The notes beneath the pieces are model-generated. The model ran no database searches. It saw nothing but the letters and a program-made list of their open reading frames with translations, and was not told where the DNA came from. The translations under genes and the position numbers were made by a program. 64,000 nucleotides of DNA from an uncultured Latescibacterota bacterium (lineage in GTDB: Bacteria > Latescibacterota > UBA2968), in NCBI GenBank assembly GCA_951812755.1, contig OX638329.1:5667563-5731562 (forward strand). Reading direction: 5' to 3'. Positions 1 to 64,000 of this stretch are shown here, one piece after another (within the stretch, counting starts at the first letter, position 1; every line of letters starts with the position of its first letter).

Positions 1-907
1 TAGCAATCCCCGAATCATCAACAATGGGATCGGGCGCGGCACCGTGCGACATATTCTCCGGCATAGGCGCTGTACCGGGCGCGGGCCAGAAAGTAATTTT
101 TTCAACGCAATTTTCAATACAAAAAGTCCCACGCGTACCCGCCACTTCAACGCTCCACCAGCCGCCCAGGCCAAAGGTAGCATCGCCGCGCTGGCTCAGC
201 AAATAACCCATCGCACCACTTTCAAAGCGCACGTGAATACTGTTGAGAGAAATCATAAGATCGCCCGCTTGCTTGCGAAAACTGGGGCGGTCAAAAAATG
301 CCTGCACATGGGTGATATTGCCGCAAAAATTTCGCATCACGCTAAAAGGATGCGTGAGAAAAGCCTTGACGTGAAAATAGGGATGCCCCCACGACTTAGG
401 CCCTTTGCCTGGTCTATAAGTCGCTTCGCCCCCTGCAAAACCCATCTTGTGAATACAGTAAATTTGTTCGCCCACTTTGCCTTCTGCGATATATTCCCGC
501 GCTTTGTCCGCAGGCTGAGAGAAATAATGGTTGAGATTGCATCCGAGGTATAGATTTTGTTCTGCTGCATAAGCAACCATATCGCGGGCTTCATCAATAT
601 CGTTGGACAGGGGTTTTTCACACAAAACGTGTCTGCCAGCGGCGAGAGCCTCCATCGTGGGTTCATAGTGCCAACTGCCATTCTCATTTCCCCCGGTCGT
701 AACATCGACAATATCCAGGTCCTCGTTCTCCAACATGTCTTTGAGGCTATAATAAGCTCTAACACCGTGTCTTTCCGCAGCCCTATCCGCGGACTCTTTG
801 ACAACATCGCATACCGCAACGAGATCTGCAAGGTCGTCTTCTGCATGACAACCCGCATGCCGGTTGCCAATACCACCCATACCAACAACACCAACTTTAA
901 GTGCCAT
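1..907 (-). CDS. Gfo/Idh/MocA-family NAD(P)-dependent oxidoreductase (C-terminus cut by window edge)
   Basis: The frame is open from an ATG at 905-907 to base 1 with no stop, so about 302 residues are seen and the C-terminus lies outside. The N-terminus has the Rossmann nucleotide-binding loop GVVGMGGIGNRH (about residues 5-16), and CEKPLSND near residue 97 is the family's EKP motif carrying the lysine near the active site. The second half fits the alpha/beta substrate domain. A GGAG ribosome binding site lies 8 bases before the ATG. Members oxidise or epimerise sugars, inositols and sugar acids; the substrate cannot be read from the sequence. Neighbouring ThDP and enolase-superfamily genes suggest sugar-acid catabolism (inference). 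Confidence 0.9.
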   Translation of the reverse strand, partial: MALKVGVVGMGGIGNRHAGCHAEDDLADLVAVCDVVKESADRAAERHGVRAYYSLKDMLENEDLDIVDVTTGGNENGSWHYEPTMEALAAGRHVLCEKPLSNDIDEARDMVAYAAEQNLYLGCNLNHYFSQPADKAREYIAEGKVGEQIYCIHKMGFAGGEATYRPGKGPKSWGHPYFHVKAFLTHPFSVMRNFCGNITHVQAFFDRPSFRKQAGDLMISLNSIHVRFESGAMGYLLSQRGDATFGLGGWWSVEVAGTRGTFCIENCVEKITFWPAPGTAPMPENMSHGAAPDPIVDDSGIA

Positions 908-1095
908 AAAACTATCTCCTATAAAGAGGTAAAGGGATTCACAGTAAAGCGCAATCGCGCACCGCGCGATCACAATCTCTATAGCTCGAACTCTTCGAGC
1001 ATTTCATCCAGTCCGGACAAACAGCGCAACCTCACCATAAATAACCGAAGAAGTGCCAATATGCAACTTAAACTTTCAAATTTACCCCATTGCCC
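908..1095. other. Intergenic stretch with an inverted repeat
   Basis: No convincing gene. It contains a 7-base inverted repeat, GCTCGAA (984-990) and TTCGAGC (994-1000), without a following T-run on either strand, so it is more likely an operator or structural element than an intrinsic terminator. A 20-codon minus-strand frame ends in a stop inside this repeat; I do not call it a gene. Confidence 0.3.
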
Positions 1096-2835
1096 TTATG
1101 CCGCACTCGCCTTGCTCCGAATCTCCGTGAGATGGAAAGGCGTTGCAGCCCGTCCGCCCTCGGGTAGCCCAAGGGGCAATTTCACATCCAGCAAAAAGGG
1201 GCGCTCCTCGCCCTCCACCACATCCAATCCCCGCGCAATAGCATCATCCAGATCCGATTCTTCATCGACCTGCATCCCCTCTACACCAAACCCTTCTGCA
1301 ATTTTCACCGGATCAATCCCGTCCAGAACTACCCCCGGATATTCTCCCGTCTCCTTCATCACACCACCCGCCCGCTCAAAATTAGTCGCCACAATACCAT
1401 AAGATCGATTATTTGGAATCACAAAAAGCACCGGGATCTGGTGGTGGGCAGCCGTCCAAAGCCCGGAATCGGCATAATACATCGACCCATCGCCCACCAG
1501 CCCAACCACAGGCTTGTGCGGCACCGCCAGTTTCAAGCCAATCGTCCCGCCAATCCCATAACCCTCCGATCCCCCAGCCGCCCGGATATAGGCATTGCGC
1601 CCTGCGCCATAAGCATCTCCTCGACTATCTATTGGCACGGCGTATTGCTCGACCATCATCAAACCACCCCCCAACCTCTCCAGCCCCCGATCGATTGCAT
1701 CCACCAGCACATAGGGTCTCACTTGCCCGGCCTCCTGCGCCACGCGCTTTGCCGCTGCTTTTCGCTTTGCGTGAAGTGAAGTAGCGTGCATCTCAGCGCG
1801 GGCGAGGCGCTCGGCAAAAGACACCTGAGGCGAAGCGCGTTCAAGACATTCAAGCGTCCTGAACTCATCTGCCAAAATTGCGAGATCCAATCCCGGAAGA
1901 TTCGTAAAATTCTCGACATCTGGCCCAATTCCAATCAGGCGTTGCGCACCCGACAACACATTAAAATCCTGGGGTTTCCCGCGACCATTGTGGCGCGCGC
2001 CAATACACACAATCAGATCGGGCGACACCTCGGCAATAGCCTCTGCGATCCGCCCACAGTGAAGCCTGTGGCTTTGCGGAGTCCTGCGCATCTCGGTCCA
2101 CGTACCTGCAATCGGACATCCATACTGCTCTGCCAACGCCACAACTCGCGCCTCTGCCCCACTCTTCCAAATACCATCCCCAACATAAAACAGCGGACGC
2201 TGGGCATCGGACAGCGCGCGAATAACGGCTTCGACATCCTCATCTGCCGGATAACCCGCCCTTACGGACTGAATCTCTCCCTCAATAATATCTGTAGTCA
2301 CCATATCATTTCCGAGCAACCGATCGTAAACAGCGAGGTGAACCGGACCGACCGGCGGTGTTTTGGCAACGCGCAGCGCGCGCTCAATCGCCTGCGGTAA
2401 GCCATCCGGTTCAATCACCGTCCAACTCGCCTTGGTAAAAGGCTTCGCAATCGAAGTTGGTCCCACATCATGCGTCAAATCCAGCCCCACCCGGTCTCCA
2501 TAACTCCCCGTATCCCCCGCAAACGTGAGCACCACCACAGGCAGGCTACCACTCCAGACATTGATCAATTGCCCCAAACACTGCGCCAACCCGGCACCCA
2601 GGTGGACAACCATCACAGCCGGATCGAGATTTCCCTGCGTATATCCCCCCGCCATCGCGGCCACACTACCCTCGTGAAGCCCCAAAATGCCGTGAACATT
2701 GGGATTGACGTGAAGCGCGTCAAAAAAGAGAGCCTCCCGAGAGCCAGAGTTGTTAAACACATACTGCACACCCAGCGCGGCGAGCTGCTCAACGATAATT
2801 TCGGATGGGGTTGCGGTAATAGATCTCTTTTTCAT
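1096..2835 (-). CDS. ThDP-dependent enzyme (acetolactate synthase / benzoylformate decarboxylase family)
   Basis: A 579-residue protein of typical length for the family. The N-terminal PYR domain holds the catalytic glutamate in LGLHEGSVAAMAGGY (E55). The central domain follows, and the C-terminal PP domain carries the ThDP/Mg motif that starts at GDGSMYYADSG (about residue 448) and ends with PNN. These enzymes decarboxylate 2-oxo acids and may carboligate the product; no FAD-type acetolactate synthase partner is nearby, so a catabolic decarboxylase or lyase role is likelier than branched-chain amino acid synthesis (inference). A strong GGAGG site precedes the ATG. It reads toward the oxidoreductase at 907 and could be co-transcribed with it across 188 bases. 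Confidence 0.88.
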   Translation of the reverse strand: MKKRSITATPSEIIVEQLAALGVQYVFNNSGSREALFFDALHVNPNVHGILGLHEGSVAAMAGGYTQGNLDPAVMVVHLGAGLAQCLGQLINVWSGSLPVVVLTFAGDTGSYGDRVGLDLTHDVGPTSIAKPFTKASWTVIEPDGLPQAIERALRVAKTPPVGPVHLAVYDRLLGNDMVTTDIIEGEIQSVRAGYPADEDVEAVIRALSDAQRPLFYVGDGIWKSGAEARVVALAEQYGCPIAGTWTEMRRTPQSHRLHCGRIAEAIAEVSPDLIVCIGARHNGRGKPQDFNVLSGAQRLIGIGPDVENFTNLPGLDLAILADEFRTLECLERASPQVSFAERLARAEMHATSLHAKRKAAAKRVAQEAGQVRPYVLVDAIDRGLERLGGGLMMVEQYAVPIDSRGDAYGAGRNAYIRAAGGSEGYGIGGTIGLKLAVPHKPVVGLVGDGSMYYADSGLWTAAHHQIPVLFVIPNNRSYGIVATNFERAGGVMKETGEYPGVVLDGIDPVKIAEGFGVEGMQVDEESDLDDAIARGLDVVEGEERPFLLDVKLPLGLPEGGRAATPFHLTEIRSKASAA

Positions 2836-3137
2836 AACCCCTCACCTCCTTGGCAGTTTGTCCTGAAAAAAATCCATTGTGAAGTATGATAACCCGTCGT
2901 CCAGAACAGCACAAGCAATACCAGAACAGGTGAGATTTCCATTGTCGCATTCGGGATGCACTTTATATTGCTGCGATAAAACTAACGAATAGACGAATAG
3001 ACGAACCCCGCTCAACCACCCACTGGATTACTTCGTCATGCTTCGCGTGGCGGCTTAAATCATGCCGCAATGACGATAGTTGGGGACTGATTGCTGGCTG
3101 TTGATTCGTTGATTCGTGTTTTCCACAGGAGACCACA
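2836..3137. other. Divergent intergenic region (302 bases)
   Basis: This spacer separates the divergent ThDP gene (minus) and enolase-superfamily gene (plus), so it should hold both promoters, though I see no clear -35/-10 pair. It contains short direct repeats (cgaatagacgaatagacgaa near 2985; gattcgttgattcgt near 3103) and a REP-like hairpin at 3041-3075, described separately. Confidence 0.5.
3041..3075. repeat. REP-like palindromic element, diverged copy
   Basis: A stem GCGGC (3050-3054) / GCCGC (3064-3068) is followed by AATGACG. The arrangement GCGGCT..A..ATGCCGC.ATGACG matches the better conserved copies at 29946-29998 and 63941-63977, so this is a diverged member of an interspersed palindromic repeat family. 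Confidence 0.5.
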
Positions 3138-4220
3138 ATGAAAATCACAGATATCAAAATGACAGTCGTAAAACAACGCCTGGAAAAACCATTCTGGAAC
3201 TCGATTGTCACCACGCGCTCCAAGTCCCGCGCCAGATTGGAGATATATACAAACGAAGGCTTGATAGGCATGACCATGTGTTCGGGATCTGTGCGGACAA
3301 AACTGAACACATTAAAAGAAAAATTGATTGGCGAAGACCCCCTGCGAATCGCGTATTTATGGGAAAAATTATTCATGGGCGGCACGCGCAAACCCATAGC
3401 CAAAGGCGAATACATCAACGCAATCAGCGCAGCCGACAACGCCCTCTGGGACTTAAAAGGCAAAGCACTCAATCAACCCGTGTGGAAATTGCTCGGCGGC
3501 GTACAAAACAAACTGTGGGCCTATGCCGCGGGTGGATATTACGAAGAAGGCAAGGGAATACCAGAACTCTGCGAAGAAATGACAACATATCTGCGCCAGG
3601 GATTTCAAGCGGTGAAAATGAAAGTGGGATGGCCGGGCATCACATTGAAAGAAGACGCCGAACGGGTACACGCTGTTCGCAAAGCCATAGGCGACGACAT
3701 CGCCCTGATGATCGACGCGAACAATGCCTGGGACGCGCATACCGCGATTCGATTTGGACGCCTGATCGAACCCTATGACCCCTACTGGTACGAAGAACCC
3801 GTGCGCCCGGATGATCTCGAAGGCTCGGCACTGGTTGCCCAGGCACTGGATTATCCAGTTGCCAGTGGAGAAAACGAAGCCACGCGCTGGGGATTTCGCG
3901 ACCTGATCGAACGCGGCGGTGTACGCATCGTCCAGGCCGACCCAAACAACTGCGGCGGCATCAGCGAATGGATGAAAATTGCGGCCATGGCCAGCGCCCA
4001 TCACCTGCAAATGGCCCCGCATGGACAGGGTGCTCTGGGTTGCGTCTTAGTCGCCGCAGTAGATAATGGACTGGTAGTGGAAAATTACCTGCGAAACTTC
4101 AGCACAGATATGGTAGGCGATTTAGAATTTCGGGATGGACATGTCATTATGGACGACGCGCCTGGCCTCGGCATCAAATGGAATGAAGACCTGATAGAAA
4201 GATATGGAGAAAAGTATTAG
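3138..4220 (+). CDS. Mandelate racemase / muconate lactonising enzyme family protein
   Basis: A 360-residue enolase-superfamily protein. It has the N-terminal capping domain and then a TIM barrel with the KxK-type base VKMKVG (about residues 158-163), metal ligands Asp in MIDANNAW (~192), Glu in YEEPV (~218) and Glu in SGENEA (~245), and a C-terminal catalytic His in APHGQG (~295). The K/H pair is the mandelate-racemase subgroup pattern. Such enzymes abstract the proton next to a carboxylate and then racemise or dehydrate sugar acids. AGGAG lies 6-7 bases before the ATG. It is alone on the plus strand here, converging with the isomerase gene 7 bases away. The substrate is unknown. Confidence 0.9.
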   Translation: MKITDIKMTVVKQRLEKPFWNSIVTTRSKSRARLEIYTNEGLIGMTMCSGSVRTKLNTLKEKLIGEDPLRIAYLWEKLFMGGTRKPIAKGEYINAISAADNALWDLKGKALNQPVWKLLGGVQNKLWAYAAGGYYEEGKGIPELCEEMTTYLRQGFQAVKMKVGWPGITLKEDAERVHAVRKAIGDDIALMIDANNAWDAHTAIRFGRLIEPYDPYWYEEPVRPDDLEGSALVAQALDYPVASGENEATRWGFRDLIERGGVRIVQADPNNCGGISEWMKIAAMASAHHLQMAPHGQGALGCVLVAAVDNGLVVENYLRNFSTDMVGDLEFRDGHVIMDDAPGLGIKWNEDLIERYGEKY

Positions 4221-4227
4221 GGGACAT

Positions 4228-5031
4228 TCAATCTGCAATCACCTCTCGCAGGTGGGCAACCGACAGTCGGATCACCTCCGTATCGTCGCACGCATTCAAA
4301 TCCTTGCCTTCAAAGACCACCGAGACAGCCCCATTGAAGTTCACATCCTTCAGGATCTGAATAATCCGCGGATAATCCAGCCACGCCTCTTCTCCCGTAT
4401 CAATCTTGTAAAACTTGGCCCGGACATGAGCCGTATATGGCGCTGTCTGTTCCATAAACGCATAGATATCCACCTCCGGATCCGGCATCCCCTGGTTCCG
4501 CGCGGGCGATCCGACCCACTGTCCAGTATCCATAATAAGCGTAAAATTTTCCCGATCTGTCTGTTCCAGAATCCGCAGCACATCTTCCCCTGTAGAAGGA
4601 TGATTCTGTAGCCCTACGGCGATCCCCTTCTCTGCGGCATAATCGGCCGCATCCTGAAAACAGCGAATTTCCCGCCTCTGCGCTTCGGCATCTTTCAGCG
4701 GGGCTCCGCAAAACAGCCGGATCATGGGCGCACCTATAAACGCCGCCGTATCCACATCTGCTCTCGCCTGGACCAGTTTCTCTGCCAGTTCCGCATCGGA
4801 CCCCACAAAATGCCCACCCGAAGCCAGATACCCGATTGACAGCCCGTACCTGAGGCACTGCATCTTCACCTCGAGCAAGTACGCCGGCTGCTTCGACCGG
4901 AATCCGCGCCCGCTGTGGAAATCGATCACATCCAGCTTCAATTGATGCGCCAGTTGGATATAGCTTTCCACACTCTCCAAACGGGGCGGATCATCCTTCC
5001 CGAACATTGAAGCATACACTCCCACTTTCAT
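4228..5031 (-). CDS. Sugar phosphate isomerase/epimerase-like TIM-barrel protein (AP-endonuclease 2 fold)
   Basis: A 267-residue protein of the xylose-isomerase-like superfamily. It starts MKVGVYASMFG and has VGLQNHPSTGED, LIMDTGQW and VVFEGKD at the ends of barrel strands. In most members these positions read ENH, DxxH and E and bind a divalent metal. Here the first Glu and the His after Asp are both Gln, so metal binding may be altered (inference). Family members interconvert ketoses or open inositol derivatives. The gene follows the M19 gene by 15 bases on the same strand, and the racemase-like gene lies upstream of both; all three probably form one operon (7170 to 4228). Confidence 0.82.
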   Translation of the reverse strand: MKVGVYASMFGKDDPPRLESVESYIQLAHQLKLDVIDFHSGRGFRSKQPAYLLEVKMQCLRYGLSIGYLASGGHFVGSDAELAEKLVQARADVDTAAFIGAPMIRLFCGAPLKDAEAQRREIRCFQDAADYAAEKGIAVGLQNHPSTGEDVLRILEQTDRENFTLIMDTGQWVGSPARNQGMPDPEVDIYAFMEQTAPYTAHVRAKFYKIDTGEEAWLDYPRIIQILKDVNFNGAVSVVFEGKDLNACDDTEVIRLSVAHLREVIAD

Positions 5032-5046
5032 ACCGTGACCCCTACT

Positions 5047-6054
5047 TTAAACATTCCACACTCTCTCGAACAAATTCATCCAATTTCCACCCAACAGCCT
5101 GGTAATATCCTCGGCGCTGTACCCGCGATTGACAAGTGCCTCAGCCAGATTGGGAAACTCCGCCGGGCTGTCAATCCCCTTCGGTTGAAAACTCAGTTCG
5201 GTATATGGCACTGAGCCATCGGCAAAAGTCGAGGGAAACTTCGTGCCCTGCTGCGAACCGATATAATGCCAGAACTCGAGCGGTTGATCGTGCGTGGAAT
5301 CGGTCCCAATAGCCACATGATCAATACCGACCCGCTCCACCATATCGTCGATAGCATCGACAAAATCCTCGACAGTCGAATCGAATCCCCTGGGGAGAAA
5401 ATTGGCGAATGACGTGGCACCCACAACGCCCCCCTTCTCCGCGAGAAGCTTGAGCGCATCTTCTTCCTTATTGCGGGGATGACCGCAAAAACTGCGCGCA
5501 TTGGCATGGGTAATTGCGACCGGCTGCTCGGACATCTCAATGGCGTCCATCGTCGTTTTCGGACCGACATGTGACAAATCGATAACAATACCGAGCCGGT
5601 TCATTTCGCGCACCGCATCCACGCCGAAATTGCTCAGACCACCATCGGTTCGCTCCCAGCAGCCGCTACCCAGCAAATTGGTCTCGTGATAGGTCAGTTG
5701 AATCACGCGCACGCCGAGGGCGAGAAACAGCCCCAGGCGATCCAGCTCGTTTTCTATGGGCGAGGCATTCTGAAAACTGAGGATAATCCCGGTTTTGCCC
5801 TGCTCTTTGGCGGTATAAATATCGGCCGTCTCTTTCACCTGCAAGATATCATTGCGCTCGCGAAAGCGCCGCATCCACGCCGATAGATGCGCCATCGTCT
5901 GCACAAAATTTTCCCACGTAGCCACCGTGGCATTGATAGCGGTAATATTGCCGGTTCGCAAACGCCTGAACACCGCATCGCTCTCCCAGTTGCTAATACT
6001 CAGGCCATCTATCACAATCGCCTCGTCGTAGATCTTCCTCGCTTCCGTACTCAT
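5047..6054 (-). CDS. Membrane-dipeptidase-like protein (peptidase family M19), with altered metal site
   Basis: A 335-residue TIM-barrel protein. It keeps several M19 signatures: LGVRVIQLTYHETNLLGSG, VIDLSHVG (second-shell and metal His), ITHANARSFCGHPRN (metal His plus Arg region) and VAIGTDSTHD (metal Asp). The N-terminal HxD pair seen in renal dipeptidase is replaced (VIDGLSISNWES), and the bridging Glu of the EGG motif reads FQN. The binuclear zinc centre is therefore unlikely to be intact. The gene sits between a dehydratase-like and an isomerase-like gene, which suggests a small-molecule role rather than peptide hydrolysis (inference). GGAGG lies 9 bases before the ATG. Confidence 0.85.
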   Translation of the reverse strand: MSTEARKIYDEAIVIDGLSISNWESDAVFRRLRTGNITAINATVATWENFVQTMAHLSAWMRRFRERNDILQVKETADIYTAKEQGKTGIILSFQNASPIENELDRLGLFLALGVRVIQLTYHETNLLGSGCWERTDGGLSNFGVDAVREMNRLGIVIDLSHVGPKTTMDAIEMSEQPVAITHANARSFCGHPRNKEEDALKLLAEKGGVVGATSFANFLPRGFDSTVEDFVDAIDDMVERVGIDHVAIGTDSTHDQPLEFWHYIGSQQGTKFPSTFADGSVPYTELSFQPKGIDSPAEFPNLAEALVNRGYSAEDITRLLGGNWMNLFERVWNV

Positions 6055-6069
6055 CAGCCTGTTCCTCCA

Positions 6070-7170
6070 TCAATAATCCGACACCGCCCCATCCCGGAGC
6101 CTCGCATTCGGCCACGCGAATGGACGCGCTGGGGCCTGACCCACTTCGATAGCGCGCGCTTCGTTGACTTCAACGCCCAGCCCGGGTCCCTCGGGCAACG
6201 ACACATAACCTTCGTCATCCATTTCCCAGGTCTTAATCGCCACATCTTCGGGAAGCACACCCTCATAGCCCTCGTGAATCAAAAACATCGGCACCGACGC
6301 CGCCACATGCAAGCTCGCCGTCAAACCCAGATGGGACATCGTGCAATGCGGTGCAATGGGAACGAAATGCGCTTCGGCGAGTGCGGCCACCTTCTTCATC
6401 TGAGTAATCCCCCCACCGTGACCGCAATCCGGCTGAAGCACATCAATCACCTGCGCTTCCAAAATCTCCCGCACCTCCCATATCGTGCGATCCCGCTCTC
6501 CCGTTGCAAGAGGCACCGGCACCATCTCGCGAACCTTCTTCATATTCTCTATATTCCCCGGCACCCACGCCTCTTCCAAAAACAGCAAATCATCGGACTT
6601 CAAATAGCCCGCAAACTGTCTGACCAGAGGCGGCGGCAAACAGCTATGTGCATCAAACATCACGGCACCGTCGTGCCCCACCTTCTCCCTCGCATCTTTA
6701 ATCTTCTGAACAATAGCCTCAATCTCGGCAGGCGTACCCGCGAAATACTGGGCACCACCCGGCCCGGTCTTGATCGCCTTTGGACTTGGATACATCCATA
6801 TCTTATCCCGACACGGACCTCCCAACAGGCGATACACCGGAACCCCGTGCAGCTTCCCACAGATATCCCACAGCGCCATATCAATCGCGGAAATCGTGTG
6901 AACCATCAAACCGCCGTTGCGGATATTTCGGTGTGCGCGGAACATCCTCTGCCAGAGGTGTTCCGTGCGCGTGGGATTCTCTCCAATAATCAACTCGGAA
7001 AGCGACTCTGCAAGCGCGCAGGTCACCTTTGTGTCCATATTATTGATCTCACCCCAACCAGTAATCCCGGCATTCGTCTCGATCTTGACATATCCCTTCA
7101 CGCCAATCGGTATCGCAGTCAACCCCGTAACGCGAATACGCGATGCTCTGTCTTCGTGATCATTGCTCAT
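6070..7170 (-). CDS. Enolase-superfamily sugar-acid dehydratase-like protein (galactonate/mannonate dehydratase type)
   Basis: I place the start at the ATG 7168-7170 (MSNDHEDRASRIRV), which has GGGAGG 5 bases upstream; the frame is open 20 codons further but without a better site. The 366-residue protein has metal ligands Asp in MFDAHS (~172), Glu in LFLEEAW (~198) and Glu in TGERDR (~222), plus the C-terminal APHC histidine (~273). A KxK base is not evident before the Asp strand, unlike the enzyme at 3138. Family members dehydrate aldonates such as galactonate or mannonate to 2-keto-3-deoxy acids. It is probably the first gene of the 7170-4228 operon. Confidence 0.88.
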   Translation of the reverse strand: MSNDHEDRASRIRVTGLTAIPIGVKGYVKIETNAGITGWGEINNMDTKVTCALAESLSELIIGENPTRTEHLWQRMFRAHRNIRNGGLMVHTISAIDMALWDICGKLHGVPVYRLLGGPCRDKIWMYPSPKAIKTGPGGAQYFAGTPAEIEAIVQKIKDAREKVGHDGAVMFDAHSCLPPPLVRQFAGYLKSDDLLFLEEAWVPGNIENMKKVREMVPVPLATGERDRTIWEVREILEAQVIDVLQPDCGHGGGITQMKKVAALAEAHFVPIAPHCTMSHLGLTASLHVAASVPMFLIHEGYEGVLPEDVAIKTWEMDDEGYVSLPEGPGLGVEVNEARAIEVGQAPARPFAWPNARLRDGAVSDY

Positions 7171-7330
7171 ACAGTCCTCCCGCGGATAGAAGTGTAACGC
7201 GCATACTGGTCGAACAGCTTGACCAAACAAAGTGTAATTTAGCGTTTGAAAAAAATTATGGTATCTTTATTTTACTATCCCAACGACACATGAGCAGAAA
7301 GCATCAAACTTTACCCCGAGAAACAGTAAA
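7171..7330. promoter_or_regulatory. Divergent promoter region
   Basis: An AT-rich gap between the divergent dehydratase-like gene (minus) and the 605-residue gene (plus). Both need a promoter here. The tract around 7243-7275 (TTGAAA followed by TACTAT-like sequence) is suggestive but its spacing is not ideal, so I give no exact boxes. Confidence 0.3.
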
Positions 7331-9148
7331 ATGACCTGTGCAACACTCGCTGCAAAGACGCGCCAACAACCACCCGCCTGGGCCGTGCGCCAGCGCCAAC
7401 TAATAGCGATAATGGACCGCGCTGCCCACCCTTTTGTCAAGCACAGCACCCGCCCGGACGGCACCCTGATCCAGCGCACAGTGTGGACGAGCATGGACGG
7501 CACGGACAACGGATATGAAGCCTTCCTCTCCTTCCCTCTCTTCTACCTGCTGGGCGGCGGCGAGCACATCCACCGGATCGCCCGCAAAGAGTGGGACGCC
7601 ATCACCTATCAATACGCCAACTACGGCACGGTGGAGCGGGAATTCGTCACAGGCTTCGACTGGTTCCACCACTCCGAGAGCTATACCTATATCTACTATT
7701 TGGCCATGGCCGATCCCGAGAACCACATCGATCGCGCCCTGCGCTACGCCGCCATGTACACCGGCGAGGATCCGCTGGCACCCAACTGGGATGCCCGGCA
7801 CTGCATGATCCGCTCGCCCCTCAACGGCAGCAAAGGACCGCGCTTTGTAACCACCCAGACCGATTGGGACTACCACCGCCCCATTCTCTCCGAATATCTG
7901 GCTCCGTATGAAGACATAGAGGGCGCTGACAGTTCTGACCCGCTCTTCAAGGTCGATTGGACCGACGACCGGGTCTTCGCCCGGGTGCTCGACCAGATCA
8001 ACCAGCGCATGACCCGCGGCGACGTACCCCTCAACCTGAGCGCCACCAGCCTGATTACCAACGCGTACCTCTACACGGGCGAAGACAAGTATCGGCAATG
8101 GGTACTGGATTATTTGCAAGCCTGGGAGGCGCGCTGCGCCACCAATGATGGCATCATGCCCGACAATATCGGTCCCAACGGCATCATCGGCGAATTGATG
8201 GACGGCAAGTGGTGGGGCGGGTACTACGGCTGGCGCTGGCCGCACGGAGCGCGCAATATCGTCGAGCCAGCCCTCGTGGCCGGCAGTTGCGCCCTGCTCA
8301 TGACCGGCGACACATCGCATCTGGACCTGGCCCGCTCACAGCTCGATATGCTCTGGAAAAACCGGCGTGAGGAAAACGGCCAACTCCTGGTGCCGGCACG
8401 GCACGGTGACCGCGGCTGGTTCGACTTCCGTCCGCCCGATCCCCATTTTTACATCCATCTGTATTACCTGAGCCAGAGCGCCGAGGATCTGGCCCGCCTC
8501 GACGAAATCTTCCCGGGGCGCGAGGGCTTTGTGGGTCTGCCACCCGACTGGGGCGCGGCCAAGGCCGGTATCTGCCCCCCAAAAGCCTGGTTCGCCTTTA
8601 CCAAAGGCAAAAATCCCGACTACCCCGACCAGGTCTTCGACTCGACCTATTCCAGCATCTGCCGCAGCCTGGAGCGTTTGGAAAGCGATGACAGCGACCC
8701 GGAAACGCGCGAATGCTACCACTTCCAGAAACTCAATCCAGTGCTGCCGGAAGCCCTCATTCAAATGGCCATGGGCACGCCTGCGGCCATGTACAACGGC
8801 GGCATGCTACAGGCCCACTTGCGCTATTTCGACCCGCAACGCCACCGCCCGGGACTACCCGAACACGTCGCGGCTCTGGTTGACCGGGTCAGCGCCGACC
8901 AGGTCAGTGTATCGCTGGTAAATACCGATCCGGTAGAAAGCCGAGCTGTACTGCTCCAGGCCGGTTCCTTTGGCGAACACTGCTTTACCCGAGCACGCCT
9001 CGAAACCCGTGAGAGCGATGACCAATCCGTCGAGATAAACGGCAAACATCTTCAGGTACATCTGGGTCCAGGTGCTCAGGCACGCCTGCACATTGGACTG
9101 AAGCGCTTTGCCTTCCAGCCCTCCTATGTCCTTCCACCTTTTAAGTGA
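7331..9148 (+). CDS. Uncharacterised 605-residue protein, probably an alpha-barrel carbohydrate-active enzyme
   Basis: I do not recognise a named family. The protein has no signal peptide and is rich in Trp, Tyr, His and acidic residues, with repeated helix-like blocks. Examples are DWFHHSESYTYIYYLAMADPEN (~residues 115-135, cited in part), KWWGGYYGWRWPHG (~295) and RGWFDFRPPDPHFYIHLYY (~360). Aromatic clusters with many conserved-looking acids resemble (alpha/alpha)6-barrel hydrolases and lyases, but this is a resemblance only. The last ~80 residues look beta-rich. It is followed 29 bases later by the transglutaminase-like gene and is probably co-transcribed with it. Codon use is more GC-rich than the operon to its left. 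Confidence 0.6.
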   Translation: MTCATLAAKTRQQPPAWAVRQRQLIAIMDRAAHPFVKHSTRPDGTLIQRTVWTSMDGTDNGYEAFLSFPLFYLLGGGEHIHRIARKEWDAITYQYANYGTVEREFVTGFDWFHHSESYTYIYYLAMADPENHIDRALRYAAMYTGEDPLAPNWDARHCMIRSPLNGSKGPRFVTTQTDWDYHRPILSEYLAPYEDIEGADSSDPLFKVDWTDDRVFARVLDQINQRMTRGDVPLNLSATSLITNAYLYTGEDKYRQWVLDYLQAWEARCATNDGIMPDNIGPNGIIGELMDGKWWGGYYGWRWPHGARNIVEPALVAGSCALLMTGDTSHLDLARSQLDMLWKNRREENGQLLVPARHGDRGWFDFRPPDPHFYIHLYYLSQSAEDLARLDEIFPGREGFVGLPPDWGAAKAGICPPKAWFAFTKGKNPDYPDQVFDSTYSSICRSLERLESDDSDPETRECYHFQKLNPVLPEALIQMAMGTPAAMYNGGMLQAHLRYFDPQRHRPGLPEHVAALVDRVSADQVSVSLVNTDPVESRAVLLQAGSFGEHCFTRARLETRESDDQSVEINGKHLQVHLGPGAQARLHIGLKRFAFQPSYVLPPFK

Positions 9149-9177
9149 TCTACAGCCTATTTTTCTGAGATATTCAC

Positions 9178-10449
9178 ATGAGCCGATTATACTACAGCGA
9201 AGAAGGACGGGTGATGCCGTCTCTCTGCGAAGAATTGACGATTTTTCGACGGGCGCGCAAAATGCTCACATTGCCCGCGACAAACGCACCGGGAATAGTT
9301 TATATACTCGCCCGCCCCTATCCGGAAAACGAGGCCCCTTTGCGAGTGTCAGTGAATGGCGCGGAAATCGCCGCGCTAAAACCGATGCGGCGCGGCGCGT
9401 ATTCATGGTATGAAATATCGGTATCAGAACTGAAGGAAGGCGAAAACACCTTTGAACTGTGGACCGACCACACGGCAATGGCTGGCTGGTCACTTGCAAT
9501 GGAAGCGGGACATCCCGCGCCGGATAGCGCGGTAAGCGATGATGGCGGGCAGAGCTGGCGCAGTGAGCGAATGGGATATTTGAACGCGGTTCTGGGTGAA
9601 TACGTCATTCGAGTCAGATTGGCCGAAGGAGAAGATCCCCCACCGCCTCCGATGGTATGGGAAAATGCGGACTCACCCAGATTTGAATCCCTGAGACAAA
9701 TGCTACCGCCGGTAGCTCGCGATGAGGGACCATTGATCAAACGGGTACGCGCATTATCGTCCTGGCTGGCATCCAGTTGGGAACACACCGGTTCGGCAAG
9801 AGCAGAACAATACGCGCCGTGGGATGCCGAAACCCTGTTGGCCTGGGCACCGGGACAGATTGGACACAATGGAAAACGGCCAGTGGCAATGTGTGTACAC
9901 TATGCAGCGGCATTTGTGAGTTGTGCACAAGCTATTGGCATTCCAGCCCGATGCGCGGTATTGACAGAAGCGGTGAACAGCTTCAACGGACATTTTGTAG
10001 CGGAAGTCTGGTTCGATCACTTTGGCAAGTGGGCGGTAGTAGATCCAAATACGGACGCGCTATTTATAGAAAATGGGACACCGATGTCAATGGGTGAGAT
10101 ACAGGCCGCGGGAAAGAATCTAAAAACACACATCGAATACGGGCGGGGCACGGAATTCCAGCGCACCTTTCCGCACATCGTGAAATTTATGCGGGAAAAT
10201 CTGGAGAAGGGGATTTGTTTTCAGCACCGAAGCGTCTGGTTCCGAAGCGACTTACTGGAACATCCCGAGTTTTCACCACCAGCGCACGGATCGCTGAGCT
10301 ATTGCGAAACTGGCCTTGTGTGGGAACACCGATATCGGGAAGCGGGATTTGGCATGTTTCCCTATTTTGGAAATGAGGATTACTTCAACGCAGCACCTAT
10401 CACGGAGCAATCACATTGGGCCGGCTGCCAACCGACGGGGCACCCATAA
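9178..10449 (+). CDS. Transglutaminase-like (papain-fold) domain protein
   Basis: A 423-residue protein. The C-terminal half has the Cys-His-Asp triad of the transglutaminase-like core: Cys in VAMCVHYAAAF (~238), His in NGHFVAEVWF (~270) and Asp in VVDPNTDALF (~288). The N-terminal ~150 residues are beta-rich and could be a carbohydrate-binding or jelly-roll domain. No signal peptide is seen. The ATG at 9178 has only a weak ribosome site; the ATG at 9214 has AGGA 7 bases upstream and is an alternative start. Its last 50 bases overlap, antisense, the 3' end of the PhyH gene. Bacterial members are mostly proteases or amidases; the substrate is unknown. Confidence 0.82.
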   Translation: MSRLYYSEEGRVMPSLCEELTIFRRARKMLTLPATNAPGIVYILARPYPENEAPLRVSVNGAEIAALKPMRRGAYSWYEISVSELKEGENTFELWTDHTAMAGWSLAMEAGHPAPDSAVSDDGGQSWRSERMGYLNAVLGEYVIRVRLAEGEDPPPPPMVWENADSPRFESLRQMLPPVARDEGPLIKRVRALSSWLASSWEHTGSARAEQYAPWDAETLLAWAPGQIGHNGKRPVAMCVHYAAAFVSCAQAIGIPARCAVLTEAVNSFNGHFVAEVWFDHFGKWAVVDPNTDALFIENGTPMSMGEIQAAGKNLKTHIEYGRGTEFQRTFPHIVKFMRENLEKGICFQHRSVWFRSDLLEHPEFSPPAHGSLSYCETGLVWEHRYREAGFGMFPYFGNEDYFNAAPITEQSHWAGCQPTGHP

Positions 10450-11164
10450 TCCGTCGTTGCCGTGGCGTGGGGTCGAAATAGTTCGCCGGATCGTAGGACG
10501 CCTGATGGTTGGCCATGTGTCCTGGATTGTATTTAAAAAGAAAGGCACGCCGTTCGTGGGTACCGCGCCAACCCTTCGTTCCGTGGGTCAAAGCCTCGGT
10601 AAAAATGACCACATCGCCTGAATCTACCTCGGGCTGTACCACATAGGACGGCACCCTCTTTAGCGTGCGCACATCCTCAGGCAGATTTTGAGGAAAATTG
10701 CCCTTGTGGCTACCCGGAATACATACAAACCCACCATCTCCCGCCCCGGCTGGAGCCAGCATAAAGGTCACCACAGTTAGACCCGTCCGCACCTGTCCAT
10801 CCAGATAGTGGAAGTATCGATGCGTCCCCAACTCTGGCAGGCCGTGCAGATTCCCGCTATCGCTGCCGGCGTTCATAAACATGGCATAATCGTGGTCGAT
10901 GCGGAACTTGGGACCGAGAAACTCCGCCAGAATCGACACAATTCTCGGATGATCGATCAACCGCTGACAAGCTGGACCCCACCGGGAAATATAGCGGACG
11001 TTGCGAATGCCGCGGCGCCCCTTGGAATCGTTGCCGTCCGAGTAATCCCTGGGATACACCCGGTCCGAGACCTCGTTCAACTCATCCACCTCCTCCTGCG
11101 TCAGCACGCCGCGGAGCACCAGATAGCCCTGCAAATCAAACAAGTATCTCTCTTCGTCAGTCAT
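10400..11164 (-). CDS. Phytanoyl-CoA dioxygenase (PhyH)-family protein with HG in place of HxD
   Basis: The start is the ATG 11162-11164 (MTDEERYLFDLQGYLVL) with GAGGG upstream. The 254-residue protein has the PhyH double-stranded beta-helix signatures GGFVCIPGSHKGNFP and the distal iron His and 2-oxoglutarate Arg region LTHGTKGW...HERRAFLFKY. Where other members carry the proximal iron motif HxD, this protein reads NLHGLPE (~106), so the usual Asp ligand is missing; compare the eight HxD members further right. It may be an unusual Fe/2OG enzyme. It is followed from the left side by the convergent transglutaminase-like gene and preceded 10 bases upstream by the NAD-dependent dehydrogenase gene, likely its operon partner. 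Confidence 0.88.
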   Translation of the reverse strand: MTDEERYLFDLQGYLVLRGVLTQEEVDELNEVSDRVYPRDYSDGNDSKGRRGIRNVRYISRWGPACQRLIDHPRIVSILAEFLGPKFRIDHDYAMFMNAGSDSGNLHGLPELGTHRYFHYLDGQVRTGLTVVTFMLAPAGAGDGGFVCIPGSHKGNFPQNLPEDVRTLKRVPSYVVQPEVDSGDVVIFTEALTHGTKGWRGTHERRAFLFKYNPGHMANHQASYDPANYFDPTPRQRRIMGAPSVGSRPNVIAP

Positions 11165-11174
11165 ACAATTACCC

Positions 11175-11936
11175 TCATTTATACTTCGCCCGATGCTCCG
11201 GCAAAGAACCATCATCCTCTGGCTCGAACCCTATCAGCTCCCGCGCATTGGACAAATCCCACTTCTCCTCGCCACCCCGAGACACCCCGTAGAAAATCTC
11301 AAACTTCAGATCCTCTGCCTCAATACACCGCCAGGTCATCTGAGCGATATCCCGGGGGCTGAACCAGCGGGACTGCCCCGGCTCATAATCCCGCCCCGGT
11401 TCATCCAGCCCATTGAAATTGGCAATCCGCAAACAGAACACCCGGATCCCGTACTGATCGGCGTAAAACCTTCCCAAAGCCTCTCCAAACGCCTTGCCAG
11501 CGCCATAGATCCCGTCCGGACGCACGGGTTTGTCCGGCTCCGAACGAATGTCCTCCTTCTCATTCATTCCAGTCACATGATTCGTACTCGCATAGACCAC
11601 CGTTGGCACCCGGTTAATCCGCGCGGCCTCGTAGATATTGTACGTCCCCTTCATATCCACATTAAACGTCACCTGTGCCCTCTGTGCATTCGGCATACCT
11701 TGCCAGGTTCTAAAAAGAGCCAGATGGGCAATCGCATCCACCCCGGCAGCGGCCTCCACCATAGCCTCAAAATTGGAAATATCCGAAACCACCACCTCGT
11801 CCTTCTCATCCACATCGTCCGGAATCTGAGAGTGAAACATCAACCGAAAATCGTATCGGTGCCGCAAATGCTTTCGTAGCGCCGTCCCAATCTTGCCCGC
11901 TGCCCCCGTAATCAACAACTTCTTGCGTTCCGCCAT
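11175..11936 (-). CDS. NAD-dependent epimerase/dehydratase family protein, uronate-dehydrogenase-like
   Basis: A 253-residue extended-type SDR. It has the Gly-rich loop LLITGAAGKIG (residues 7-17), DISNFEAM for adenine binding, and the catalytic YxxxK in GIYGAGKAFGE (~144-148). The overall pattern, including VVYASTNHVTG, resembles bacterial uronate dehydrogenases that oxidise hexuronates to aldarolactones with NAD; the exact substrate is inference. AGAAGGA precedes the ATG. Its stop lies 10 bases before the PhyH start, so the two are probably one transcript. Upstream, 170 bases separate it from the divergent hydrolase gene. Confidence 0.85.
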   Translation of the reverse strand: MAERKKLLITGAAGKIGTALRKHLRHRYDFRLMFHSQIPDDVDEKDEVVVSDISNFEAMVEAAAGVDAIAHLALFRTWQGMPNAQRAQVTFNVDMKGTYNIYEAARINRVPTVVYASTNHVTGMNEKEDIRSEPDKPVRPDGIYGAGKAFGEALGRFYADQYGIRVFCLRIANFNGLDEPGRDYEPGQSRWFSPRDIAQMTWRCIEAEDLKFEIFYGVSRGGEEKWDLSNARELIGFEPEDDGSLPEHRAKYK

Positions 11937-12106
11937 ATCGAATGATCCTTCTCGGATTAGTATTAAAAACCAGTATCGGCCTCATCTCCTAAAGTCGCGA
12001 TCCCAACAAAATAAATCAAGCAGAAACCAAATCGGAAGCGATTATTTTTTGATTGCCCTCGGGTTCACATCCGATTTTCTTGTTTCCGTAACTTCTTCCC
12101 CGAAAG

Positions 12107-14107
12107 GTGAACACCGTGAACACACACAGACATCTCGATCACACAAAAGTACAGGCCCAATACGTGGCTTACCTGCGGGAGAAACTGGCACAACTCCCCG
12201 AACACCGGATTAACGATACCTTCCCTCGTACCCGCGAAGAATGGGAGACCCACACCGCCAAACTGCGCCCTATCCTCCGCAAAATCTTCGACTTCCCCGA
12301 AACCAGCGGATCCCTCTGCCCCCGCACAGTCGGAAAAATCGAAAGAGACGACTTCACCATCGAAAAAGTCATCTACGACGCCGAACCGGGATCCTCTGTA
12401 CCCGCCCACCTCTTTCTCCCAAAGGACGTAACCTTTCCGGTGCCAGCCCTCATCTTCCCCAGCGGGCACGGCGGGAGTAAAAGCGCCTTCTACAACCACT
12501 ACGCGGGTCAGATCTACGCCAAAGCGGGCATCATCTGCCTGATCCCCGACCCGGTGGGCGAAGAAGAACGGGACGAAGAAAACCGCCCGGGAATACGCGG
12601 TCACCGTCTGGACTTTAGAATTGACCGGTGCTTTGAAGTGGGCCGCTCAGTCATCGGCAAAATGACCTACGACATCACCCGCGGCATCGACTACCTCTGC
12701 ATCCGTCCCGAAGTAGATACCGATCGAATCGGCTGTGTGGGCCACTCTCTCGGCTGCACCATCACCATGAACGTCCTCTGCACGGACGACCGCCTGGCCC
12801 TCAGCCTGCCCGCCTCCTGGGTAACCCATTTCGACTACATCGTCGGCGACCTGAGCTGCGAATGGCGTCCCTATCGCCTCAAACACTACGTCGATATGCC
12901 GGAACAAATCGCGATAGGCGCCCCCCGGTGCGCCACGCTCATCCTCGCCGGAGAATGGGACTATCCTCCCCATGCGTATCGTGGGCTACTGGAAACCTGC
13001 CGACAAGTACAACGGGTCTATGACATTTGCGGCGTTGCAGACCGGTTCGACATCGACATCACCCCAAAGGGCGGCCACCGGCCCTACTTCCTCAACAAGC
13101 CCGCCTTCGCCTGGGTGGAAAAACACCTGGGCATGCCGAAATTCGACTCAGAAGCAGTACAACGACTACCAGAAGTCTATCTGGGAGACTGGACAGATAC
13201 ACACGGGATCGATATCGAAGCGGGCTATAAGAGCCACAAGCACTACGCCGGAACCGCGGTCGTCGATCTAAATGTGGTACCTGTACCGACTCGCGAACTC
13301 GTCTGCTTGCCTCCGCGAGGCTATGAAGAACCGGCGTTCGCGATGCGGGGATGGGTGGCATCCATCTTGAAAGAATTACCGCCCGAGCTGGACATACCAC
13401 AAGAACTGGAAGGCTGGAAACGCGAGCGGATAGCCCTGCGGGAAACAGTGACAAAAGTCCTCGCCATATCCGAAAACAGACCGCGCATTTCACCCGAAAC
13501 CATCCGAACATTCGAGGAAAATGAATTTACTGCAGAAGAAATTCGCTACGGCGCCCTCGGCCTCTCATCCTTTCTATTGACGCCAAAGGATACATCAAAA
13601 AAAACAGCCCTCTATCTCCACCAGAGCCGCACCAAACAGGGTGCCCTGCAAACGGGCGAAGTGCGACACCTGATAGCTTCTGGAACAACCGTCCTATCAC
13701 TGGATTGTGTCGGCATGGACGACAGCGGGATGCTGTTGGGAGAACCGTCAACAACCGTCAACGTACAGCACGTAATTGAGGCATTGGACCTCCTGAGACA
13801 GCGGGGTATTCAGCAGGCAGCCTGCTATGGATACGTCGATGACATCGCCCTGTACGCGGCGATCCTGGACAACCGAATATCCGAAATCACCCTCGGCGCC
13901 AGAGGGGGAATTGAGCCGCACCACCAGCAGCACTACCGACAGGAGGGAGTAATACCCTACATCGCCCGACATATCGGGCGACCGGGACTCCTCTCACTGC
14001 TTGCCCCCCGACCACTCACCGTAAAAATCGAAGAAAGAGAATTGGATCAGGTAAAAAAGATCTATCGCCTGTATGGAGCAGAAAACAGGCTCAGAATCGT
14101 AGAATGA
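12107..14107 (+). CDS. Tandem alpha/beta-hydrolase (dienelactone hydrolase / acetyl-xylan-esterase-like), C-terminal half degenerate
   Basis: A 666-residue protein with no ATG near its start; GTG at 12107 or GTG at 12116 is used. The N-terminal half has a complete alpha/beta-hydrolase triad: Ser in CVGHSLGC (~214), Asp in GEWDYPP (~284) and His in GGHRPYF (~323). The C-terminal half repeats the same order of blocks (helical LRETVTKVLAIS, then RYGALGLSSFLLTP, then ALDLLRQRG) but the nucleophile elbow reads CYGYVDD (~573), without GxSxG. The protein therefore looks like an internal duplication with one inactive half. No signal peptide is visible. The role is probably ester hydrolysis of a sugar or small substrate (inference). 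Confidence 0.8.
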   Translation: MNTVNTHRHLDHTKVQAQYVAYLREKLAQLPEHRINDTFPRTREEWETHTAKLRPILRKIFDFPETSGSLCPRTVGKIERDDFTIEKVIYDAEPGSSVPAHLFLPKDVTFPVPALIFPSGHGGSKSAFYNHYAGQIYAKAGIICLIPDPVGEEERDEENRPGIRGHRLDFRIDRCFEVGRSVIGKMTYDITRGIDYLCIRPEVDTDRIGCVGHSLGCTITMNVLCTDDRLALSLPASWVTHFDYIVGDLSCEWRPYRLKHYVDMPEQIAIGAPRCATLILAGEWDYPPHAYRGLLETCRQVQRVYDICGVADRFDIDITPKGGHRPYFLNKPAFAWVEKHLGMPKFDSEAVQRLPEVYLGDWTDTHGIDIEAGYKSHKHYAGTAVVDLNVVPVPTRELVCLPPRGYEEPAFAMRGWVASILKELPPELDIPQELEGWKRERIALRETVTKVLAISENRPRISPETIRTFEENEFTAEEIRYGALGLSSFLLTPKDTSKKTALYLHQSRTKQGALQTGEVRHLIASGTTVLSLDCVGMDDSGMLLGEPSTTVNVQHVIEALDLLRQRGIQQAACYGYVDDIALYAAILDNRISEITLGARGGIEPHHQQHYRQEGVIPYIARHIGRPGLLSLLAPRPLTVKIEERELDQVKKIYRLYGAENRLRIVE

Positions 14108-14120
14108 GAACGCACATCAT

Positions 14121-14960
14121 TTACTGCGAGGAAAAACTGGCCCAATTTTCTTCTATGCGTGAAATATCCGTTCGACCACAGAAAACAAACAACCGATACT
14201 TACTCGCGGTTGTCTCACCTTGTGCCAGCGTCCAGGGACCAGCAATACAGCGGCTGGGTACAATGCCGAGTTGGCCGTCAACGCGCCAGGGGTTCGGGTG
14301 TTCGGGATTGGTGGGATGATCCATCATCGCAATACCTGCCCAGTCGGCGCGACCTTCGATGGGAATGGAAACAGACACCCATTGTGCGCGTTGTCCTTCA
14401 GCGTCGCGATTGCTCTGACCCTCACTGTTGATAGCCTCGCCGCCGAGATCTCTTTTGTAAGGCATTCGAAGAAAAAGACCGCCATAGGCGTATTCTCCAA
14501 AAATGAGATCACAGAATGCGGTAAGAGACCATGTGATATCGATCTCGTACGTATCGCCCTGATCGGTAAAAGTCCATGCCTGTGTTTCGGTGAGCATGGG
14601 CGCACCATTGGGATCTCGCCATTCGCTGGTGACGGTCCAGGTGGCAGTGTTAGAATGTACATCTGTATTGCTAATCGGCTCGGGGTGAAAGGTGCCGTCC
14701 AGATCTTTTCGCCGTTCCTGTAGTCCCTCTGTCCAAAAGCCAATCCCGTTGACTTCGTTGAGACCTACATAAAGACCATGCTGCCAGGGATGATGCGAAG
14801 GGGTATCTTCGGTGAGAATGCCATTGCCATCGGGTGCTACAATGGGATGAATATAGGCACGGGTATCAGCTTTGGCGAGCTGAACAAGAATGGGATCTTT
14901 TTCTCCACTGCGGAATATTTCAACGCGATCTGGTGTTGCCTTTTGTTTGAGCTCAGTCAT
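14121..14960 (-). CDS. PmoA-like (DUF6807) family protein
   Basis: The start at ATG 14958-14960 (MTELKQKATPDRVEI) is favoured by GAGGAG 5 bases upstream. The 279-residue protein shows the features of the DUF6807/'PmoA' family: HPIVAPDGNGILTEDTPSHH with HPWQHGLYVGLNEVNG, GFWTEG, GLFLRMPY, and a late WAGIAMMDHPTNPEHPNPW block. These beta-sandwich proteins are common beside sugar-metabolism genes in planctomycete and related genomes, but their reaction is not established; the 'methane oxygenase' label is historical. It converges with the tandem hydrolase gene (13 bases apart). Confidence 0.82.
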   Translation of the reverse strand: MTELKQKATPDRVEIFRSGEKDPILVQLAKADTRAYIHPIVAPDGNGILTEDTPSHHPWQHGLYVGLNEVNGIGFWTEGLQERRKDLDGTFHPEPISNTDVHSNTATWTVTSEWRDPNGAPMLTETQAWTFTDQGDTYEIDITWSLTAFCDLIFGEYAYGGLFLRMPYKRDLGGEAINSEGQSNRDAEGQRAQWVSVSIPIEGRADWAGIAMMDHPTNPEHPNPWRVDGQLGIVPSRCIAGPWTLAQGETTASKYRLFVFCGRTDISRIEENWASFSSQ

Positions 14961-15009
14961 TATTCTCCTCGGTTTAGTGAACAATTCAGATGCTGGAAAA
15001 CGCAAACTT

Positions 15010-15612
15010 CTATGGCCTTTCGGGCAAATCAATACCTGCAAACCCCGCCAGTTGCGCGACCATGCGATAGGTCAGCCCCCACAGCACGGGACGTTCGGAA
15101 CCGAGCAAATCAATAGCTGGCATATTGTGCCAACCTTCGAGATTGAGCGTTTGCCACCGTGTGGAATCAGCGAAATGTGCAAAAGGCGTCCAGAAAACAT
15201 CGCGCACCTCGTCATTGGGCGCAACTTCAACGCCTTCAAAAATCGCATAAACAAAACTCGCGACCTGGATGGGCAGCGTCGCGCCCGTGACATCGTCCAG
15301 ACGGCCGAGGTATTGCGCGCTGCTCAGATCGAGACCGAGTTCCTCACGGGTCTCGCGCTCAGCCGTGTATTTGAGATCGGGATCATCGGGTTCGGCTGTG
15401 CCACCGGGAAAGGCAATATGCCCCGACCAGGGGTCTGTCGGATGCGCCGCACGCTCGATAAAGAGAAGATAGAGATCATCCCGTCGCGGATGAAAAACCG
15501 CAGCAACAGCCGCCTGCGTTTTATCCGTTTCCGAACGAATACTGGGTTGATACGCCGATAGGGATGTCGCAATCCTTTGAAAGGTATTCATAAGTTCCGC
15601 GCCCACCCTCAC
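15010..15612 (-). CDS. NUDIX hydrolase, coenzyme A pyrophosphatase-like
   Basis: A 200-residue protein. FPGGTAEPDD and AERETREELGLDL (~residues 68-92) form the Nudix box that binds Mg and the pyrophosphate. The LFIERAAHPTDPWSGHIAFPGG arrangement (cited in part) resembles NudL-type CoA pyrophosphatases, which trim CoA to phosphopantetheine and ADP; other dinucleoside substrates are possible. The GTG at 15610-15612 overlaps the stop of pyrE (GTGA), implying translational coupling; an ATG at 15589-15591 is an alternative start. It is the second gene of the pyrE operon. Confidence 0.85.
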   Translation of the reverse strand: MRVGAELMNTFQRIATSLSAYQPSIRSETDKTQAAVAAVFHPRRDDLYLLFIERAAHPTDPWSGHIAFPGGTAEPDDPDLKYTAERETREELGLDLSSAQYLGRLDDVTGATLPIQVASFVYAIFEGVEVAPNDEVRDVFWTPFAHFADSTRWQTLNLEGWHNMPAIDLLGSERPVLWGLTYRMVAQLAGFAGIDLPERP

Positions 15613-16124
15613 GTCAACTCACTCATCCGAAACAGAGCGTGGAGTTCAATACCCTCTTTGGCGAGATTCTCTGCGCCACCGGACTCGCGGTCAATCACAC
15701 ATATCGCCTGCGAAACGCACGCGCCCAGATTGCGAAGGTCCCGAGTGGAAAGAACAACCTGCCCACCAGAAGTGACCACATCTTCAACAACCAGCAGATT
15801 CTTGCCAGATATATCAACACCTTCGGCGAGTTTGCAAGTGCCATAAGTTTTGGCTTCCTTTCGCACAAAACACGTGGGCAGCCCGGACAACTGAGAAAGC
15901 ATCGTCGCCAGGGGCACCCCACCGAGTTCGAGACCTGCGAGAACATCTGTATCCTCGGGAATCAGAGGCTGGAGATGTGCGGCGAGTTCGCAAAGAAGTT
16001 CGGGACGGGTTTCAAACTGATACTTGTCGAAATACTCTGTCGCAATCGCGCCTGAGCGAAGCGTAAATTGTCCGGTCAAATGAGAAGTCTGATAAATGCT
16101 GTGAGCGAGTTCCGATCGGGTCAT
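15609..16124 (-). CDS. pyrE: Orotate phosphoribosyltransferase
   Basis: A 171-residue type I phosphoribosyltransferase that joins orotate and PRPP to make OMP in pyrimidine synthesis. The PRPP-binding motif LVVEDVVTSG sits at residues 111-120, the flexible-loop region is RKEAKTYGTCKLAEG (~89-102) and LAGLELGGVPLA provides the PPi loop. It is shorter than typical ~210-residue PyrE proteins but resembles the compact type found in many phyla. GGAGG precedes the ATG. No other pyr genes are in the window. Confidence 0.9.
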   Translation of the reverse strand: MTRSELAHSIYQTSHLTGQFTLRSGAIATEYFDKYQFETRPELLCELAAHLQPLIPEDTDVLAGLELGGVPLATMLSQLSGLPTCFVRKEAKTYGTCKLAEGVDISGKNLLVVEDVVTSGGQVVLSTRDLRNLGACVSQAICVIDRESGGAENLAKEGIELHALFRMSELT

Positions 16125-16153
16125 CGTGTTCCCTCCAGTGTTTCAGTAAAACA

Positions 16154-17707
16154 TTACGGCTCGATCAATTTATAGAACTCTATCGCGCCATTGACAATCC
16201 GGTTGATAACCGCACTCTTGGTCGTATGTCGATTTTCGTCATAGCCAGAGATAAACGTTGCCCCGCTGTAGTCTTTAGTCGCCGCAATCTCATCGCGAAT
16301 CGCCGTTGGCGTCAACTCATCTGCTCGGCGCATCGCCTGAACCACCAGCCTGAGCGCATCATACCCCAGCGCAGCCGATCCGTCGGGCGCGACGCCAAAC
16401 ATTGCCGTGTACGCGGCAATAAAACGATGGGCGTCTTCACTCAAATCGCCCTGTGCGACTTGAGACGAAAAAAAACCGCTAAAAAAACTACCCTCAATAA
16501 ACGCGCCACTCGTGGTAAGCAACTCTGCATTATGCCATGAATCGCCTCCGAGAAAAGTCGCTGTCAGGCCCAAATTTTGTCTTGCTTGCTGAACCAGCAA
16601 CGGAATATCGGCAACAGCACCGGGAATAAAGACCACATCTGGCATAGATGAGGTGACAGCGATCAGTTGCGAGGTAAAATCGGTCTCACCCGACATGTAG
16701 AATTCATGCGCCGCAACACGGCCCCCAAGCGCGCCAAAATTATCGACAAAGGTCTGCGATAAGCCCTCCGAATAAATACTTCCACGCTCCGTGAGCACTG
16801 CTACGCGACCCGCGCCCAACTCTTGAATGGCAAATTCAGCCATCACCTTGCCCTGAAAATCGTCCGTAAAAGCCGCCATAAACACAAAATCACCCGCAGT
16901 AGATACGATTGGATTGGTCGCATTGGTCGTCACCATTGGTATCCCATGGCGTTGTGCAATTTCCCCCACAATGACTGCCTGGCTCGAGCGATTAGGTCCA
17001 ACAATAGCCAATACCTTCTCCTGAGTAATCAATTTCTCTGCCAATGCTGCAACGTATTCGGTCTCGCTTATATTTTTTTCAGCGAGTTGTTCTATTGGTA
17101 CACCGCCATCGATGAGTTCTATAGGCACACCGCGCACACCTCCCCCTTCGTTGAATTGGAGAGCCGCCAGAGTCGCGCCATCCAGACCGTTTTTTCGGTA
17201 TGTGCCATATATAAAGCCGATTTTGATTGCGTCCTCGGCTTGCGGTATCCGCAAAGATGAACCCATCACACGCGCCTTCCCGCCAATGGGCAAATCGAGC
17301 ATCACCTCATACCCGCTGTTAATCGGAATACTCGACCATGAACCGATCTCTCGCCCATCTATCGACGCACGCGCTTGATAATAACCCGTCGCATCGCCCG
17401 ACACAATATCCACACGCGCCCGACCATACTCATCCGTCACTCCCGACCACTGATAATCGGCCGCCTGCCCTGCAATAGAACGCGAAAACTCCACCTTCGC
17501 CCAAATCACAGGTGCACCATCCCGAAGCACAGTCGCCACCACCACAGCCTGCGACGCATCCGTCTGCACAGCCAACTTACTCAGCGAGCGTCCTACCTGC
17601 TCCTCCGCCTCTACCATCTGCGACAGCATCACCTGCTCGCCGCCACAGCCCCACACCATTCCCATCGCACACACCAGCACAATCACACGACAAAAATTTC
17701 GCAACAC
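16154..17707 (-). CDS. Lipoprotein ABC-transporter substrate-binding protein (LivK-like) with N-terminal Ig-like domain
   Basis: A 517-residue protein. The GTG start at 17705-17707 has GGAGG 5 bases upstream. Residues 1-20 form a signal peptide ending in the lipobox VWGC (C21). Residues ~40-145 form a beta-sandwich region with VTDEYGRARVDI, typical of bacterial Ig-like or invasin-type modules. From ~165 onward lies a Peripla_BP_6 domain, with IKIGFIYGTYRKNG, IVGPNRSSQAVIVGEIAQRHGIP and VAVLTERGSIYSEG. Such domains bind branched-chain amino acids, amides or other small ligands. No permease or ATPase genes are adjacent, so transport could use distant partners, or the protein may be a sensor. 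Confidence 0.87.
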   Translation of the reverse strand: MLRNFCRVIVLVCAMGMVWGCGGEQVMLSQMVEAEEQVGRSLSKLAVQTDASQAVVVATVLRDGAPVIWAKVEFSRSIAGQAADYQWSGVTDEYGRARVDIVSGDATGYYQARASIDGREIGSWSSIPINSGYEVMLDLPIGGKARVMGSSLRIPQAEDAIKIGFIYGTYRKNGLDGATLAALQFNEGGGVRGVPIELIDGGVPIEQLAEKNISETEYVAALAEKLITQEKVLAIVGPNRSSQAVIVGEIAQRHGIPMVTTNATNPIVSTAGDFVFMAAFTDDFQGKVMAEFAIQELGAGRVAVLTERGSIYSEGLSQTFVDNFGALGGRVAAHEFYMSGETDFTSQLIAVTSSMPDVVFIPGAVADIPLLVQQARQNLGLTATFLGGDSWHNAELLTTSGAFIEGSFFSGFFSSQVAQGDLSEDAHRFIAAYTAMFGVAPDGSAALGYDALRLVVQAMRRADELTPTAIRDEIAATKDYSGATFISGYDENRHTTKSAVINRIVNGAIEFYKLIEP

Positions 17708-17725
17708 AACAACCTCCTGACACTC

Positions 17726-18562
17726 CTATGTCTCCAGCCGTGCCCACGCGGTCACATGCGGAGGCAAGAGAAGCGGGCGTTTCGATACCCTGATCTCTTC
17801 CCGAATCCGATCTGCAAGTGTATCCACATCGACCTCTTCAGCAGTCGCAATGCCAAACTCTTCCATAAGCGGAACCAGACTGCGAAAAGCGTTGGCAATA
17901 AAATCGTACCCAGCCCACGTTTCTGCACCCCCCAATGGCGCCACAAAGTGTAAAACAGGCGCAGGTAAACCAGCATCCAAAAAAGTGCCGTGAAGATCCA
18001 TGCCCATTTCAACATGCGCTCCTGAATGCCGGAAAACTGCAACCCCCCATTCAACCAGCTTGTTCATAAGCGGCGTATCTGAACGAGAAATCGACATATA
18101 AGGCGTAAAATCAACCTCCTGAAAAGCGACAATACCCCCCGGGCGCAAGTGCCTTGTGAGCTCTTTCAAAGCATCTGCGGGATCAGACATATACATGAGC
18201 ACAAGGCGCCCGACCACAGCATCGAAGTCCCCTCCTGCATCCAGCGTTCGGGCATCCCCCGCCATGAACTGAATATTTTCAAAACCCAGTTCTCTCACCC
18301 GCGCCTGGGCCGTCTCGAGAATCGCCTCATTGACATCCACGCCCACGACTTCCCCCTCTGCACCGACCAACTCGGCTGCCGCCATCGCAACATCTCCGGC
18401 ACCACTCCCCACATCGAGAACTCGCATCCCGCTAACGAGACCCGCCTCCTGAAAAAAACGCAGCGTTACAGCCTCGTAGAGTTGTGACTGCTGAATCAAA
18501 CGCTCTGTCTCCCCTTCACTGCGTCCCATCGTATATCTCGGATCGCTCTTCGACTCACTCAT
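17726..18562 (-). CDS. SAM-dependent methyltransferase (class I)
   Basis: The start is ATG 18560-18562 (MSESKSDPRYTMGRSEGE) with AAGGAG upstream. The 278-residue protein has motif I VLDVGSGAGDVAMAA (~48-62), the acidic motif EVVGVDVNEAI and the post-motif GDARTLDAGGDFDAVVGRLVLMY. It resembles UbiE-like methyltransferases with small-molecule substrates. The substrate is unknown. It lies 18 bases upstream of the binding-lipoprotein gene on the same strand and diverges from the SusC-like gene. Confidence 0.88.
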   Translation of the reverse strand: MSESKSDPRYTMGRSEGETERLIQQSQLYEAVTLRFFQEAGLVSGMRVLDVGSGAGDVAMAAAELVGAEGEVVGVDVNEAILETAQARVRELGFENIQFMAGDARTLDAGGDFDAVVGRLVLMYMSDPADALKELTRHLRPGGIVAFQEVDFTPYMSISRSDTPLMNKLVEWGVAVFRHSGAHVEMGMDLHGTFLDAGLPAPVLHFVAPLGGAETWAGYDFIANAFRSLVPLMEEFGIATAEEVDVDTLADRIREEIRVSKRPLLLPPHVTAWARLET

Positions 18563-18574
18563 GGTACTTTCTCC

Positions 18575-18604
18575 TTTTGTAAGATTCTCTTTGTAAGATT
18601 CTTT
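18575..18604. repeat. Tandem 14-base direct repeat
   Basis: Two adjacent copies of ttttgtaagattct / ctttgtaagattct lie just upstream of the methyltransferase start. They include its ribosome-site neighbourhood and could have arisen by slippage. Confidence 0.5.
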
Positions 18605-18659
18605 GAATTTCCAAAAAATAATAACTTTGAGCAATAAAAAAACACCGTGACAGCCACTC

Positions 18660-18669
18660 ACTAATTAGT
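18660..18669. promoter_or_regulatory. Palindrome ACTAATTAGT in the divergent promoter region
   Basis: A perfect 10-base palindrome lies about 30 bases before the SusC-like start codon in the methyltransferase/SusC intergenic region. It could be an operator half, but a 10-base palindrome may be chance in AT-rich DNA. Confidence 0.2.
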
Positions 18670-18701
18670 TAAATTTCAGCTAAATATAAGGAGAAATGCA
18701 C

Positions 18702-21614
18702 ATGTTATCTCGACTATTTTTCGTTCTTTGTCTCTTTATCAGCATCCCCATTTCGGCCTTTGCCCAACTCACCATCAAAGGCGCAGTCACCGACGAGCGA
18801 GGCGAGGGTCTGCCGGGTACCAATATCATTGTCATCGGCACAACAACTGGCACGAACACCGATGCTCAGGGCAATTTCGCGCTATATTTGCCAGAGCCAG
18901 AAGCGGAAACCACCATCGAAGCGCGCTTTGTAGGCTACAAATCCGCCAGACAAACCATTCGCCAAAACAGCGGCCTTGCGGAAGTCTCTTTTCAACTCGC
19001 CGTAGATGTCTTGCAATTCGATGAAATCGTCGTCACCGGCCTTTCCGCAGCAGCCAGCAAAAAGCAACTGGGAAATGCCATATCCACCCTGAACATTCGC
19101 CAATTGGAATCAACTGGTGCCACATCCCTCGACAAAGCGCTGACGGGTAAATTAGCCGGTGCTCTCATTCAACAAAATTCGGGCAATCCCGGCGGCGGCG
19201 TAACCATCCGCTTGCGCGGAACCGGTACCGTCCTCGGCGATGCCGATCCCCTCTATGTGGTAGATGGCGTCATTGTGAACAACGACTCACCAGAACTCAT
19301 CCGCCTCGGCGGTGGGTCGCAAAACCGACTCGTCGATCTCAATCTAAACGACGTAGAACGCATTGAAATCGTAAAAGGCGCAGCAGCAGCAGCCCTTTAC
19401 GGATCGCGTGCAAACAACGGTGTCGTGCAAATATTTACAAAACGCGGCGCACATGGCAAGCCCCGCATAAACTATACCTATGATCTCTCAACGTCAAAAA
19501 TACGCAAAACACTGCCAGTAAATCGGGCAACCGTTGACAATAGGGGAAATAAAAATTCCGATGGCTCCGATGTGCAACGCTTTGACCATCAGGACTTCAT
19601 ATTTAGGCGCGCCGCGGGAATGGAGCACTATGCGTCGATTTCGGGAGGGTCTGGCAATACCCGTTATTTTGCCTCTGGGGCCTATCTCGCCGATCAAGGC
19701 GTGGTTGAAAACACATTGTTTCGGCGGATCAGTGGCCGAACGCGCATCGACCAGAATTTGTCAAACTGGTTGACCTTGTCTGTGGGTGGAAATTTCGTAT
19801 TTAGCAAAAGCAATGACATCCCCAATGGCGGGCTAAATTCAAACTACGGCGCAATGACGGGCTTTATTTTTGGTCCCAACACCTATAATCTCACGCCCGA
19901 CCCCGAGACCGGCACCTATCCAGACGACGGTGTTCTCGCCAATCCCCTCGAAGTCATTGATCGATATGATTTCACACAAGAAATCACGCGCTATATTGGA
20001 AATGCCCAGATAAATGCAACTCCGCTATCTGGATTGAGCATCGACTATACTCTGGGCATTGATTCTTACGACCAGACGGCCATCGCATTTATCCCCACCG
20101 GCACCTCTGCGCCGGGCCTGGCCAATGGCTTTTCTCGAAGAGCTGTCTTCGATTTTCTGCAACTCAACAATGACCTCAACATCCGATACCAGCGAGACAT
20201 ATTTCCCAATGTGCAATCGACCACGCGAATCGGCGGAACCCTGCAATACGAAAAAGGGGAAAATTTCAGTGCAGAAGGCAGAAACCTGAGTCCCGTTGCA
20301 GAAGTCGTATCGAGCGGTGCAAACGTCGTCGCAGGTGAATTTAGAAGCAAAAGGGTCATTTATGGCGGATTTATCCAGCAAACCTTTGGGATCGCCAATC
20401 GTCTTTTTGTTACGGCTGCTGCCCGCATCGACGCATCCTCGGTCTATGACGCGGATAATCGCTGGCAATTTTATCCAAAAGCCAGTGCCTCCTATCTCAT
20501 TTCAGATACGGGCTTCTGGCAAAATGGCGCACTTCAAAACATCTTTTCAGACTTCAAATTGCGAGCCTCCATAGGCACTTCAGGGGGTCAAACAGCTATT
20601 GGGCCGTATGACCGCCTGACCAATTACAATGCATCCTCTTATGATGGCAACCCCGGCCTGGTGCCCAGCACACAACTCGGCGGGACAATCAAACCCGAAA
20701 GACAGCGGGAAATTGAAATAGGGACGGATTTTAGTCTCCTGTCCAATCGCCTGGGCATAGAACTGACCTATTACGATCAGCGCATCGACGACTTGTTGTT
20801 ATTCCGCACATTATCCCCCTCCACAGGTCATTCGCGTGCCCTGCAAAATGTCGGCACAATGGACAATACCGGGTTGGAACTTCTCGTGCGCGCGATTCCG
20901 CTTGCACGCTCCAATCTCCGCTGGGAATCGACCTTCACGTATTCGACCAACAAAAACAAAGTCGATGGCATTGAGGGCGGGCGATTGATCATCCCAAATT
21001 CGTTTTCCCAGGTCTCGGCCATCAACGGCGAACCCCTCGGAGTTTTCTTCAGCACGGCTTTTGAACGCGATGCTCAGGGCAATATCGCAAACGACGAAAA
21101 CAATCTCCCGATACAAGCGGCTGATCGCAAAATTATTGGAGATCCCAACCCGGACTTTACCGCTTCATTGATCAATCAAATCGCCCTGGGGCAAAACTGG
21201 TCATTTCGCATGCAATGGGACGCCATCATAGGTGGCGATGTGTTCAATTTTACCAGACGCCTGGCCGCATTGAGCGCATTCGGCGTTTTAACGGACTACG
21301 AACGCGAATTAAACGGCGAACTCCCCTCTGGATATAATTCGCGGGTCTTCCGAATTTTTGAACAATGGATCGAAGATGGCTCCTTTGTGAAATTGCGCGA
21401 ACTATCCGCGTCTTATCGCTGGCAACCCCAATTTTTGGGATTGAGCAGCATTCAATTGAGCCTGATTGGACGCAATTTGCTTTCCATAGACGACTACAGC
21501 GGTTACGATCCGGAGACCAACATCGCCGGACAGCGCACCGCAGTGCGCGGATTTGACTTCGTAGAAGTGCCCATCCCGCGCAGTATTGCATTTCGTATAA
21601 GCCTGAACTACTAA
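18702..21614 (+). CDS. SusC/RagA-type TonB-linked outer-membrane receptor
   Basis: The ATG at 18702 is preferred over 18696 because AAGGAG (18688-18693) is 8 bases from it. The 970-residue protein has a signal peptide (to about residue 22), a carboxypeptidase-regulatory-like domain (KGAVTDERGEGLPGTNI), a plug domain with LRGTG and PLYVVDGVIVNN, ending near ERIEIVKGAAAAALYGSRA, and then a long beta-barrel ending in the aromatic-rich FRISLNY. This is the SusC order. It imports a nutrient, usually an oligosaccharide, across the outer membrane with energy from TonB. It is followed 15 bases later by its SusD partner. No glycoside hydrolase or regulator flanks the pair, so the ligand is unknown. 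Confidence 0.93.
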   Translation: MLSRLFFVLCLFISIPISAFAQLTIKGAVTDERGEGLPGTNIIVIGTTTGTNTDAQGNFALYLPEPEAETTIEARFVGYKSARQTIRQNSGLAEVSFQLAVDVLQFDEIVVTGLSAAASKKQLGNAISTLNIRQLESTGATSLDKALTGKLAGALIQQNSGNPGGGVTIRLRGTGTVLGDADPLYVVDGVIVNNDSPELIRLGGGSQNRLVDLNLNDVERIEIVKGAAAAALYGSRANNGVVQIFTKRGAHGKPRINYTYDLSTSKIRKTLPVNRATVDNRGNKNSDGSDVQRFDHQDFIFRRAAGMEHYASISGGSGNTRYFASGAYLADQGVVENTLFRRISGRTRIDQNLSNWLTLSVGGNFVFSKSNDIPNGGLNSNYGAMTGFIFGPNTYNLTPDPETGTYPDDGVLANPLEVIDRYDFTQEITRYIGNAQINATPLSGLSIDYTLGIDSYDQTAIAFIPTGTSAPGLANGFSRRAVFDFLQLNNDLNIRYQRDIFPNVQSTTRIGGTLQYEKGENFSAEGRNLSPVAEVVSSGANVVAGEFRSKRVIYGGFIQQTFGIANRLFVTAAARIDASSVYDADNRWQFYPKASASYLISDTGFWQNGALQNIFSDFKLRASIGTSGGQTAIGPYDRLTNYNASSYDGNPGLVPSTQLGGTIKPERQREIEIGTDFSLLSNRLGIELTYYDQRIDDLLLFRTLSPSTGHSRALQNVGTMDNTGLELLVRAIPLARSNLRWESTFTYSTNKNKVDGIEGGRLIIPNSFSQVSAINGEPLGVFFSTAFERDAQGNIANDENNLPIQAADRKIIGDPNPDFTASLINQIALGQNWSFRMQWDAIIGGDVFNFTRRLAALSAFGVLTDYERELNGELPSGYNSRVFRIFEQWIEDGSFVKLRELSASYRWQPQFLGLSSIQLSLIGRNLLSIDDYSGYDPETNIAGQRTAVRGFDFVEVPIPRSIAFRISLNY

Positions 21615-21629
21615 GCGGAGAAAAAGAAT

Positions 21630-22934
21630 ATGAAATCGAGTCACCTGTATATTCTCCCGGCATTGCTGCTCTTTTTCACACAAGGTTGCGATTTAAACAT
21701 AACAAATCCAAACCAGGCAGTGGAAGAGCGCGTTTTAACCACCAGTGATGGCATTATCGCACTCGCCATTGGCATGCAACGAGATTACGCGAGTCAGAAT
21801 GTCGATTCGTACATTCGTCACCCGGCAATTACAAGCCGCGAATTTGCGGCAAACACGACCTTTGCCAACCTCATACAATTAGAGGATGGCCTCAATGCTT
21901 TGTCTGGCGCAAACAGCGGTGTCAGCGCGATCTGGTTCGAATCATACCGCGTCATCGGAATAGCCAATGATTTGATTGAAAACGCGCCCAATGTGCAACT
22001 TTCAGAAGGTACGCGCAGCGGCATTATTGCACTGTCTCAACTTTACAAAGCGATGTGCCTGGGATTCATCGCACAGGCTTTTGAACAGGCACCAACAGAT
22101 GTACAGGCCGATGGACAAGCCACTTTTCAGCCGCGGTCCGAGGTATTTGCCGAAGCGATTCGATTGCTGGACAACGCGCTCCAAACCATCTCGGCCACGC
22201 CGCCATCTGCTCAATTCAACTCAGATATCCTGGGACAGGGATTCGATCTCTTAAATACAATTCACGCTTATCGGGCGCGCTATAATTTGTTCGCGGGAAA
22301 TTATCAAGCCGCACTTGAAGCCGCCAATACCGTCGATCCCTCGGCAACTTCTGTCTATACTTATGACGGCGAAAATCAGAACCCCATTTACAACCAGGTT
22401 TTTGTTGCGGATGACTATGCTCCAAGAGATAATTTCGGAACACTGGTCACAGACAGCAACGATGCGAGACTTGCATTTTATCTCATGCCAAATGACCGCC
22501 TGAGCAATCCCAACTCATTGCCGATTGAAATGCTATCCGGCTTTTGGAACACCGCCACGTCGTCCATCCCGGCATATTTGCCCGGCGAAATGGCCCTGAC
22601 GAGGGCAGAGGCAAACGCAATGATGGGAAATATCACAGGGGCGATCGCCGAAATAGACGCTATTCGAACAAAAACACCCGCGCAAGACCCCTTTGGCGTT
22701 GGGGCATCGCTACCCCCCTACAGCGGTCCACAAACCGTCGAGGCCGTGGCAGAAGAAATCTTTCGGCAGCGCAGAGCGGAATTATTCCTGAACGGTACGG
22801 GATGGGAAGACAGCCGGCGCCTCGCTCAACCCGGTCCCTCATCCGACCCCTTTGAGCGAAATCGAAATTTCTATCCCTATGCCGACCAGGAGCGCTTAAA
22901 CAACCCCAATACGCCTTCCGATCCTGCAAATTAG
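21630..22934 (+). CDS. SusD/RagB-family surface lipoprotein
   Basis: A 434-residue protein with a signal peptide ending at the lipobox TQGC (C20) and a LNITNPNQ start of the mature region, as is common in SusD proteins. The helical TPR-like core includes IHAYRARYNLFAGNYQAALEAA (cited in part) and LTRAEANAMMGNITGAIAEIDAIR, and the C-terminus has IFRQRRAELFLNGTGWEDSRRL. It forms the lid over the SusC channel and captures ligand at the cell surface. It is encoded directly after the SusC gene and certainly co-transcribed. The C-terminal domain is shorter than in many Bacteroidetes SusD proteins. Confidence 0.92.
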   Translation: MKSSHLYILPALLLFFTQGCDLNITNPNQAVEERVLTTSDGIIALAIGMQRDYASQNVDSYIRHPAITSREFAANTTFANLIQLEDGLNALSGANSGVSAIWFESYRVIGIANDLIENAPNVQLSEGTRSGIIALSQLYKAMCLGFIAQAFEQAPTDVQADGQATFQPRSEVFAEAIRLLDNALQTISATPPSAQFNSDILGQGFDLLNTIHAYRARYNLFAGNYQAALEAANTVDPSATSVYTYDGENQNPIYNQVFVADDYAPRDNFGTLVTDSNDARLAFYLMPNDRLSNPNSLPIEMLSGFWNTATSSIPAYLPGEMALTRAEANAMMGNITGAIAEIDAIRTKTPAQDPFGVGASLPPYSGPQTVEAVAEEIFRQRRAELFLNGTGWEDSRRLAQPGPSSDPFERNRNFYPYADQERLNNPNTPSDPAN

Positions 22935-23127
22935 CTCCATCACATACAAAAACAGAGAGCCGCGCAAAATAGCACAGCCCTCTGTGTGGGAGAAAAGTGG
23001 TTCTATAACCCGTTCGAATTAATAGACTACGAACGCGAATTAATTAAAAAAGTTGAAAATCTGCTTGACTCTCCTATACCATAATGATATATCTACAGGA
23101 AGTCATGCGAGACTGTCTGATAAATTA

Positions 23128-24108
23128 ATGGACTTGTTGACATTTATGGAACATACAAACATCGTGGACAATGCGCGGCCTCTCAAAGGCTGGCGGTTAG
23201 CTTTACTGCGCTGGTCTAAGGGCGACGACAACGACGACGAGGTCACCGAAGACTGTCATCAAGTCGATTGGGTGCGCCTGCTGCCCTTTGCGGTGCTGCA
23301 CTTGAGTTGCCTCGGAGTTTTTTGGGTCGGCTGGAGTCCCGTAGCCGTGGGCGTGGCCTTCGTGGCCTACTGGGTGCGGATGTTTGCCATAACCGGGTTT
23401 TACCACCGCTACTTTTCGCATCGCACATTTAAGACCTCGCGGGCCGTGCAGTTCCTCTTTGCCGTACTCGGCAATGCGGCCGTGCAGCGAGGGCCGTTGT
23501 GGTGGGCCGGGCACCACCGCCATCACCATCGCCACTCCGATGTCGCCAGCGACGTGCATTCGCCCAAGGAGCATGGTTTTTGGTGGAGCCACATCCTGTG
23601 GATTACTTCGCGACCGAATTTTCCTACCCGTCTATACAATGTGCGCGACTTGGCCCGTTTTCCCGAATTGCGCTTTCTTGACCGCTTCGACACCATCGTG
23701 CCCATTTTGCTGGCAGTGGCGATGTACGCCTTGGGGGAGTATTGCGGCAGCCGCTTTCCCGAGTCGAGGACCAGCGGTTGGCAGATGCTCGTATGGGGTT
23801 TTTCCATTTCCACCATCGTCCTGTTTCACGGCACCTGTACCATCAATTCGCTCTCCCACCTTTTTGGTCGCCGCCGCTTTGCCACCCAAGACCACAGCCG
23901 CAATAACATCTGGCTGGCACTTATCACCATGGGCGAAGGCTGGCACAACAATCACCACTATTATCCAGGGGCGGCGCGGCAAGGCTTTTACTGGTGGGAG
24001 TTTGATCCAACCTATTACCTGCTCAAAGTGCTGTCTTGGATCGGTCTGGTGCGCGATCTCAGGCCCGTGCCCAAACGGGTTTACGATCAAGACGTCAGCG
24101 GACCATGA
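23128..24108 (+). CDS. Membrane fatty-acid (acyl-CoA) desaturase
   Basis: The protein has the three histidine boxes of integral membrane desaturases: HRYFSH, HHRHHHRHSD and HNNHHYYPG. Hydrophobic spans surround them (FAVLHLSCLGVFWVGW, VGVAFVAYWVRMF, ILLAVAMYALGEY). It resembles stearoyl-CoA/acyl delta-9 desaturases that introduce a cis double bond with a di-iron centre. The frame is open upstream to a TTG at 23053; I prefer the ATG at 23128 or 23146, neither with a clear ribosome site, so the start is uncertain. The gene stands alone. Its base use (G-rich coding strand) differs from neighbours, which could hint at transfer. Confidence 0.85.
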   Translation: MDLLTFMEHTNIVDNARPLKGWRLALLRWSKGDDNDDEVTEDCHQVDWVRLLPFAVLHLSCLGVFWVGWSPVAVGVAFVAYWVRMFAITGFYHRYFSHRTFKTSRAVQFLFAVLGNAAVQRGPLWWAGHHRHHHRHSDVASDVHSPKEHGFWWSHILWITSRPNFPTRLYNVRDLARFPELRFLDRFDTIVPILLAVAMYALGEYCGSRFPESRTSGWQMLVWGFSISTIVLFHGTCTINSLSHLFGRRRFATQDHSRNNIWLALITMGEGWHNNHHYYPGAARQGFYWWEFDPTYYLLKVLSWIGLVRDLRPVPKRVYDQDVSGP

Positions 24109-24218
24109 AGCCGACCCAAATGGGTTTCAGCGTCAACCGCACAGGTCTCGAATACGCCAGCTAGCTCGCTGTTCATCCACATCTTCGTCCATCGCCTCTA
24201 CGCACCCGCCAAAATATT

Positions 24219-27200
24219 TTAATCCGCCGCCTGCGCGGGATCATCCACCCACGAATCTGACCTCTGAAAACTCACCGCGGCAATCCGCTTCAACAACCCG
24301 CGCAAATCATCCAACAAAACGTAAAACAGCGGAATCACAAACAGCGTCAGCGCCGTTGACACAATCAGCCCACCCATCATCGTAATCCCCAGCGGCGCAT
24401 AGGGCATCCCCATCATCGTACTGCTGCCAATCGCCATGGGAAACAACCCGAACACCGTCGTGCAGGTCGTCATCAAAATGGGACGAAAGCGATTGTGACC
24501 CGCCGCCATAATTGCCGCCGCGCGATCCATACCCGTCTGGCGCAACCGATTGATCATATCGACCAGCACAATCGCATTGTTGACCACCACCCCAATCAGC
24601 ACAATTGCCCCCACATTCGACATAAAATCCATCGTCGTACCCGTCAACCACAACCCCCAGTACACCCCCAAAAAAGAAAATGGAATCGAAAAAATCACGG
24701 CAAAAGGCAAAATAACCGACTCAAACAACACGCCCATCAGCAAAAACACAAACACGATCGCCATAATCACGGCAAATGTCATCGCCTGACTTTCCCGGCT
24801 GTATTGCGAATACCGCTCGCCCTTGTTCCACTCATACCCCCTCGGCAGCGTGAACCCATCCATCACCCGATCAACCTCCTGATACAACCCTTCCACATCA
24901 TCCTTGGTCGTATAAACGCGCACGCGCAACCGATTGCGACCATTATGCCTGAAAATATGTCCTGGACCTTTGGTAATTTCAAAAGTTGCAAAACTCGACA
25001 ACGGCAACTTTTCACCTGTATCGGTCACAAACATAAAATTTTTCAACTGCACCAGCGATTGCCGGTCGGATTCATCCAAAATCAGTTGCACATTCACCTC
25101 GTGATCATCCGTCTGAAACCGGGGCAATGTCGCACCGCGCAGTTGATATGCCAGCGTGCGACTGATCCGCTCTGCCGGAATACCGTGCTTTTTGGCCTGT
25201 ACGCGGTTCACGCGAATGCGAATCTCGTCTTTGCCAAACTCCAGAACGCTTTGCAAACTCGTCACTGATGGAATCTGCTGCAACCGCCGCTCCACCTCCC
25301 CCAGCATATCTTCTAATTTTTCAAAATCAGGACCGTATAAATACACACTTACATAGGGATCTCGCCCGCCCGAATTGCGAGATTCCACCGACACCCGAAA
25401 CCCCACATAGCGCGGCACCTCCTTATTCAATTCATCAATGATCTCTTGTCGCGTCATCCACCGCTCAATGGGAAAGCCGATCAACACACGCGCCCAGCGA
25501 TACACAGCATACCACCACTCTTGATGGGGATCTTCCTCCAGATTCATTCGCAAATTGATATACCCGCGCTTAAAATACGTCATAACATTTTTGATCTTGT
25601 ACTTATCCCGCCGCTCATTCACATACACTTCCAGATCGCTCGCAATTTTATCCATCTCTTCCAGCGAAAAATTTTTTGGGCCATACATGCGAATGGTCAC
25701 GCGATTAGAAGAAAAACGCATCTTATCGGTCTTCTTCACGTTCTCATAAGGAAAATAAATAGTAGCAAACAAAACCAGCACCAGGAGAAACGCATCCCGC
25801 CGATGGTGAATAACCCAGTTCAAACCGCGCCGATAAATGCGGCGAACAAAAGCAATGGACTGTGGATCTGCCCTCACCACCGCATCGCCAAACCGCTGGG
25901 CAGCCAGGGGAATAAACAACAGCGCCACAAACAGAGAAGCCACCAGCGCAAACACCACGGGCATCCCAATTTTCGACAGCAAAAACTTCATATCAAAGCT
26001 GTCATTCATCAGCATCATCGGCAAAAACACCACCACAGTGGTCAGCGTCGCCATCGTAATCGCCAGCCCCACCTCGCTGGCCCCGTGGATAGATGCACCG
26101 CGCGGATCTTCACCCTCTGCCCGCAAGCGATAAATATTCTCCACAATCACAATCGCATTATCCACCACCATGCCCACCCCCACCATCAACCCCATCATCG
26201 TCAACAAATTGAGCGACCAACCCATAAAATAGAGCACGGTAATCGTCATCATTACACACAGCGGGATGGACAGCGTAATCAGCGCCGTCATACGCAAAGC
26301 GCGCAGAAAAAACAACAACACCAGCGCCGCAAACAACCCGCCCCAAAGTCCCGTGACTTTCAAATTGTCCATCGAATCTTCTATTAGCTTGCCCTCGCTG
26401 TAAAACAGGCGAAACACCGCAGGCGTATTGGCCTCAATCTCCTCCATTTTGACCACAATGCGCTTGCACAGATCGACAATATTCTCACCCGACTCCTTAT
26501 ATACATCCAGGCCCAAATTGCGCTGCCCATCCACGCGCCACACCCGATCTCGAGGCGGCGCAGCATACACCACATCGGCCACATCCTTGAGACGGACCTG
26601 CACACTGCTATAACGGCTCTGAACAACAATATTCTCAATCTCCTTCAGACTTTGATAATGCGCCAGAGATCGAACGTAAAACCGCTTACCTCCCTCCTGC
26701 ACCTGACCACCAGACAGAGAAAAATTGTCCTGCTGCAACGACGCCACAAGCTCATAGGTTTCAATACCATGCGTACGCAATCGCTCTTGATCCACCAGAA
26801 TCAAAACTTCCTTATTCTCAAACCCCCACACACTGGTTTTCGCCACGCCATCAATCCGCTCAATTGGATCGAGAACATGGGTTTGAACCCATTGTTCCTT
26901 ATTGACAACATCCTCCGGAATGGACAACCCCGTCCAGATCACCTCGGAATCGGTTTCCTGATTCCACGAATACACCTTGATCCGATCGCGCACTTCCTCG
27001 GGCAAATCGAGCCTGGCATGCTCAAGCCGGTCTGCCACCCGAACATACGCCTCTCGCATATCCGTACCGCGGTGAAATTTCAACTCAACTCCTGCCCACG
27101 GATCGCCGGCAAAAGCGTAAATATCGCTGAGTTCTCTCACCGTACGCATATGTCGTTCCATCGGCAGCGCAATGGTATTAAATCGCTCTTGAACCGACGC

Positions 27201-27389
27201 ATTTTCTGTCGCCACATCCACCCAAAACCGATTCCAGTCATTGCCCGACGCCCATGCCTGAATGGGAATGCGCCAATAAGCCACCAGCCCAATCACCATC
27301 AACCCCACCAAACACATCGTCACCGTAACCGGCCTCGTCACCGAAATCCTGGGCAAAAGCGATGTTCTCTTCTCGTTCTTCTCAACCAT
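24219..27389 (-). CDS. RND-family efflux/transport inner-membrane protein (AcrB-like)
   Basis: The start ATG 27387-27389 (MVEKNEKRTSLLPRI) has GGAGG 6 bases upstream. The 1056-residue protein has the RND plan: TM1, a large periplasmic porter domain, TM2-6, a second porter domain, TM8-12. The proton-relay segment in TM4 reads GMVVDNAIVIVENIYR, with one Asp then Asn. LIGVVVNNAIVLVDMINRLR is the TM10-like repeat. Unlike typical RND pumps, no membrane-fusion protein or TolC-like gene is adjacent. It may use distant partners or work alone. The loop after TM1 is divergent from AcrB, so the substrate is unknown. Confidence 0.9.
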   Translation of the reverse strand: MVEKNEKRTSLLPRISVTRPVTVTMCLVGLMVIGLVAYWRIPIQAWASGNDWNRFWVDVATENASVQERFNTIALPMERHMRTVRELSDIYAFAGDPWAGVELKFHRGTDMREAYVRVADRLEHARLDLPEEVRDRIKVYSWNQETDSEVIWTGLSIPEDVVNKEQWVQTHVLDPIERIDGVAKTSVWGFENKEVLILVDQERLRTHGIETYELVASLQQDNFSLSGGQVQEGGKRFYVRSLAHYQSLKEIENIVVQSRYSSVQVRLKDVADVVYAAPPRDRVWRVDGQRNLGLDVYKESGENIVDLCKRIVVKMEEIEANTPAVFRLFYSEGKLIEDSMDNLKVTGLWGGLFAALVLLFFLRALRMTALITLSIPLCVMMTITVLYFMGWSLNLLTMMGLMVGVGMVVDNAIVIVENIYRLRAEGEDPRGASIHGASEVGLAITMATLTTVVVFLPMMLMNDSFDMKFLLSKIGMPVVFALVASLFVALLFIPLAAQRFGDAVVRADPQSIAFVRRIYRRGLNWVIHHRRDAFLLVLVLFATIYFPYENVKKTDKMRFSSNRVTIRMYGPKNFSLEEMDKIASDLEVYVNERRDKYKIKNVMTYFKRGYINLRMNLEEDPHQEWWYAVYRWARVLIGFPIERWMTRQEIIDELNKEVPRYVGFRVSVESRNSGGRDPYVSVYLYGPDFEKLEDMLGEVERRLQQIPSVTSLQSVLEFGKDEIRIRVNRVQAKKHGIPAERISRTLAYQLRGATLPRFQTDDHEVNVQLILDESDRQSLVQLKNFMFVTDTGEKLPLSSFATFEITKGPGHIFRHNGRNRLRVRVYTTKDDVEGLYQEVDRVMDGFTLPRGYEWNKGERYSQYSRESQAMTFAVIMAIVFVFLLMGVLFESVILPFAVIFSIPFSFLGVYWGLWLTGTTMDFMSNVGAIVLIGVVVNNAIVLVDMINRLRQTGMDRAAAIMAAGHNRFRPILMTTCTTVFGLFPMAIGSSTMMGMPYAPLGITMMGGLIVSTALTLFVIPLFYVLLDDLRGLLKRIAAVSFQRSDSWVDDPAQAAD

Positions 27390-27470
27390 CTGTGTCCTCC
27401 GAATGGTATCCCATCTCTCCTCTCTCACCTATATAGACACACCCCAGAACCATCCGGTTTTCTTTTGGGC

Positions 27471-27496
27471 AAAAAAAAATCCGCTATGCGGATTTA
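27471..27496 (-). terminator. Intrinsic terminator for the retropepsin-like gene
   Basis: Stem AAATCCGC (27477-27484) / GCGGATTT (27488-27495) with a 3-base loop. Read on the minus strand it is followed by a run of T (27479-27471), the form of a Rho-independent terminator. It lies between the protease gene end (27543) and the RND gene start. Confidence 0.8.
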
Positions 27497-27542
27497 TAAA
27501 AGTCACAAATATTTTTGAGGTCCTATACCTCGCCTAAAATAA

Positions 27543-27902
27543 TCAAGCTAAAAGCATCGGCAAAGCCCGAAGTTCTCGTCTCAAAGGATCCAGAACATAA
27601 CCCAGAGCTTCAAGAGTAACAACTCCCAGGAGATTGCTATCGCCGGGTTCACCAAAAATAACAGGTGCTGCGTCCCGGTGTTCTTTGTAGCGAAACAGCG
27701 CATCGCCCAATTCGCGTTCAATTTGATCGCCATTTGCCAGTATAAAGGTTCGACGAGAATGCGGCCGAATACCCAATGCCTCAAGAACAGATCGCTGGAC
27801 TATAGAATAGACCGCACCTGAGTCAATCAAAAAATGCTCGGTCTGAAAGTCCTCTGACCGAGCGGGATTGGCGATATCAATGTCCAGAAATACGAGTCCC
27901 AT
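27543..27902 (-). CDS. Clan AA (retropepsin-like) aspartic protease
   Basis: A 119-residue single-lobe protein. The catalytic triplet D-S-G lies in FLIDSGAVYSIV (D27), and a later hydrophobic strand LLGVVTLEALGYVLDP matches the retropepsin fold. Two such chains must dimerise to form an active site. It has no signal peptide or membrane segment. Small stand-alone retropepsin-like proteins occur in many bacterial genomes and their roles are unknown. No ribosome site is obvious before the ATG. Confidence 0.8.
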   Translation of the reverse strand: MGLVFLDIDIANPARSEDFQTEHFLIDSGAVYSIVQRSVLEALGIRPHSRRTFILANGDQIERELGDALFRYKEHRDAAPVIFGEPGDSNLLGVVTLEALGYVLDPLRRELRALPMLLA

Positions 27903-28028
27903 GCTTTTAATAATATCCTATTTTTTGATCTGAAGCCAAACAGCGTGTGTAAAGTCAGTTATAAATTGCTTTTGGGAGAATTATATACAACTGTGCCGAA
28001 AGTCCTTATTATTTTTTCTCCAGATAAC

Positions 28029-28898
28029 TTAAAATTTTTTCCCATACGCCTGTAGCCTTTTGGCATTTTGCATGGGTAAGACATAACAAAAATCAAAAAG
28101 CCCTTCAATAACATCAAGACAGAATTCCGCCTCATTTTCTTCAACAGGGACAATTTGTCCTGTTATTTCGCTTTTTATTGGATGGGCAGAATAATTGCCA
28201 ATTTTTCTCAACATGTTGAGCAAATCAGATAAATGAGATGGAATTTGACCGCCCTCCAAAACATCCTCTATCTCCTTATATAAATTCCCATGATTTATCT
28301 CAAAATAATCATGGATGATATGTTGTAGACACCGCCGGCTCATGGCAGCACTACCTTCAGGACAATCAGAGAGAATTAGGCATGCTTTTTTAAAATCTTC
28401 GGCAATATCTTTGGGCACTTCACTCGGAACATACCGTCGATTTGCTTTGGGATGAACCAGAACCCTATTTGCTTCAGATTTTCCAAGAATTGCCTTTAGA
28501 AGACCTGAATTACTATATCTAATGTTTACGATTCCTTCTTGCCGAATCTCATTTCGTATTTTTTTTCGATATTCTTCTAAACCTGTCAAAGACTCTTCAT
28601 CATAATCATACTGATTTCTATCATCTACAAAATCGGGATTGACATCTTCCTGTTCTTGCAAAAACTCGACTATTCTGTCCTTTCTCTCTTGACAAACATT
28701 ATCAACACTGTTTAAGAGGATCTTAAGATTCGAGCAGCAAAGTATCAATATCAACCGATCACATTCAGACTTGGAACATCTCATTTTTTCAAGCCACCAT
28801 ATTCCGTCTTTATCCTTTTCTAGATCTTCAAAGGAAACATCACCTGAAAAATTTTCTTGACAGTGCGGACATTTCATTGATTTGATAAAATTATCCAT
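28029..28898 (-). CDS. DUF4145-domain protein with N-terminal zinc ribbon
   Basis: A 289-residue protein. The first ~50 residues contain CPHCQ and a CSKSEC pair, which form a zinc-ribbon-like knuckle. The C-terminal ~130 residues (EDFKKACLILSDCPEGSAAMSRRCLQ, cited in part, through IGNYSAHP and the acidic end) match DUF4145, a helical domain often found in restriction, toxin and other mobile defence loci. Function is unknown. The gene is very AT-rich compared with flanking catabolic genes, which suggests horizontal acquisition. A second in-frame ATG at codon 8 is an alternative start. Confidence 0.8.
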   Translation of the reverse strand: MDNFIKSMKCPHCQENFSGDVSFEDLEKDKDGIWWLEKMRCSKSECDRLILILCCSNLKILLNSVDNVCQERKDRIVEFLQEQEDVNPDFVDDRNQYDYDEESLTGLEEYRKKIRNEIRQEGIVNIRYSNSGLLKAILGKSEANRVLVHPKANRRYVPSEVPKDIAEDFKKACLILSDCPEGSAAMSRRCLQHIIHDYFEINHGNLYKEIEDVLEGGQIPSHLSDLLNMLRKIGNYSAHPIKSEITGQIVPVEENEAEFCLDVIEGLFDFCYVLPMQNAKRLQAYGKKF

Positions 28899-29027
28899 TT
28901 TTTCCTCATACCAAAGATTACATGCCTAACCATTTTGGGCACCATTGCATATAGTGCCTTTGAGGTAAAATATAAGCTGTGATCAATTTTTGAAAAGAGG
29001 ATGGTTATCCTTTCGCTATTCCCAATT

Positions 29028-29093
29028 TTACAAACCGTCCCAGTGCCGTCCGCTTGAGTCTTGAATAATGAGACGCTTGCGATAGATACTCAT
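29028..29093 (-). pseudogene. Remnant of a second antitoxin gene
   Basis: A 22-codon frame starting with ATG 29091-29093 encodes MSIYRKRLIIQDSS and then stops. It is closely similar to the intact antitoxin N-terminus MNTYRRRLVVQDPK at 29762, and the upstream bases attaagtt are identical. This looks like a decayed copy or partial duplication of the antitoxin gene lying just beyond the toxin's 3' end. Confidence 0.65.
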
Positions 29094-29112
29094 AACTTAA
29101 TCTTCTCAATGA

Positions 29113-29526
29113 TTACATCCAGTTATCACACACCGTCCTTTTGAAAAGCGAGACGGATATGATTGTTGTATTCATCATCTGCTGTGCCTCATTGAAATCA
29201 TGATCTCCCGTAATAAAAAAATTCGCTTGTGCGGCAAGGGCACAGGCGATGAACTTGGAGTCTTTGCGATCTCTTGGAAAATCAATTTCTAAGTCCACAT
29301 CTATTTCGATTGTGGATGATTCCAGTATTTCTATCCACTGGTTCAAAATTTCTTCTGACAGATCAAATTTAGGGCGACTTAAAACCTCCCGATATTCAGC
29401 TAAAATTTCATCAGAAACAATCCAATGAAAGGCGTCTTGTCCGGTAACAAACAGAATCACTTCTTCGGGTGTGCGGTCACGAAATGCAGCTGAGACCAGA
29501 ACGCTTGTATCAATGACTACTATCAT
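29113..29526 (-). CDS. PIN-domain toxin (putative endoribonuclease)
   Basis: A 137-residue PIN protein. The acidic metal site residues are D6 (VVIDTSVLV), E40 (SDEILAEY), D89 (RKDSKF) and D108/D110 (ITGDHDF). The pattern LSRPKFDLSEE is typical of the COG1569-type PIN toxins. It should cleave RNA when freed from its antitoxin. It overlaps the antitoxin gene by 4 bases (ATGA), the usual toxin-antitoxin coupling. Confidence 0.9.
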   Translation of the reverse strand: MIVVIDTSVLVSAAFRDRTPEEVILFVTGQDAFHWIVSDEILAEYREVLSRPKFDLSEEILNQWIEILESSTIEIDVDLEIDFPRDRKDSKFIACALAAQANFFITGDHDFNEAQQMMNTTIISVSLFKRTVCDNWM

Positions 29527-29762
29527 TGGCCTTTCCGATAGGCTTCAATTTCAGCAACAATATCCTCTTCTGTGAGGGTTTGAATCTGAGGAAGTGACTG
29601 CGTCTTCTTCAACAGAGCGCGTAAATCATTCTTCCATTCTACTGTTGGTTGCTCTATTGAACGCAGTATAATTTCCACTTCTTGACCTGTTTGAAAAGGA
29701 ACATCAGAAAGCACAATCTGTTTGGGGTCCTGAACTACAAGACGCCTGCGATAGGTATTCAT
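29523..29762 (-). CDS. Antitoxin partner of the PIN toxin
   Basis: A 79-residue protein, MNTYRRRLVVQDPKQIVLSD at the start and a charged helical C-terminus (DIVAEIEAYRKGQ). I do not recognise its family, but its size, position upstream of the PIN gene and ATGA overlap make it the antitoxin. The N-terminal strand-like part probably binds DNA or dimerises and the C-terminal helix would wrap the toxin (inference). A ribosome-like AAGTT is all that precedes the ATG. Confidence 0.8.
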   Translation of the reverse strand: MNTYRRRLVVQDPKQIVLSDVPFQTGQEVEIILRSIEQPTVEWKNDLRALLKKTQSLPQIQTLTEEDIVAEIEAYRKGQ

Positions 29763-30040
29763 AACTTAATTCCTTACAATAATCCCTGCAAATGGTGACT
29801 CTGGAGGGGTATCCCCCAAGCGAGGCTCTAATAGAAATTCATTGAGTAAAATATCACAAATCTCCGTATTTTTGCAATTCTACATTTCTACGACATCTGA
29901 GCGCGGCACAAAGGCACTACTTCTTCACCGCTTCACACTCCTCCTCTGGATCGCGGCTCAACACCTGGATCGCGGCTCAACACCATGCCGCGATGACGGG
30001 TGTTATCGTTCACACTTCCTACTTCACACTTATCACTTCT
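29763..30040. other. Intergenic stretch (278 bases) upstream of the toxin-antitoxin pair
   Basis: No gene seen. It carries the best REP-like element (29946-29998) and short CT-rich runs (ttcacacttcctacttcacac). The toxin-antitoxin promoter probably lies near 29763-29850. Confidence 0.4.
29946..29998. repeat. REP-like palindromic element with a duplicated 19-base left arm
   Basis: The 19-base unit ctggatcgcggctcaacac occurs twice in tandem (29946-29964 and 29965-29983), followed by catgccgcgatgacgg. The second copy's ATCGCGGC (29969-29976) pairs perfectly with GCCGCGAT (29987-29994). The same element occurs at 63941-63977 and, diverged, at 3041-3075. Confidence 0.7.
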
Positions 30041-30829
30041 CTACGGCGTCCCCCTTCGCCCACCGCCATCCATATAAATCGAACTGCCAAACACATAAGA
30101 ACACGCTTCAGACGCCAAAAAAGTAACGACACTGGCGATCTCTTCAGGCTCGGCCATGCGTCCGGCGGGCAATTCCGCGCCCAGATCTTTGAGCACCGCC
30201 TCGACATCTCGCCCCTCGCGGTCTGCCCGCGCCTTTTGCTGTGAGCGTGCGCGAGGCGTATTGGTCAACCCCGGGCAAACCGCATTCACCAGAATACCAT
30301 CGCCAGACACCGCATCGGACAGCGCGCGCGTCATATTCAAAATGACAGCATTTGCCGCCCCCGTCGGAATATTGCCCCGCGTAGGACTCGTACCCGCGCC
30401 ACCCGCGACATTGACAATACGCCCCCATCCATTCTCCCGCATCAGCGGAATCACCAGCTGCGCCATCCGCAAATAACTATAGCTCTTCAACGCCAACGCC
30501 TCGCTAATCTGCGCCACATCCAAATCCAAAATATCGGCATTGCGCGCAGCCCCCACATTATTGACCAGCACATCCACCCCCCCAAACGCGCCTACGGCCT
30601 CATTCACCACCACCTCGCAATATTCTTCCCGCGTCAAATCAACCGCAACCGCATGCCCTTCCCCGCCCGCTGCACTAATCTCGGCAACCACCGCATCCAA
30701 CGTCTCCCGCGTACGCGCCGCAATACAAACCTGTGCCCCCTCCCGCGCCAATGCCAGAGCGCAGCAACGCCCAATCCCCTGACTACCACCCGTAACAACC
30801 GCCCTTTTTCCTCTCAATCCCAAATCCAT
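30041..30829 (-). CDS. Short-chain dehydrogenase/reductase-fold protein lacking the usual catalytic triad
   Basis: A 262-residue SDR. It has TGGSQGIG (residues 13-20), VLVNNVGAA (NNAG-like motif), and the C-terminal GSSIYMDGG of FabG-like enzymes. The usual Ser and YxxxK do not align: the region reads GRIVNVAGGAGTSPTRGN then IPTGAANAVILNMTRALS, so Tyr is Thr and Lys is Asn. It may belong to an SDR clade with a different mechanism or bind ligand without classical hydride transfer. GGGAG precedes the ATG. It lies 12 bases after the first of three PhyH genes and is the last gene of the minus-strand cluster. Confidence 0.85.
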   Translation of the reverse strand: MDLGLRGKRAVVTGGSQGIGRCCALALAREGAQVCIAARTRETLDAVVAEISAAGGEGHAVAVDLTREEYCEVVVNEAVGAFGGVDVLVNNVGAARNADILDLDVAQISEALALKSYSYLRMAQLVIPLMRENGWGRIVNVAGGAGTSPTRGNIPTGAANAVILNMTRALSDAVSGDGILVNAVCPGLTNTPRARSQQKARADREGRDVEAVLKDLGAELPAGRMAEPEEIASVVTFLASEACSYVFGSSIYMDGGGRRGTP

Positions 30830-30841
30830 CTCACACTCCCG

Positions 30842-31618
30842 TTATCCGATTTCCGCTCTAATCCCATCCCACTCCCGCCAAATATCTGTAAACACATCCT
30901 TGCCGTTCTTTCCGATATCGACATGCCTCGCCCTGAAAATCACGGCATATCGGATATCTGGACACGCATTGATCGCCGCCGTGTGAATAATCTGATGATG
31001 CGCCAGAATGAGATCGCCAGGCTCGCCGGTCAACTGCACCGGACCATCGGGCACCGTCACATCGGGCATATAATTCAACAAAATCTCATGCCCTTTTGCG
31101 CGAAACACATCTTCCATCACATGATGTGACTTTGGCCAAACCGTAAAATTGCCGCAATACGGCGCGGGCACATCATCCAGATACACCACAGCAAAAGCCG
31201 TAAAATCCCGACTGTACCCGCTCTCATCAACCGTTCCCCTCAAAAAATCACGCGCCTGTGCAATACCATCCAGATGCCCCCCCGTTCGCAATGGAGGTCC
31301 CGCAGTCGCAAGTTGGGGATCTCTTTGCGGCGTCCCAACCCCCGCGGGATAATTCAGCTTCACAGCACCATTGATCTGGCATTGCAAATTCCCCTTGCCC
31401 AATGCCGATTCGAGCAATGAAAACACCGGTGTCTCGTTAAACATATCCGTAATCACCGGCATCGCGCGAACATCCGCAAAAGCATGCCTCGTACCCTTCC
31501 CAATCTCCGCATTAATCGCCTGCCGAGCCGCCTCCACCATCACGCGCGGCACAGCACCCTCAATTTTCAAAAATCCTTCTCTGTAAAATTCCATCTTCTG
31601 AAATTTTGTCAGTTCCAT
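30842..31618 (-). CDS. PhyH-family Fe(II)/2-oxoglutarate dioxygenase (cluster copy 1)
   Basis: The ATG 31616-31618 (MELTKFQKMEFYREG) has GAGGAG upstream. The 258-residue protein has proximal iron motif HLD in TGGHLDGIAQ (~115), the strand VVYLDDVPAPYCGNFTVWPKSHH and distal His in ILAHHQIIHTAA. It belongs to neither of the two more alike PhyH groups in the cluster; its N-terminus (EIGKGTRHAF) is distinct. PhyH enzymes hydroxylate aliphatic carbons while decarboxylating 2-oxoglutarate. It precedes the SDR and follows copy 2 on the same strand with a 10-base gap. Confidence 0.9.
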   Translation of the reverse strand: MELTKFQKMEFYREGFLKIEGAVPRVMVEAARQAINAEIGKGTRHAFADVRAMPVITDMFNETPVFSLLESALGKGNLQCQINGAVKLNYPAGVGTPQRDPQLATAGPPLRTGGHLDGIAQARDFLRGTVDESGYSRDFTAFAVVYLDDVPAPYCGNFTVWPKSHHVMEDVFRAKGHEILLNYMPDVTVPDGPVQLTGEPGDLILAHHQIIHTAAINACPDIRYAVIFRARHVDIGKNGKDVFTDIWREWDGIRAEIG

Positions 31619-31628
31619 CACACGCTCC

Positions 31629-32390
31629 TCACGGGGACCACAAACCCCAATCTTCCGTCTTCTTCCAACGGGTCTGGCACGCTTTGCACGAGCAAAAATA
31701 GCGCATCATCCAGCGCGGACGCCCACCCACATTTGCCGTGCCATTGTGCCCAAACAAATAAGTAAAAAACAATACATCTCCACGTTTTGGCGTCAACTCA
31801 ATCGGATCGCCCAAATCCAGCCTGGGAATATCCTGGTTCAGATAAAACAAGTATTTGTACTTTTCTCGATCCGACTCTGCAAGTGCGCGGATCCTTCGAT
31901 GCGACCCCGGAAAAACCGCCGTCCCACCCCCCTTGTGTTTCACATCGCTCAAAAACACCAGACTCGCAATGCGATAAGGACCGGGAAACGTCTCGTGCAT
32001 GTGTTCTTTGGGAATGCCATCAACATGCGCCCTGGGCAAAGACCACTCCCCATTGACCGGAACTTTATTCTGCGTGTGAACCGCTTCGGGTGGATGCACG
32101 TCATCTTCGCCGATCAACTCAGCCGTCGCCTTCAAATACTGCGGCGTTACACAGGCCATCAATTCCCGATCGCGAAGACCGTTAAACACAGACAGACCCC
32201 GCTCGGCCTGAAAACCAGCAACACCTTCGGGTTTTCGATGCCAGGTCTCTGGCTCATCTGACGTCATGCCCATAATCCGCCACATCGCCGCTTCTGCTCG
32301 TTCTGCCACATCTTCGGGAATCAAACCCGACGCCAGAAGATACCCATCTCTGTCGTATTGCGCGCGTTGCGCTTCCGTTAAAACACCCAT
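31629..32390 (-). CDS. PhyH-family Fe(II)/2-oxoglutarate dioxygenase (cluster copy 2)
   Basis: A 253-residue protein. The proximal motif is HVD in PRAHVDGIP (~120), the core strand is ASLVFLSDVKHKGGGTAVFPGSHRR, cited in part, and the distal His is in FGHNGTANV. The N-terminal domain carries the segment TSDEPETW, a variant of the DDPxTW signature shared with copies 3, 4, 6 and 8. GGAG precedes the ATG at 32390. It sits in the copy 3-2-1-SDR run, with gaps of 10-20 bases. Confidence 0.9.
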   Translation of the reverse strand: MGVLTEAQRAQYDRDGYLLASGLIPEDVAERAEAAMWRIMGMTSDEPETWHRKPEGVAGFQAERGLSVFNGLRDRELMACVTPQYLKATAELIGEDDVHPPEAVHTQNKVPVNGEWSLPRAHVDGIPKEHMHETFPGPYRIASLVFLSDVKHKGGGTAVFPGSHRRIRALAESDREKYKYLFYLNQDIPRLDLGDPIELTPKRGDVLFFTYLFGHNGTANVGGRPRWMMRYFCSCKACQTRWKKTEDWGLWSP

Positions 32391-32410
32391 GGGATTTCTC
32401 CATTAGTCCT

Positions 32411-33271
32411 TCAATTCCACGACGTCACTCCCAACAACTTCTCACCCAATTCTGTCAACTTCGCGGGCTTTTGCGTCTTGTGTTCCCAATCTCTCGGATC
32501 ACCCGGCCAGCGGGGCGTGGGCCTGCACTCTCGCCATGCCTGAATGCGCTCATCCCGCTCTGCCTCTCCCCGTCCCTCTGCCAGCGACATCGTAATATAC
32601 TGCGCCAGACGGGGTCTATCCGAGCGATTGTGCCCATTGCCGTGTGCCAGCAACCGATGCCAGATCAAAAGATCACCCGCCTTGCCCGGAATCGACTTCA
32701 CCTCCAGACCGTCCAGATTGGGCCGCCGGGGATCGCGATCTTCCGGCTGCGTCTTGACCCACTCCTCAAAAATATTATGAAACCCCGGCACACACTGAAA
32801 CCCACCCTGATCCTCTGAAGTATCCGTCAAATACAACACCCCCTGCACCCCAAAAGGTACTTTGGGCACAGACGTATCTGCATCCCAGTGAATCATCCCT
32901 TCATTTTGCCAATCGGGTTTATCCGCCCGCGAAGGCGGCTTCATATTCGCGCGATCCAGCGACACCCACAACTTCTCCGTGCCCCAAATTTCGGAAAACG
33001 CCTGATGCAAGCGGGGGTACTGCCGGTTATCCCACAATGCCTGATGCTGATAAATCTCCACCATCCCCGACGCCGCAATCATCGAACACGGATTCCCCCG
33101 CGCATAGGGTTTGTACTTATACCAATCCTCCGGATCATCTCGATCCATATCCAAAAATGTCCAGATCGTATCCACCATCGCATCCAAATTTTCCTGCGGC
33201 ACCGCATTGCGTACCACCACATACCCATTCTCCCGCCAAAAATCCCAATCTCTCTCGCTCAAAACTGGCAT
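32411..33271 (-). CDS. PhyH-family Fe(II)/2-oxoglutarate dioxygenase (cluster copy 3)
   Basis: The start ATG 33269-33271 (MPVLSERDWDFWRENGY) is favoured by AAGGAG upstream; the frame extends 11 codons further. The 286-residue protein has HWD in MIHWDADTSVP (~127), LYLTDTSEDQGGFQCVPGFH and distal His in IWHRLLAHGNGHN. DRDDPEDW near residue 45 places it in the DDPxTW group. Its C-terminal extension includes WREC and PAKLTELG, seen in related sequences as a lid helix (inference). Confidence 0.9.
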   Translation of the reverse strand: MPVLSERDWDFWRENGYVVVRNAVPQENLDAMVDTIWTFLDMDRDDPEDWYKYKPYARGNPCSMIAASGMVEIYQHQALWDNRQYPRLHQAFSEIWGTEKLWVSLDRANMKPPSRADKPDWQNEGMIHWDADTSVPKVPFGVQGVLYLTDTSEDQGGFQCVPGFHNIFEEWVKTQPEDRDPRRPNLDGLEVKSIPGKAGDLLIWHRLLAHGNGHNRSDRPRLAQYITMSLAEGRGEAERDERIQAWRECRPTPRWPGDPRDWEHKTQKPAKLTELGEKLLGVTSWN

Positions 33272-33301
33272 CTTCGTTCTCCTTTTAGTAAGGATACTAC
33301 T

Positions 33302-33338
33302 CACCCTTCACCCTTCTCACTTCACCCTTCTCACTTCA
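33302..33338. repeat. Short tandem repeat across a stop codon
   Basis: Two copies of cacccttctcactt (33309-33322, 33323-33336) preceded by a partial copy lie over the last codons and stop of the HIBADH-like gene. The repeat supplies its last codons (VRRVK), so slippage here can change the C-terminus. Confidence 0.55.
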
Positions 33339-34219
33339 GTCCCCGCAGTCTTCTCAGCTACCTTAATCGACGCTGTCTGATCTTCATCGCCCAACCCCAT
33401 CCCCATCGCTATGGTCTGAATCTGATACGCCGCCGCGCCCATCAAATTTGTCGCCCCCAGTGAAGCGGCCATCTGTGCAGCCAACCCGAGATCCTTATGC
33501 GACAACCGCAGCTTAAAATAGGGTTCAAAATTTCGCACCAGGGCGCGGCGCTTAAAACTCCCCTGCAAATGCGACGAATTTGCAGCCGTATTCGACATCA
33601 CATCCCACAACACATTGACATCCAATCCCGCAGCCGCACCCATCGCAAAAGCCTCACCCAACAGCGTAGCAACCGAACACGACACCAGATTATTGACGAG
33701 TTTGGTCGTCACCCCCATGCCCAACTCGCCACAATAAAACTGCTCGTCGCCCAATGTATCCAGCACATCTTGTACAGACGCCACCACATCGGCATCGCCG
33801 CCAATCATCAGCGTCAATCCCCCCCGCGCCGCGTCTGCTGGCCCCTTGCCCACAGGCACATCCAGCATGTGCGCGCCCTTTTCCGCTATAGCCCTGCCAA
33901 CCCTGCGCGTCGTATCCGGGTCAATCGAACTCATATCGATATAAACCTGACCCTCGGACAATCCAGAAACAATACCATCTGATCCCAAAGCAACTTGTTC
34001 AACAATCTGCGGCGTCGGCAGCGAAGAAATAACAATCTCTGACCGCTCGGCAACCGCCCGGGGCGTATTCACCCCCGTTGCCCCCTTCTCCTGCAAAACC
34101 TGCACCGCTTCATCGCGCAAATCGTGAACCGCGACATCATAACCACTCGCAACCAAATGACTCGCCATCCCACCCCCCATCATCCCCAGCCCCACATATC
34201 CCAATTTTCGTTTCACCAT
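33317..34219 (-). CDS. 3-hydroxyisobutyrate dehydrogenase / 2-hydroxy-3-oxopropionate reductase family protein
   Basis: A 300-residue beta-hydroxyacid dehydrogenase. It has GYVGLGMMGGGMASHL (residues 7-22) for NAD(P), DVPVGKGPADAARGGLTLMIGG for the substrate loop and the catalytic Lys in GVTTKLVNNLVS (~170). It oxidises or reduces 3-hydroxy acids such as 3-hydroxyisobutyrate or tartronate semialdehyde. It lies 45 bases upstream of PhyH copy 3 and immediately after the DUF262 gene; it was probably part of the catabolic operon before that insertion. GAGG precedes the ATG. Confidence 0.9.
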   Translation of the reverse strand: MVKRKLGYVGLGMMGGGMASHLVASGYDVAVHDLRDEAVQVLQEKGATGVNTPRAVAERSEIVISSLPTPQIVEQVALGSDGIVSGLSEGQVYIDMSSIDPDTTRRVGRAIAEKGAHMLDVPVGKGPADAARGGLTLMIGGDADVVASVQDVLDTLGDEQFYCGELGMGVTTKLVNNLVSCSVATLLGEAFAMGAAAGLDVNVLWDVMSNTAANSSHLQGSFKRRALVRNFEPYFKLRLSHKDLGLAAQMAASLGATNLMGAAAYQIQTIAMGMGLGDEDQTASIKVAEKTAGTEVRRVK

Positions 34220-34228
34220 ATTACCTCT

Positions 34229-35932
34229 TCAAATGTTAAATGATATCTGCCATATACCCGCAGCCTGTCTCGCCATCCACTCCTGTCGAGAGCGAACCTT
34301 ATCCATGGTCCACATATCGTATTCTTGCGACAACTTGCGGGTTATGGAGAACTCACTCGCACCATAAACAGGGCACTTTTCAGGGAACCTCGCATTTCCG
34401 ATACTTCGATTAGGAGCCGCTTCCAAGAGTGTCATATTACCCAAACGATAGGTAGATGCTTCCCTCTGCCGATCATCGAACGCCTCCCAGCCATCGCCAG
34501 GATTCTCTGGCAATACATGCTCAATACTGTACTTCGCGCTCTCAAAATCAAACCGTTTTCCGGATACGTGCTCTTCCAAACGGAACAAGATAAAACGCGC
34601 TATCTTCTTGTTGCGACTGCTGGAAGTCCGCAGTGCTTTATTGGAAAAAGCCGTTCTGAACTCTCCATCCCCGGGATAAACCGGACGCAGTGCCGCAATC
34701 GCAGCAGCAACACTATCAATACGACCTTCTGAAATTCCGCAAGCGATCTGGTTATACACCACTTCCTGCTCATTGCTTTGGCGACCGCATATCACATTGT
34801 AGCGAAAAGACACCACTGCGATAGCTCTCAAAAATCGCCCAAACCCGGCCCTATCGTCTTCCGCAAAACGATCATATACCGCCATCAACACCGCCAGGGG
34901 TTGGCGCACACTGAACATCTGCAACTGTGCCAGATTATCGCGCTCCTTCTCTGTCCATAAACCGTCCTCCGCGCTACGTAACGCCGTATAAACCCGTGCA
35001 TACCTATCTATATCGCGAATTAACGCAAATGCCTTTCCCCTGTCGTTGATCGCGTCGCGGATGGTCTTGAACAAGTAGGTCCTGCGTACCAACCTGTTGC
35101 GACTATTCCAGAACACGCGCAAAAACTCTGGAAAACTTTCGCTACCCAGCAACCCGACGATATCCTCCCAGCGATTTTCCAGTGTCTTGAGTTCAGATTC
35201 ATGCATGCCGCCTCGAGATATGACTGAAAATAAGTAATTCTTCAGCAAATCCGTTGCAGACAAACGCACACCGCGAGCATTCAACGTCTCGAAGACTTTG
35301 AAGGCATTTAACTCATCCGTAACTGTGATAACCGTAAAGAATAGCTTATCCACTGCAACATCAACAAAGCGCGCTACCGCCTCACCATCGTCCTGTGAGC
35401 GTTCTTTTACACGCTCCTTGAAGAAGGTAAAGGCCCGGCGTAGTAAATGCTCCGAGGCGTTCAGACCTCGTTGCGGCAAACGCTCTAAGGGAACGAGATA
35501 GTTCTGGTAAAATCCATCGTCGTGGCGATTCAGAGTCAGCTTGGAACGCGCCACCAAACTCACCGGATCCAGATAGCCGATGTAGTTGTGACGCAACTGC
35601 TGCGCGCGCTGGTACTGCGGGTCGTTCAAGTCCCCCGGCACTGCCAAATCCGTTAAATGCGATACCGCTGCCAGCATCAACAGGCTAAGTGTCGTCATGC
35701 GTTGCTGCCCGTCAATAATGTCGAACACCCTGTTGTCAGAGGATTGCAGCACCAAATAGCCCATATAATGCGCTGGCTCCGGATCCTCGCCAAACAGCCC
35801 GACAATGTCTTGCCACAGGTCATCCCATTCATCGCCCCCCCACGAGTAGTCGCGCTGAAACGTCGGCACGCAATAACTCAGCCCATTGCCCATGAGTTGG
35901 CGAAAGGTACTATTGGTGGTGTTAAAATTCAT
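34229..35932 (-). CDS. DUF262/DUF1524 (GmrSD-like) protein, putative type IV restriction nuclease
   Basis: A 567-residue fusion. The N-terminal DUF262 has VPTFQRDYSWGG (~22-33) and the DGQQR nucleotide-site motif VFDIIDGQQRMTTLS (~68-82). The C-terminal DUF1524 has the HNH-type motifs SIEHVLPENP (~460) and LGNMTLLEAAPNRSIGN (~498). Characterised homologues (GmrSD, SspE-like) cleave modified phage DNA using nucleotide binding by DUF262. Its ATG overlaps the stop of the truncated PIN gene by 4 bases, so it appears translated from the toxin-antitoxin transcript. A homologue-length single polypeptide suggests it is intact. Confidence 0.9.
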   Translation of the reverse strand: MNFNTTNSTFRQLMGNGLSYCVPTFQRDYSWGGDEWDDLWQDIVGLFGEDPEPAHYMGYLVLQSSDNRVFDIIDGQQRMTTLSLLMLAAVSHLTDLAVPGDLNDPQYQRAQQLRHNYIGYLDPVSLVARSKLTLNRHDDGFYQNYLVPLERLPQRGLNASEHLLRRAFTFFKERVKERSQDDGEAVARFVDVAVDKLFFTVITVTDELNAFKVFETLNARGVRLSATDLLKNYLFSVISRGGMHESELKTLENRWEDIVGLLGSESFPEFLRVFWNSRNRLVRRTYLFKTIRDAINDRGKAFALIRDIDRYARVYTALRSAEDGLWTEKERDNLAQLQMFSVRQPLAVLMAVYDRFAEDDRAGFGRFLRAIAVVSFRYNVICGRQSNEQEVVYNQIACGISEGRIDSVAAAIAALRPVYPGDGEFRTAFSNKALRTSSSRNKKIARFILFRLEEHVSGKRFDFESAKYSIEHVLPENPGDGWEAFDDRQREASTYRLGNMTLLEAAPNRSIGNARFPEKCPVYGASEFSITRKLSQEYDMWTMDKVRSRQEWMARQAAGIWQISFNI

Positions 35933-36033
35933 GTGTAGTCAATCAAGCTGGTAGGAATGAATTGTTTTCTGGCATGGTACTGGTCGCCGGCATCGAGCAG
36001 GGCGACCAAAGGACCTGTATCAGTCAGCGTCAT
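35929..36033 (-). pseudogene. Truncated VapC-type PIN toxin gene
   Basis: A 34-codon frame begins at ATG 36031-36033, overlapping the antitoxin stop (ATGA), and reads MTLTDTGPLVALLDAGDQYH before a foreign-looking tail and a stop. DTGPLVALLD is the first strand and catalytic Asp of a PIN domain; the rest of the ~130-residue domain is absent. The stop overlaps the DUF262 start (ATGA again). The toxin is thus cut off exactly where the DUF262/DUF1524 gene begins. It is not functional as a nuclease; it may serve as a translational leader. Confidence 0.75.
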
Positions 36034-36326
36034 TTCGATCTTCGCCGATGCTTTTTGATCAGTATCTCGGTGAACTTCCTGCCAGTGTCCTCCGACATGC
36101 GAGCACCGCCAGGGACGTGTTCACTGCTGTTCAGAACACCGACGTGATCGCGCAAAAACTCAGCCAGCATTCTTTTTTTTTCGGCCTCTGACTGCGCGTC
36201 ACAAGCCAACTCCGGCGCGAAACGCTCCCGCAGACTGTCGAGAGCGAGTTGTTCGGGTGTGGTTCCCAGTTTATGCGCCTGATCGGCCAACGCCTGCTCG
36301 ATATCAGGAGTAAGCGTAATAATCAT
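36030..36326 (-). CDS. VapB-type antitoxin
   Basis: The start is ATG 36324-36326 (MIITLTPDIEQALADQAHKL) with AAGGAG 7 bases upstream. The 98-residue protein has the compact strand-helix-helix beginning ITLTPDIEQALADQAHKLG..PEQLALDSLRERF typical of bacterial antitoxins paired with PIN toxins; the charged C-terminus would bind the toxin. Its partner is truncated, so this gene probably survives only as the promoter-proximal regulator of the DUF262 gene (inference). Confidence 0.8.
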   Translation of the reverse strand: MIITLTPDIEQALADQAHKLGTTPEQLALDSLRERFAPELACDAQSEAEKKRMLAEFLRDHVGVLNSSEHVPGGARMSEDTGRKFTEILIKKHRRRSK

Positions 36327-36572
36327 TGAGCGTCTCCTTGTATGTTTTCGCATAATACCAAATTCGCATTGTAAATTCAGGACGATTGTTATTGCTTAGC
36401 CGTTGGGCATGCATCCACAGATGGATCTTGTAATGCACACAAATATACAGATACAAACTGATGAATCGCTCTTGCCTAATCGCATCTCTCTGTTTCAACA
36501 AGAATAGCCTATTTCGCTTGTTCTTGCAATGCACACACCTTTTTTTCGCTGAGTCCTCACAAAACGGCTTCG

Positions 36573-37046
36573 TTAATCATCTCTCGGATCCGGATGGATA
36601 GGATCCACCCAATACACTTCCTCTGGCTCTTCAACAACCGGAATATCCAAATTCACAACCACAGGCTCCTGATCGCTGCGCACCAGCACGCATTCCAGAG
36701 GCTCATCTTCGCTGGCATTGATCTCCTGATGCGGCACATAGGGCGGCACATAAATAAAATCACCCGGACCCGCCTCCGCCACATACTCCAACTGATCGCC
36801 CCATCGCATGCGCGCCTTACCGCTTACCACATAAATCACACTCTCCAGCGCCCCGTGATGATGCGCCCCGGTCTTTGCATTCGGATGAATCTCAACCGTA
36901 CCCGCCCACAACTTCTCGGCCCCCGCACTCGCCCGATTAATCGCCGCCGCCCGCGTCATCCCCGGCGTCTGCGGCGTATTAAAATCCAACCGATCACCCG
37001 TCACCACCCGCACCCCATGATTTCGCCAATCCTTATTTTCTAACAT
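36573..37046 (-). CDS. Cupin-domain protein
   Basis: A 157-residue single cupin. Motif 1 is KTGAHHHGALESVIYVVSG (His/Glu metal ligands, ~60-78) and motif 2 is GDFIYVPPYVPHQEIN (~97-112). Small cupins act as metal-dependent dioxygenases, isomerases or binding proteins. GGGAGG precedes the ATG. It lies 20 bases after the sulfatase on the same strand, within the PhyH/sulfatase cluster, so a role in processing the same substrate is likely. Confidence 0.88.
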   Translation of the reverse strand: MLENKDWRNHGVRVVTGDRLDFNTPQTPGMTRAAAINRASAGAEKLWAGTVEIHPNAKTGAHHHGALESVIYVVSGKARMRWGDQLEYVAEAGPGDFIYVPPYVPHQEINASEDEPLECVLVRSDQEPVVVNLDIPVVEEPEEVYWVDPIHPDPRDD

Positions 37047-37066
37047 AACACCTCCCTGCAGGACAC

Positions 37067-38533
37067 CTATCCAATCGCCTCTCGCTCGCGCCAGCGGTAC
37101 ATCCGCAAAGCCGGATCATTTGTCTCCACCATCCACTGTTGCAATCGCGCCTTCAATCGCGCCACATCATCGGCATAATCGGGATCATCAATCACATTAT
37201 TCATCTCATGTGGATCATTTTTCAGATCGTACAACTCGTCCTGCCCCGTCAAATTACACCCGTATTTCAAATCTCCCATACGCAACATCTTCATCGACGT
37301 AGCCACATTGCCCAAACCCAAAAACTCCGTCACCACAGCATCGCGCCAACCCGTCGCCTCACCGCGAACAAGCGGCAACAGCGACGCACCGTGAATCGCA
37401 TCCCCATCGTAATGTCCACCAGCCAGATCCAAAATCGTGGGATACATATCCGCCAGCGAAGCAAACTCCGCAACACGCTCTCCCGCATGCGAACCATCCG
37501 GCAGCCGAATAATCATTGGAACATGATGCGTCTCTTCAAAATGATGCCATCCCTTATCCAGCAACCCCCCGTGACTGCCCAGCGTCTCGCCGTGATCCGC
37601 CGTAAAAATCAGCACCGTATTCTCCAATTCCCCACTCGCCTTCAAATAATCGTACAACCGACCAATCTGACTATCGATCATCGACACCCGCGCATAATAA
37701 TAGCGCACCGCCATCGCCCAATCTTCCCACGTCAAATTTTCCTTATCCCAGTGAATCTTCAAATGATGCGGACCGGGAATCTCTCGCGAGGGCCACTCGT
37801 AATTTCCCCACGGCGGAATCTCCACATCCCGATACCAGTCCAGAAACTCACCCGTCGCGTGATACGGCCCATGCGGTCCCCAGAAATTCAAACTGATAAA
37901 ATACGGCAAATCCCGTTCCCGAAACGACCTGCTCATCTCAATCACATTATCCACCAGATAAGCTGGCACAGTCGCCTCTGTTGGCACAGTCAACTCCCCC
38001 ACCCCATTGCGGACCCTCGTAGTCGCCTCAGCCCAGGGCTTCACGCCCGGCTCATAACCCTTTGCCCGCGCCCATGCTTGATAATCCGAATAACTCGAAC
38101 CAGCCCCACCGTGCCCGGCAAAATCCTGCCCTTCATACCCGATACGCGAAGGCGAAGACGGCCTATTCGACCCCTGAAATGTCTGCGTCTTCTCAGTGCC
38201 AAGATGCCACTTTCCCGTATATCCCGTCCCGTACCCCGCCGCTTGCAGACGCCGCGACAACAGTTCGGGGCGGTCCTCCAACTCGTGAACGCTACACCCC
38301 ACCTCGTGGATATTCGACGTAATGCCGTGGGTATGCGGATACACGCCCGTTTGCAGCGTACCCCGCGCCGGACTACACACCGGATAAACTGTATAGGCAT
38401 TCTCAAATAACACACCCTCATCCGCGAGACGATCAATATTCGGCGTACGACACGGCGTATCGCCATAAGCACCCACGCCCGACAGCCGATGTTGATCAGT
38501 TAGAATAAAAATAATATTAGGTCTATCCACCAT
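37067..38533 (-). CDS. Sulfatase (cysteine-type, formylglycine-dependent)
   Basis: A 488-residue alkaline-phosphatase-superfamily protein. The FGly site is Cys53 in PVCSPARGTLQTG (CxPxR), the N-terminal metal site is IIFILTDQHR, and LIFTADHGETLGSHG is the C-terminal metal motif. It should hydrolyse sulfate esters after an unlinked formylglycine-generating enzyme modifies the Cys; no such enzyme is in the window. No signal peptide is evident, so it may act in the cytoplasm. Its ATG overlaps the stop of the PhyH gene before it by 11 bases and its ribosome site GGGAGG lies inside that gene, so the pair is translationally coupled. Confidence 0.93.
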   Translation of the reverse strand: MVDRPNIIFILTDQHRLSGVGAYGDTPCRTPNIDRLADEGVLFENAYTVYPVCSPARGTLQTGVYPHTHGITSNIHEVGCSVHELEDRPELLSRRLQAAGYGTGYTGKWHLGTEKTQTFQGSNRPSSPSRIGYEGQDFAGHGGAGSSYSDYQAWARAKGYEPGVKPWAEATTRVRNGVGELTVPTEATVPAYLVDNVIEMSRSFRERDLPYFISLNFWGPHGPYHATGEFLDWYRDVEIPPWGNYEWPSREIPGPHHLKIHWDKENLTWEDWAMAVRYYYARVSMIDSQIGRLYDYLKASGELENTVLIFTADHGETLGSHGGLLDKGWHHFEETHHVPMIIRLPDGSHAGERVAEFASLADMYPTILDLAGGHYDGDAIHGASLLPLVRGEATGWRDAVVTEFLGLGNVATSMKMLRMGDLKYGCNLTGQDELYDLKNDPHEMNNVIDDPDYADDVARLKARLQQWMVETNDPALRMYRWREREAIG

Positions 38534-39293
38534 TTAATCCCTCCCAATATTCCCACATATCATCTGGCGTCTCGAACTGTAACTCATTCCAATTCTTCCA
38601 CTTAAACCGCGTAAACAACCCCATGCGAATATTGCGACTGCAATTCTTACTCGCGCTGTGAACCATCAAACCGTGCCAGAAAATCACCGTCCCTGCAGGA
38701 CCTGTAATCTCCATTGGATCGGGCAAATCAATAATCGTCCCCATATGAATCTGATTGGGTGGCTCATCGGGATCTAAAAACTGGCGGTTCACACTCAGCA
38801 AAGAATGCGACTTAAAATAATCCGCCATCTTTGCATGCGTGCCGGGCCACACACAAAATCCACCCGAGCGGGGCTTGATATCACAGAGATAAACGGTCGC
38901 GGCAATCGTAAAACCAGCCACCGTCAAATCCTTTTGCCCGTAGCCATCTACATGCCCGCCCGAAGGCTTTGACCATTTATCCGTACCTGTGGGATAGCGA
39001 AACAACGGTGCAGGCTCAGCCCACTCGGTCAACCGCCCTTTGCCCGTCATCTCTTCGGCCATATCAAATACGCCATAATCATACACAATCGACCGGTGCA
39101 AAGTCGGATCACTACTCTCGGGCTTTTTCGGCTCCGCATTTACCCACGTCTGAGGATCGCTGCGATCTGCCCAAACACCGTGCCAAAGGCCATCCACAGC
39201 GCGTTCTAATAATGCCTGGGGCAAAACATCCCGCTTGACAAGATACCCATTATCTTTAAAAAACTGTTTTTCGTCATGAGTGAGCAATCCCAT
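38523..39293 (-). CDS. PhyH-family Fe(II)/2-oxoglutarate dioxygenase (cluster copy 4)
   Basis: A 256-residue protein with HVD in SGGHVDGYGQ (~114), VYLCDIKPRSGGFCVWPGTHAKM and distal His in WHGLMVHSASKN. DRSDPQTW is the group signature. It ends in FETPDDMWEYWE, almost identical to copy 8 at 43098, so the two are recent paralogues. Its 3' end overlaps the sulfatase start. GGAG precedes the ATG at 39293. Confidence 0.92.
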   Translation of the reverse strand: MGLLTHDEKQFFKDNGYLVKRDVLPQALLERAVDGLWHGVWADRSDPQTWVNAEPKKPESSDPTLHRSIVYDYGVFDMAEEMTGKGRLTEWAEPAPLFRYPTGTDKWSKPSGGHVDGYGQKDLTVAGFTIAATVYLCDIKPRSGGFCVWPGTHAKMADYFKSHSLLSVNRQFLDPDEPPNQIHMGTIIDLPDPMEITGPAGTVIFWHGLMVHSASKNCSRNIRMGLFTRFKWKNWNELQFETPDDMWEYWEGLNGG

Positions 39294-39319
39294 GAACGCT
39301 CCTTCTTTTTACACTAACC

Positions 39320-40174
39320 CTATGCCGCCACGGCTTTCTCACCCAAATGCTCCTCAATCCACGCCTTCAAAGGCACATCTTCGGGTTTGGGCGACGTATA
39401 TCCAAAACCACCTGAAGGACTTGCCCCCAACAACTGTTGGCGAATGGGATCACTGCGCTCTATAAAGTGATCCACCGTCATATTGTCGCGGGGTCGCAAC
39501 CAGCGGTAGCTATAGCCATAAAACAGCGTACGCCTGGGCGAATCCCAATAATTGGTACTGCTCGAATGCCAGATACGCCGATCAAAAATAACCGCACTAC
39601 CTTTCGGCACACACACCTGCATACCGCCCTCGGGCATTTCTGAGCGACTCTCGCCCGGAAACACATTGCCCAGATGCGAACCGGGAACCACAACAAAATT
39701 CCCGCGACCGGGTTGTGATGCATCCGTCAAAAAAAACGCCACCTTCAGCGAAATCCTCGGACGCGGACTCGTCTCAATATCGAGATTGAGACGACCGCTA
39801 TCCTGGTGAAACCCAAGCCCCGGTCCATCTTTCTCAAGCGATTTGCCAGGACCAACAGGAGGCGTCACAATCATGTGAGAATGGTAAAGCTGAATATTCC
39901 AATTCAGCAACCCCCATACCTTTGGAAATGTCTTGTACCAATCGAGCAACTCCAAAAACAAATCGTCCTGACCGATAAAATCCAGCATATTGGACCGCTT
40001 ATCTGGCCCAATGCCCTCTCGCTCTCGATGCGCGCCATCCACGCGATCTACAATGGGAACCAGCTCATCCACCAGATCTTCTGGCAGCACACTCTCGAGA
40101 ACAAAAAACCCATCGCGTTCAAACTTCAACCGCTCCTCTTCCGTCACGCAATAATCCAAACATCTCGCGTCCAT
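39320..40174 (-). CDS. PhyH-family Fe(II)/2-oxoglutarate dioxygenase (cluster copy 5)
   Basis: A 284-residue protein with HQD in GFHQDSGRLN (~122), FFLTDASQPGRGNFVVVPGSHL and distal His in RRIWHSSSTNYWDSPRR, where SPRR supplies the 2OG-binding Arg. It lacks DDPxTW and, with copy 7 (YGYSYRW versus FGYSYNW near the C-terminus), forms a second subgroup. GAGGAG precedes the ATG. It follows copy 6 by 77 bases. Confidence 0.92.
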   Translation of the reverse strand: MDARCLDYCVTEEERLKFERDGFFVLESVLPEDLVDELVPIVDRVDGAHREREGIGPDKRSNMLDFIGQDDLFLELLDWYKTFPKVWGLLNWNIQLYHSHMIVTPPVGPGKSLEKDGPGLGFHQDSGRLNLDIETSPRPRISLKVAFFLTDASQPGRGNFVVVPGSHLGNVFPGESRSEMPEGGMQVCVPKGSAVIFDRRIWHSSSTNYWDSPRRTLFYGYSYRWLRPRDNMTVDHFIERSDPIRQQLLGASPSGGFGYTSPKPEDVPLKAWIEEHLGEKAVAA

Positions 40175-40251
40175 AACAACACGCTCCTCTTTTCAAAACT
40201 CCGTGTGAACGGGAAACCCCTCTCCCTATTCTCCCACACCTGCGCATCAAT

Positions 40252-41145
40252 TCATACAACCTCCTCTTCAAGCTCTGCTAAACGCGCCTTCTGCTCCACC
40301 AGCATGCGCTCTCGCTCGCGGCGAAACTCCGTATAATACCGCTCTCGTTTTCCCGTAATACGGTAATCCAATCGCTCGACACCCAGCGCCCTCAACACGG
40401 TTTTTTCCACCAGAGAAAAATCATCCGAGTCCTCGCGATTGAAATTCATAGGCTCTTTAAACGCAACCGGCGGATTCGTAATAAACCGCGGTCGCCCCGA
40501 AGGATTTGGCGCAGCAGAATGCAACATATACGGATGAATCAGATACACATCGCCCGCATTACCCGTCGCCTCGACAAACTCCTCACATCCCTCAATCATC
40601 TTTCCAAACGAACCCGTCGGTTCCAGCCCCTCGGGATGATCGTACAGAAACCTCGCAACTTTTGGAACCGAATCCGGTGCCAGATACGTACCGCCGCTAT
40701 TTGGCAACACATCATCCCAAACGACCACCGTCAACAGACCCTGTTCTGGACTATCCAAAAAATGCCGGAAAAAATTCCCATCCTTGTGCCATCCTCCGTG
40801 CTTTGCCGACGGAACATAGGGATCATCGGCATCTTTATTAAAATTAATAATAAACCCATCCCCCCACGAAGGCTCACCCTCAATGCGCTCTGCCCCACCC
40901 ATCACATCGCATATCCCATCCCATGCCTTTGGCGCGAGATCGGCAACAGCCCGCCGATTCATCGACGGCATGTGAATGCGATCTTCGATCCAGGTAGAAG
41001 GATCATCCCTGTCATACCCCAATCGCAGATATGCCAGATCGAGCCAATCCTGAATCTCCGCCTTCTCAAAACACCCCTCTATCTTCACATACCCCTTCTC
41101 GACAAAATGCGCTGCCTGCGCGTCTGTCAATACCTTGAACGCCAC
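40252..41145 (-). CDS. PhyH-family Fe(II)/2-oxoglutarate dioxygenase (cluster copy 6)
   Basis: A 297-residue protein beginning at GTG 41143-41145 with GGAGG upstream. The iron motif is HKD in GGWHKDGNFF (~118), and the distal His lies in LIHPYMLHSAAPNPSGRPRF. DRDDPSTW puts it in the DDPxTW group. A coiled-coil-like tail (RREREREMLVEQKARLAELEEEVV, cited in part) is not seen in the others. It lies 11 bases after the esterase gene on the same strand. Confidence 0.9.
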   Translation of the reverse strand: MAFKVLTDAQAAHFVEKGYVKIEGCFEKAEIQDWLDLAYLRLGYDRDDPSTWIEDRIHMPSMNRRAVADLAPKAWDGICDVMGGAERIEGEPSWGDGFIINFNKDADDPYVPSAKHGGWHKDGNFFRHFLDSPEQGLLTVVVWDDVLPNSGGTYLAPDSVPKVARFLYDHPEGLEPTGSFGKMIEGCEEFVEATGNAGDVYLIHPYMLHSAAPNPSGRPRFITNPPVAFKEPMNFNREDSDDFSLVEKTVLRALGVERLDYRITGKRERYYTEFRRERERMLVEQKARLAELEEEVV

Positions 41146-41156
41146 AACAACCTCCT

Positions 41157-42077
41157 TTATTCCACCTTCAGATGCTTAAAAAAGAACGCCAGCATCGCCT
41201 GATTCGCACTCCCCGGCGGTGGCGATCCCATCTTCGGCAAATACATTTCCACCTCAACACCGGCTTCCTCGCACCGCTCTTTGATCGCAATTGAATGTTT
41301 GGGATGATGAACATAATGACCGCGATTTTGGGGCACGCCACCCCTTTGACTACAAAACAAAAACACAGGAGGGTCGTCTTTTGTAATCAACCCGCGCATA
41401 TCCACATCCGCCCGAATTTGTTTACCCTTTTCAGTCTCGGCCTCATCAAACGTAGCCAGACCGTAAAACGAGACATTCCTGGAATAAAAATTCTCAGCAG
41501 GCAAACCGAGCACAGACTCCCATTGAAAAAAATCATAGGAAAACTGACCATTGAGAGACCCCGCCGCCACAATGCGCGAAGATTGGCGAAGCACGGGATC
41601 TTCACTATCGGGATCGGCCAGATCATCGTGAAACGCCAGCCACATCGAAGTCCCTGCACCGGCAGAGCCACCATAAGAAGCGATGCGTTTGGGATCGACG
41701 TGCCACGCCTCGGCATTGTATCTGATAAACTGCACCGCACGCGCCGCATCGCGCAAAATATCCTGTATGGGCGCAGTATTTTTAAACCTGTAGTTAATCG
41801 CCGCAAATGAAACGCCCTTTTCCAAACAAGTCTCAACAACCACATTGCCGCGAACCCTCCTTTTATTACCACTGGCAAACCCACCCCCGTGAATAAAAAT
41901 CAGAACAGGTGCTGGCGCGTCCGACTCTGCCCTCCAAAAATCCAGCACATTGCGCTCATAAGGTCCATACGCCACATTCTCCAGCGTGGGCGGCGTCCCT
42001 TTTCGCTTAGCATCCTGAGCATATACACCTGTTGCCCCGATCAAAATAAAGCATAAAAGCCATCTCCCAACGCGCAT
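41157..42077 (-). CDS. Exported alpha/beta-hydrolase esterase (hormone-sensitive-lipase-like)
   Basis: A 306-residue protein with a signal peptide ending near VYAQ (residues 1-21). The oxyanion motif is HGGGFASGN (~64) and the nucleophile Ser is in GGSAGAGTSMW (~137); a late His lies in YVHHPKHS. These features match BD-FAE/HSL-type carboxyl esterases that remove acyl or aryl groups. It is the only exported enzyme in the PhyH cluster and may release the substrate from an ester outside the cytoplasm (inference). GAGGAGG precedes the ATG. Confidence 0.88.
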   Translation of the reverse strand: MRVGRWLLCFILIGATGVYAQDAKRKGTPPTLENVAYGPYERNVLDFWRAESDAPAPVLIFIHGGGFASGNKRRVRGNVVVETCLEKGVSFAAINYRFKNTAPIQDILRDAARAVQFIRYNAEAWHVDPKRIASYGGSAGAGTSMWLAFHDDLADPDSEDPVLRQSSRIVAAGSLNGQFSYDFFQWESVLGLPAENFYSRNVSFYGLATFDEAETEKGKQIRADVDMRGLITKDDPPVFLFCSQRGGVPQNRGHYVHHPKHSIAIKERCEEAGVEVEMYLPKMGSPPPGSANQAMLAFFFKHLKVE

Positions 42078-42092
42078 TGCTTCCTCCTCTTT

Positions 42093-42929
42093 CTAAACCT
42101 CAACCGTCCATGGAATTTGCTCCGGCGTCACCCCGTGCTCCTCTGCCCAATCAGCGAGCGGATACGTATTTGCCCTCGCTTGCAAGTTGGGATTATCACT
42201 CAACTGCACATCCAGAAGCTGCTTCTCAATATCGCTCAAATCTGCGACCACGTCATCATCTAAATCCTTCAGATAAAAACCATTCCGAATCCAATTATAA
42301 CTATACCCAAAAATAACCACTCTGGACATGCGACCGCTCAAATTTGGCGACTTCGTGTGAAAAATGCGATTCTCAAAAAACAACACATCCCCCGCCTTAC
42401 ACACCGGCTGCACCACCTCGGGCGGATCGACTTCGCCTCTCGGAATACCCAGCGGTTCATTCAGCACATGGCTTCTCCTCGCAAATCGCGTAATCCCCGA
42501 ATCTGGTCCCGGAAAATCCGTCAAACAATAACACACCTTAATCCCCACGCGCGGCTGATACGCATGCCCGATCTCTTGCGTAATCCCAATATCCCGATGC
42601 CAGCTACGCATCGGCTCCGTCGTCTCGGCATCTTCTGGATCCTTGTAAATAATCGCCGTATTCTGCAAATGAATATCTGGACTCAAAAGCTGAATCACCA
42701 GAGGCACTGTCCCCGAATGAGCAATCAAAGAGCGAAATGCAGGCACCTCCACAATCCCGTCTCGAAACTGCTTATACGCCCTTCCCCTATCATCGTAAGA
42801 CGCCATCATCTCATCACACGCCTCCGTCAACCGCGCGACCTCCTCAGCCCCCAGCACATCCTCCACCACCAGATACCCCTCCGCATCAAAAAACTCCCGC
42901 TGTTCATCGCTCAATTTTACAAAATCCAT
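42093..42929 (-). CDS. PhyH-family Fe(II)/2-oxoglutarate dioxygenase (cluster copy 7)
   Basis: The ATG 42927-42929 (MDFVKLSDEQREFFDAEGY) has GAGG upstream; the frame extends 4 codons further. The 278-residue protein has HRD in SWHRDIGITQ (~110), YCLTDFPGPDSGITRFARRSH and distal His in ENRIFHTKSPN. It belongs with copy 5 in the subgroup ending in GYSYxW. It starts 15 bases after the esterase stop, so the esterase is inside the operon. Confidence 0.91.
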   Translation of the reverse strand: MDFVKLSDEQREFFDAEGYLVVEDVLGAEEVARLTEACDEMMASYDDRGRAYKQFRDGIVEVPAFRSLIAHSGTVPLVIQLLSPDIHLQNTAIIYKDPEDAETTEPMRSWHRDIGITQEIGHAYQPRVGIKVCYCLTDFPGPDSGITRFARRSHVLNEPLGIPRGEVDPPEVVQPVCKAGDVLFFENRIFHTKSPNLSGRMSRVVIFGYSYNWIRNGFYLKDLDDDVVADLSDIEKQLLDVQLSDNPNLQARANTYPLADWAEEHGVTPEQIPWTVEV

Positions 42930-42966
42930 GACTGTCCTCAATCAGAAGTAAAATGTGAGAGGGTCT

Positions 42967-43064
42967 CACACGAAGACACGAAGACACAAAGATACAAGAA
43001 GTGAGATGACCCCAGTCTCCAGCCCCTTGCCTTATCGCCTTTCATCTGCGATCATCTGCGAAAA
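42967..43064. repeat. Short tandem repeats in the PhyH copy 7/8 gap
   Basis: Near-perfect cgaagaca units (42971-43000) are followed by tandem catctgcgat (43046-43064). These are simple-sequence repeats of the kind common in this genome's spacers; I see no coding or RNA signal in the gap 42930-43097. Confidence 0.5.
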
Positions 43065-43097
43065 ACGCTCAAATTATTCGCGTTTTTTTTCTGCGGA

Positions 43098-43838
43098 TCA
43101 CACTTCCCAATATTCCCACATATCATCCGGCGTCTCAAACTGCAACAAATCCCAATTCTTTGTGCTAATGCGACTCACCAGCGCCATCCGTATCTGATCG
43201 CTGCAATTCGACGTACCACTGTGAACCATATACCCGTGCCAGATACACGCAGTACCTGCCTGCCCGACCAGTTCAACAGGTTCATTCAGATTGAAAATGC
43301 GGCCCATATCGCGCTCGACAATACCGCCGGAATGATGCATATTGAGACCCAGCAGGGAATGCGATTTGAAAAACTCTGCCACAGTCTTATGGCTACCAGG
43401 CCACAGTGTAAAACCTCCGCCACGCGGAGCCACATCACTCAGATAAACCGTCACGCCAATCGTAAAACCCACGGTTGCTTGCTCGCTCTTGTTATATCCA
43501 TCCAAATGTGGCAACTTAATCGCCCACTCATCGCTGCCACTCGGATACACCAGAATAGTCGAAGGATCTGCATCATCGCTCAAATCGCCTGCCAATTCTC
43601 TGCACATCGCAAACAAATCCGTTTCGTGAAGCGTTGCGCGAATCGCCGGATGATCCCCACAATCTGGACTCCGCGGCCCGGCATCCACCCAGGTCTGCGG
43701 ATCATCGCGATCCGCTTCAATATAATGCCAAAGTGTATCGACCGCCCCTTGAATTTGACCCTCACTCAACATATTGTGCCGAATGAGATAGCCATTTTCT
43801 TTAAAAAAAGTTTTATCTTCAGTAGTTAAAAGTGACAT
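43098..43838 (-). CDS. PhyH-family Fe(II)/2-oxoglutarate dioxygenase (cluster copy 8)
   Basis: A 246-residue protein with HLD in LPHLDGYNKSE (~111), VYLSDVAPRGGGFTLWPGSHK and distal His in IWHGYMVHSGTSNC. DRDDPQTW, and the end FETPDDMWEYWE, show it to be a close paralogue of copy 4. It starts only 23 bases from the divergent sulfatase, so promoters of both must overlap or lie in the opposing gene. GGGG precedes the ATG. Confidence 0.92.
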   Translation of the reverse strand: MSLLTTEDKTFFKENGYLIRHNMLSEGQIQGAVDTLWHYIEADRDDPQTWVDAGPRSPDCGDHPAIRATLHETDLFAMCRELAGDLSDDADPSTILVYPSGSDEWAIKLPHLDGYNKSEQATVGFTIGVTVYLSDVAPRGGGFTLWPGSHKTVAEFFKSHSLLGLNMHHSGGIVERDMGRIFNLNEPVELVGQAGTACIWHGYMVHSGTSNCSDQIRMALVSRISTKNWDLLQFETPDDMWEYWEV

Positions 43839-43861
43839 ACAACCCCTTTCGGAGATTCACA

Positions 43862-45184
43862 ATGACCAGACAACCCAACATTCTCTTTTCCATGTGCGAC
43901 GACCAGCGACACGACTGCATGGGATGTGCGGGACATCCCTTCATCGACACACCTGCTATGGACCGCCTCGCCCGTGAAGGCATACGCTTTGCCAATGGCT
44001 TCACCGCCATACCCCTTTGCGCGCCCAGTCGAGCCAGCCATCTTTCCGGTGTTTATCCTCACACCCACCGGGCAGCGCACAATCGCGCACCCATTCGCCC
44101 CGACCTCGTAACCTGGCCCGAGCAATTACAAAAAGCCGGCTATCGCACGGGCTTCTTTGGAAAAATACACTACGGAACCGAGGGCATTGACCTGCCCGGC
44201 GGCGATCCCAAACCCGGCTTTGAGCGCTGGGTCAGTTTTCGCGGTCAGGGAGACTACGAAGACCCGGTCTTTATCATCGACGGTGAAGAAGTCAAACACC
44301 AGGGATACAACACCGACCTCCTCGCCGATTACATCGAACAATTTCTCGATAAAGATGACGACCGCCCCTGGGCAATCTGCCTGTGGTACAAAGCCCCTCA
44401 CGGACCCTTCACCCCACCACCGCGTTATGCCAATACCTATTCCGACGACGAATTGCCCAAACCCAATGCCCTGGGCGCATCTCGCGACGGCAAAGCCAGA
44501 ACCCTTCGCGAACGTCCTTACAACTTCGAAGACAACGAACGCTACGACACCTTTATGCGCAACTACGTACGCACCGTGCGCGGCGTCGATGATGCCCTGG
44601 GTCGAGCACTCGACAAAATTGATGCCATTGGACAAACCAATAACACGCTCGTCGTACACACCAGCGACCACGGCTACTTCCACGGCGAATTTGGCCTCGG
44701 CGACAAACGCTGGATGTATGACCCATCCATCCGCGTGCCCTATCTCATGCGCTATCCCGACCTCATCGCCGACCCCGGGCGCGTAGAACACACCGACGTA
44801 CTCAGCCTCGACATCCCGGCAACCATCATGGACGTATCTGGCCTGGGCGCACCCGATCACTACCACGGCCACTCTCTGCGGCCACTCCTGACCGACGAAG
44901 ACGAATTACCTCGAGAAGACCTCTTCTTTGAATACTTCGAAGACCCGCCCTATCCCTATTTCCCAACAATGGTCTGCTTGAGAACCCAAACCGAAAAACT
45001 CATCCACTACATCCGCGAAGGCGAAGGCGACGAATATTACGACCTCGTCAATGACCCCGAGGAATACACCAACGCCATCGCCGACCCTTCTTATGCCCAT
45101 CGCGTGGCCAACATGCAAAAACGGCTTTCAGACGCCCAGGAACACTATAAATTCACCGTTCCAGACCTGTCTGACCGGTACTGA
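43862..45184 (+). CDS. Sulfatase (cysteine-type)
   Basis: The start ATG 43862 (MTRQPNILFSMCDDQRHD) has GGAG upstream; a further ATG 10 codons before it is less likely. The 440-residue protein has Cys53 in PLCAPSRASHLSG (CxPxR), LFSMCDDQR for the metal site and VHTSDHGYFHGEFG for the distal metal ligands. No signal peptide. With the next sulfatase it forms a plus-strand pair 24 bases apart, divergent from PhyH copy 8. Confidence 0.93.
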   Translation: MTRQPNILFSMCDDQRHDCMGCAGHPFIDTPAMDRLAREGIRFANGFTAIPLCAPSRASHLSGVYPHTHRAAHNRAPIRPDLVTWPEQLQKAGYRTGFFGKIHYGTEGIDLPGGDPKPGFERWVSFRGQGDYEDPVFIIDGEEVKHQGYNTDLLADYIEQFLDKDDDRPWAICLWYKAPHGPFTPPPRYANTYSDDELPKPNALGASRDGKARTLRERPYNFEDNERYDTFMRNYVRTVRGVDDALGRALDKIDAIGQTNNTLVVHTSDHGYFHGEFGLGDKRWMYDPSIRVPYLMRYPDLIADPGRVEHTDVLSLDIPATIMDVSGLGAPDHYHGHSLRPLLTDEDELPREDLFFEYFEDPPYPYFPTMVCLRTQTEKLIHYIREGEGDEYYDLVNDPEEYTNAIADPSYAHRVANMQKRLSDAQEHYKFTVPDLSDRY

Positions 45185-45208
45185 TATCACAACACAAAAG
45201 GAACACAC

Positions 45209-46711
45209 ATGGCAAAACAACCCAACCTCTTACTCATCACAACAGACACCCAGCGCTGTGACACACTCAACTGCATGGGCAGTTCATTTGCCCATTCCCC
45301 TCATACAGATCGCCTCGCAGCCGAAGGCGTCATGTTCACACAGGGCCACACCCCCTCGCCGGTATGCAACCCCTCGCGCAGCAGCCTCATCACCGGCCTG
45401 CACACTCCCATACACGGCGTATGGGAAAACGGCATGACCCGCCTCACCCACTTCCCAACCCTACCCGACCTCCTCAAAGAACAGGGCTACACTAACATCA
45501 TGGTCGGCAAACAGCACTTTGGTCAAACTCCCGACACCTTCGACATCATCATCGGCCAGGACGACTACAGTGAATACATCCCAAAGTATGGATTCACACC
45601 CAAGGACTGCCACAAACAACCCACACCCGTACCCGAAGAACACTTCCTCGACACCTTTTTCGCCAAACAAACCATCGAACAAATCGATCAGGTCGTCAAG
45701 AGCGATTCGGGCCCTTTTTTCGCCTTCTGCTCATTCCCGGCGCCGCATCCACCCGAATGTCCACCGGGCGACTGGCTCACCATTTACGACAACTGCGACA
45801 ACCTGCCCGACCTCAATTACACCCACCGCGAAGAACAAAATCAACCCACACACACCAAACGCCTGCTCGGCATCAAACCCGAAAACGAATGCCATCCAGG
45901 CGAAGACCCAAACACGATCGGGTACTGGCGAGAAGCCATTGGCCGCATCTACGACCCGCAACATCACGACACCATCATGGAACTGCGCAAAATCTATTAT
46001 GCGTATGCCGCGTACTGCGACGCCCTGCTCGGTCGCATCCTGAACTACCTCGACCAGAATAACCTCCGGGAAAACACCCTGATCATCTTCACATCCGATC
46101 ACGGACAACAATTCTTCGACCACGGCTTTAACGACAAACACAACTTCTACGATGAATCCTGGCGCGTCCCCTTTATCATGAGCATGCCAGGCACCCTTCC
46201 ACAAGGAGAAACGCGAGACTTCGCCATCTGGAACGACATCACCACCACCCTCCTCGCGGCTGCTGGCACCGAATGCCCCTCCATGCAGGGCTTCTTCGAC
46301 CTCTTCACCCCACTCGCCAGAGGCGAACAATCCCCCCGCCGCTGCGCCGTTGCCACCCTCTACAAATCCTGCGCCGTCGCCACCAAACGCTGGAAACTCG
46401 ATTACTTTTTTGAAGAAGACGAAGGCCGTCTTTTTGACCGCCTCAATGATCCCAAAGAACAAAACAATCTATACGACCAACCGGACCATCTCGAAATCCG
46501 CAACGAACTGCGCCACGCCCTCTTATCCTGGCGCGGCGACATCGCCGACCTCAAAACAGCACAGGAAGGCACAACCAAAAACAGAGGCCCAAACGCCCGG
46601 GGATACACCAACGTAGCCCCTCGCATTGCCCCACACACCCATCAAATGCGCGGCACCGATGCCGAACAGCGCCTCAATGAAAAATGTGAACGGATAGATG
46701 AGATGGGGTAA
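45209..46711 (+). CDS. Sulfatase (cysteine-type)
   Basis: A 500-residue sulfatase with Cys53 in PVCNPSRSSLITG (CxPxR), the N-terminal metal site LLLITTDTQR and IIFTSDHGQQFFDHG. The middle insert (DDYSEYIPKYGF to HFLDTFFAKQ) is longer than in the other two. AAGGA precedes the ATG. The gene is followed 9 bases later by an intrinsic terminator and ends the plus-strand pair. Confidence 0.93.
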   Translation: MAKQPNLLLITTDTQRCDTLNCMGSSFAHSPHTDRLAAEGVMFTQGHTPSPVCNPSRSSLITGLHTPIHGVWENGMTRLTHFPTLPDLLKEQGYTNIMVGKQHFGQTPDTFDIIIGQDDYSEYIPKYGFTPKDCHKQPTPVPEEHFLDTFFAKQTIEQIDQVVKSDSGPFFAFCSFPAPHPPECPPGDWLTIYDNCDNLPDLNYTHREEQNQPTHTKRLLGIKPENECHPGEDPNTIGYWREAIGRIYDPQHHDTIMELRKIYYAYAAYCDALLGRILNYLDQNNLRENTLIIFTSDHGQQFFDHGFNDKHNFYDESWRVPFIMSMPGTLPQGETRDFAIWNDITTTLLAAAGTECPSMQGFFDLFTPLARGEQSPRRCAVATLYKSCAVATKRWKLDYFFEEDEGRLFDRLNDPKEQNNLYDQPDHLEIRNELRHALLSWRGDIADLKTAQEGTTKNRGPNARGYTNVAPRIAPHTHQMRGTDAEQRLNEKCERIDEMG

Positions 46712-46720
46712 ACAAAACGC

Positions 46721-46756
46721 AAAAGACTCGAATGCCTTTCGGCACCCGAGTCTTTT
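46721..46756 (+). terminator. Bidirectional intrinsic terminator
   Basis: Stem AAAAGACTCG (46721-46730) / CGAGTCTTTT (46747-46756). It serves the converging sulfatase (plus) and DUF1800 (minus) genes: A-rich and T-rich arms give a U-run on both transcripts. Confidence 0.85.
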
Positions 46757-46778
46757 CACTTAAAACCAGCGCATCTAT

Positions 46779-48596
46779 CTACCGGTATTGAAACTCCGGC
46801 GATCCTATCAACATACTCACCACCTGCATATCCTTGCGCTTGGCGTCTGCGGGAATCGTCTCTTTCACCTCTGACGCAATAGCACTGGTATCTTGTGCTG
46901 GCAGCAGCAACTTGCTATACATCGCCAACGCTTGCTCCGTTGTCGGCGAGTGCTCGCTCTCCCTGGGCAACCGCTTCAGCACAATCCCTCTAATTCTACC
47001 TGTAGCCAGACGCACACCGAAATTCATCCGCGCGATCAACGTACCCGAATTCGCCCACGATTCGGCATAATCCGGAAAACCCGTAGGCGGCAAATAACCA
47101 TACAGCGGCTCGCCCATGCGATCAAACCAGTACATCATCGGCTGCGGATTCCTTATATCCGCTTCCAGCGCGCGCAGAGAACTCGCCGCCAGTTCTAACG
47201 GCGACTTCATCTTGCTCCGCTTCTTCGCCTCTGCCCAAAACACACGCGATTGCGCCAGCGTAGCTATCACAGCGGCGATATCCCCATCGGTCTTGGTAAA
47301 GGTTTCCGCCATCTCATCAATCACATCATCTGACGGTGCATCGTTTACAAACCGACGCGCCAACTTCGTAGAAATAAAACGCGCAGTTGAAGGATGCCTG
47401 GTCAGCATATCCAGAACGCGCTCACCCTCTTCCAGACCGCCTCCTGCGGGGAATGTCTCACCCAGCACCACCTTGGTCTTTTTGTCGTGCCAGACATTGC
47501 GGAACAGAAATTCACCCTGGCGAACGAGATTCTTATTGCCATTGGCAATTGCCTTATTGGTATTCTTGCGCCCATTCCCATAAGGCATCGCAGTCCAACC
47601 CGTCAAAACGCGCGCAACCTCTGTGACATCTTGCTGCGTGTACCCACCATCCACACCCAGGGTATGCAACTCCATCAACTCGCGGGCATAATTCTCATTC
47701 AAACCATACTTGCGTCTTGGAGGCGTCTTCGGCTTTGCAACGGGCTTGGGGGTAGCCTTTGCCATCTCACCACCCATCATCTCACCACCCATCATACCGC
47801 CGTCCATACCACCATCCATCCCACCGTCCATACCCATCTCGCCCATTGCCACTTCCTTCTTCGGCTGAGGCTTGGGTTGATTCTGCTGCTCTGGCGGTGC
47901 CATACGCGACTGTGCATTATCCAGATAATGCAACATCGCAGGATGCTTCGCCGTCGCACCCAAAATCGTGCGGAAATTGCCCAACACATTGGGACGAATC
48001 GCATCGCGCTCATAAGCGAGCACGCGACTGCGCGCCCCACCATCGCGCGTGGTCACATTGAAGTGATTAAACCAGAAATCCGTCAGTACCTCGGTGAGTT
48101 GATTCTCGCTATACACCGCCCGCATCACCTTCTGACCCTTCAGTTCCTGATTGGAAAGCAAACCATAAGCACGCAACCCGTGTTTCTCGCGATACACCTT
48201 CATTTTTTCATTTATCTCTTTCAGAGGCATCTTTTCGTCATCGATCACCCCTTCCTTCTCCATCCTATTGCGAAGCCGCCCATTTTGAACATAAACGTCG
48301 TACATCTCGGGCAACGTCATCGACAACGCGGGAAAAACCTTCAGACGTTTTTCCAACTCAGCATCCGGCAAATTGCCCTTCAACTGCTGAGCCAGCCACT
48401 TCTCGGGACCCATCTGCGCCACTCTTTCCACTTCACCGGGCCGCGCACCAAAAGCAAAACGCTCTAAGAGATACGCCGCTGCCTGCTCCTTACTCAGCCC
48501 TGCCTTTTTATAGGGCAATTTCAACCCGGCATCCGCCGAAGCCCCTGCAAGCAACGCACCACAGCACAAAACAATAAGTGAAAAACGAAATATCAT
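46779..48596 (-). CDS. DUF1800-family secreted protein (paralogue A)
   Basis: The start ATG 48594-48596 (MIFRFSLIVLCCGALLAG) has GGAGG 6 bases upstream; a signal peptide of ~23 residues follows. The 605-residue mature-type protein has the DUF1800 signatures AYLLERFAFGARPGEVERV, KLARRFVNDAPSDDVIDE and YGLNENYARELMELHTLGVDGG (cited in part). At ~249-280 lies a low-complexity tract of MDGG and MMGG repeats rich in Met, Gly, Asp and Glu. DUF1800 is of unknown function and usually pairs with DUF1501. It is the most repeat-expanded of three copies. Confidence 0.92.
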   Translation of the reverse strand: MIFRFSLIVLCCGALLAGASADAGLKLPYKKAGLSKEQAAAYLLERFAFGARPGEVERVAQMGPEKWLAQQLKGNLPDAELEKRLKVFPALSMTLPEMYDVYVQNGRLRNRMEKEGVIDDEKMPLKEINEKMKVYREKHGLRAYGLLSNQELKGQKVMRAVYSENQLTEVLTDFWFNHFNVTTRDGGARSRVLAYERDAIRPNVLGNFRTILGATAKHPAMLHYLDNAQSRMAPPEQQNQPKPQPKKEVAMGEMGMDGGMDGGMDGGMMGGEMMGGEMAKATPKPVAKPKTPPRRKYGLNENYARELMELHTLGVDGGYTQQDVTEVARVLTGWTAMPYGNGRKNTNKAIANGNKNLVRQGEFLFRNVWHDKKTKVVLGETFPAGGGLEEGERVLDMLTRHPSTARFISTKLARRFVNDAPSDDVIDEMAETFTKTDGDIAAVIATLAQSRVFWAEAKKRSKMKSPLELAASSLRALEADIRNPQPMMYWFDRMGEPLYGYLPPTGFPDYAESWANSGTLIARMNFGVRLATGRIRGIVLKRLPRESEHSPTTEQALAMYSKLLLPAQDTSAIASEVKETIPADAKRKDMQVVSMLIGSPEFQYR

Positions 48597-48624
48597 TGCA
48601 AACCTCCTTGAAAAGCATCCACAG

Positions 48625-48686
48625 AAAAAACGCGAATGAGCGGGGTACAACTGGCCGCCTCTCAGGCCAGTTCATTTGAGCGTTTT
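48625..48686 (-). promoter_or_regulatory. Extended hairpin with U-run upstream of DUF1800 A
   Basis: Read on the minus strand, AAAACGC..ATGAACTGGCC pairs with GGCCAGTT..TCATTCGCGTTTT, the inner stem AACTGGCC/GGCCAGTT being perfect. Six T residues follow, and the ribosome site of the gene begins about 15 bases later. It has the form of a terminator or leader attenuator. Confidence 0.6.
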
Positions 48687-48768
48687 ACGCAGATGGACAC
48701 AGATAAAAGTCAACTTTATGTAACTATCAACGCGAATAAAAGTTAAAAAAAACCATTCTGGACGCCTG

Positions 48769-48961
48769 CTTAAGAAGCTGTTTTAAAATTAATACCTGAT
48801 GTTACGCATGTCCGGCGTTTTGTCATGCTGAGCGTAGCCGAAGCATCTTTTCCACCTAATTTGGTAAGAGATTCTTCGACTCCGCTGCGCTCCGCTCAGA
48901 ATGACAGGGCAATAGCGCATCGCCGAGAAGGGGCAAAATGAGTTTTAAAACAGTCTCTAAG
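48769..48961. mobile_element. Putative MITE (about 190 bases, imperfect terminal inverted repeats)
   Basis: The ends CTTAAGAAGCTGTTTTAAAA (48769-48788) and the reverse complement of TTTTAAAACAG..CTCTAAG (48943-48961) match over about 19 bases; CTGTTTTAAAA is perfect. Inside is a second palindrome of ~86 bases: TGTCATGCTGAGCGTAG (48821-48837) against CGCTCAGAATGACA (48893-48906). There is no transposase, so this is a non-autonomous element. Confidence 0.55.
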
Positions 48962-48974
48962 GCATGCAGAGCCT

Positions 48975-48999
48975 GCCCCTGTATGTTTTAAGCAGGGGC
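48975..48999. terminator. GC-rich hairpin downstream of DUF1800 B
   Basis: Stem GCCCCTG (48975-48981) / CAGGGGC (48993-48999) with an 11-base loop. It lies after the paralogue B gene and could terminate its transcript, but no T-run follows. Confidence 0.35.
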
Positions 49000-49055
49000 G
49001 TGACAAGATTACTGACGTTGTACCCCTTACTTCACATAGGTACCCATCCGCCTGT

Positions 49056-50816
49056 TTATCGGTATTGAAATTCCGGCGACCCCAGCAGCATGCTGATCAC
49101 CTGAACCTCTTTGCGTTTGGCATCAGCGGGAATCGACTCTTTGACCTCTGACGCAATAGCACTCGTATCCTGCGCTGGCAACAGCAACTTGCTATACATC
49201 GCCAATGCCTCATCAGTCGTCAGACCAGTGCTATCCTGGGACAATTGCTTCAATTCAATCCCTCTAATTTTGCCCGTAGCCAGATGGATACCAAAATTCA
49301 TTCGCGCAATCAACGTACCCGAATTTGCCCACGACTCGGCATAATCCGGAAAACCCGTAGGCGGTACATAACCATACAGAGGCTCGCCCATGCGGTCAAA
49401 CCAGGACATCATCGGCTGCGAATTCTTCACATCCGCTTCCAATGCGCGAAGAGAACTCACCACTAATTCAAACGGAGACTTCATCTTACTGCGCTTCTTC
49501 GCCTCTGCCCAAAATTCCCTGGACTCCGACAACGTAGCCATCACAGCAGCCAAATCCCCATCCGTCTTGCGAAATGTCTTCGCCATCCGCTCAATCAGAG
49601 CCTCGGGAGGATTGTCATTGATAAACCGACGCGCCAACTTAGTCGAAATAAAATGTGCAGTTGAAGGGTGTTTGGTCAGCATATCCAGAACGCGCTCGCC
49701 CTCTTCTATGCCACCACCTGCAGGGAACTTCTCACCCAACACCACCTTGGCTTTTTTGTCGTGCCAGTCTCTGCGGAACACAAATTCGCCCTCGCGAATG
49801 AGTCTTTTACTTCCATTTGCAATTTGCTTCTCGAGATTTTTACGCGCATTGTTATAAGGCATCGCAGCCCAACCCGTCAACACCCGCGCAACTTCGGTAA
49901 CATCTCCCTGCGTGTATCCACCATCCACGCCCAGGGTATGCAACTCCATCAACTCGCGGGCATAATTCTCATTCAAACCGTACTTGCGTCTGTTTTTTGG
50001 AGGGGGCTGCGCCTTTGCAGGAGCGCCCATCATACCGCCATCCATACCACCATCCATACCCATCTCACCCGATGCCACCTCCTGTTTGGGCCTGGGTTGA
50101 TTCCTTGGCGGTGGCGACGCCATGCGCGACTGTGCATTATCCAGATAATACAACATCGCCGGATGCTTTGCCGTCGCGCCCAAAATCGTGCGGAACTTGC
50201 CCAGCACATTGGGGCGAATCGCATCGCGCTCATAGGTAAGCACATGACTGCGCGCACCACCATCGCGCGTGGTCACATTAAAATGATTAAACCAGAAATC
50301 CGTCAGCACCTCGACGAGCTGATTCTCGCTATACACAGCCCGCATCACTTTTTGCCCCCGCAGTTCCTTATTGTAAAGCGCATTCTGAGCAAGCAACCCG
50401 TGCTTCTTGCGATACACGCTTATCTTCTGATTCATCTCTTTGCGATTCATCTTTGCGGCATCAATCACGCCCTGCCGCTCCAGTATTCTGCGAATCCGCC
50501 CATTCTGCACATAGATTGCCTGCATTTCAGCCTGCGTCATTTTCAACGCGGGAAACGCTTCCAAGCTCTTGTCCAACTCAGCATCGGGCAAATTGCCCGC
50601 CAACTGCTGAGCCAGCCACTTCTCGGGACCCATCTGCGCCACCTTTTCCACTTCACCTGGCCGCGCACCAAAGGCAAAACGCTCCAAAAGATACGCTGCA
50701 GCCTGCTCCTTACTCAGCCCTTCCGCCTTATAGGGTAGTTGCAACTCAGCATTCGCCGGAGCTACCCCAAGCAGCGCACCACAGCACAAAACAACAAGTG
50801 CAAAGCGCAATGTCAT
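49056..50816 (-). CDS. DUF1800-family secreted protein (paralogue B)
   Basis: The start ATG 50814-50816 (MTLRFALVVLCCGALLGV) has GGAGG 6 bases upstream. The 586-residue protein has the same DUF1800 signatures as copy A (AYLLERFAFGARPGEVEKV and YARELMELHTLGVDGG). Its repeat tract (~247-263) is short, MGMDGGMDGGMMG. C-terminal LLPAQDTSAIASEVKESIPA is shared. It is secreted, probably to the periplasm or surface. It follows the DUF1501 gene by ~127 bases and is preceded by a strong hairpin. Confidence 0.92.
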   Translation of the reverse strand: MTLRFALVVLCCGALLGVAPANAELQLPYKAEGLSKEQAAAYLLERFAFGARPGEVEKVAQMGPEKWLAQQLAGNLPDAELDKSLEAFPALKMTQAEMQAIYVQNGRIRRILERQGVIDAAKMNRKEMNQKISVYRKKHGLLAQNALYNKELRGQKVMRAVYSENQLVEVLTDFWFNHFNVTTRDGGARSHVLTYERDAIRPNVLGKFRTILGATAKHPAMLYYLDNAQSRMASPPPRNQPRPKQEVASGEMGMDGGMDGGMMGAPAKAQPPPKNRRKYGLNENYARELMELHTLGVDGGYTQGDVTEVARVLTGWAAMPYNNARKNLEKQIANGSKRLIREGEFVFRRDWHDKKAKVVLGEKFPAGGGIEEGERVLDMLTKHPSTAHFISTKLARRFINDNPPEALIERMAKTFRKTDGDLAAVMATLSESREFWAEAKKRSKMKSPFELVVSSLRALEADVKNSQPMMSWFDRMGEPLYGYVPPTGFPDYAESWANSGTLIARMNFGIHLATGKIRGIELKQLSQDSTGLTTDEALAMYSKLLLPAQDTSAIASEVKESIPADAKRKEVQVISMLLGSPEFQYR

Positions 50817-50828
50817 TGCAAACCTCCA

Positions 50829-50867
50829 AAAAAACTCGAGTGCCATACTCCGACACTCGAGTTTTTT
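50829..50867 (-). promoter_or_regulatory. Strong hairpin with U-run directly before the DUF1800 B ribosome site
   Basis: Stem AAAACTCGAGTG (50831-50842) / CACTCGAGTTTT (50854-50865). On the minus strand the second arm is followed by T residues and then GGAGG, only a few bases on. It has intrinsic-terminator form but the gene starts right after it, suggesting an attenuator, a terminator of the DUF1501 transcript, or a stabilising 5' structure. Confidence 0.65.
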
Positions 50868-50943
50868 ATCCTGAAGCGGTGTAAACTGCACACGCGCACC
50901 ACAACGTGTCAGTACAGCATCAAATGAGTGGTCGATAATGACT

Positions 50944-52212
50944 TTACGTCATCACCTTAAACCGCTCACCTTCCCAACCCGGGAACATCGCAATATCATG
51001 GGAGCGATCAATATTCAGATGCTTACCCGCCACATCGGCAAACACAGAACGGAAATCTGTCGTCACGGGCAAATCGCGCCGATCTTCGAGTGCATCTTTC
51101 ACCAGCTTCTCTGGCACATTTCCGTGGATCTTTCCACCATCCACATTATTCCCCAGCACAAACAGACACGACCCGCGGCCGTGGTCCGTACCCAGAGAAC
51201 CATTCTGATGCACCGTGCGACCAAACTCGGTCATCGTCATCAGAACCACATCGTCCTGATACGTACCCAGATCTGTCCAGAATGCCGCGATAGACTTAGA
51301 CATCTCGTCTGCTCTGCGCTGGAAAGAACCCGTCGTTGTGCCCTGTTGCACATGCGTATCCCATCCGCCAGTCTCGGTAAAGGCAACCTCAAGCCCCACG
51401 TCCGACTTGACCAGCAACGCAATCTGTTGCAGCCTGCGACCCAATGCCGTATTGGGATATTTCGCGCCTTCGGCGGGCTTGTAATCCCTCACACCGATTT
51501 TTTCCAACAACTCAATCGCATCAAAACTCTCCTCGCTCACCCTCTGAACCAGGCGTTTGGCACTCCGCGCATACATCGCCTCAAACCCTTCCTCCACCTG
51601 TTCGGCCGCCTGCGGATTATTCGGCACCTGAATGCCAAAGGAACGCAGATCATCCACTGCAATCGAAGGCTCCTTCCCGTAAAATGCGCGCGGCAACGCT
51701 CTCGTCAATGCCACTGACCGGAAGGGCGTACCCTCGTGCCCGAGCAAACCCACAGCCCGATTGAGCCAACCCGTCCGCGTACCTTTCACACCCGGCGTCC
51801 CATTTTCCATATAATCCTGGGCATCAAAGTGCGATCGCGTCTTATTCGGCGAGCCTACGCCGTGTACAATAGCCAGACGACCTTCTTTGTACAGCGGTGC
51901 CAGATCCGCAAAAGAGGGATGCAATGCAAAACGACCATCCAGATCCGTCAGCTCATTTTTCGGATCGGTCAGGTGCATAAACAAATTGGGGCGCGCCTCG
52001 GCGAGTGCCGGATCGTTAAACGGCGTCACCGCCATCAAACCATCCATTGCCCCGCGCTGGAAAATCGTCACCAGCACTTTGCGACGGCTATGTGCCAGCG
52101 GATTATTCGCAGCATCAGCCGCGCGGCTCAAGAACAGCGGCGTACCCCCAAACGAGGCAGAAAACAATGCCAATCCGCTGCCCTTCATAAATGCTCTTCG
52201 ACTCCATTCCAT
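50944..52212 (-). CDS. DUF1501-family Tat-exported protein
   Basis: A 422-residue protein with a twin-arginine signal, SRRAFMKGSGLALFSASFGG (residues 4-23). DUF1501 belongs to the alkaline-phosphatase-like superfamily; visible motifs are VTIFQRGAMDG near the N-terminus and TEFGRTVHQNGSLGTDHG with GGWDTHVQQG as probable metal-site regions. The protein is expected to fold in the cytoplasm with a cofactor before export. It is the usual partner of DUF1800. It follows DUF1800 C by 20 bases, so these two are certainly co-transcribed. Confidence 0.9.
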   Translation of the reverse strand: MEWSRRAFMKGSGLALFSASFGGTPLFLSRAADAANNPLAHSRRKVLVTIFQRGAMDGLMAVTPFNDPALAEARPNLFMHLTDPKNELTDLDGRFALHPSFADLAPLYKEGRLAIVHGVGSPNKTRSHFDAQDYMENGTPGVKGTRTGWLNRAVGLLGHEGTPFRSVALTRALPRAFYGKEPSIAVDDLRSFGIQVPNNPQAAEQVEEGFEAMYARSAKRLVQRVSEESFDAIELLEKIGVRDYKPAEGAKYPNTALGRRLQQIALLVKSDVGLEVAFTETGGWDTHVQQGTTTGSFQRRADEMSKSIAAFWTDLGTYQDDVVLMTMTEFGRTVHQNGSLGTDHGRGSCLFVLGNNVDGGKIHGNVPEKLVKDALEDRRDLPVTTDFRSVFADVAGKHLNIDRSHDIAMFPGWEGERFKVMT

Positions 52213-52232
52213 AACTCTATCTCCTTTCCGAT

Positions 52233-54026
52233 TTATCGGTATTGAAATTCCGGCGACCCCAGCAACATACTGATCACCTGAACCTCTTTGCGTTCGGCAT
52301 CAGCGGGAATCGTCTGTTTAACCTCTGACACAATAGCACTGGTATCTTGCGCTGGCAACAGCAACTTGCTATACATCGCCAATGCCTCTTCCGTTGTCAG
52401 ACCACTGCTATCTTCGGGCAATCGCTTCAGTGTCACTCCGTTAATGCGACCAGTGGCCAGATGGATACCAAAGTTCATTCGCGCGATCAGCGTACCCGAA
52501 TTTGCCCACGACTCGGCATAATCGGGAAAACCAGTAGGCGGCAAATAACCATACAGCGGCTCGCCCATGCGATCAAACCAGCGCATCATCGGCTGTGGAT
52601 TCTTTACATCGGCTTCCAGCGCGCGAAGAGAACTCACCGCCAGTTCAAACGGCGACTTCATCTTGCTGCGCTTCTTCGCCTCTGCCCAAAACACGCGGGA
52701 CTGCGCCAGCGTAGCCATCACAGCGGCGATATCCCCATCGGTTTTGGTAAAGGTTTTGGCCATCTGATCAACCAGATCATCTGACGGTGCATCGTTTACA
52801 AACCGACGCGCCAGCTTCGTAGAAATAAAACGCGCAGTTGAGGGATGACTGGTCAGCATATCCAGAACGCGCTCACCCTCTTCCAGGCCACCACCTGCGG
52901 GGAACTTCTCACCCAACACCACCTTGGCCTTGTCGTCGTGCCACGATTTGCGGAACACAAAATCGCCCTGAAGAATGTTATTTTCATTCCCATTCGCCAT
53001 TTGTTTTTCGATATTTTTCCGCCCATTGCCATAAGGCGCCGCAGCCCAACCCGTCAACACGCGCGCAACCTCCGTAACATCACGCTGCGTATATCCACCA
53101 TCCACACCCAGGGTATGCAACTCCATCAACTCGCGAGCATAATTCTCATTCAAACCATACTTGCGCTTGCGTCTTGGAGGCGTCTGAGCCTTGGCAGGAG
53201 CCTTCTCTGGGGCCTTTGCCATCTCGCCACCCATCATCTCGCCATCCATACCACCATCCATACCCATCTCACCCGTTGCCATCTCCTTCTTTGGCTCGGG
53301 CTTTGCCGGTTCCCGTTCCGATGGCGGTGCCATACGAGACTGTGCATTATCCAGATAATACAACATCGCGGGATGCTTCGCCGTTGCACCCAAAATCGTG
53401 CGGAAATTGCCCAGCACATTGGGACGAATCGCATCGCGCTCATAAGAAAGGGTGCGACTGCGCGCCCCACCATCGCGCGTGGTCACATTGAAGTGATTAA
53501 ACCAGAAATCCGTCAGCACCTCAGTGAGCTGATTCTCGCTATACACAGCCCGCATCAGCTTCTGACCCTTCAGTTCCTGATTGGAAAGCATACCATAAGG
53601 ACGCAACCCGTGCTCCTTGCGATACGCGCTTATCTTTTCATTCATCTCTTTGCGAGGCGTCTTTGCGGGATCAATCAACCCCGCTTTCGCCACTATTCTG
53701 CGAATCCGCCCATTATTCACATAAACTTCGGCCATCTTTTCCTGCGTCATTTTCAGCGCGGGAAATGCTTCCAATCGTTTTTCCAACGCCGCATCCGGCA
53801 AATTGCCCTTCAACTGCTGCGCCAGCCACTTCTCGGGACCCATCTTTGCCACTTTTTCCACTTCACCTGGGCGCGCACCAAAGGCAAAACGCTCCAGAAG
53901 ATACGCTGCAGCCTGCTCCTTACTCAGCCCTTCCGCTTTGTAGGGCAGTTTCAACCCGGCCTCCGCCGGAGCTACCGCAAGCAGCGCACCGCAACACAAA
54001 ACAGCGAGTGCAAAGCGCAATATCAT
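52233..54026 (-). CDS. DUF1800-family secreted protein (paralogue C)
   Basis: A 597-residue DUF1800 protein beginning MILRFALAVLCCGALLAVAPAEA with GGAGG upstream. Motifs AYLLERFAFGARPGEVEKV, LARRFVNDAPSDDLVDQ and YARELMELHTLGVDGG are present. The Met/Gly/Asp tract at ~249-270 is medium length (MGMDGGMDGEMMGGEM). It is the first gene of the DUF1800-DUF1501 pair. Close DNA similarity to A and B in the leader (caaggaggtttg) suggests recent duplication. Confidence 0.93.
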   Translation of the reverse strand: MILRFALAVLCCGALLAVAPAEAGLKLPYKAEGLSKEQAAAYLLERFAFGARPGEVEKVAKMGPEKWLAQQLKGNLPDAALEKRLEAFPALKMTQEKMAEVYVNNGRIRRIVAKAGLIDPAKTPRKEMNEKISAYRKEHGLRPYGMLSNQELKGQKLMRAVYSENQLTEVLTDFWFNHFNVTTRDGGARSRTLSYERDAIRPNVLGNFRTILGATAKHPAMLYYLDNAQSRMAPPSEREPAKPEPKKEMATGEMGMDGGMDGEMMGGEMAKAPEKAPAKAQTPPRRKRKYGLNENYARELMELHTLGVDGGYTQRDVTEVARVLTGWAAAPYGNGRKNIEKQMANGNENNILQGDFVFRKSWHDDKAKVVLGEKFPAGGGLEEGERVLDMLTSHPSTARFISTKLARRFVNDAPSDDLVDQMAKTFTKTDGDIAAVMATLAQSRVFWAEAKKRSKMKSPFELAVSSLRALEADVKNPQPMMRWFDRMGEPLYGYLPPTGFPDYAESWANSGTLIARMNFGIHLATGRINGVTLKRLPEDSSGLTTEEALAMYSKLLLPAQDTSAIVSEVKQTIPADAERKEVQVISMLLGSPEFQYR

Positions 54027-54043
54027 TACAAACCTCCTTGAAA

Positions 54044-54059
54044 ATTCCCCAAAGGGAAT
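54044..54059 (-). promoter_or_regulatory. Short hairpin upstream of DUF1800 C
   Basis: Stem ATTCCC / GGGAAT with a 4-base loop, followed on the minus strand by TTTTC and then AAGGAGG. It is at the same position as the hairpins before copies A and B but has no sequence in common with them. Confidence 0.4.
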
Positions 54060-54154
54060 GGCATCTGTGAATACATATAAAATATATCACAATATCTAAT
54101 GGTGCAATACATTTTACATTCTTTTACACTTTTAGAACAAAACAGGCTCAACAA

Positions 54155-55492
54155 TTACCCTTGATCGAACAAATCTCCCGGAACGGGCTTAACAACAGTC
54201 GAGTCAACCCCAAATCCTTCCAGTTGCTGGGGATTCAGTGGGGCTTGCCTGTACTGCAGGATATAAGACGCGCCGCCCTGTATCAGATTCACGGTCAAAA
54301 TATCACCCTCTTTGCTGAAATCCACATCGGACGCCGTCACATAAGTCAGGCTCGAGCCATCTTGTGAACCGCCCCGCAATTGCCCATTGAGCACGGGCAC
54401 GCCATTTTGAAGCACATATCCCGCACGCCTGTTGAAAAACCGGGATTCATCGGCATGCGTGGAAAACTCGAGCGGCCTGGCAAATGTGATTTCCACCAGA
54501 CCTTGTTCGATGATCACGCCATTCTCAATGAGAGGATCCACCACGCCATCGGCATGCTCATGTCCAGATGGCGCGCGGTGGCGAGGGCTGCGCCGCTCCA
54601 GAACAGGGAACCACTGGATGTCCAGTGTAGCCGGAATACTCGGGAATAGCGCTTCGGAATCTATCCACGTGCCATTGAGGTGAGCATCAGCCAATAACCA
54701 TGTGCCAGAATACGGCGGCGAATGGGTATCCAGTTCTGCAACCACATCGGCAGGGGGTTCATAAATGGCATAGCGCAAGCCCTGACCGTCCTCCACAAAC
54801 ATCATCATGCGATGTGGGCGAGTATCTTCCCAGGGCCATGGACTCTGGAAACAGATGGCTGTTCGATTGTTGCGGTTTTCAAACGAGCGATTGTCTGGCC
54901 TCTGAGCGTTTGGGATGGTAATGCGAACGCGCCCATTACCCAGCACCCTCACACGGCTGTCCTCCTCGGCCCCGGGCAGCAGGCGCAACAGCCTGTTAGG
55001 CTCGTTCAATGCATCAGACGCCTCATTCAGCGGAAACGGACTCGTGTAGTTGTTGCGTATATCGTTGGGGAATTCACCGGCCATCGGCAACCTGGGACCG
55101 CTCTGCCAAATATAAAACGAACCGAGTGACAGCCTGGCGCGCTCTCGATTATTGCGAGCAAATTCAACGCGAAGTTCATCGCGCGTGGCCTGTGATGTAC
55201 GCCAATAATGCCGCACAGTTTTTTCATACGTCACAGACGCCATTGGCGGTGCAGTAAGCGGTGGATTGTACACAAATACCACCGTGCCATAATCCGATGC
55301 CGCTGCCGTAAAAATGATATGCCGGGGCGTGCCCTGGGGCGGATCGGCGACATCTATGGCACTGCCGCCATTCGTCCCGGAAATCAGCCGATAGCTGCCG
55401 CGCCACTCCTCGGCAGGCTGAACCGGGATATCGCGAGTACATCCCGCGGTACCCAACACACCAATCAGACAAAATAATAAAAATTTACGCAT
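54155..55492 (-). CDS. Lipoprotein of unknown function
   Basis: A 445-residue protein with a signal peptide and lipobox GTAGC (MRKFLLFCLIGVLGTAGC, C18). The mature part is largely beta and without a recognised domain. It has RLPMAGEFPNDIRN, VRITIPNAQRPDN and an asparagine-rich centre. It is last in the minus-strand run 63554-54155 with a PorV-like and a very large secreted protein, so it is probably an accessory surface component. GGAGG precedes the ATG. Confidence 0.7.
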   Translation of the reverse strand: MRKFLLFCLIGVLGTAGCTRDIPVQPAEEWRGSYRLISGTNGGSAIDVADPPQGTPRHIIFTAAASDYGTVVFVYNPPLTAPPMASVTYEKTVRHYWRTSQATRDELRVEFARNNRERARLSLGSFYIWQSGPRLPMAGEFPNDIRNNYTSPFPLNEASDALNEPNRLLRLLPGAEEDSRVRVLGNGRVRITIPNAQRPDNRSFENRNNRTAICFQSPWPWEDTRPHRMMMFVEDGQGLRYAIYEPPADVVAELDTHSPPYSGTWLLADAHLNGTWIDSEALFPSIPATLDIQWFPVLERRSPRHRAPSGHEHADGVVDPLIENGVIIEQGLVEITFARPLEFSTHADESRFFNRRAGYVLQNGVPVLNGQLRGGSQDGSSLTYVTASDVDFSKEGDILTVNLIQGGASYILQYRQAPLNPQQLEGFGVDSTVVKPVPGDLFDQG

Positions 55493-55512
55493 TTTGTGAT
55501 TCCTCCTATTCA

Positions 55513-55541
55513 GTAGGGGCGGGTTTCAAACCCGCCCCTAC
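55513..55541. repeat. Perfect 29-base palindrome
   Basis: GTAGGGGCGGGTTT (55513-55526), one central base and AAACCCGCCCCTAC (55528-55541). A very stable hairpin of REP type between the PorV-like gene and the lipoprotein gene; it may end transcription or stabilise the mRNA. Confidence 0.75.
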
Positions 55542-55547
55542 AAACAT

Positions 55548-56555
55548 CTAGAACGTTCCCGAAAGCGTCAAACGCAGCGGTCGCTCTTTAATTGCACCGC
55601 CGATATCGCTATACGAAACATCCACACTTATCTTGCGCTCTTCGCTCACATTGAGATTTATACCCGCCCCCACGCTCCAGGTCTCCACATCGTACCTGAA
55701 CTTATAACCGGCACGAAGTGCCAGCATATTTTGTATCCACAACTCACCGCCAATGTGATCGCGCTCACCATAGTCGCGGAAAAACACATGCTCATAAGCA
55801 GTCGTCAGATAAAGCGGATCGCCCTGCTTGCCCAGCAATTCCATCGCAATAGCCAGATTGTAGTAAAACGGCAGGCGATAATCCTCGGTCAGCACTTCCT
55901 TATTCCCACCGAGGTTGCTCATGGTCATACCCACGCGCAGACTCTTGAAACCCGTGTAAAAGATCGTGCCAACATCAAATGTCGTGGAACTCACATTGAC
56001 CACATGAATTTGAGACCGCACATAGCGCAGGCGAAAACCCATCGAAAACTTATCGGTCAGTTGCTTGGCAAAAGACGCCGCAACCGAAAAATCGCCGAGC
56101 TTGATGTTCCGCCCCGTGCCATTGGGTTGCAAAGGCGTGGTCTCTTCCACATCGGGATAGGTAAACGAGCGAAAGGCGACACCCACAACGCCTATGGGAA
56201 TGCGATAGGCAACACCCGCAGCCCCCATTTTGGTGCCCACCAGCCACTCGTTATAAGAGGCCAGATATGCTATATTGTCGATATGCACCAGCCCGGCTGC
56301 ATTCTGAAATATCGAGTGAATATCTCGCGACGTGCCCACATTGGCATCGGCCATGCCAGCCAGGCGCGCAGACGCCGAAATCTTCAAAAGCGCGAAGCCA
56401 CTGCGCGCAATGCGGTTGCCCTTATCGCCTTCCGAGCGATAGTGCGGTTCTGTCAATACGGGCGGCAGATTCGTAAGGCTTGTCTCTTGCTGAGCCATGG
56501 CACTTTGAGGGCTTAGAAAAAGCGCGATAGCTGCTATCCAGATCATACGTTTCAT
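55548..56555 (-). CDS. PorV/PorQ-family outer-membrane protein
   Basis: The start ATG 56553-56555 (MKRMIWIAAIALFLSPQSAMAQ) has GAGGAG upstream. The 335-residue protein has a signal peptide and then the family's IARSGFALLKISASARLAGMADANVGTSRDI (cited in part) followed by NAAGL. Repeated beta-strands end in LRLTLSGTF, an outer-membrane-type C-terminus. PorV/PorQ proteins help T9SS secretion or carry cargo at the surface in the Bacteroidetes and relatives. It lies next to a 913-residue secreted protein with a sorting-type C-terminus, consistent with that role (inference). Confidence 0.85.
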   Translation of the reverse strand: MKRMIWIAAIALFLSPQSAMAQQETSLTNLPPVLTEPHYRSEGDKGNRIARSGFALLKISASARLAGMADANVGTSRDIHSIFQNAAGLVHIDNIAYLASYNEWLVGTKMGAAGVAYRIPIGVVGVAFRSFTYPDVEETTPLQPNGTGRNIKLGDFSVAASFAKQLTDKFSMGFRLRYVRSQIHVVNVSSTTFDVGTIFYTGFKSLRVGMTMSNLGGNKEVLTEDYRLPFYYNLAIAMELLGKQGDPLYLTTAYEHVFFRDYGERDHIGGELWIQNMLALRAGYKFRYDVETWSVGAGINLNVSEERKISVDVSYSDIGGAIKERPLRLTLSGTF

Positions 56556-56582
56556 AATTTGCTCCTCAATAATGACCAATGA

Positions 56583-59324
56583 TCAATTGACAATCACAAA
56601 CAGACCCTTCTGGATCTGCCCCAGACTCGCGGGATGATGCGATTCAATCGCCCAGATATATGTACCGGCATTGAGACGACCGCGCGTATTGGCATTCAAG
56701 CCCACCGTATGCGTGTCCCACTCGATTTCACCCCGCGCCACAGGTTGCCCCCGCTGCGGATCGAGTGAATCAAAGGTATCACGCCAGGCCAGATCGCCCG
56801 TTAGCGTGTAGATGTACAGCGTACACCTGCTCGGCACATTGATCCACCGGATACGAGGCGCGCCATAGCTGTGCTCATCCCTGCCCTGTACCCAGGGATT
56901 GGGCACCACCCTGATTGGCAGCGACATAGACTCATTTTCATGGTTGAGCAAGGCAGAGGTCAAACGAGGTATAATGCCATTGGGGGAGTGTCGATACTGA
57001 TTGCGCTCATCGGAATGCCCGGTTTCCAGACCCTGCTCATCAAACGCGCGTACAGAATAGTGGTAAATAAAACCGAGATCGGGTTCTGGGTCAGTAAACC
57101 TGTAGGTGCCCCAGCGAAAAGGACCATCGATCTCGATCGTGTGAGGGTCCTCCAGACCTTCTGCCCAGGGTTCATTGTCAAAAGAAGCACCCGGGGGCGC
57201 ACCTGCGGACAACTGGCGTTCGCCTTCGGGTCCCACAGCTTTGGGAATCGTCGCCAGCAATTTCCACGGACCAGCCCGCATAAAATCAGAGCGATAGATG
57301 CGATAACCCAGCACATCGGGACGCCCCAGGTCCGGATCAATCGCCGTATCGGCAACGCCCGACCAGTCCAGGTCGATATTGCCTTCCAGATTCGTCACCG
57401 CATTGACCTTCACATCGGGCGGCTGGTTAAGCCCATCAAAGCCCAGATCATACAGCTTTTGCGCTTCATTGCCGTTTGCATAGATCGCTTCCAGACCCAG
57501 TTCCAATTCATCGACCAGGCTCTGCTGCTGCCAGTTCCACTCGTAGGGACGCGCATAATTCTCAGTATCCATGCGGTATTTTGCCGAATTGGACGCCATA
57601 CCCCCCACATAAGCGATCACCACTTTGGCCTTGTCGCCGGGACCCAGGGTATAAGGACCGTAAACCTGTGCATCGATCCACGCACCTAATTCCTCGTTGT
57701 CGTGATGTTGCACCAGACGGTCTGTATCATTTTCCCCGAGCACACCGGCAGCATCGCTGTAGATGTCAAACAATTGATTCTCGCCGTGCGTACCGCCATG
57801 AGGATCATCGCCCAGAGCCGAAGAATACATGCGCCACCTGAACACGGTGTGAGGCTGTGGACCCTGAGGCGTCACATAACCGCCTTTTCTATCCAGTGCA
57901 TTGAAGGGATGGTCAGATGTGCCCGTTGCAATCGGCATCATCCCGATATACTGCGGAGAAAGCAACGTGCCATCCAGAATATTAGATGTTGACACGTACT
58001 GATGCTGTGCGCGGGATCGGGTATAAGGTTCTCCGTAGTCATTCCACAGACGGGCAACGGCATCGCCATCATACGCATAAGTCAGATGCATGGGCGCGCC
58101 CTTGTAGTTATAGGCATATTCCGGCTGATCGTAATTATCCGCCTGTGTATAGCGCCAGTAATCGTCCTGCGTGGAGGGCTGAACGAGATTCCACGCATTC
58201 GAGTTCGATCCGCCAGCAGGCACCCACTCAGCACCGGTCCTGCTGGGGACAAATGCGTTCTTGACTACAATATAAACTTCGTCGAGTTGTTTGGGATATC
58301 CGGCGTCTGCCCTGCCATCGCCATCTGTATCACCATTATTCCAGAACTCGATCTCGGTCAGCAAAAAGTCATCGTAATTACCCGTGGTCATAATCGAAGA
58401 CTGCCTGCCATTGGGAGTTGGCACGGGGATCATCACGTCGTTATCAGTACCGGGTGTAGAATACGCATGGATCATCCGCTTCACCGTAATGCCCGAAGCC
58501 TGCGCCCAGCCCGTCACCATTGTATTCTCACTGAACAACTCGGGCGACAAACGCGGATCATTAGTTTTGACGCCATTTGACCGCATCTGATTCAACCCGG
58601 CGCGCACCCTTTTGTAGGACGACTCCAGCATCTCCTTAAACGCCTCTTTGTTCAGGGGATAATATCCATAGCCCCAGTTGTAATAATCCATTGGCTCCAC
58701 TTTGTCGGGACCAGGTGGAAAACCGAGTTGTGGCAAACCGCCAAACCCCGTAGCGGGACCATACTGGAATTCCACAGCCTCGCCATTCACAAAGTGGGTC
58801 TTGATCTTCATATTTCTCATGCGGGGCCAGTACCGTGCGGCACTCTGTCCGTAATTGAACAAATTAAATGGTCCCCCGCGCCATACAGACCGCCACATCC
58901 CTGCAATGCTTTCGATATTGTTGCGCGGATTGTGCTGGATCGGGAAAATATCTGCTGATGGCTGACGGGGACCTCCCTGAGATACAAACTTGCGTCCATC
59001 ATCTGTGCGCGCCATCACCCACATACCATTGCCCCGCGAATTGTCTGGCCGATTCACGCGGTTCACAATGCCCGCCCGATAGGTCGAGGTCCACCGCCCG
59101 GGATAAGACATGCCCACTTCGACGCCAAAGGTGCTACCACCATCCAGAGAGTGCCCCAAGGTGCCATTGTTGCGCATCGACAACCAGAGTCTTGCGCGGT
59201 TGGTCGTGCGGCGGCGCGTGCGCTGCTGTGCGTCGGCATCGATCACCATATACAATTCCGATGCACCCCACAGCACCACAAAGGCGAGCAACACCCGCGT
59301 AAATCTCTTAAATATCCGTTGCAT
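56583..59324 (-). CDS. Large secreted protein with Ca-binding loop, FN3-like and FlgD-like sorting domain
   Basis: A 913-residue protein with an N-terminal signal (MQRIFKRFTRVLLAFVVLWG). Near residue 335 lies NNGDTDGDGRADAG, a calcium-binding-type Asp loop. At ~655-790 an FN3-like region includes GYRIYRSDFMRAGPW and HYSVRAFDEQGLETG. The C-terminal ~100 residues have VVPNPWVQGRDE, IRWINVPSRCTLYIYTLTGD and a GTYIWAIES end, the FlgD/T9SS type-A sorting fold. The protein is likely exported and anchored at the surface. Its function is unknown. Its stop is 27 bases before the PorV-like start. Confidence 0.82.
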   Translation of the reverse strand: MQRIFKRFTRVLLAFVVLWGASELYMVIDADAQQRTRRRTTNRARLWLSMRNNGTLGHSLDGGSTFGVEVGMSYPGRWTSTYRAGIVNRVNRPDNSRGNGMWVMARTDDGRKFVSQGGPRQPSADIFPIQHNPRNNIESIAGMWRSVWRGGPFNLFNYGQSAARYWPRMRNMKIKTHFVNGEAVEFQYGPATGFGGLPQLGFPPGPDKVEPMDYYNWGYGYYPLNKEAFKEMLESSYKRVRAGLNQMRSNGVKTNDPRLSPELFSENTMVTGWAQASGITVKRMIHAYSTPGTDNDVMIPVPTPNGRQSSIMTTGNYDDFLLTEIEFWNNGDTDGDGRADAGYPKQLDEVYIVVKNAFVPSRTGAEWVPAGGSNSNAWNLVQPSTQDDYWRYTQADNYDQPEYAYNYKGAPMHLTYAYDGDAVARLWNDYGEPYTRSRAQHQYVSTSNILDGTLLSPQYIGMMPIATGTSDHPFNALDRKGGYVTPQGPQPHTVFRWRMYSSALGDDPHGGTHGENQLFDIYSDAAGVLGENDTDRLVQHHDNEELGAWIDAQVYGPYTLGPGDKAKVVIAYVGGMASNSAKYRMDTENYARPYEWNWQQQSLVDELELGLEAIYANGNEAQKLYDLGFDGLNQPPDVKVNAVTNLEGNIDLDWSGVADTAIDPDLGRPDVLGYRIYRSDFMRAGPWKLLATIPKAVGPEGERQLSAGAPPGASFDNEPWAEGLEDPHTIEIDGPFRWGTYRFTDPEPDLGFIYHYSVRAFDEQGLETGHSDERNQYRHSPNGIIPRLTSALLNHENESMSLPIRVVPNPWVQGRDEHSYGAPRIRWINVPSRCTLYIYTLTGDLAWRDTFDSLDPQRGQPVARGEIEWDTHTVGLNANTRGRLNAGTYIWAIESHHPASLGQIQKGLFVIVN

Positions 59325-59344
59325 AAGCTAACTCCTTATTAAAT

Positions 59345-59384
59345 AGCGGTCAGCAATCGGCTTTTACGCTGACTGCTGACCGCT
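59345..59384. repeat. Inverted repeat element (REP-like)
   Basis: AGCGGTCAGCA (59345-59355) / TGCTGACCGCT (59374-59384) form a perfect 11-base stem. It lies in the 72-base gap between the TonB receptor and the 913-residue protein. It may act as a processing or terminator-type structure. Confidence 0.6.
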
Positions 59385-59396
59385 GAAAGTTGAGCT

Positions 59397-62300
59397 CTAA
59401 AATTTCATTCTCAAACCAAAGTGGAATTCGCGAGGTGAATCCTGCTGGCGCAGATAGTCACCCACATCGCCATATTCGATATATTCGGGGTTGTCCGGAA
59501 GTGGCGTGTAAATCACACCCCATTCCACGTACTCGGCACCCACTTCCACCAGCTGATTATCCACGCGATAGCTAATGTGCGGATCTTTCTGGTTGAACAG
59601 ATTAAAGGCTTCGAAGAAAGTCGTCACACTCGCGCGCCTGTTAAATCTAAAGGTCTTCTCAAAGTTGATATCTGTGCGCGTGTGGATCGGGCCATTGTAG
59701 AACCCTTCGCCGCCTCTTCCCGGCGGAGAATAGAAAAACCTGCGACCCGTGAACAGGCGATACACCGCATTCAGACGCAGATTTTCAAATGGGTGGAAAC
59801 CCACAAACCGCGGACCAAACTTGCTGGGCGACGAAAACATAAAGGTCACCGTGCCAAAGTTGGTGCGGTTCAAATTGGCGGGACGAAACTCCTGAGACTG
59901 ATTGTTGCGCTGCAACCAGGTTGTGGCACCTTTGCCATCCCAGTTGATCAGGCTGTTTTCTTCATCCAACGACCAGTTATTCAACCCCGTCCCTATTTCA
60001 AATAGCTCAACCCGGTTGATCGCCTGGTTGCCAAAAGCTCTTGAACGTTCAAAGCGCGTAATACCATCCATGGGCCGCGGGAACTCTTCGCCCGTATCGC
60101 TGCCATTGACGATACCAGGACCGACAACACCTTCGCCAAGAAAATCACCGTCGCCATTGGAATCGTGTGTCCACTCATACCAGTAATGCGACAAAAAGTT
60201 GCCATCGTTATCGATATAGCCGGCATAGTTCCCAAAGTTCGACGGGTTTTTAGTCGTCAGTCTGTCTGGAGAGATATAGTGATTGCCGCGGACGCCCGAG
60301 TTGCCATTTTCAACCCACTGCACATTGTAGGCAATCGTGAACGCCGTCATGTAGTTGAATTTCTTTTTGAGCGACAACTCAAAGCCGCGCGTGTCGCGGT
60401 TATTCGTCTGACCCGATGCTCGCACGGTTCGGTTGTGCTGCAAACCCTGATCCTGCATCCCGTAAGCACCACCGCTGCGGCGGAAGACCTGTTGCTTGTA
60501 ATACGCCGTCAAGCCAGCCGTGTAATCCGTGATGAAGTTCCAGTCTGCACCCACTTCAAAACTCGTGGTCACCAGCGGCTTGATCTTCGGCCATCCCCAC
60601 TGCCCCGCATCCACAACATCCAGTGAGTTGTTTATCTCAGACTCGTCAATCCGACCATTCTGGTTCAAATCCAGAAACTCCTCTTCGGTGCGGTAGCTGT
60701 GAGAGAAAATCCACCAGAACTGCTCGATCTGTTCAAACTTGCCAAAGGTGAAGTGCATCGCACTGCTCTCCGTAATCGGATGCGACACACCCACGCGCGG
60801 CGACAACACATGGATTGCTCCCGGGCGGTAGGTCGGGATACCCTCGACCTTTGTCGGATCGTGATATCTGTAAAACGGAATAAAATATTCTGACTGTGGC
60901 ATCTCGGTATTCGGGCTCCAGCGCAAGCCGCGCAAGCCCACATTCACCACAATGCCCTCAAACTCCATTTTGTCCTGGAAATACACGGCATACTGACGCG
61001 GCACCACGCCGACATTGGGATTGTTGAACTGGCTGTAAAACTGCTCAACCAGACCCCTGAAGTCGTTTTTGTTGCGGGTGAAACCCCAGTTGTCGTAGAA
61101 CAAAAAGTCAATACCGGTTTTGATGAAGTGCCCCTTGGTCACCTGGCTGGAATAATCGACCTTGAGCTGGTAGCGGTCGCGCTTTGAATTTGTCCAGTTC
61201 ACCACCGGGCGGCCAATGTAAAACCAGCCGGAGTCATTGCCAATGCCCGGCTCGACATAAGGCTGATCTGTATTGAACGGCACTTCCGTATTCACTTCAG
61301 ATGTGCGGGAATACGAGAATCGAATTTCGTAAAAGGTGCGCGCTGACAGCGTGTGAGTCAAAGTCACGTAATTTAGAAAATCGCGCGTGCGCCGCTTGCC
61401 CGCCCCCGAGTATTCGGTAGGCACAAAGAGGTTGCGGCCAGAAGAGTTCATATTCTTGCGCGAACCCTGTTCAATGCGCCGAATAACACCCGCATTGTAC
61501 CGAGAACGCTGATTGAACAGAGATCCATAGTTAAATCTGATGTTGTTACCCGGGCGATACGTCAGCTTGAAATTCGTGCGGTTGTTGGGCAGTGATACCG
61601 CCGTGGGCGCGGGAAAAGCCGATGGATTGCGATTCATCGAAGACGTCACCGTGAAGCCAATTCTTCTCATAATCGGGCCGCCCAGCATTGCTTCGCCGCG
61701 ACCGCCCCACACGCCCGTGTAATCCTGGCGCTCGTGAACCTTGCGCTGAACATCGTCGGCGGCAAACTGAGAATCAGTTATCTCTCCCGTCTGATTGTCG
61801 TGCCCCAATGTCCCGTCGGGACCGGGGTACCACGCTTGCAAGTTTTCCCACTCGGCATTGCCCCACTGCATCCTGCCGCGATGCACGGGCGATTCATACA
61901 CATTGTTGCCCCAGTGCTTTTGCCCAGGAGGCGTAATGCGATATTCGCCCCTGCCCGTGTACCTCTGACCGCCTTCTTTGGTCACCACTGAAACGACAGA
62001 ACCCGCATTGCCATACTCCGCATTCATCCCACCACTCAACACCGTCAGTTCTTGCACGGCACTCGTGTTCACGCCCTGAAAGCGCGTAAATCCGGCACGC
62101 GCATCGTTGTTCACTACGCGCACCCCATCGACCATATACGCCGTCTCCCAGAAGTTGCCACCGCGAACACTCTCCTCTTCGTCGGGGGTCACGCCTGCCT
62201 GCAACTCCACAAAGTCCGACATCTCGCGAATAATTGGCAAAGACTCGATCTCTTCTGCCGTAATAACGGATTTACTCTCCGTCTTGTCGTGCTCCACTGC

Positions 62301-62672
62301 CGGACGCTCGGCAACGACGATCATCTCGCCCAATTGGAGTGCTTCTTCCTGCATATCGAAGTTCACCGTCGTGGTGTGGTCAACATTGACTATCACACCC
62401 GTGCGAACAGACTTTGAATACCCCATCATCACCGTTTCAATATCATAGGTTCCCGGCGGGATATTGATGATGAAGTATTCGCCGTTCTCATCGGTGATCC
62501 CGGCGCGTTTCACGCCATCGATATCGATCACCACATTGGCACCGGGCAGTGGATCACCTGTCACCTCAGTGACTCGTCCACTGATTTTACCCGTTGTGCC
62601 CGCTTCTGCCAACCCGGTGCTGATCGCCAGGGCGACCAACAGACCCAGACAACACAGTAGTCGCTTGCTCAT
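59397..62672 (-). CDS. TonB-dependent outer-membrane receptor with carboxypeptidase-regulatory-like domain
   Basis: A 1091-residue protein. Signal peptide to about residue 24; carboxypeptidase-regulatory-like domain with ISGRVTEVTGDPLPGANVVI (25-115); plug from ~120 to ~235 with VDGVRVVNNDARAG; then a long beta-barrel with the closing FHFGLRMKF. Two Asp-rich calcium-type loops, LNQNGRIDESE (~672) and DSNGDGDFLGEG (~840), lie within the barrel. It is not followed by SusD. It probably imports a ligand or helps surface attachment of the adjacent secreted proteins. GAGGG precedes the ATG. Confidence 0.9.
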   Translation of the reverse strand: MSKRLLCCLGLLVALAISTGLAEAGTTGKISGRVTEVTGDPLPGANVVIDIDGVKRAGITDENGEYFIINIPPGTYDIETVMMGYSKSVRTGVIVNVDHTTTVNFDMQEEALQLGEMIVVAERPAVEHDKTESKSVITAEEIESLPIIREMSDFVELQAGVTPDEEESVRGGNFWETAYMVDGVRVVNNDARAGFTRFQGVNTSAVQELTVLSGGMNAEYGNAGSVVSVVTKEGGQRYTGRGEYRITPPGQKHWGNNVYESPVHRGRMQWGNAEWENLQAWYPGPDGTLGHDNQTGEITDSQFAADDVQRKVHERQDYTGVWGGRGEAMLGGPIMRRIGFTVTSSMNRNPSAFPAPTAVSLPNNRTNFKLTYRPGNNIRFNYGSLFNQRSRYNAGVIRRIEQGSRKNMNSSGRNLFVPTEYSGAGKRRTRDFLNYVTLTHTLSARTFYEIRFSYSRTSEVNTEVPFNTDQPYVEPGIGNDSGWFYIGRPVVNWTNSKRDRYQLKVDYSSQVTKGHFIKTGIDFLFYDNWGFTRNKNDFRGLVEQFYSQFNNPNVGVVPRQYAVYFQDKMEFEGIVVNVGLRGLRWSPNTEMPQSEYFIPFYRYHDPTKVEGIPTYRPGAIHVLSPRVGVSHPITESSAMHFTFGKFEQIEQFWWIFSHSYRTEEEFLDLNQNGRIDESEINNSLDVVDAGQWGWPKIKPLVTTSFEVGADWNFITDYTAGLTAYYKQQVFRRSGGAYGMQDQGLQHNRTVRASGQTNNRDTRGFELSLKKKFNYMTAFTIAYNVQWVENGNSGVRGNHYISPDRLTTKNPSNFGNYAGYIDNDGNFLSHYWYEWTHDSNGDGDFLGEGVVGPGIVNGSDTGEEFPRPMDGITRFERSRAFGNQAINRVELFEIGTGLNNWSLDEENSLINWDGKGATTWLQRNNQSQEFRPANLNRTNFGTVTFMFSSPSKFGPRFVGFHPFENLRLNAVYRLFTGRRFFYSPPGRGGEGFYNGPIHTRTDINFEKTFRFNRRASVTTFFEAFNLFNQKDPHISYRVDNQLVEVGAEYVEWGVIYTPLPDNPEYIEYGDVGDYLRQQDSPREFHFGLRMKF

Positions 62673-62707
62673 TTACGACCCTCCATAAAAAATGGTGAGT
62701 GATAGCC

Positions 62708-62730
62708 CAGTTCCCCATACTGGAGAACTG
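62708..62730. other. Hairpin between outer-membrane genes
   Basis: CAGTTC.CCA / TGG.GAACTG with a short loop. No T-run, so possibly an mRNA processing site between the small barrel gene and the TonB receptor gene. Confidence 0.3.
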
Positions 62731-62738
62731 AATCTCTC

Positions 62739-63554
62739 TTACTCGAAATAATATTTGAAACTCACACCCGCATCCACTGTCCCTATCGGAAACGCCTTAT
62801 TCATTCCCCAGGCGGTCAATGGATTGATCTCGCCAAAGATGAGATTGTAGCGCACGCGAAAATCAAGCCCATAAGAAGACCCCAAGGATCCCTCAAAACC
62901 CGCACTCACGGGAATCGTCCACGCTGTCCGCGTATCCTCTGTGGGTTCCTTCCCATACAATAACACCTGGCCATTGACAATCTGACCAATGCTTTTCTTT
63001 TGCGCTTCGGTCATAGTCGAAGCATCTAAGTCCGGACTGCCGGGATACACCAGCAGAACTTGCACACCACCGCGATCCACCTCATTGGGAATATTGGGAT
63101 TGGTTGGGATAATCAAGCCATGCTTCACCTTGTGGCTATAATCGTAAAAACCCAGGCCCAAACCCAGATAAGGAGACCACTTCCGTTCGGACATAGTCTC
63201 GGCATTTTCCCGGAAAAACCACAGCCAGTTCGATGCCACGCTATTCCAGGTCATCTCAGAATCCGCATCGGGGCTTGAAACCTGACGACCTCTATATTCA
63301 AACGTGCGCCCGGGAAGATTTGAATTGCGAAACTTCGAGTAGTGATACTCCACCTCTGTGGTCAAACGCGGAGAAACCACATAACTCACATTCAACCCGT
63401 ACTTCAAATCACCAGCATACCAGCCACTTAAAGGACCCGTCGGCTGATGATAGTTCACCAACCCGCCAATAGCCCACAGGTCTGCATCGCGGGCATCGGC
63501 GGAAGATACAGCAAATAAGAAAACCCCGGCGTACAAAACTAAAAGTCTTTTCAA
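62739..63554 (-). CDS. Outer-membrane beta-barrel protein of unknown function
   Basis: A 271-residue protein. TTG 63552-63554 is the start, with GGAGG 5 bases upstream. A signal peptide ends near DADA/ADAR. The remainder has the amphipathic strands of a small barrel (LNVSYVVSPRLTTEVEYHYS, YLGLGLGFYDYSHKV, VSAGFEGSLGSSYGLDFRVRYNLI, cited in part) and ends in the FKYYFE aromatic terminus. It resembles OmpW/OprF-like small porins in plan but not in sequence that I recognise. It is first in the 5-gene minus-strand surface cluster. Confidence 0.75.
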   Translation of the reverse strand: MKRLLVLYAGVFLFAVSSADARDADLWAIGGLVNYHQPTGPLSGWYAGDLKYGLNVSYVVSPRLTTEVEYHYSKFRNSNLPGRTFEYRGRQVSSPDADSEMTWNSVASNWLWFFRENAETMSERKWSPYLGLGLGFYDYSHKVKHGLIIPTNPNIPNEVDRGGVQVLLVYPGSPDLDASTMTEAQKKSIGQIVNGQVLLYGKEPTEDTRTAWTIPVSAGFEGSLGSSYGLDFRVRYNLIFGEINPLTAWGMNKAFPIGTVDAGVSFKYYFE

Positions 63555-64000
63555 AAGTGCCTCCTTGGGTTTGGGGTGAGCAAAAAAGAGGGAACATTAT
63601 AACGCCAAATAAAAGGCAAAACAAGCGATTTATAAAGCACACAAAAAGCTGTTGAAAATCGAGATTATTTTAGGTTTTTGCATGCAAAAAATAAGCTCAA
63701 CAGACACAGAATTACATGTATCTCATTTAAAAATAATGTTTTATGGAAAATATATATTTAAAAAACTTATCGAATGGGACGTTCAAAATAAGAATCTCTA
63801 AAATATTATATTAAAGCGTAAGTGGATAGAAATAAAAGAGTTAAAACAACCTTGTCAACGAAAATTTTGTTAAAGTGTGTAACAGGACAAATATTTGGAT
63901 TTATAGAACCTATTGATCTTTGAAAAAATGGCAAGAAAAACCTCTGGATCGCGGCTAAAAACTTGCCGCGATGACGGAGATATGGATAGGATTATACTAT
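63555..64000. other. AT-rich intergenic stretch at window end (446 bases)
   Basis: No gene supported on either strand; the promoter of the small barrel gene should lie near its start. The sequence is strongly AT-rich from ~63600 to ~63940 and ends with a REP-like element (63941-63977). Confidence 0.6.
63941..63977. repeat. REP-like palindromic element
   Basis: cctctggATCGCGGC (to 63955) and GCCGCGATgacgg (from 63965) form a perfect 8-base stem. This matches 29946-29998 and, diverged, 3041-3075, including the trailing gatgacgg. Confidence 0.7.

Follow-up and report, generated by a model that had tools for sequence, protein, structure and literature searches.

Organization of the locus

The window, which is the whole 64,000-nucleotide stretch of DNA that we analyzed, belongs to a genome assembled as a single 6.53-Mb contig. 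On its minus strand, where all of the window features described below are located, open reading frame (ORF) analysis identified a three-ORF unit (34229 to 36326) that is present in one copy in the genome and consists of an antitoxin, a 34-codon ORF, and a nuclease. Both ORF-to-ORF overlaps are 4-base ATGA sequences, and the three frames and their overlaps lie exactly where an earlier sequence-only reading of this DNA had placed them. The first ORF (36030 to 36326) encodes a VapB-type antitoxin of 98 amino acids with 96% identity to the antitoxin adjoining an intact vapC in G009, one of ten congeneric genomes examined here. Comparison with that intact vapC divides the second ORF (35929 to 36033) into vapC codons 1 to 21/22 followed by vapC 3′ flank. 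The vapC-derived share amounts to 65 bases (35969 to 36033), and comparison of alleles places the breakpoint of a putative deletion at about 35969. The TGA of this stub overlaps the ATG of the third gene, bearing out the earlier statement that the nuclease gene begins at the stop of a vapC remnant. That third gene (34229 to 35932) is complete and encodes a 567-amino-acid DUF262 and DUF1524 protein, assigned to the HEC-06/GmrSD type by Pfam and PADLOC.

Upstream of the antitoxin lies a remnant of an IS982-family transposase gene, from its 5′ part (36372 to 36476). A fuller copy (L002), with 85% identity, is located elsewhere in the genome, and the same remnant is found upstream of vapB in G009. 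The left edge of the insert, 3′ of the cupin stop, is marked by GCCGTTTTGTGA (36557 to 36568), which is common to the nuclease-only allele of the congeners G005 and G006. At the right edge, the junction comparison identified ATTTAACATTTGAAGAGG (34224 to 34241). These bases belong to the empty cupin-HIBADH site, and the nuclease takes its final codons and stop from them.

An intact nuclease behind a truncated toxin

The nuclease is intact, conserved, and under purifying selection. Pfam recognized both GmrSD_N (DUF262, PF03235; E = 1.1e-34) and GmrSD_C (DUF1524, PF07510; E = 1.4e-27), and the protein matched the PADLOC HEC-06 profile over its full length (PDLC04154, residues 2 to 564 against profile positions 6 to 567 of 569; E = 8.6e-225). 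The DGQQR motif occupies residues 74 to 78, and D74-G-Q-Q-R78 is invariant in nine homologs. The HNH region (EHVLPENP...LGN...N...K) is likewise intact, with E471, H472, N499, N508, and K519 invariant in the nine homologs. Among 113 base changes there were 25 amino acid changes (dN = 0.020, dS = 0.27).

In having DUF262 and DUF1524 in a single chain with intact DGQQR and HNH motifs, the protein resembles HEC-06 (a Hma-embedded candidate in PADLOC) and the GmrSD type IV restriction proteins. It differs from HEC-06 in its leader, which here consists of vapB and the vapC stub and lacks a recognizable Shine-Dalgarno sequence of its own. Domain order and motifs are also those of DndI (PDB 9jfl) and SspE, which are phosphorothioate-sensing DUF262/DUF1524 nucleases, and DndI is the nearest solved chain (E = 1.3e-16 over residues 3 to 272). 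DndI recognizes phosphorothioate DNA and has DNA-nicking activity (PMC11662687), and antiviral activity has been reported for HEC-06 (PMC12988326). By analogy with studied members of this wider family, the nuclease is a probable phage restriction enzyme that would nick DNA in a nucleotide-stimulated, modification-sensing manner. Phosphorothioation of the Dnd type is an unlikely trigger, because a profile search of the window genome for the DndB family (PF14072), the one Dnd or Ssp family covered, found no member.

The stub is identical at 21 of 21 residues to the N terminus of the intact 136-amino-acid VapC of G009, and codons 22 to 136 are gone, in agreement with the earlier description of a PIN remnant without its catalytic remainder. 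The last ~12 codons of the 34-codon ORF are not VapC and apparently read through the old vapC 3′ flank. We take the PIN acidic residues to be D5, E44, D99, and D118 (G009 numbering) from alignment conservation and knowledge of PIN domains. The stub keeps D5 only. Because this first acidic residue alone remains, the stub cannot be an active ribonuclease, and the truncated toxin is predicted to be dead. The intact VapC family appears to be PIN-like, since its profile matched VapC26 (PDB 5x3t; E = 8e-10) and one of the five members scanned had a Pfam PIN match (5.9e-10). The locus thus shares with VapC26-like type II VapBC operons a vapB gene and a vapC start with the usual overlap but differs in that its VapC is cut to 22 codons.

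A profile scan of the antitoxin returned no Pfam or NCBIfam match. It differs from its G009 counterpart at 4 of 98 residues and by 13 base changes (dN = 0.018, dS = 0.147), values that include the G009 branch and cannot show continuing selection on the orphan vapB. The VapB alleles of the window (36030 to 36326) and of another congener, G004 (L080, 4816 to 5142), agree in their C-terminal half but not in their N-terminal half, which looks like an exchange of the DNA-binding part.

Alleles of the junction among congeners

We located the cupin-HIBADH junction by its cupin gene and read it in ten congeners (G001 to G010). In five of them (G001, G002, G003, G007, and G010) the junction is empty, with ~26 bp between the two genes, confirming that the unit interrupts this junction in the window genome. 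G009 carries the antitoxin and an intact 136-amino-acid VapC directly before HIBADH, with the same IS remnant ahead. The sequence-only reading had proposed looking in relatives for an intact vapBC or an uninterrupted junction, and both exist. A variant antitoxin, an intact VapC, and two DndB-like genes occupy the junction in G004, while G005 and G006 have the nuclease without vapBC, ~66 bp after the cupin gene and with 96% protein identity. Finally, no HIBADH gene adjoins the cupin gene in G008. Features of the G009 and G005 alleles are therefore found together in the window genome. Taken as a whole, the junction (window positions 34220 to 36575; L072 to L081) is a variable cargo site with empty, vapBC, vapBC plus DndB-like, nuclease, and mixed states.

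Two of these genomes have further content of note. In G004 (L080, 1702 to 4518), the two DndB-domain genes are opposite in strand to vapBC, and one has a Swt1-like HEPN domain. G008 holds a decayed copy of the nuclease in which codons 1 to 77 are joined to codons ~489 to 559 (L093, 6429 to 6831); an intact DSR2-like gene and ORFs resembling transposases are nearby.

Divergence of the cargo follows that of its surroundings. Nucleotide identity between the window genome and G009 was 97.0% for the sulfatase gene, 96.5% for cupin, 96.5% for HIBADH (part of the gene only), and 95.6% for vapB. Against G005, it was 94.7% (sulfatase), 94.0% (cupin), and 94.7% (HIBADH), and for the nuclease it was 93.5 to 94.0% (G005/G006). 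Because each diverged at about the rate of its flanks, neither vapB nor the nuclease was recently acquired. In a tree of the flanks, the window genome was sister to G009 (0.998) and G005 grouped with G006 (0.992). G002 groups near G005 yet has an empty junction, and a loss or exchange is therefore needed.

Breakpoint and footprint

We read the junction breakpoints from pairwise comparisons rather than from a multiple alignment. The stub matches VapC through CATGCCAG and continues with AAAACAATTCAT, which in turn matches the 3′ flank of intact vapC (GTGAAAACAATTTAT in G009 and GCGAAAACAATTCAT in G004, with a looser match, GCAAAAACAAACCAT, in G034, a genome from another family of the class). In G009 coordinates, the window lacks 358 bp, which begin at vapC base 66 and end 12 bases beyond the stop. 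Because the break is followed by a match to vapC 3′ flank, an internal deletion of vapC is indicated.

The 13-mer GAAAACAATYYAT stands 3′ of intact vapC in G009 and G004, 3′ of the stub in the window, and 5′ of the nuclease in the vapBC-less genomes G005 and G006. In the window we annotated GAAAACAATTCAT (35957 to 35969), which has the same placement in those four genomes, as a footprint of the vapC 3′ flank. We read the 13-mer in the G005/G006 leader as the footprint of a lost vapBC. Beyond it, the spacer differs between the window genome and G005/G006 and is too short for a sure alignment. A genome search of the window genome with the longer pattern GYGAAAACAATYCAT gave no exact match and only two one-mismatch matches, and we rejected the idea that the region is a genome-wide repeat.

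Origin of the arrangement

We consider it probable that the arrangement arose by a 358-bp deletion inside vapC in a tandem of vapB, vapC, and the nuclease; this judgment covers both an ancestral tandem and one formed when alleles recombined. The cupin-HIBADH junction would once have carried vapB and vapC, followed by a type IV-like restriction gene of the HEC-06 (DUF262/DUF1524) kind. In the window genome, the deletion would have run from vapC codon 22 to 12 bases past the stop, joining the start of vapC to the nuclease leader, whereas the lineage of G005 and G006 would have lost vapBC and kept the nuclease. We infer the tandem origin and the order of the deletions from these alleles; the intermediate is likewise only inferred, because none of the sampled genomes has an intact vapC directly before this nuclease.

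How the tandem itself formed is a separate matter. A vapBC allele and a nuclease allele could have undergone homologous recombination, crossing over near the common 13-mer, with the vapC deletion following later; to this possible route we give the smaller part of our confidence in the tandem. The genus does contain both alleles at a single site whose flanks are nearly identical, but identities along the segments have no mosaic step, and present genomes cannot separate this route from an ancestral tandem.

Alternatively, the IS982 remnant, vapB, and vapC codons 1 to 22 could have arrived as one fragment that entered the leader of an existing nuclease-only allele of the G005/G006 kind. Set against the G005 leader, GCCGTTTTGCGA^AAACAATCCAT, the window does read as a clean insertion (GCCGTTTTGTGA, insert, AAACAATTCAT). 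However, the AAACAATYCAT part is vapC 3′ flank in G009 and G004, and hence a vapBC footprint in G005/G006. Moreover, the remaining leader differs by more than the 5 to 6% of the flanks, and there is neither a transposase beyond the remnant nor a target duplication. We regard this origin as unlikely.

The sequence-only reading had instead proposed that the nuclease gene inserted into vapC, capturing the antitoxin promoter and leader, possibly with VapB autoregulating it. It rightly recognized that a restriction gene adjoins a truncated vapBC at the cupin-HIBADH junction, and the ATGA overlaps and the start of the nuclease at the stop of the stub are in keeping with insertion. But the nuclease is found in G005 and G006 at the same junction without vapBC, at a nucleotide identity (93.5 to 94%) close to that of the flanks, and what lies between stub and nuclease is a match to the 3′ flank of vapC. 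In addition, the 3′ part of vapC is absent beyond the nuclease, a genome search finding the 22-codon piece only. Comparison of the congeners' alleles led us to reject this candidate, which we hold very improbable. An assembly or sequencing artifact is less credible still, given the open reading frames, the one-contig genome, and the divergence of both halves from relatives to the same extent as their flanks.

Translation of the nuclease gene

The first ATGA overlap is the normal vapB-vapC overlap: vapB remains upstream with its overlap with the toxin start retained, and the intact pair of G009 has the identical ATGA. For the second, ATGA occurs at the nuclease start position in 45 of the 70 homologs that aligned to residue 1, so its bases come with the nuclease gene. 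The chance of the second overlap, meaning the right phase and an open frame for 13 codons with equal codons assumed, is ~0.18. Because the start context is common in homologs and the overlap is not improbable by chance, the second ATGA is weak evidence for selected coupling.

Assuming the standard anti-Shine-Dalgarno sequence, the nuclease leader of the window genome paired at +0.6 kcal/mol, compared with −2.8 in G005/G006, −4.2 in G042/G034, −8.5 for vapB, and −5.2 for HIBADH, and by this measure no Shine-Dalgarno sequence was recognizable at the nuclease start. With none left before the gene, translation of the nuclease may depend on coupling. It would then proceed, at least in part, by termination-reinitiation from vapB through the vapC stub to the nuclease. 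Such coupling to vapB and the stub is reasonable, although we advance it tentatively and at somewhat less than even confidence. A promoter and terminator scan of the region found none, including no sigma-70-like promoter, as candidates were no more numerous than by chance. We also considered whether the truncation is adaptive, with orphan VapB and the stub acting as a translational and regulatory leader to control how much of a self-toxic nuclease is made. The toxin-antitoxin operon would thereby have been rebuilt, a restriction enzyme replacing the toxin, which we think quite improbable.

Linkage of vapBC, DSR2, and HEC-06 beyond the genus

Outside the genus, vapBC-nuclease linkage was found in G034 and G042 only, and both belong to the phylum of the window genome. 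G034 has vapB, an intact vapC, a 1,241-amino-acid DSR2-like gene, and the first ~26 codons of the nuclease in a row. In G042 the row is vapB, a DSR2-like gene, and an intact nuclease, with vapC missing. The DSR2-like gene, related to the SIR2-type defense protein DSR2, thus separates vapBC from the nuclease in G034 and immediately precedes the nuclease in G042. The DSR2-HEC-06 pair, separated by a 20-bp gap, might be a functional unit. A genome search found no DSR2 in the window genome, and the portions of the literature that we consulted hold nothing on DSR2 with DUF262 beyond general review coverage. These vapB-(vapC)-DSR2-like-HEC-06 rows are those of two genomes of another genus (L083, 1336 to 5944; L082, 550 to 6510).

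The expectation that VapB and DUF262 genes would adjoin in many genomes was not upheld. Among 80 homologous loci (51 to 96% identical, with <7 kb of flank where contigs were short), neither this vapB nor this vapC was an annotated neighboring ORF in any. ORF selection in these loci drops short genes under longer frames and could hide a few vapB genes. Indeed, in the G042 contig, which is one of the 80, selection missed a vapB two genes upstream of the nuclease that tblastn found, and this record alone has DSR2 beside the nuclease. On the basis of these loci, which come from many phyla, we rejected a recurrent VapB-DUF262 partnership. Many of the nuclease homologs stand alone, and some adjoin long genes that, by length and sequence start only, resemble restriction or BREX components.

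Other ORFs were seen near these genes. An ORF of ~70 amino acids (MKDDPIVAEVRAIRDELAAQCGYDIKEIF...) recurs beside defense genes (L082, 6533 to 6742; L083, 1127 to 1339; L086, 6189 to 6494; L088, 5705 to 5908), and the one copy scanned had no confident Pfam match. In a Cytophagales contig (L172, upstream of 5643), a short ORF and a second ORF, by eye PIN-like and HigA-like, respectively, stand just before a homologous nuclease.

Implications

The arrangement is real and was correctly described from sequence, while its main step was wrongly explained. Our comparison suggests that the locus is a decayed piece of a variable defense-gene site, mostly an ordinary relic left by an ordinary deletion. 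It is a degenerate defense locus with a member of HEC-06, and it carries a warning that an antitoxin beside a nuclease should not be taken as a functional pair. It also offers a readable example of defense-site turnover, with empty, toxin-antitoxin, nuclease, and mixed states at one junction of one genus. What is new is the lack of a recognizable Shine-Dalgarno sequence before the nuclease, so that coupling may now matter. Through the proposed deletion, a restriction gene now reads from what was a toxin operon. If shown, coupling would illustrate how such genes accidentally gain new control, for which this locus would be a small test case.

Follow-up and report, generated by a model that had tools for sequence, protein, structure and literature searches.

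The window analysed here, a stretch of 64,000 nucleotides, covers positions 5667563-5731562 of the 6.53-Mb single-contig genome of an uncultured Latescibacterota bacterium. On the minus strand it holds, in order, a PorV-like gene, a gene without Pfam match, a DUF1800 gene (c3; 52233..54026; PF08811, E 2.3e-132), a DUF1501 gene (50944..52212; PF07394, E 1.6e-25) and two further DUF1800 genes, c2 (49056..50816; PF08811, E 3.8e-135) and c1 (46779..48596; PF08811, E 2.4e-130). They are followed by a convergent gene that we take to be sulfatase-like from its sequence, not from a family search. A terminator-like hairpin lies 3' of c1 (46721..46756, minus strand). Two additional DUF1800 genes, L004 and L005, bring the total in the genome to five. 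In the public collection, the loci most similar to this one are labelled Candidatus Latescibacterota or uncultured Latescibacteria, and one metagenome-assembled genome is labelled Gemmatimonadota. Sponge-associated Latescibacterota are the subject of PMC12993501.

For comparison, we searched 10 further genomes of the genus (Candidatus Latescibacterota) and read the gene cluster in those whose contigs allowed it. Judged from its distribution, the pair of c3 and DUF1501 is the older one, because G008 has this pair alone, with c3 present and c1 and c2 missing, and because G013, from outside the genus, also has a DUF1800-DUF1501 pair. In a protein tree c2 forms a single clade (support 0.998), and both c1 and c2 are nested among c3 sequences. 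In G004 and G006 no c2 gene separates DUF1501 from c1, and on the G005 contig DUF1501 leads directly to a c1-type leader, again without c2. All five full copies of c2 are intact, with dN/dS values of 0.14-0.25 (10 pairs) that point to a gene under purifying selection; the values for c1 are 0.06-0.20 (21 pairs).

A first-pass annotation of this DNA had described a hairpin followed by a short U-run immediately upstream of the Shine-Dalgarno (SD) sequence of each DUF1800 copy. All three inverted repeats are present on the minus strand, and we refer to those ahead of c1, c2 and c3 as H1, H2 and H3. Their T-runs are real as well, with six T for H1, seven for H2 and three to four for H3. The immediate vicinity to the SD holds for H2, which leaves a gap of about 1 nt to GGAGG, and for H3 with 4 nt, but not for H1, which lies 15 nt from AAGGAGG. 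Likewise, the description fits the three copies in the cluster but not the start candidates of L004 and L005, which have no compact hairpin by their SD. When the regions were compared with 200 dinucleotide shuffles each, none was as stable as H2 (z = -5.8), while 18 were as stable as H1 (z = -1.3) and 113 as stable as H3 (z = +0.23). Clearly more stable than shuffled sequence is thus only H2, and H3 is not.

Hairpins in this position are no habit of the genome either. The base rate was estimated from 1.264 Mb (the window together with 1.2 Mb in tiles) for genes that have an SD and an intergenic stretch of 60 nt or more, allowing loops of 3-12 nt, since a limit of 3-8 misses H2; gene calls came from a simple codon-usage script, so that starts and intergenic lengths are rough. 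A perfect stem of at least 6 bp whose end is no more than 8 nt from the SD was found for 9 of 253 genes, compared to 33 of 595 shifted controls and 28 of 1012 shuffles. A general preference was rejected because there is no excess over the shifted controls. With a stem of at least 8 bp a single gene remains among the 253, and this gene is c2.

What the copies do share is a short leader. The c1 leader (48597..48614, minus strand) reads TTTTCAAGGAGGTTTGCA, with the same letters as the c3 leaders, and that of c3 (54027..54043, minus strand) reads TTTCAAGGAGGTTTGTA; the c2 leader with its GGAGG (50817..50827, minus strand) follows directly after the T-run of H2. The stretch TTTTCAAGGAGGTTTG(C/T)AATG is common to c1 and c3, and c2 shares it from GGAGG on. 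The copies are alike from the U-run and AAGGAGG leader onward and the sequence upstream differs at every site, which argues that each copy met a different upstream neighbour. Since the shared unit starts at or just before the SD, whatever lay upstream now adjoins it. The common position of the hairpins therefore appears to be mostly coincidence, and H1, H2 and H3 are in all likelihood unrelated features that happen to coincide at the border of a copied cassette of genes.

The clearest case is H1 (48625..48686, minus strand), a nested dispersed repeat with hairpin and T-run that was inserted into the c1 leader. A search of its own genome with a 101-base query from this leader scored 40 of 187 candidates and listed 40 matches, its own site among them, so that at least 39 others exist; for at least 13 of those listed besides itself the alignment spans no less than 70 nt. 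The core hairpin element, GAACTGGCC..GGCCAGTTGTACCCCGC (48640..48673, minus strand), occurs at 12 sites in the 1.264 Mb, all 12 outside called genes, and at none in the reversed control. A short form of 25 bp has 13 exact copies in the genome and again none in the reversed control. The nested element is present in all nine further H1 loci inspected, one of which has a mismatch in the core. Upstream of the c1 leader lies another dispersed repeat of about 190 bp (48769..48962, minus strand), with at least 39 other matches and 94-99% identity among those listed.

Among relatives the history of this insertion can be followed. An alignment of five of the 10 c1 leaders contains the empty site in G004, G005 and G010b, the short form in G006 and the nested form in G000. 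In G001, G002, G003 and G009 c1 stands close behind c2 and has no H1, and G010a has a c1-type copy behind a terminator of the H2 type. The repeat is accordingly found in two of 10 c1 leaders. Copies, empty sites and short form together identify H1 as an insertion and not as a kept leader structure. It would have landed between the older upstream region of c1 and its SD, where it may dampen or insulate c1, but as a passenger. Like the dispersed palindromic repeats of the REP and MITE type, H1 has many near-identical intergenic copies, forms a hairpin and is nested in other repeats. Unlike for these, no name was found for the repeat and its genome is without a Y1 transposase: an assignment to REP/RAYT elements was rejected as PF01797 had no match in the genome, while control genomes were positive.

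These observations bear directly on the earlier idea that a conserved position with differing sequences reveals a structure under selection in all DUF1800 copies. All three copies of the window do have a hairpin, and H2 and H3 lie near the SD and are kept in relatives. However, seven of 10 c1 leaders are without a hairpin, and the other three are the two carriers of the repeat and G010a with its H2-type terminator. The empty sites in c1 leaders contradict such selection, L004 and L005 have no hairpin, and H2 exists without c2. We regard common selection as barely credible, and the argument from position fails here with the insertion of H1 and the persistence of H2. The case illustrates how such an argument breaks down when tandem gene copies carry a short leader into differing surroundings. 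What is left for this uncultured, sponge-found phylum is a predicted terminator ending at the SD of the next gene, a possible two-state leader and a near-invariant noncoding element. Literature searches for DUF1800 with DUF1501, or for terminators before an SD, gave no direct precedent among their results.

H2 (50828..50867, minus strand) is best read as an intrinsic terminator that serves the c3-DUF1501 pair. Its stem has a predicted energy of -22.7 kcal/mol, and its ACTCG(A/G)G motif recurs in the stem of the hairpin behind c1. A hairpin with T-run is found 3' of the DUF1501 stop codon in 10 of the 11 loci read, and none was seen in the remaining one, G019. The exact H2 pattern matched six of these 11 loci and the others were read from sequence. 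The stem ACTCGAGTG..CACTCGAGT is present in G000, G001, G002, G003, G004 and G009 (with one G-T pair in G009), G005 and G006 carry a double change from A-T to G-C at its base, and G008 and G013 have a hairpin in other letters. The genomes without c2, namely G004, G005, G006 and G008 (the latter in other letters), keep a terminator behind DUF1501, and from this we infer that H2 belongs to the upstream pair. Insulation from upstream transcription, proposed earlier for all three hairpins, can thus be retained for H2 as predicted terminator of the preceding pair.

Like known intrinsic terminators H2 has a stable stem and seven T, sits 75-90 nt after the stop codon and is kept in relatives. Unlike them its U-tract ends right in front of the SD of the next gene, at a distance of about 0-2 nt in all six c2-bearing genomes. 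This tight spacing is more than pure coincidence requires; as c2 is one clade, it can be understood as inherited. Of the 189 intergenic terminator-like sites found in the 1.264 Mb, 18 are followed within 60 nt by a start on the same strand, and an SD is missing at 10 of these 18 starts. For c2 we presume expression because the gene is intact and constrained. H2 would stop most transcription arriving from c3-DUF1501, and c2 would be made from the fraction of transcripts that read through, which would lower its level relative to the neighbours. Read-through is the simplest source to propose because genomes without c2 have the same sequence upstream of H2. As far as the sequences tell, c2 is therefore unusual: a strong predicted terminator ends at its SD, yet the gene is intact and constrained, probably living on read-through.

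Just before H2, in the 3' untranslated region of DUF1501, lies a conserved noncoding element of 66 nt (50878..50943, minus strand). Its mean difference is 2.2%, compared to 15.5% at the four-fold sites of DUF1501 (28 pairs, eight genomes), which makes it about seven times more conserved; two other stretches differ by 15.4% (PorV-hypothetical spacer, five genomes) and 10.8% (c3 leader, six genomes). Indels of 2 nt make it unlikely to be coding. G008 is without the element and no match was found in G007. With model R1 a diverged copy, which has a terminator of its own, was found in contig 42 of G004 (E 0.00125), and two weak matches in the own genome (E 0.82) resemble the element by eye. Among the other weak matches that were read, several correspond to the opposite strand of this terminator or to the one behind c1, and the two at L271 and L272 share just a terminator-like end. 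A wider family was rejected, as strong R1 matches occur at this locus alone. By eye, the ends of the element resemble the H1 core (GAACTG..CAGTTnTACnCCGC), a lead rather than a test.

In known attenuators a conserved element, a terminator and an SD follow each other in that order. The same order at this site, the low divergence of the element relative to four-fold sites and the constraint on c2 would all suit H2 as a conditional terminator of c2, with the 66-nt element as sensing part. A conservation tied to c2 would then be expected, but element and terminator are equally conserved where c2 is absent, and an Rfam search of 46000-56000 gave no match at E up to 1. If the sequence is folded only as far as the start of the 3' arm, a portion of the 5' arm pairs with the element; these bases are invariant and so no covariation backs the pairing. 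Attenuation of c2 is in our opinion improbable, and H2 as terminator of the preceding pair stays the preferred reading.

H3 (54044..54059, minus strand), a hairpin of 6 bp ahead of the SD of c3, reads as a small feature that its own leader has kept throughout the genus. Nine c3 leaders from the genus, together with the G007 copy, carry an almost invariant CCATTCCCTTTGGGGAATTTTTCAAGGAGG, and the pairs hold in all 10 genus leaders that were read, one of which has a three-base loop; the count omits G005, whose c3 is without 5' end. The leaders of G013 and G019, in turn, do not contain H3. The G008 leader differs at six of 30 positions, and four of these differences form two double changes within H3. 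Only 159 of 400000 random draws of six substitutions keep all six pairs and include two or more double changes, but both of those in G008 come from a single relative, and 27 of 500 shuffles do as well. The other two differences amount to a T-A to C-G double change in an alternative helix over the SD, a score of one that 98 of 500 shuffles reach. RNAalifold prefers this SD-covering fold over H3, and the predicted occupancy of H3 ranges from 0 to 0.98 across species. A consensus scan of the c3 leader gave no sigma-70 site; promoter and terminator counts from such scans (12 vs 11.7 and 15 vs 14.6 in shuffles) equal chance and are thus not used as evidence.

A possible function in this leader, and for this copy only, would be 5' stabilisation or control of initiation. 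H3 is probably close to the 5' terminus of the c3 mRNA, where it would modulate decay or the access of ribosomes while competing with the fold covering AAGGAGG. Leader hairpins acting on mRNA decay, such as the ompA 5' stem-loop, and RNA switches whose folds cover the SD and control ribosome access offer parallels, the former in a conserved hairpin just before the SD and the latter in a predicted alternative fold over it; for c3 the comparison extends to sequence and predicted folds. One might go further and combine a two-state c3 leader, open with H3 and closed with the helix over AAGGAGG, both selected, with a 66-nt element that descends from an old copy of the H1-core superfamily (GAACTG..CAGTTnTACnCCGC) and was recruited as regulatory 3' UTR or as small RNA ending at H2. 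This joint scenario is a long shot.

Could H3 terminate the gene preceding c3 instead? It does sit between the two and is followed by TTTTC, but its stem is just 6 bp with -5.9 kcal/mol, and G007 keeps it by a DUF1800 copy where neither the PorV-like gene nor the hypothetical one turned up on the contig examined. We consider a terminator very unlikely. H3 as a genome-wide leader module was rejected as well: it is found at one site in its own genome, and the exact pattern has at most one match per genus genome, the single one in G008 lying elsewhere.

The role of H3 in RNA is putative because a palindromic DNA operator would give the same symmetric changes, with those in G008 following a changed regulator. 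In this respect ATTCCCnnnnGGGAAT is a perfect palindrome and adjoins a second, AT-rich imperfect inverted repeat on its upstream side, TGTGATATATTTTAT..TATTCACA (54060..54097, minus strand), itself a possible operator or second hairpin. Such a protein-binding site would, however, serve a single gene, since H3 occurs nowhere else in the genome, and it adjoins the SD. We consider an operator rather unlikely. The AT-rich repeat is near-perfect in G001, G002 and G010 and has decayed in G000.

The terminators that follow c1, one of the cluster's three DUF1800 copies (46721-46756), and the DUF1501 gene (50828-50867) have in common a stem of the form ACTCG(A/G)G..TCGAGT, for which no further site was found in a 1.264-Mb sample made up of the window and tiles of its own genome. 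Because the stem is shared by these two and absent elsewhere in the sample, both terminators seem to derive from one ancestor inside the cluster.

A noncoding element of 66 nt (50878-50943, minus strand) separates DUF1501 from the terminator behind it, and the element's divergence among the eight genus members compared is about seven times below that of four-fold sites. A diverged copy with a terminator of its own occurs on contig 42 of the relative G004. This element is a candidate regulatory 3' UTR or small RNA. Before H3, the small hairpin preceding the ribosome site of another DUF1800 copy (c3), an AT-rich inverted repeat (TGTGATATATTTTAT..TATTCACA; 54060-54097) is near-perfect in the relatives G001, G002 and G010 and decayed in G000. 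This repeat could serve as an operator or belong to the promoter of c3.

The hairpin element of about 34 bp at 48640-48673 belongs to a family with the consensus GAACTGG(C/T)C..CCAGTTGTAC(A/C)CCG(C/T). Its 12 sites in the 1.264-Mb sample all fall outside called genes, frequently enclosed by other short repeats in a nested arrangement, and a search of the genome that carries them found no Y1 transposase. Another dispersed repeat, of about 190 bp (48769-48962), has at least 39 further matches in the genome, mostly at 94-99% identity.

Within the proteins themselves, each DUF1800 copy contains one mid-protein low-complexity stretch rich in Met and Gly (GEMGMDGGMDGGM..; coding positions 47759-47850, 50020-50080 and 53200-53270), the length of which differs among the copies.
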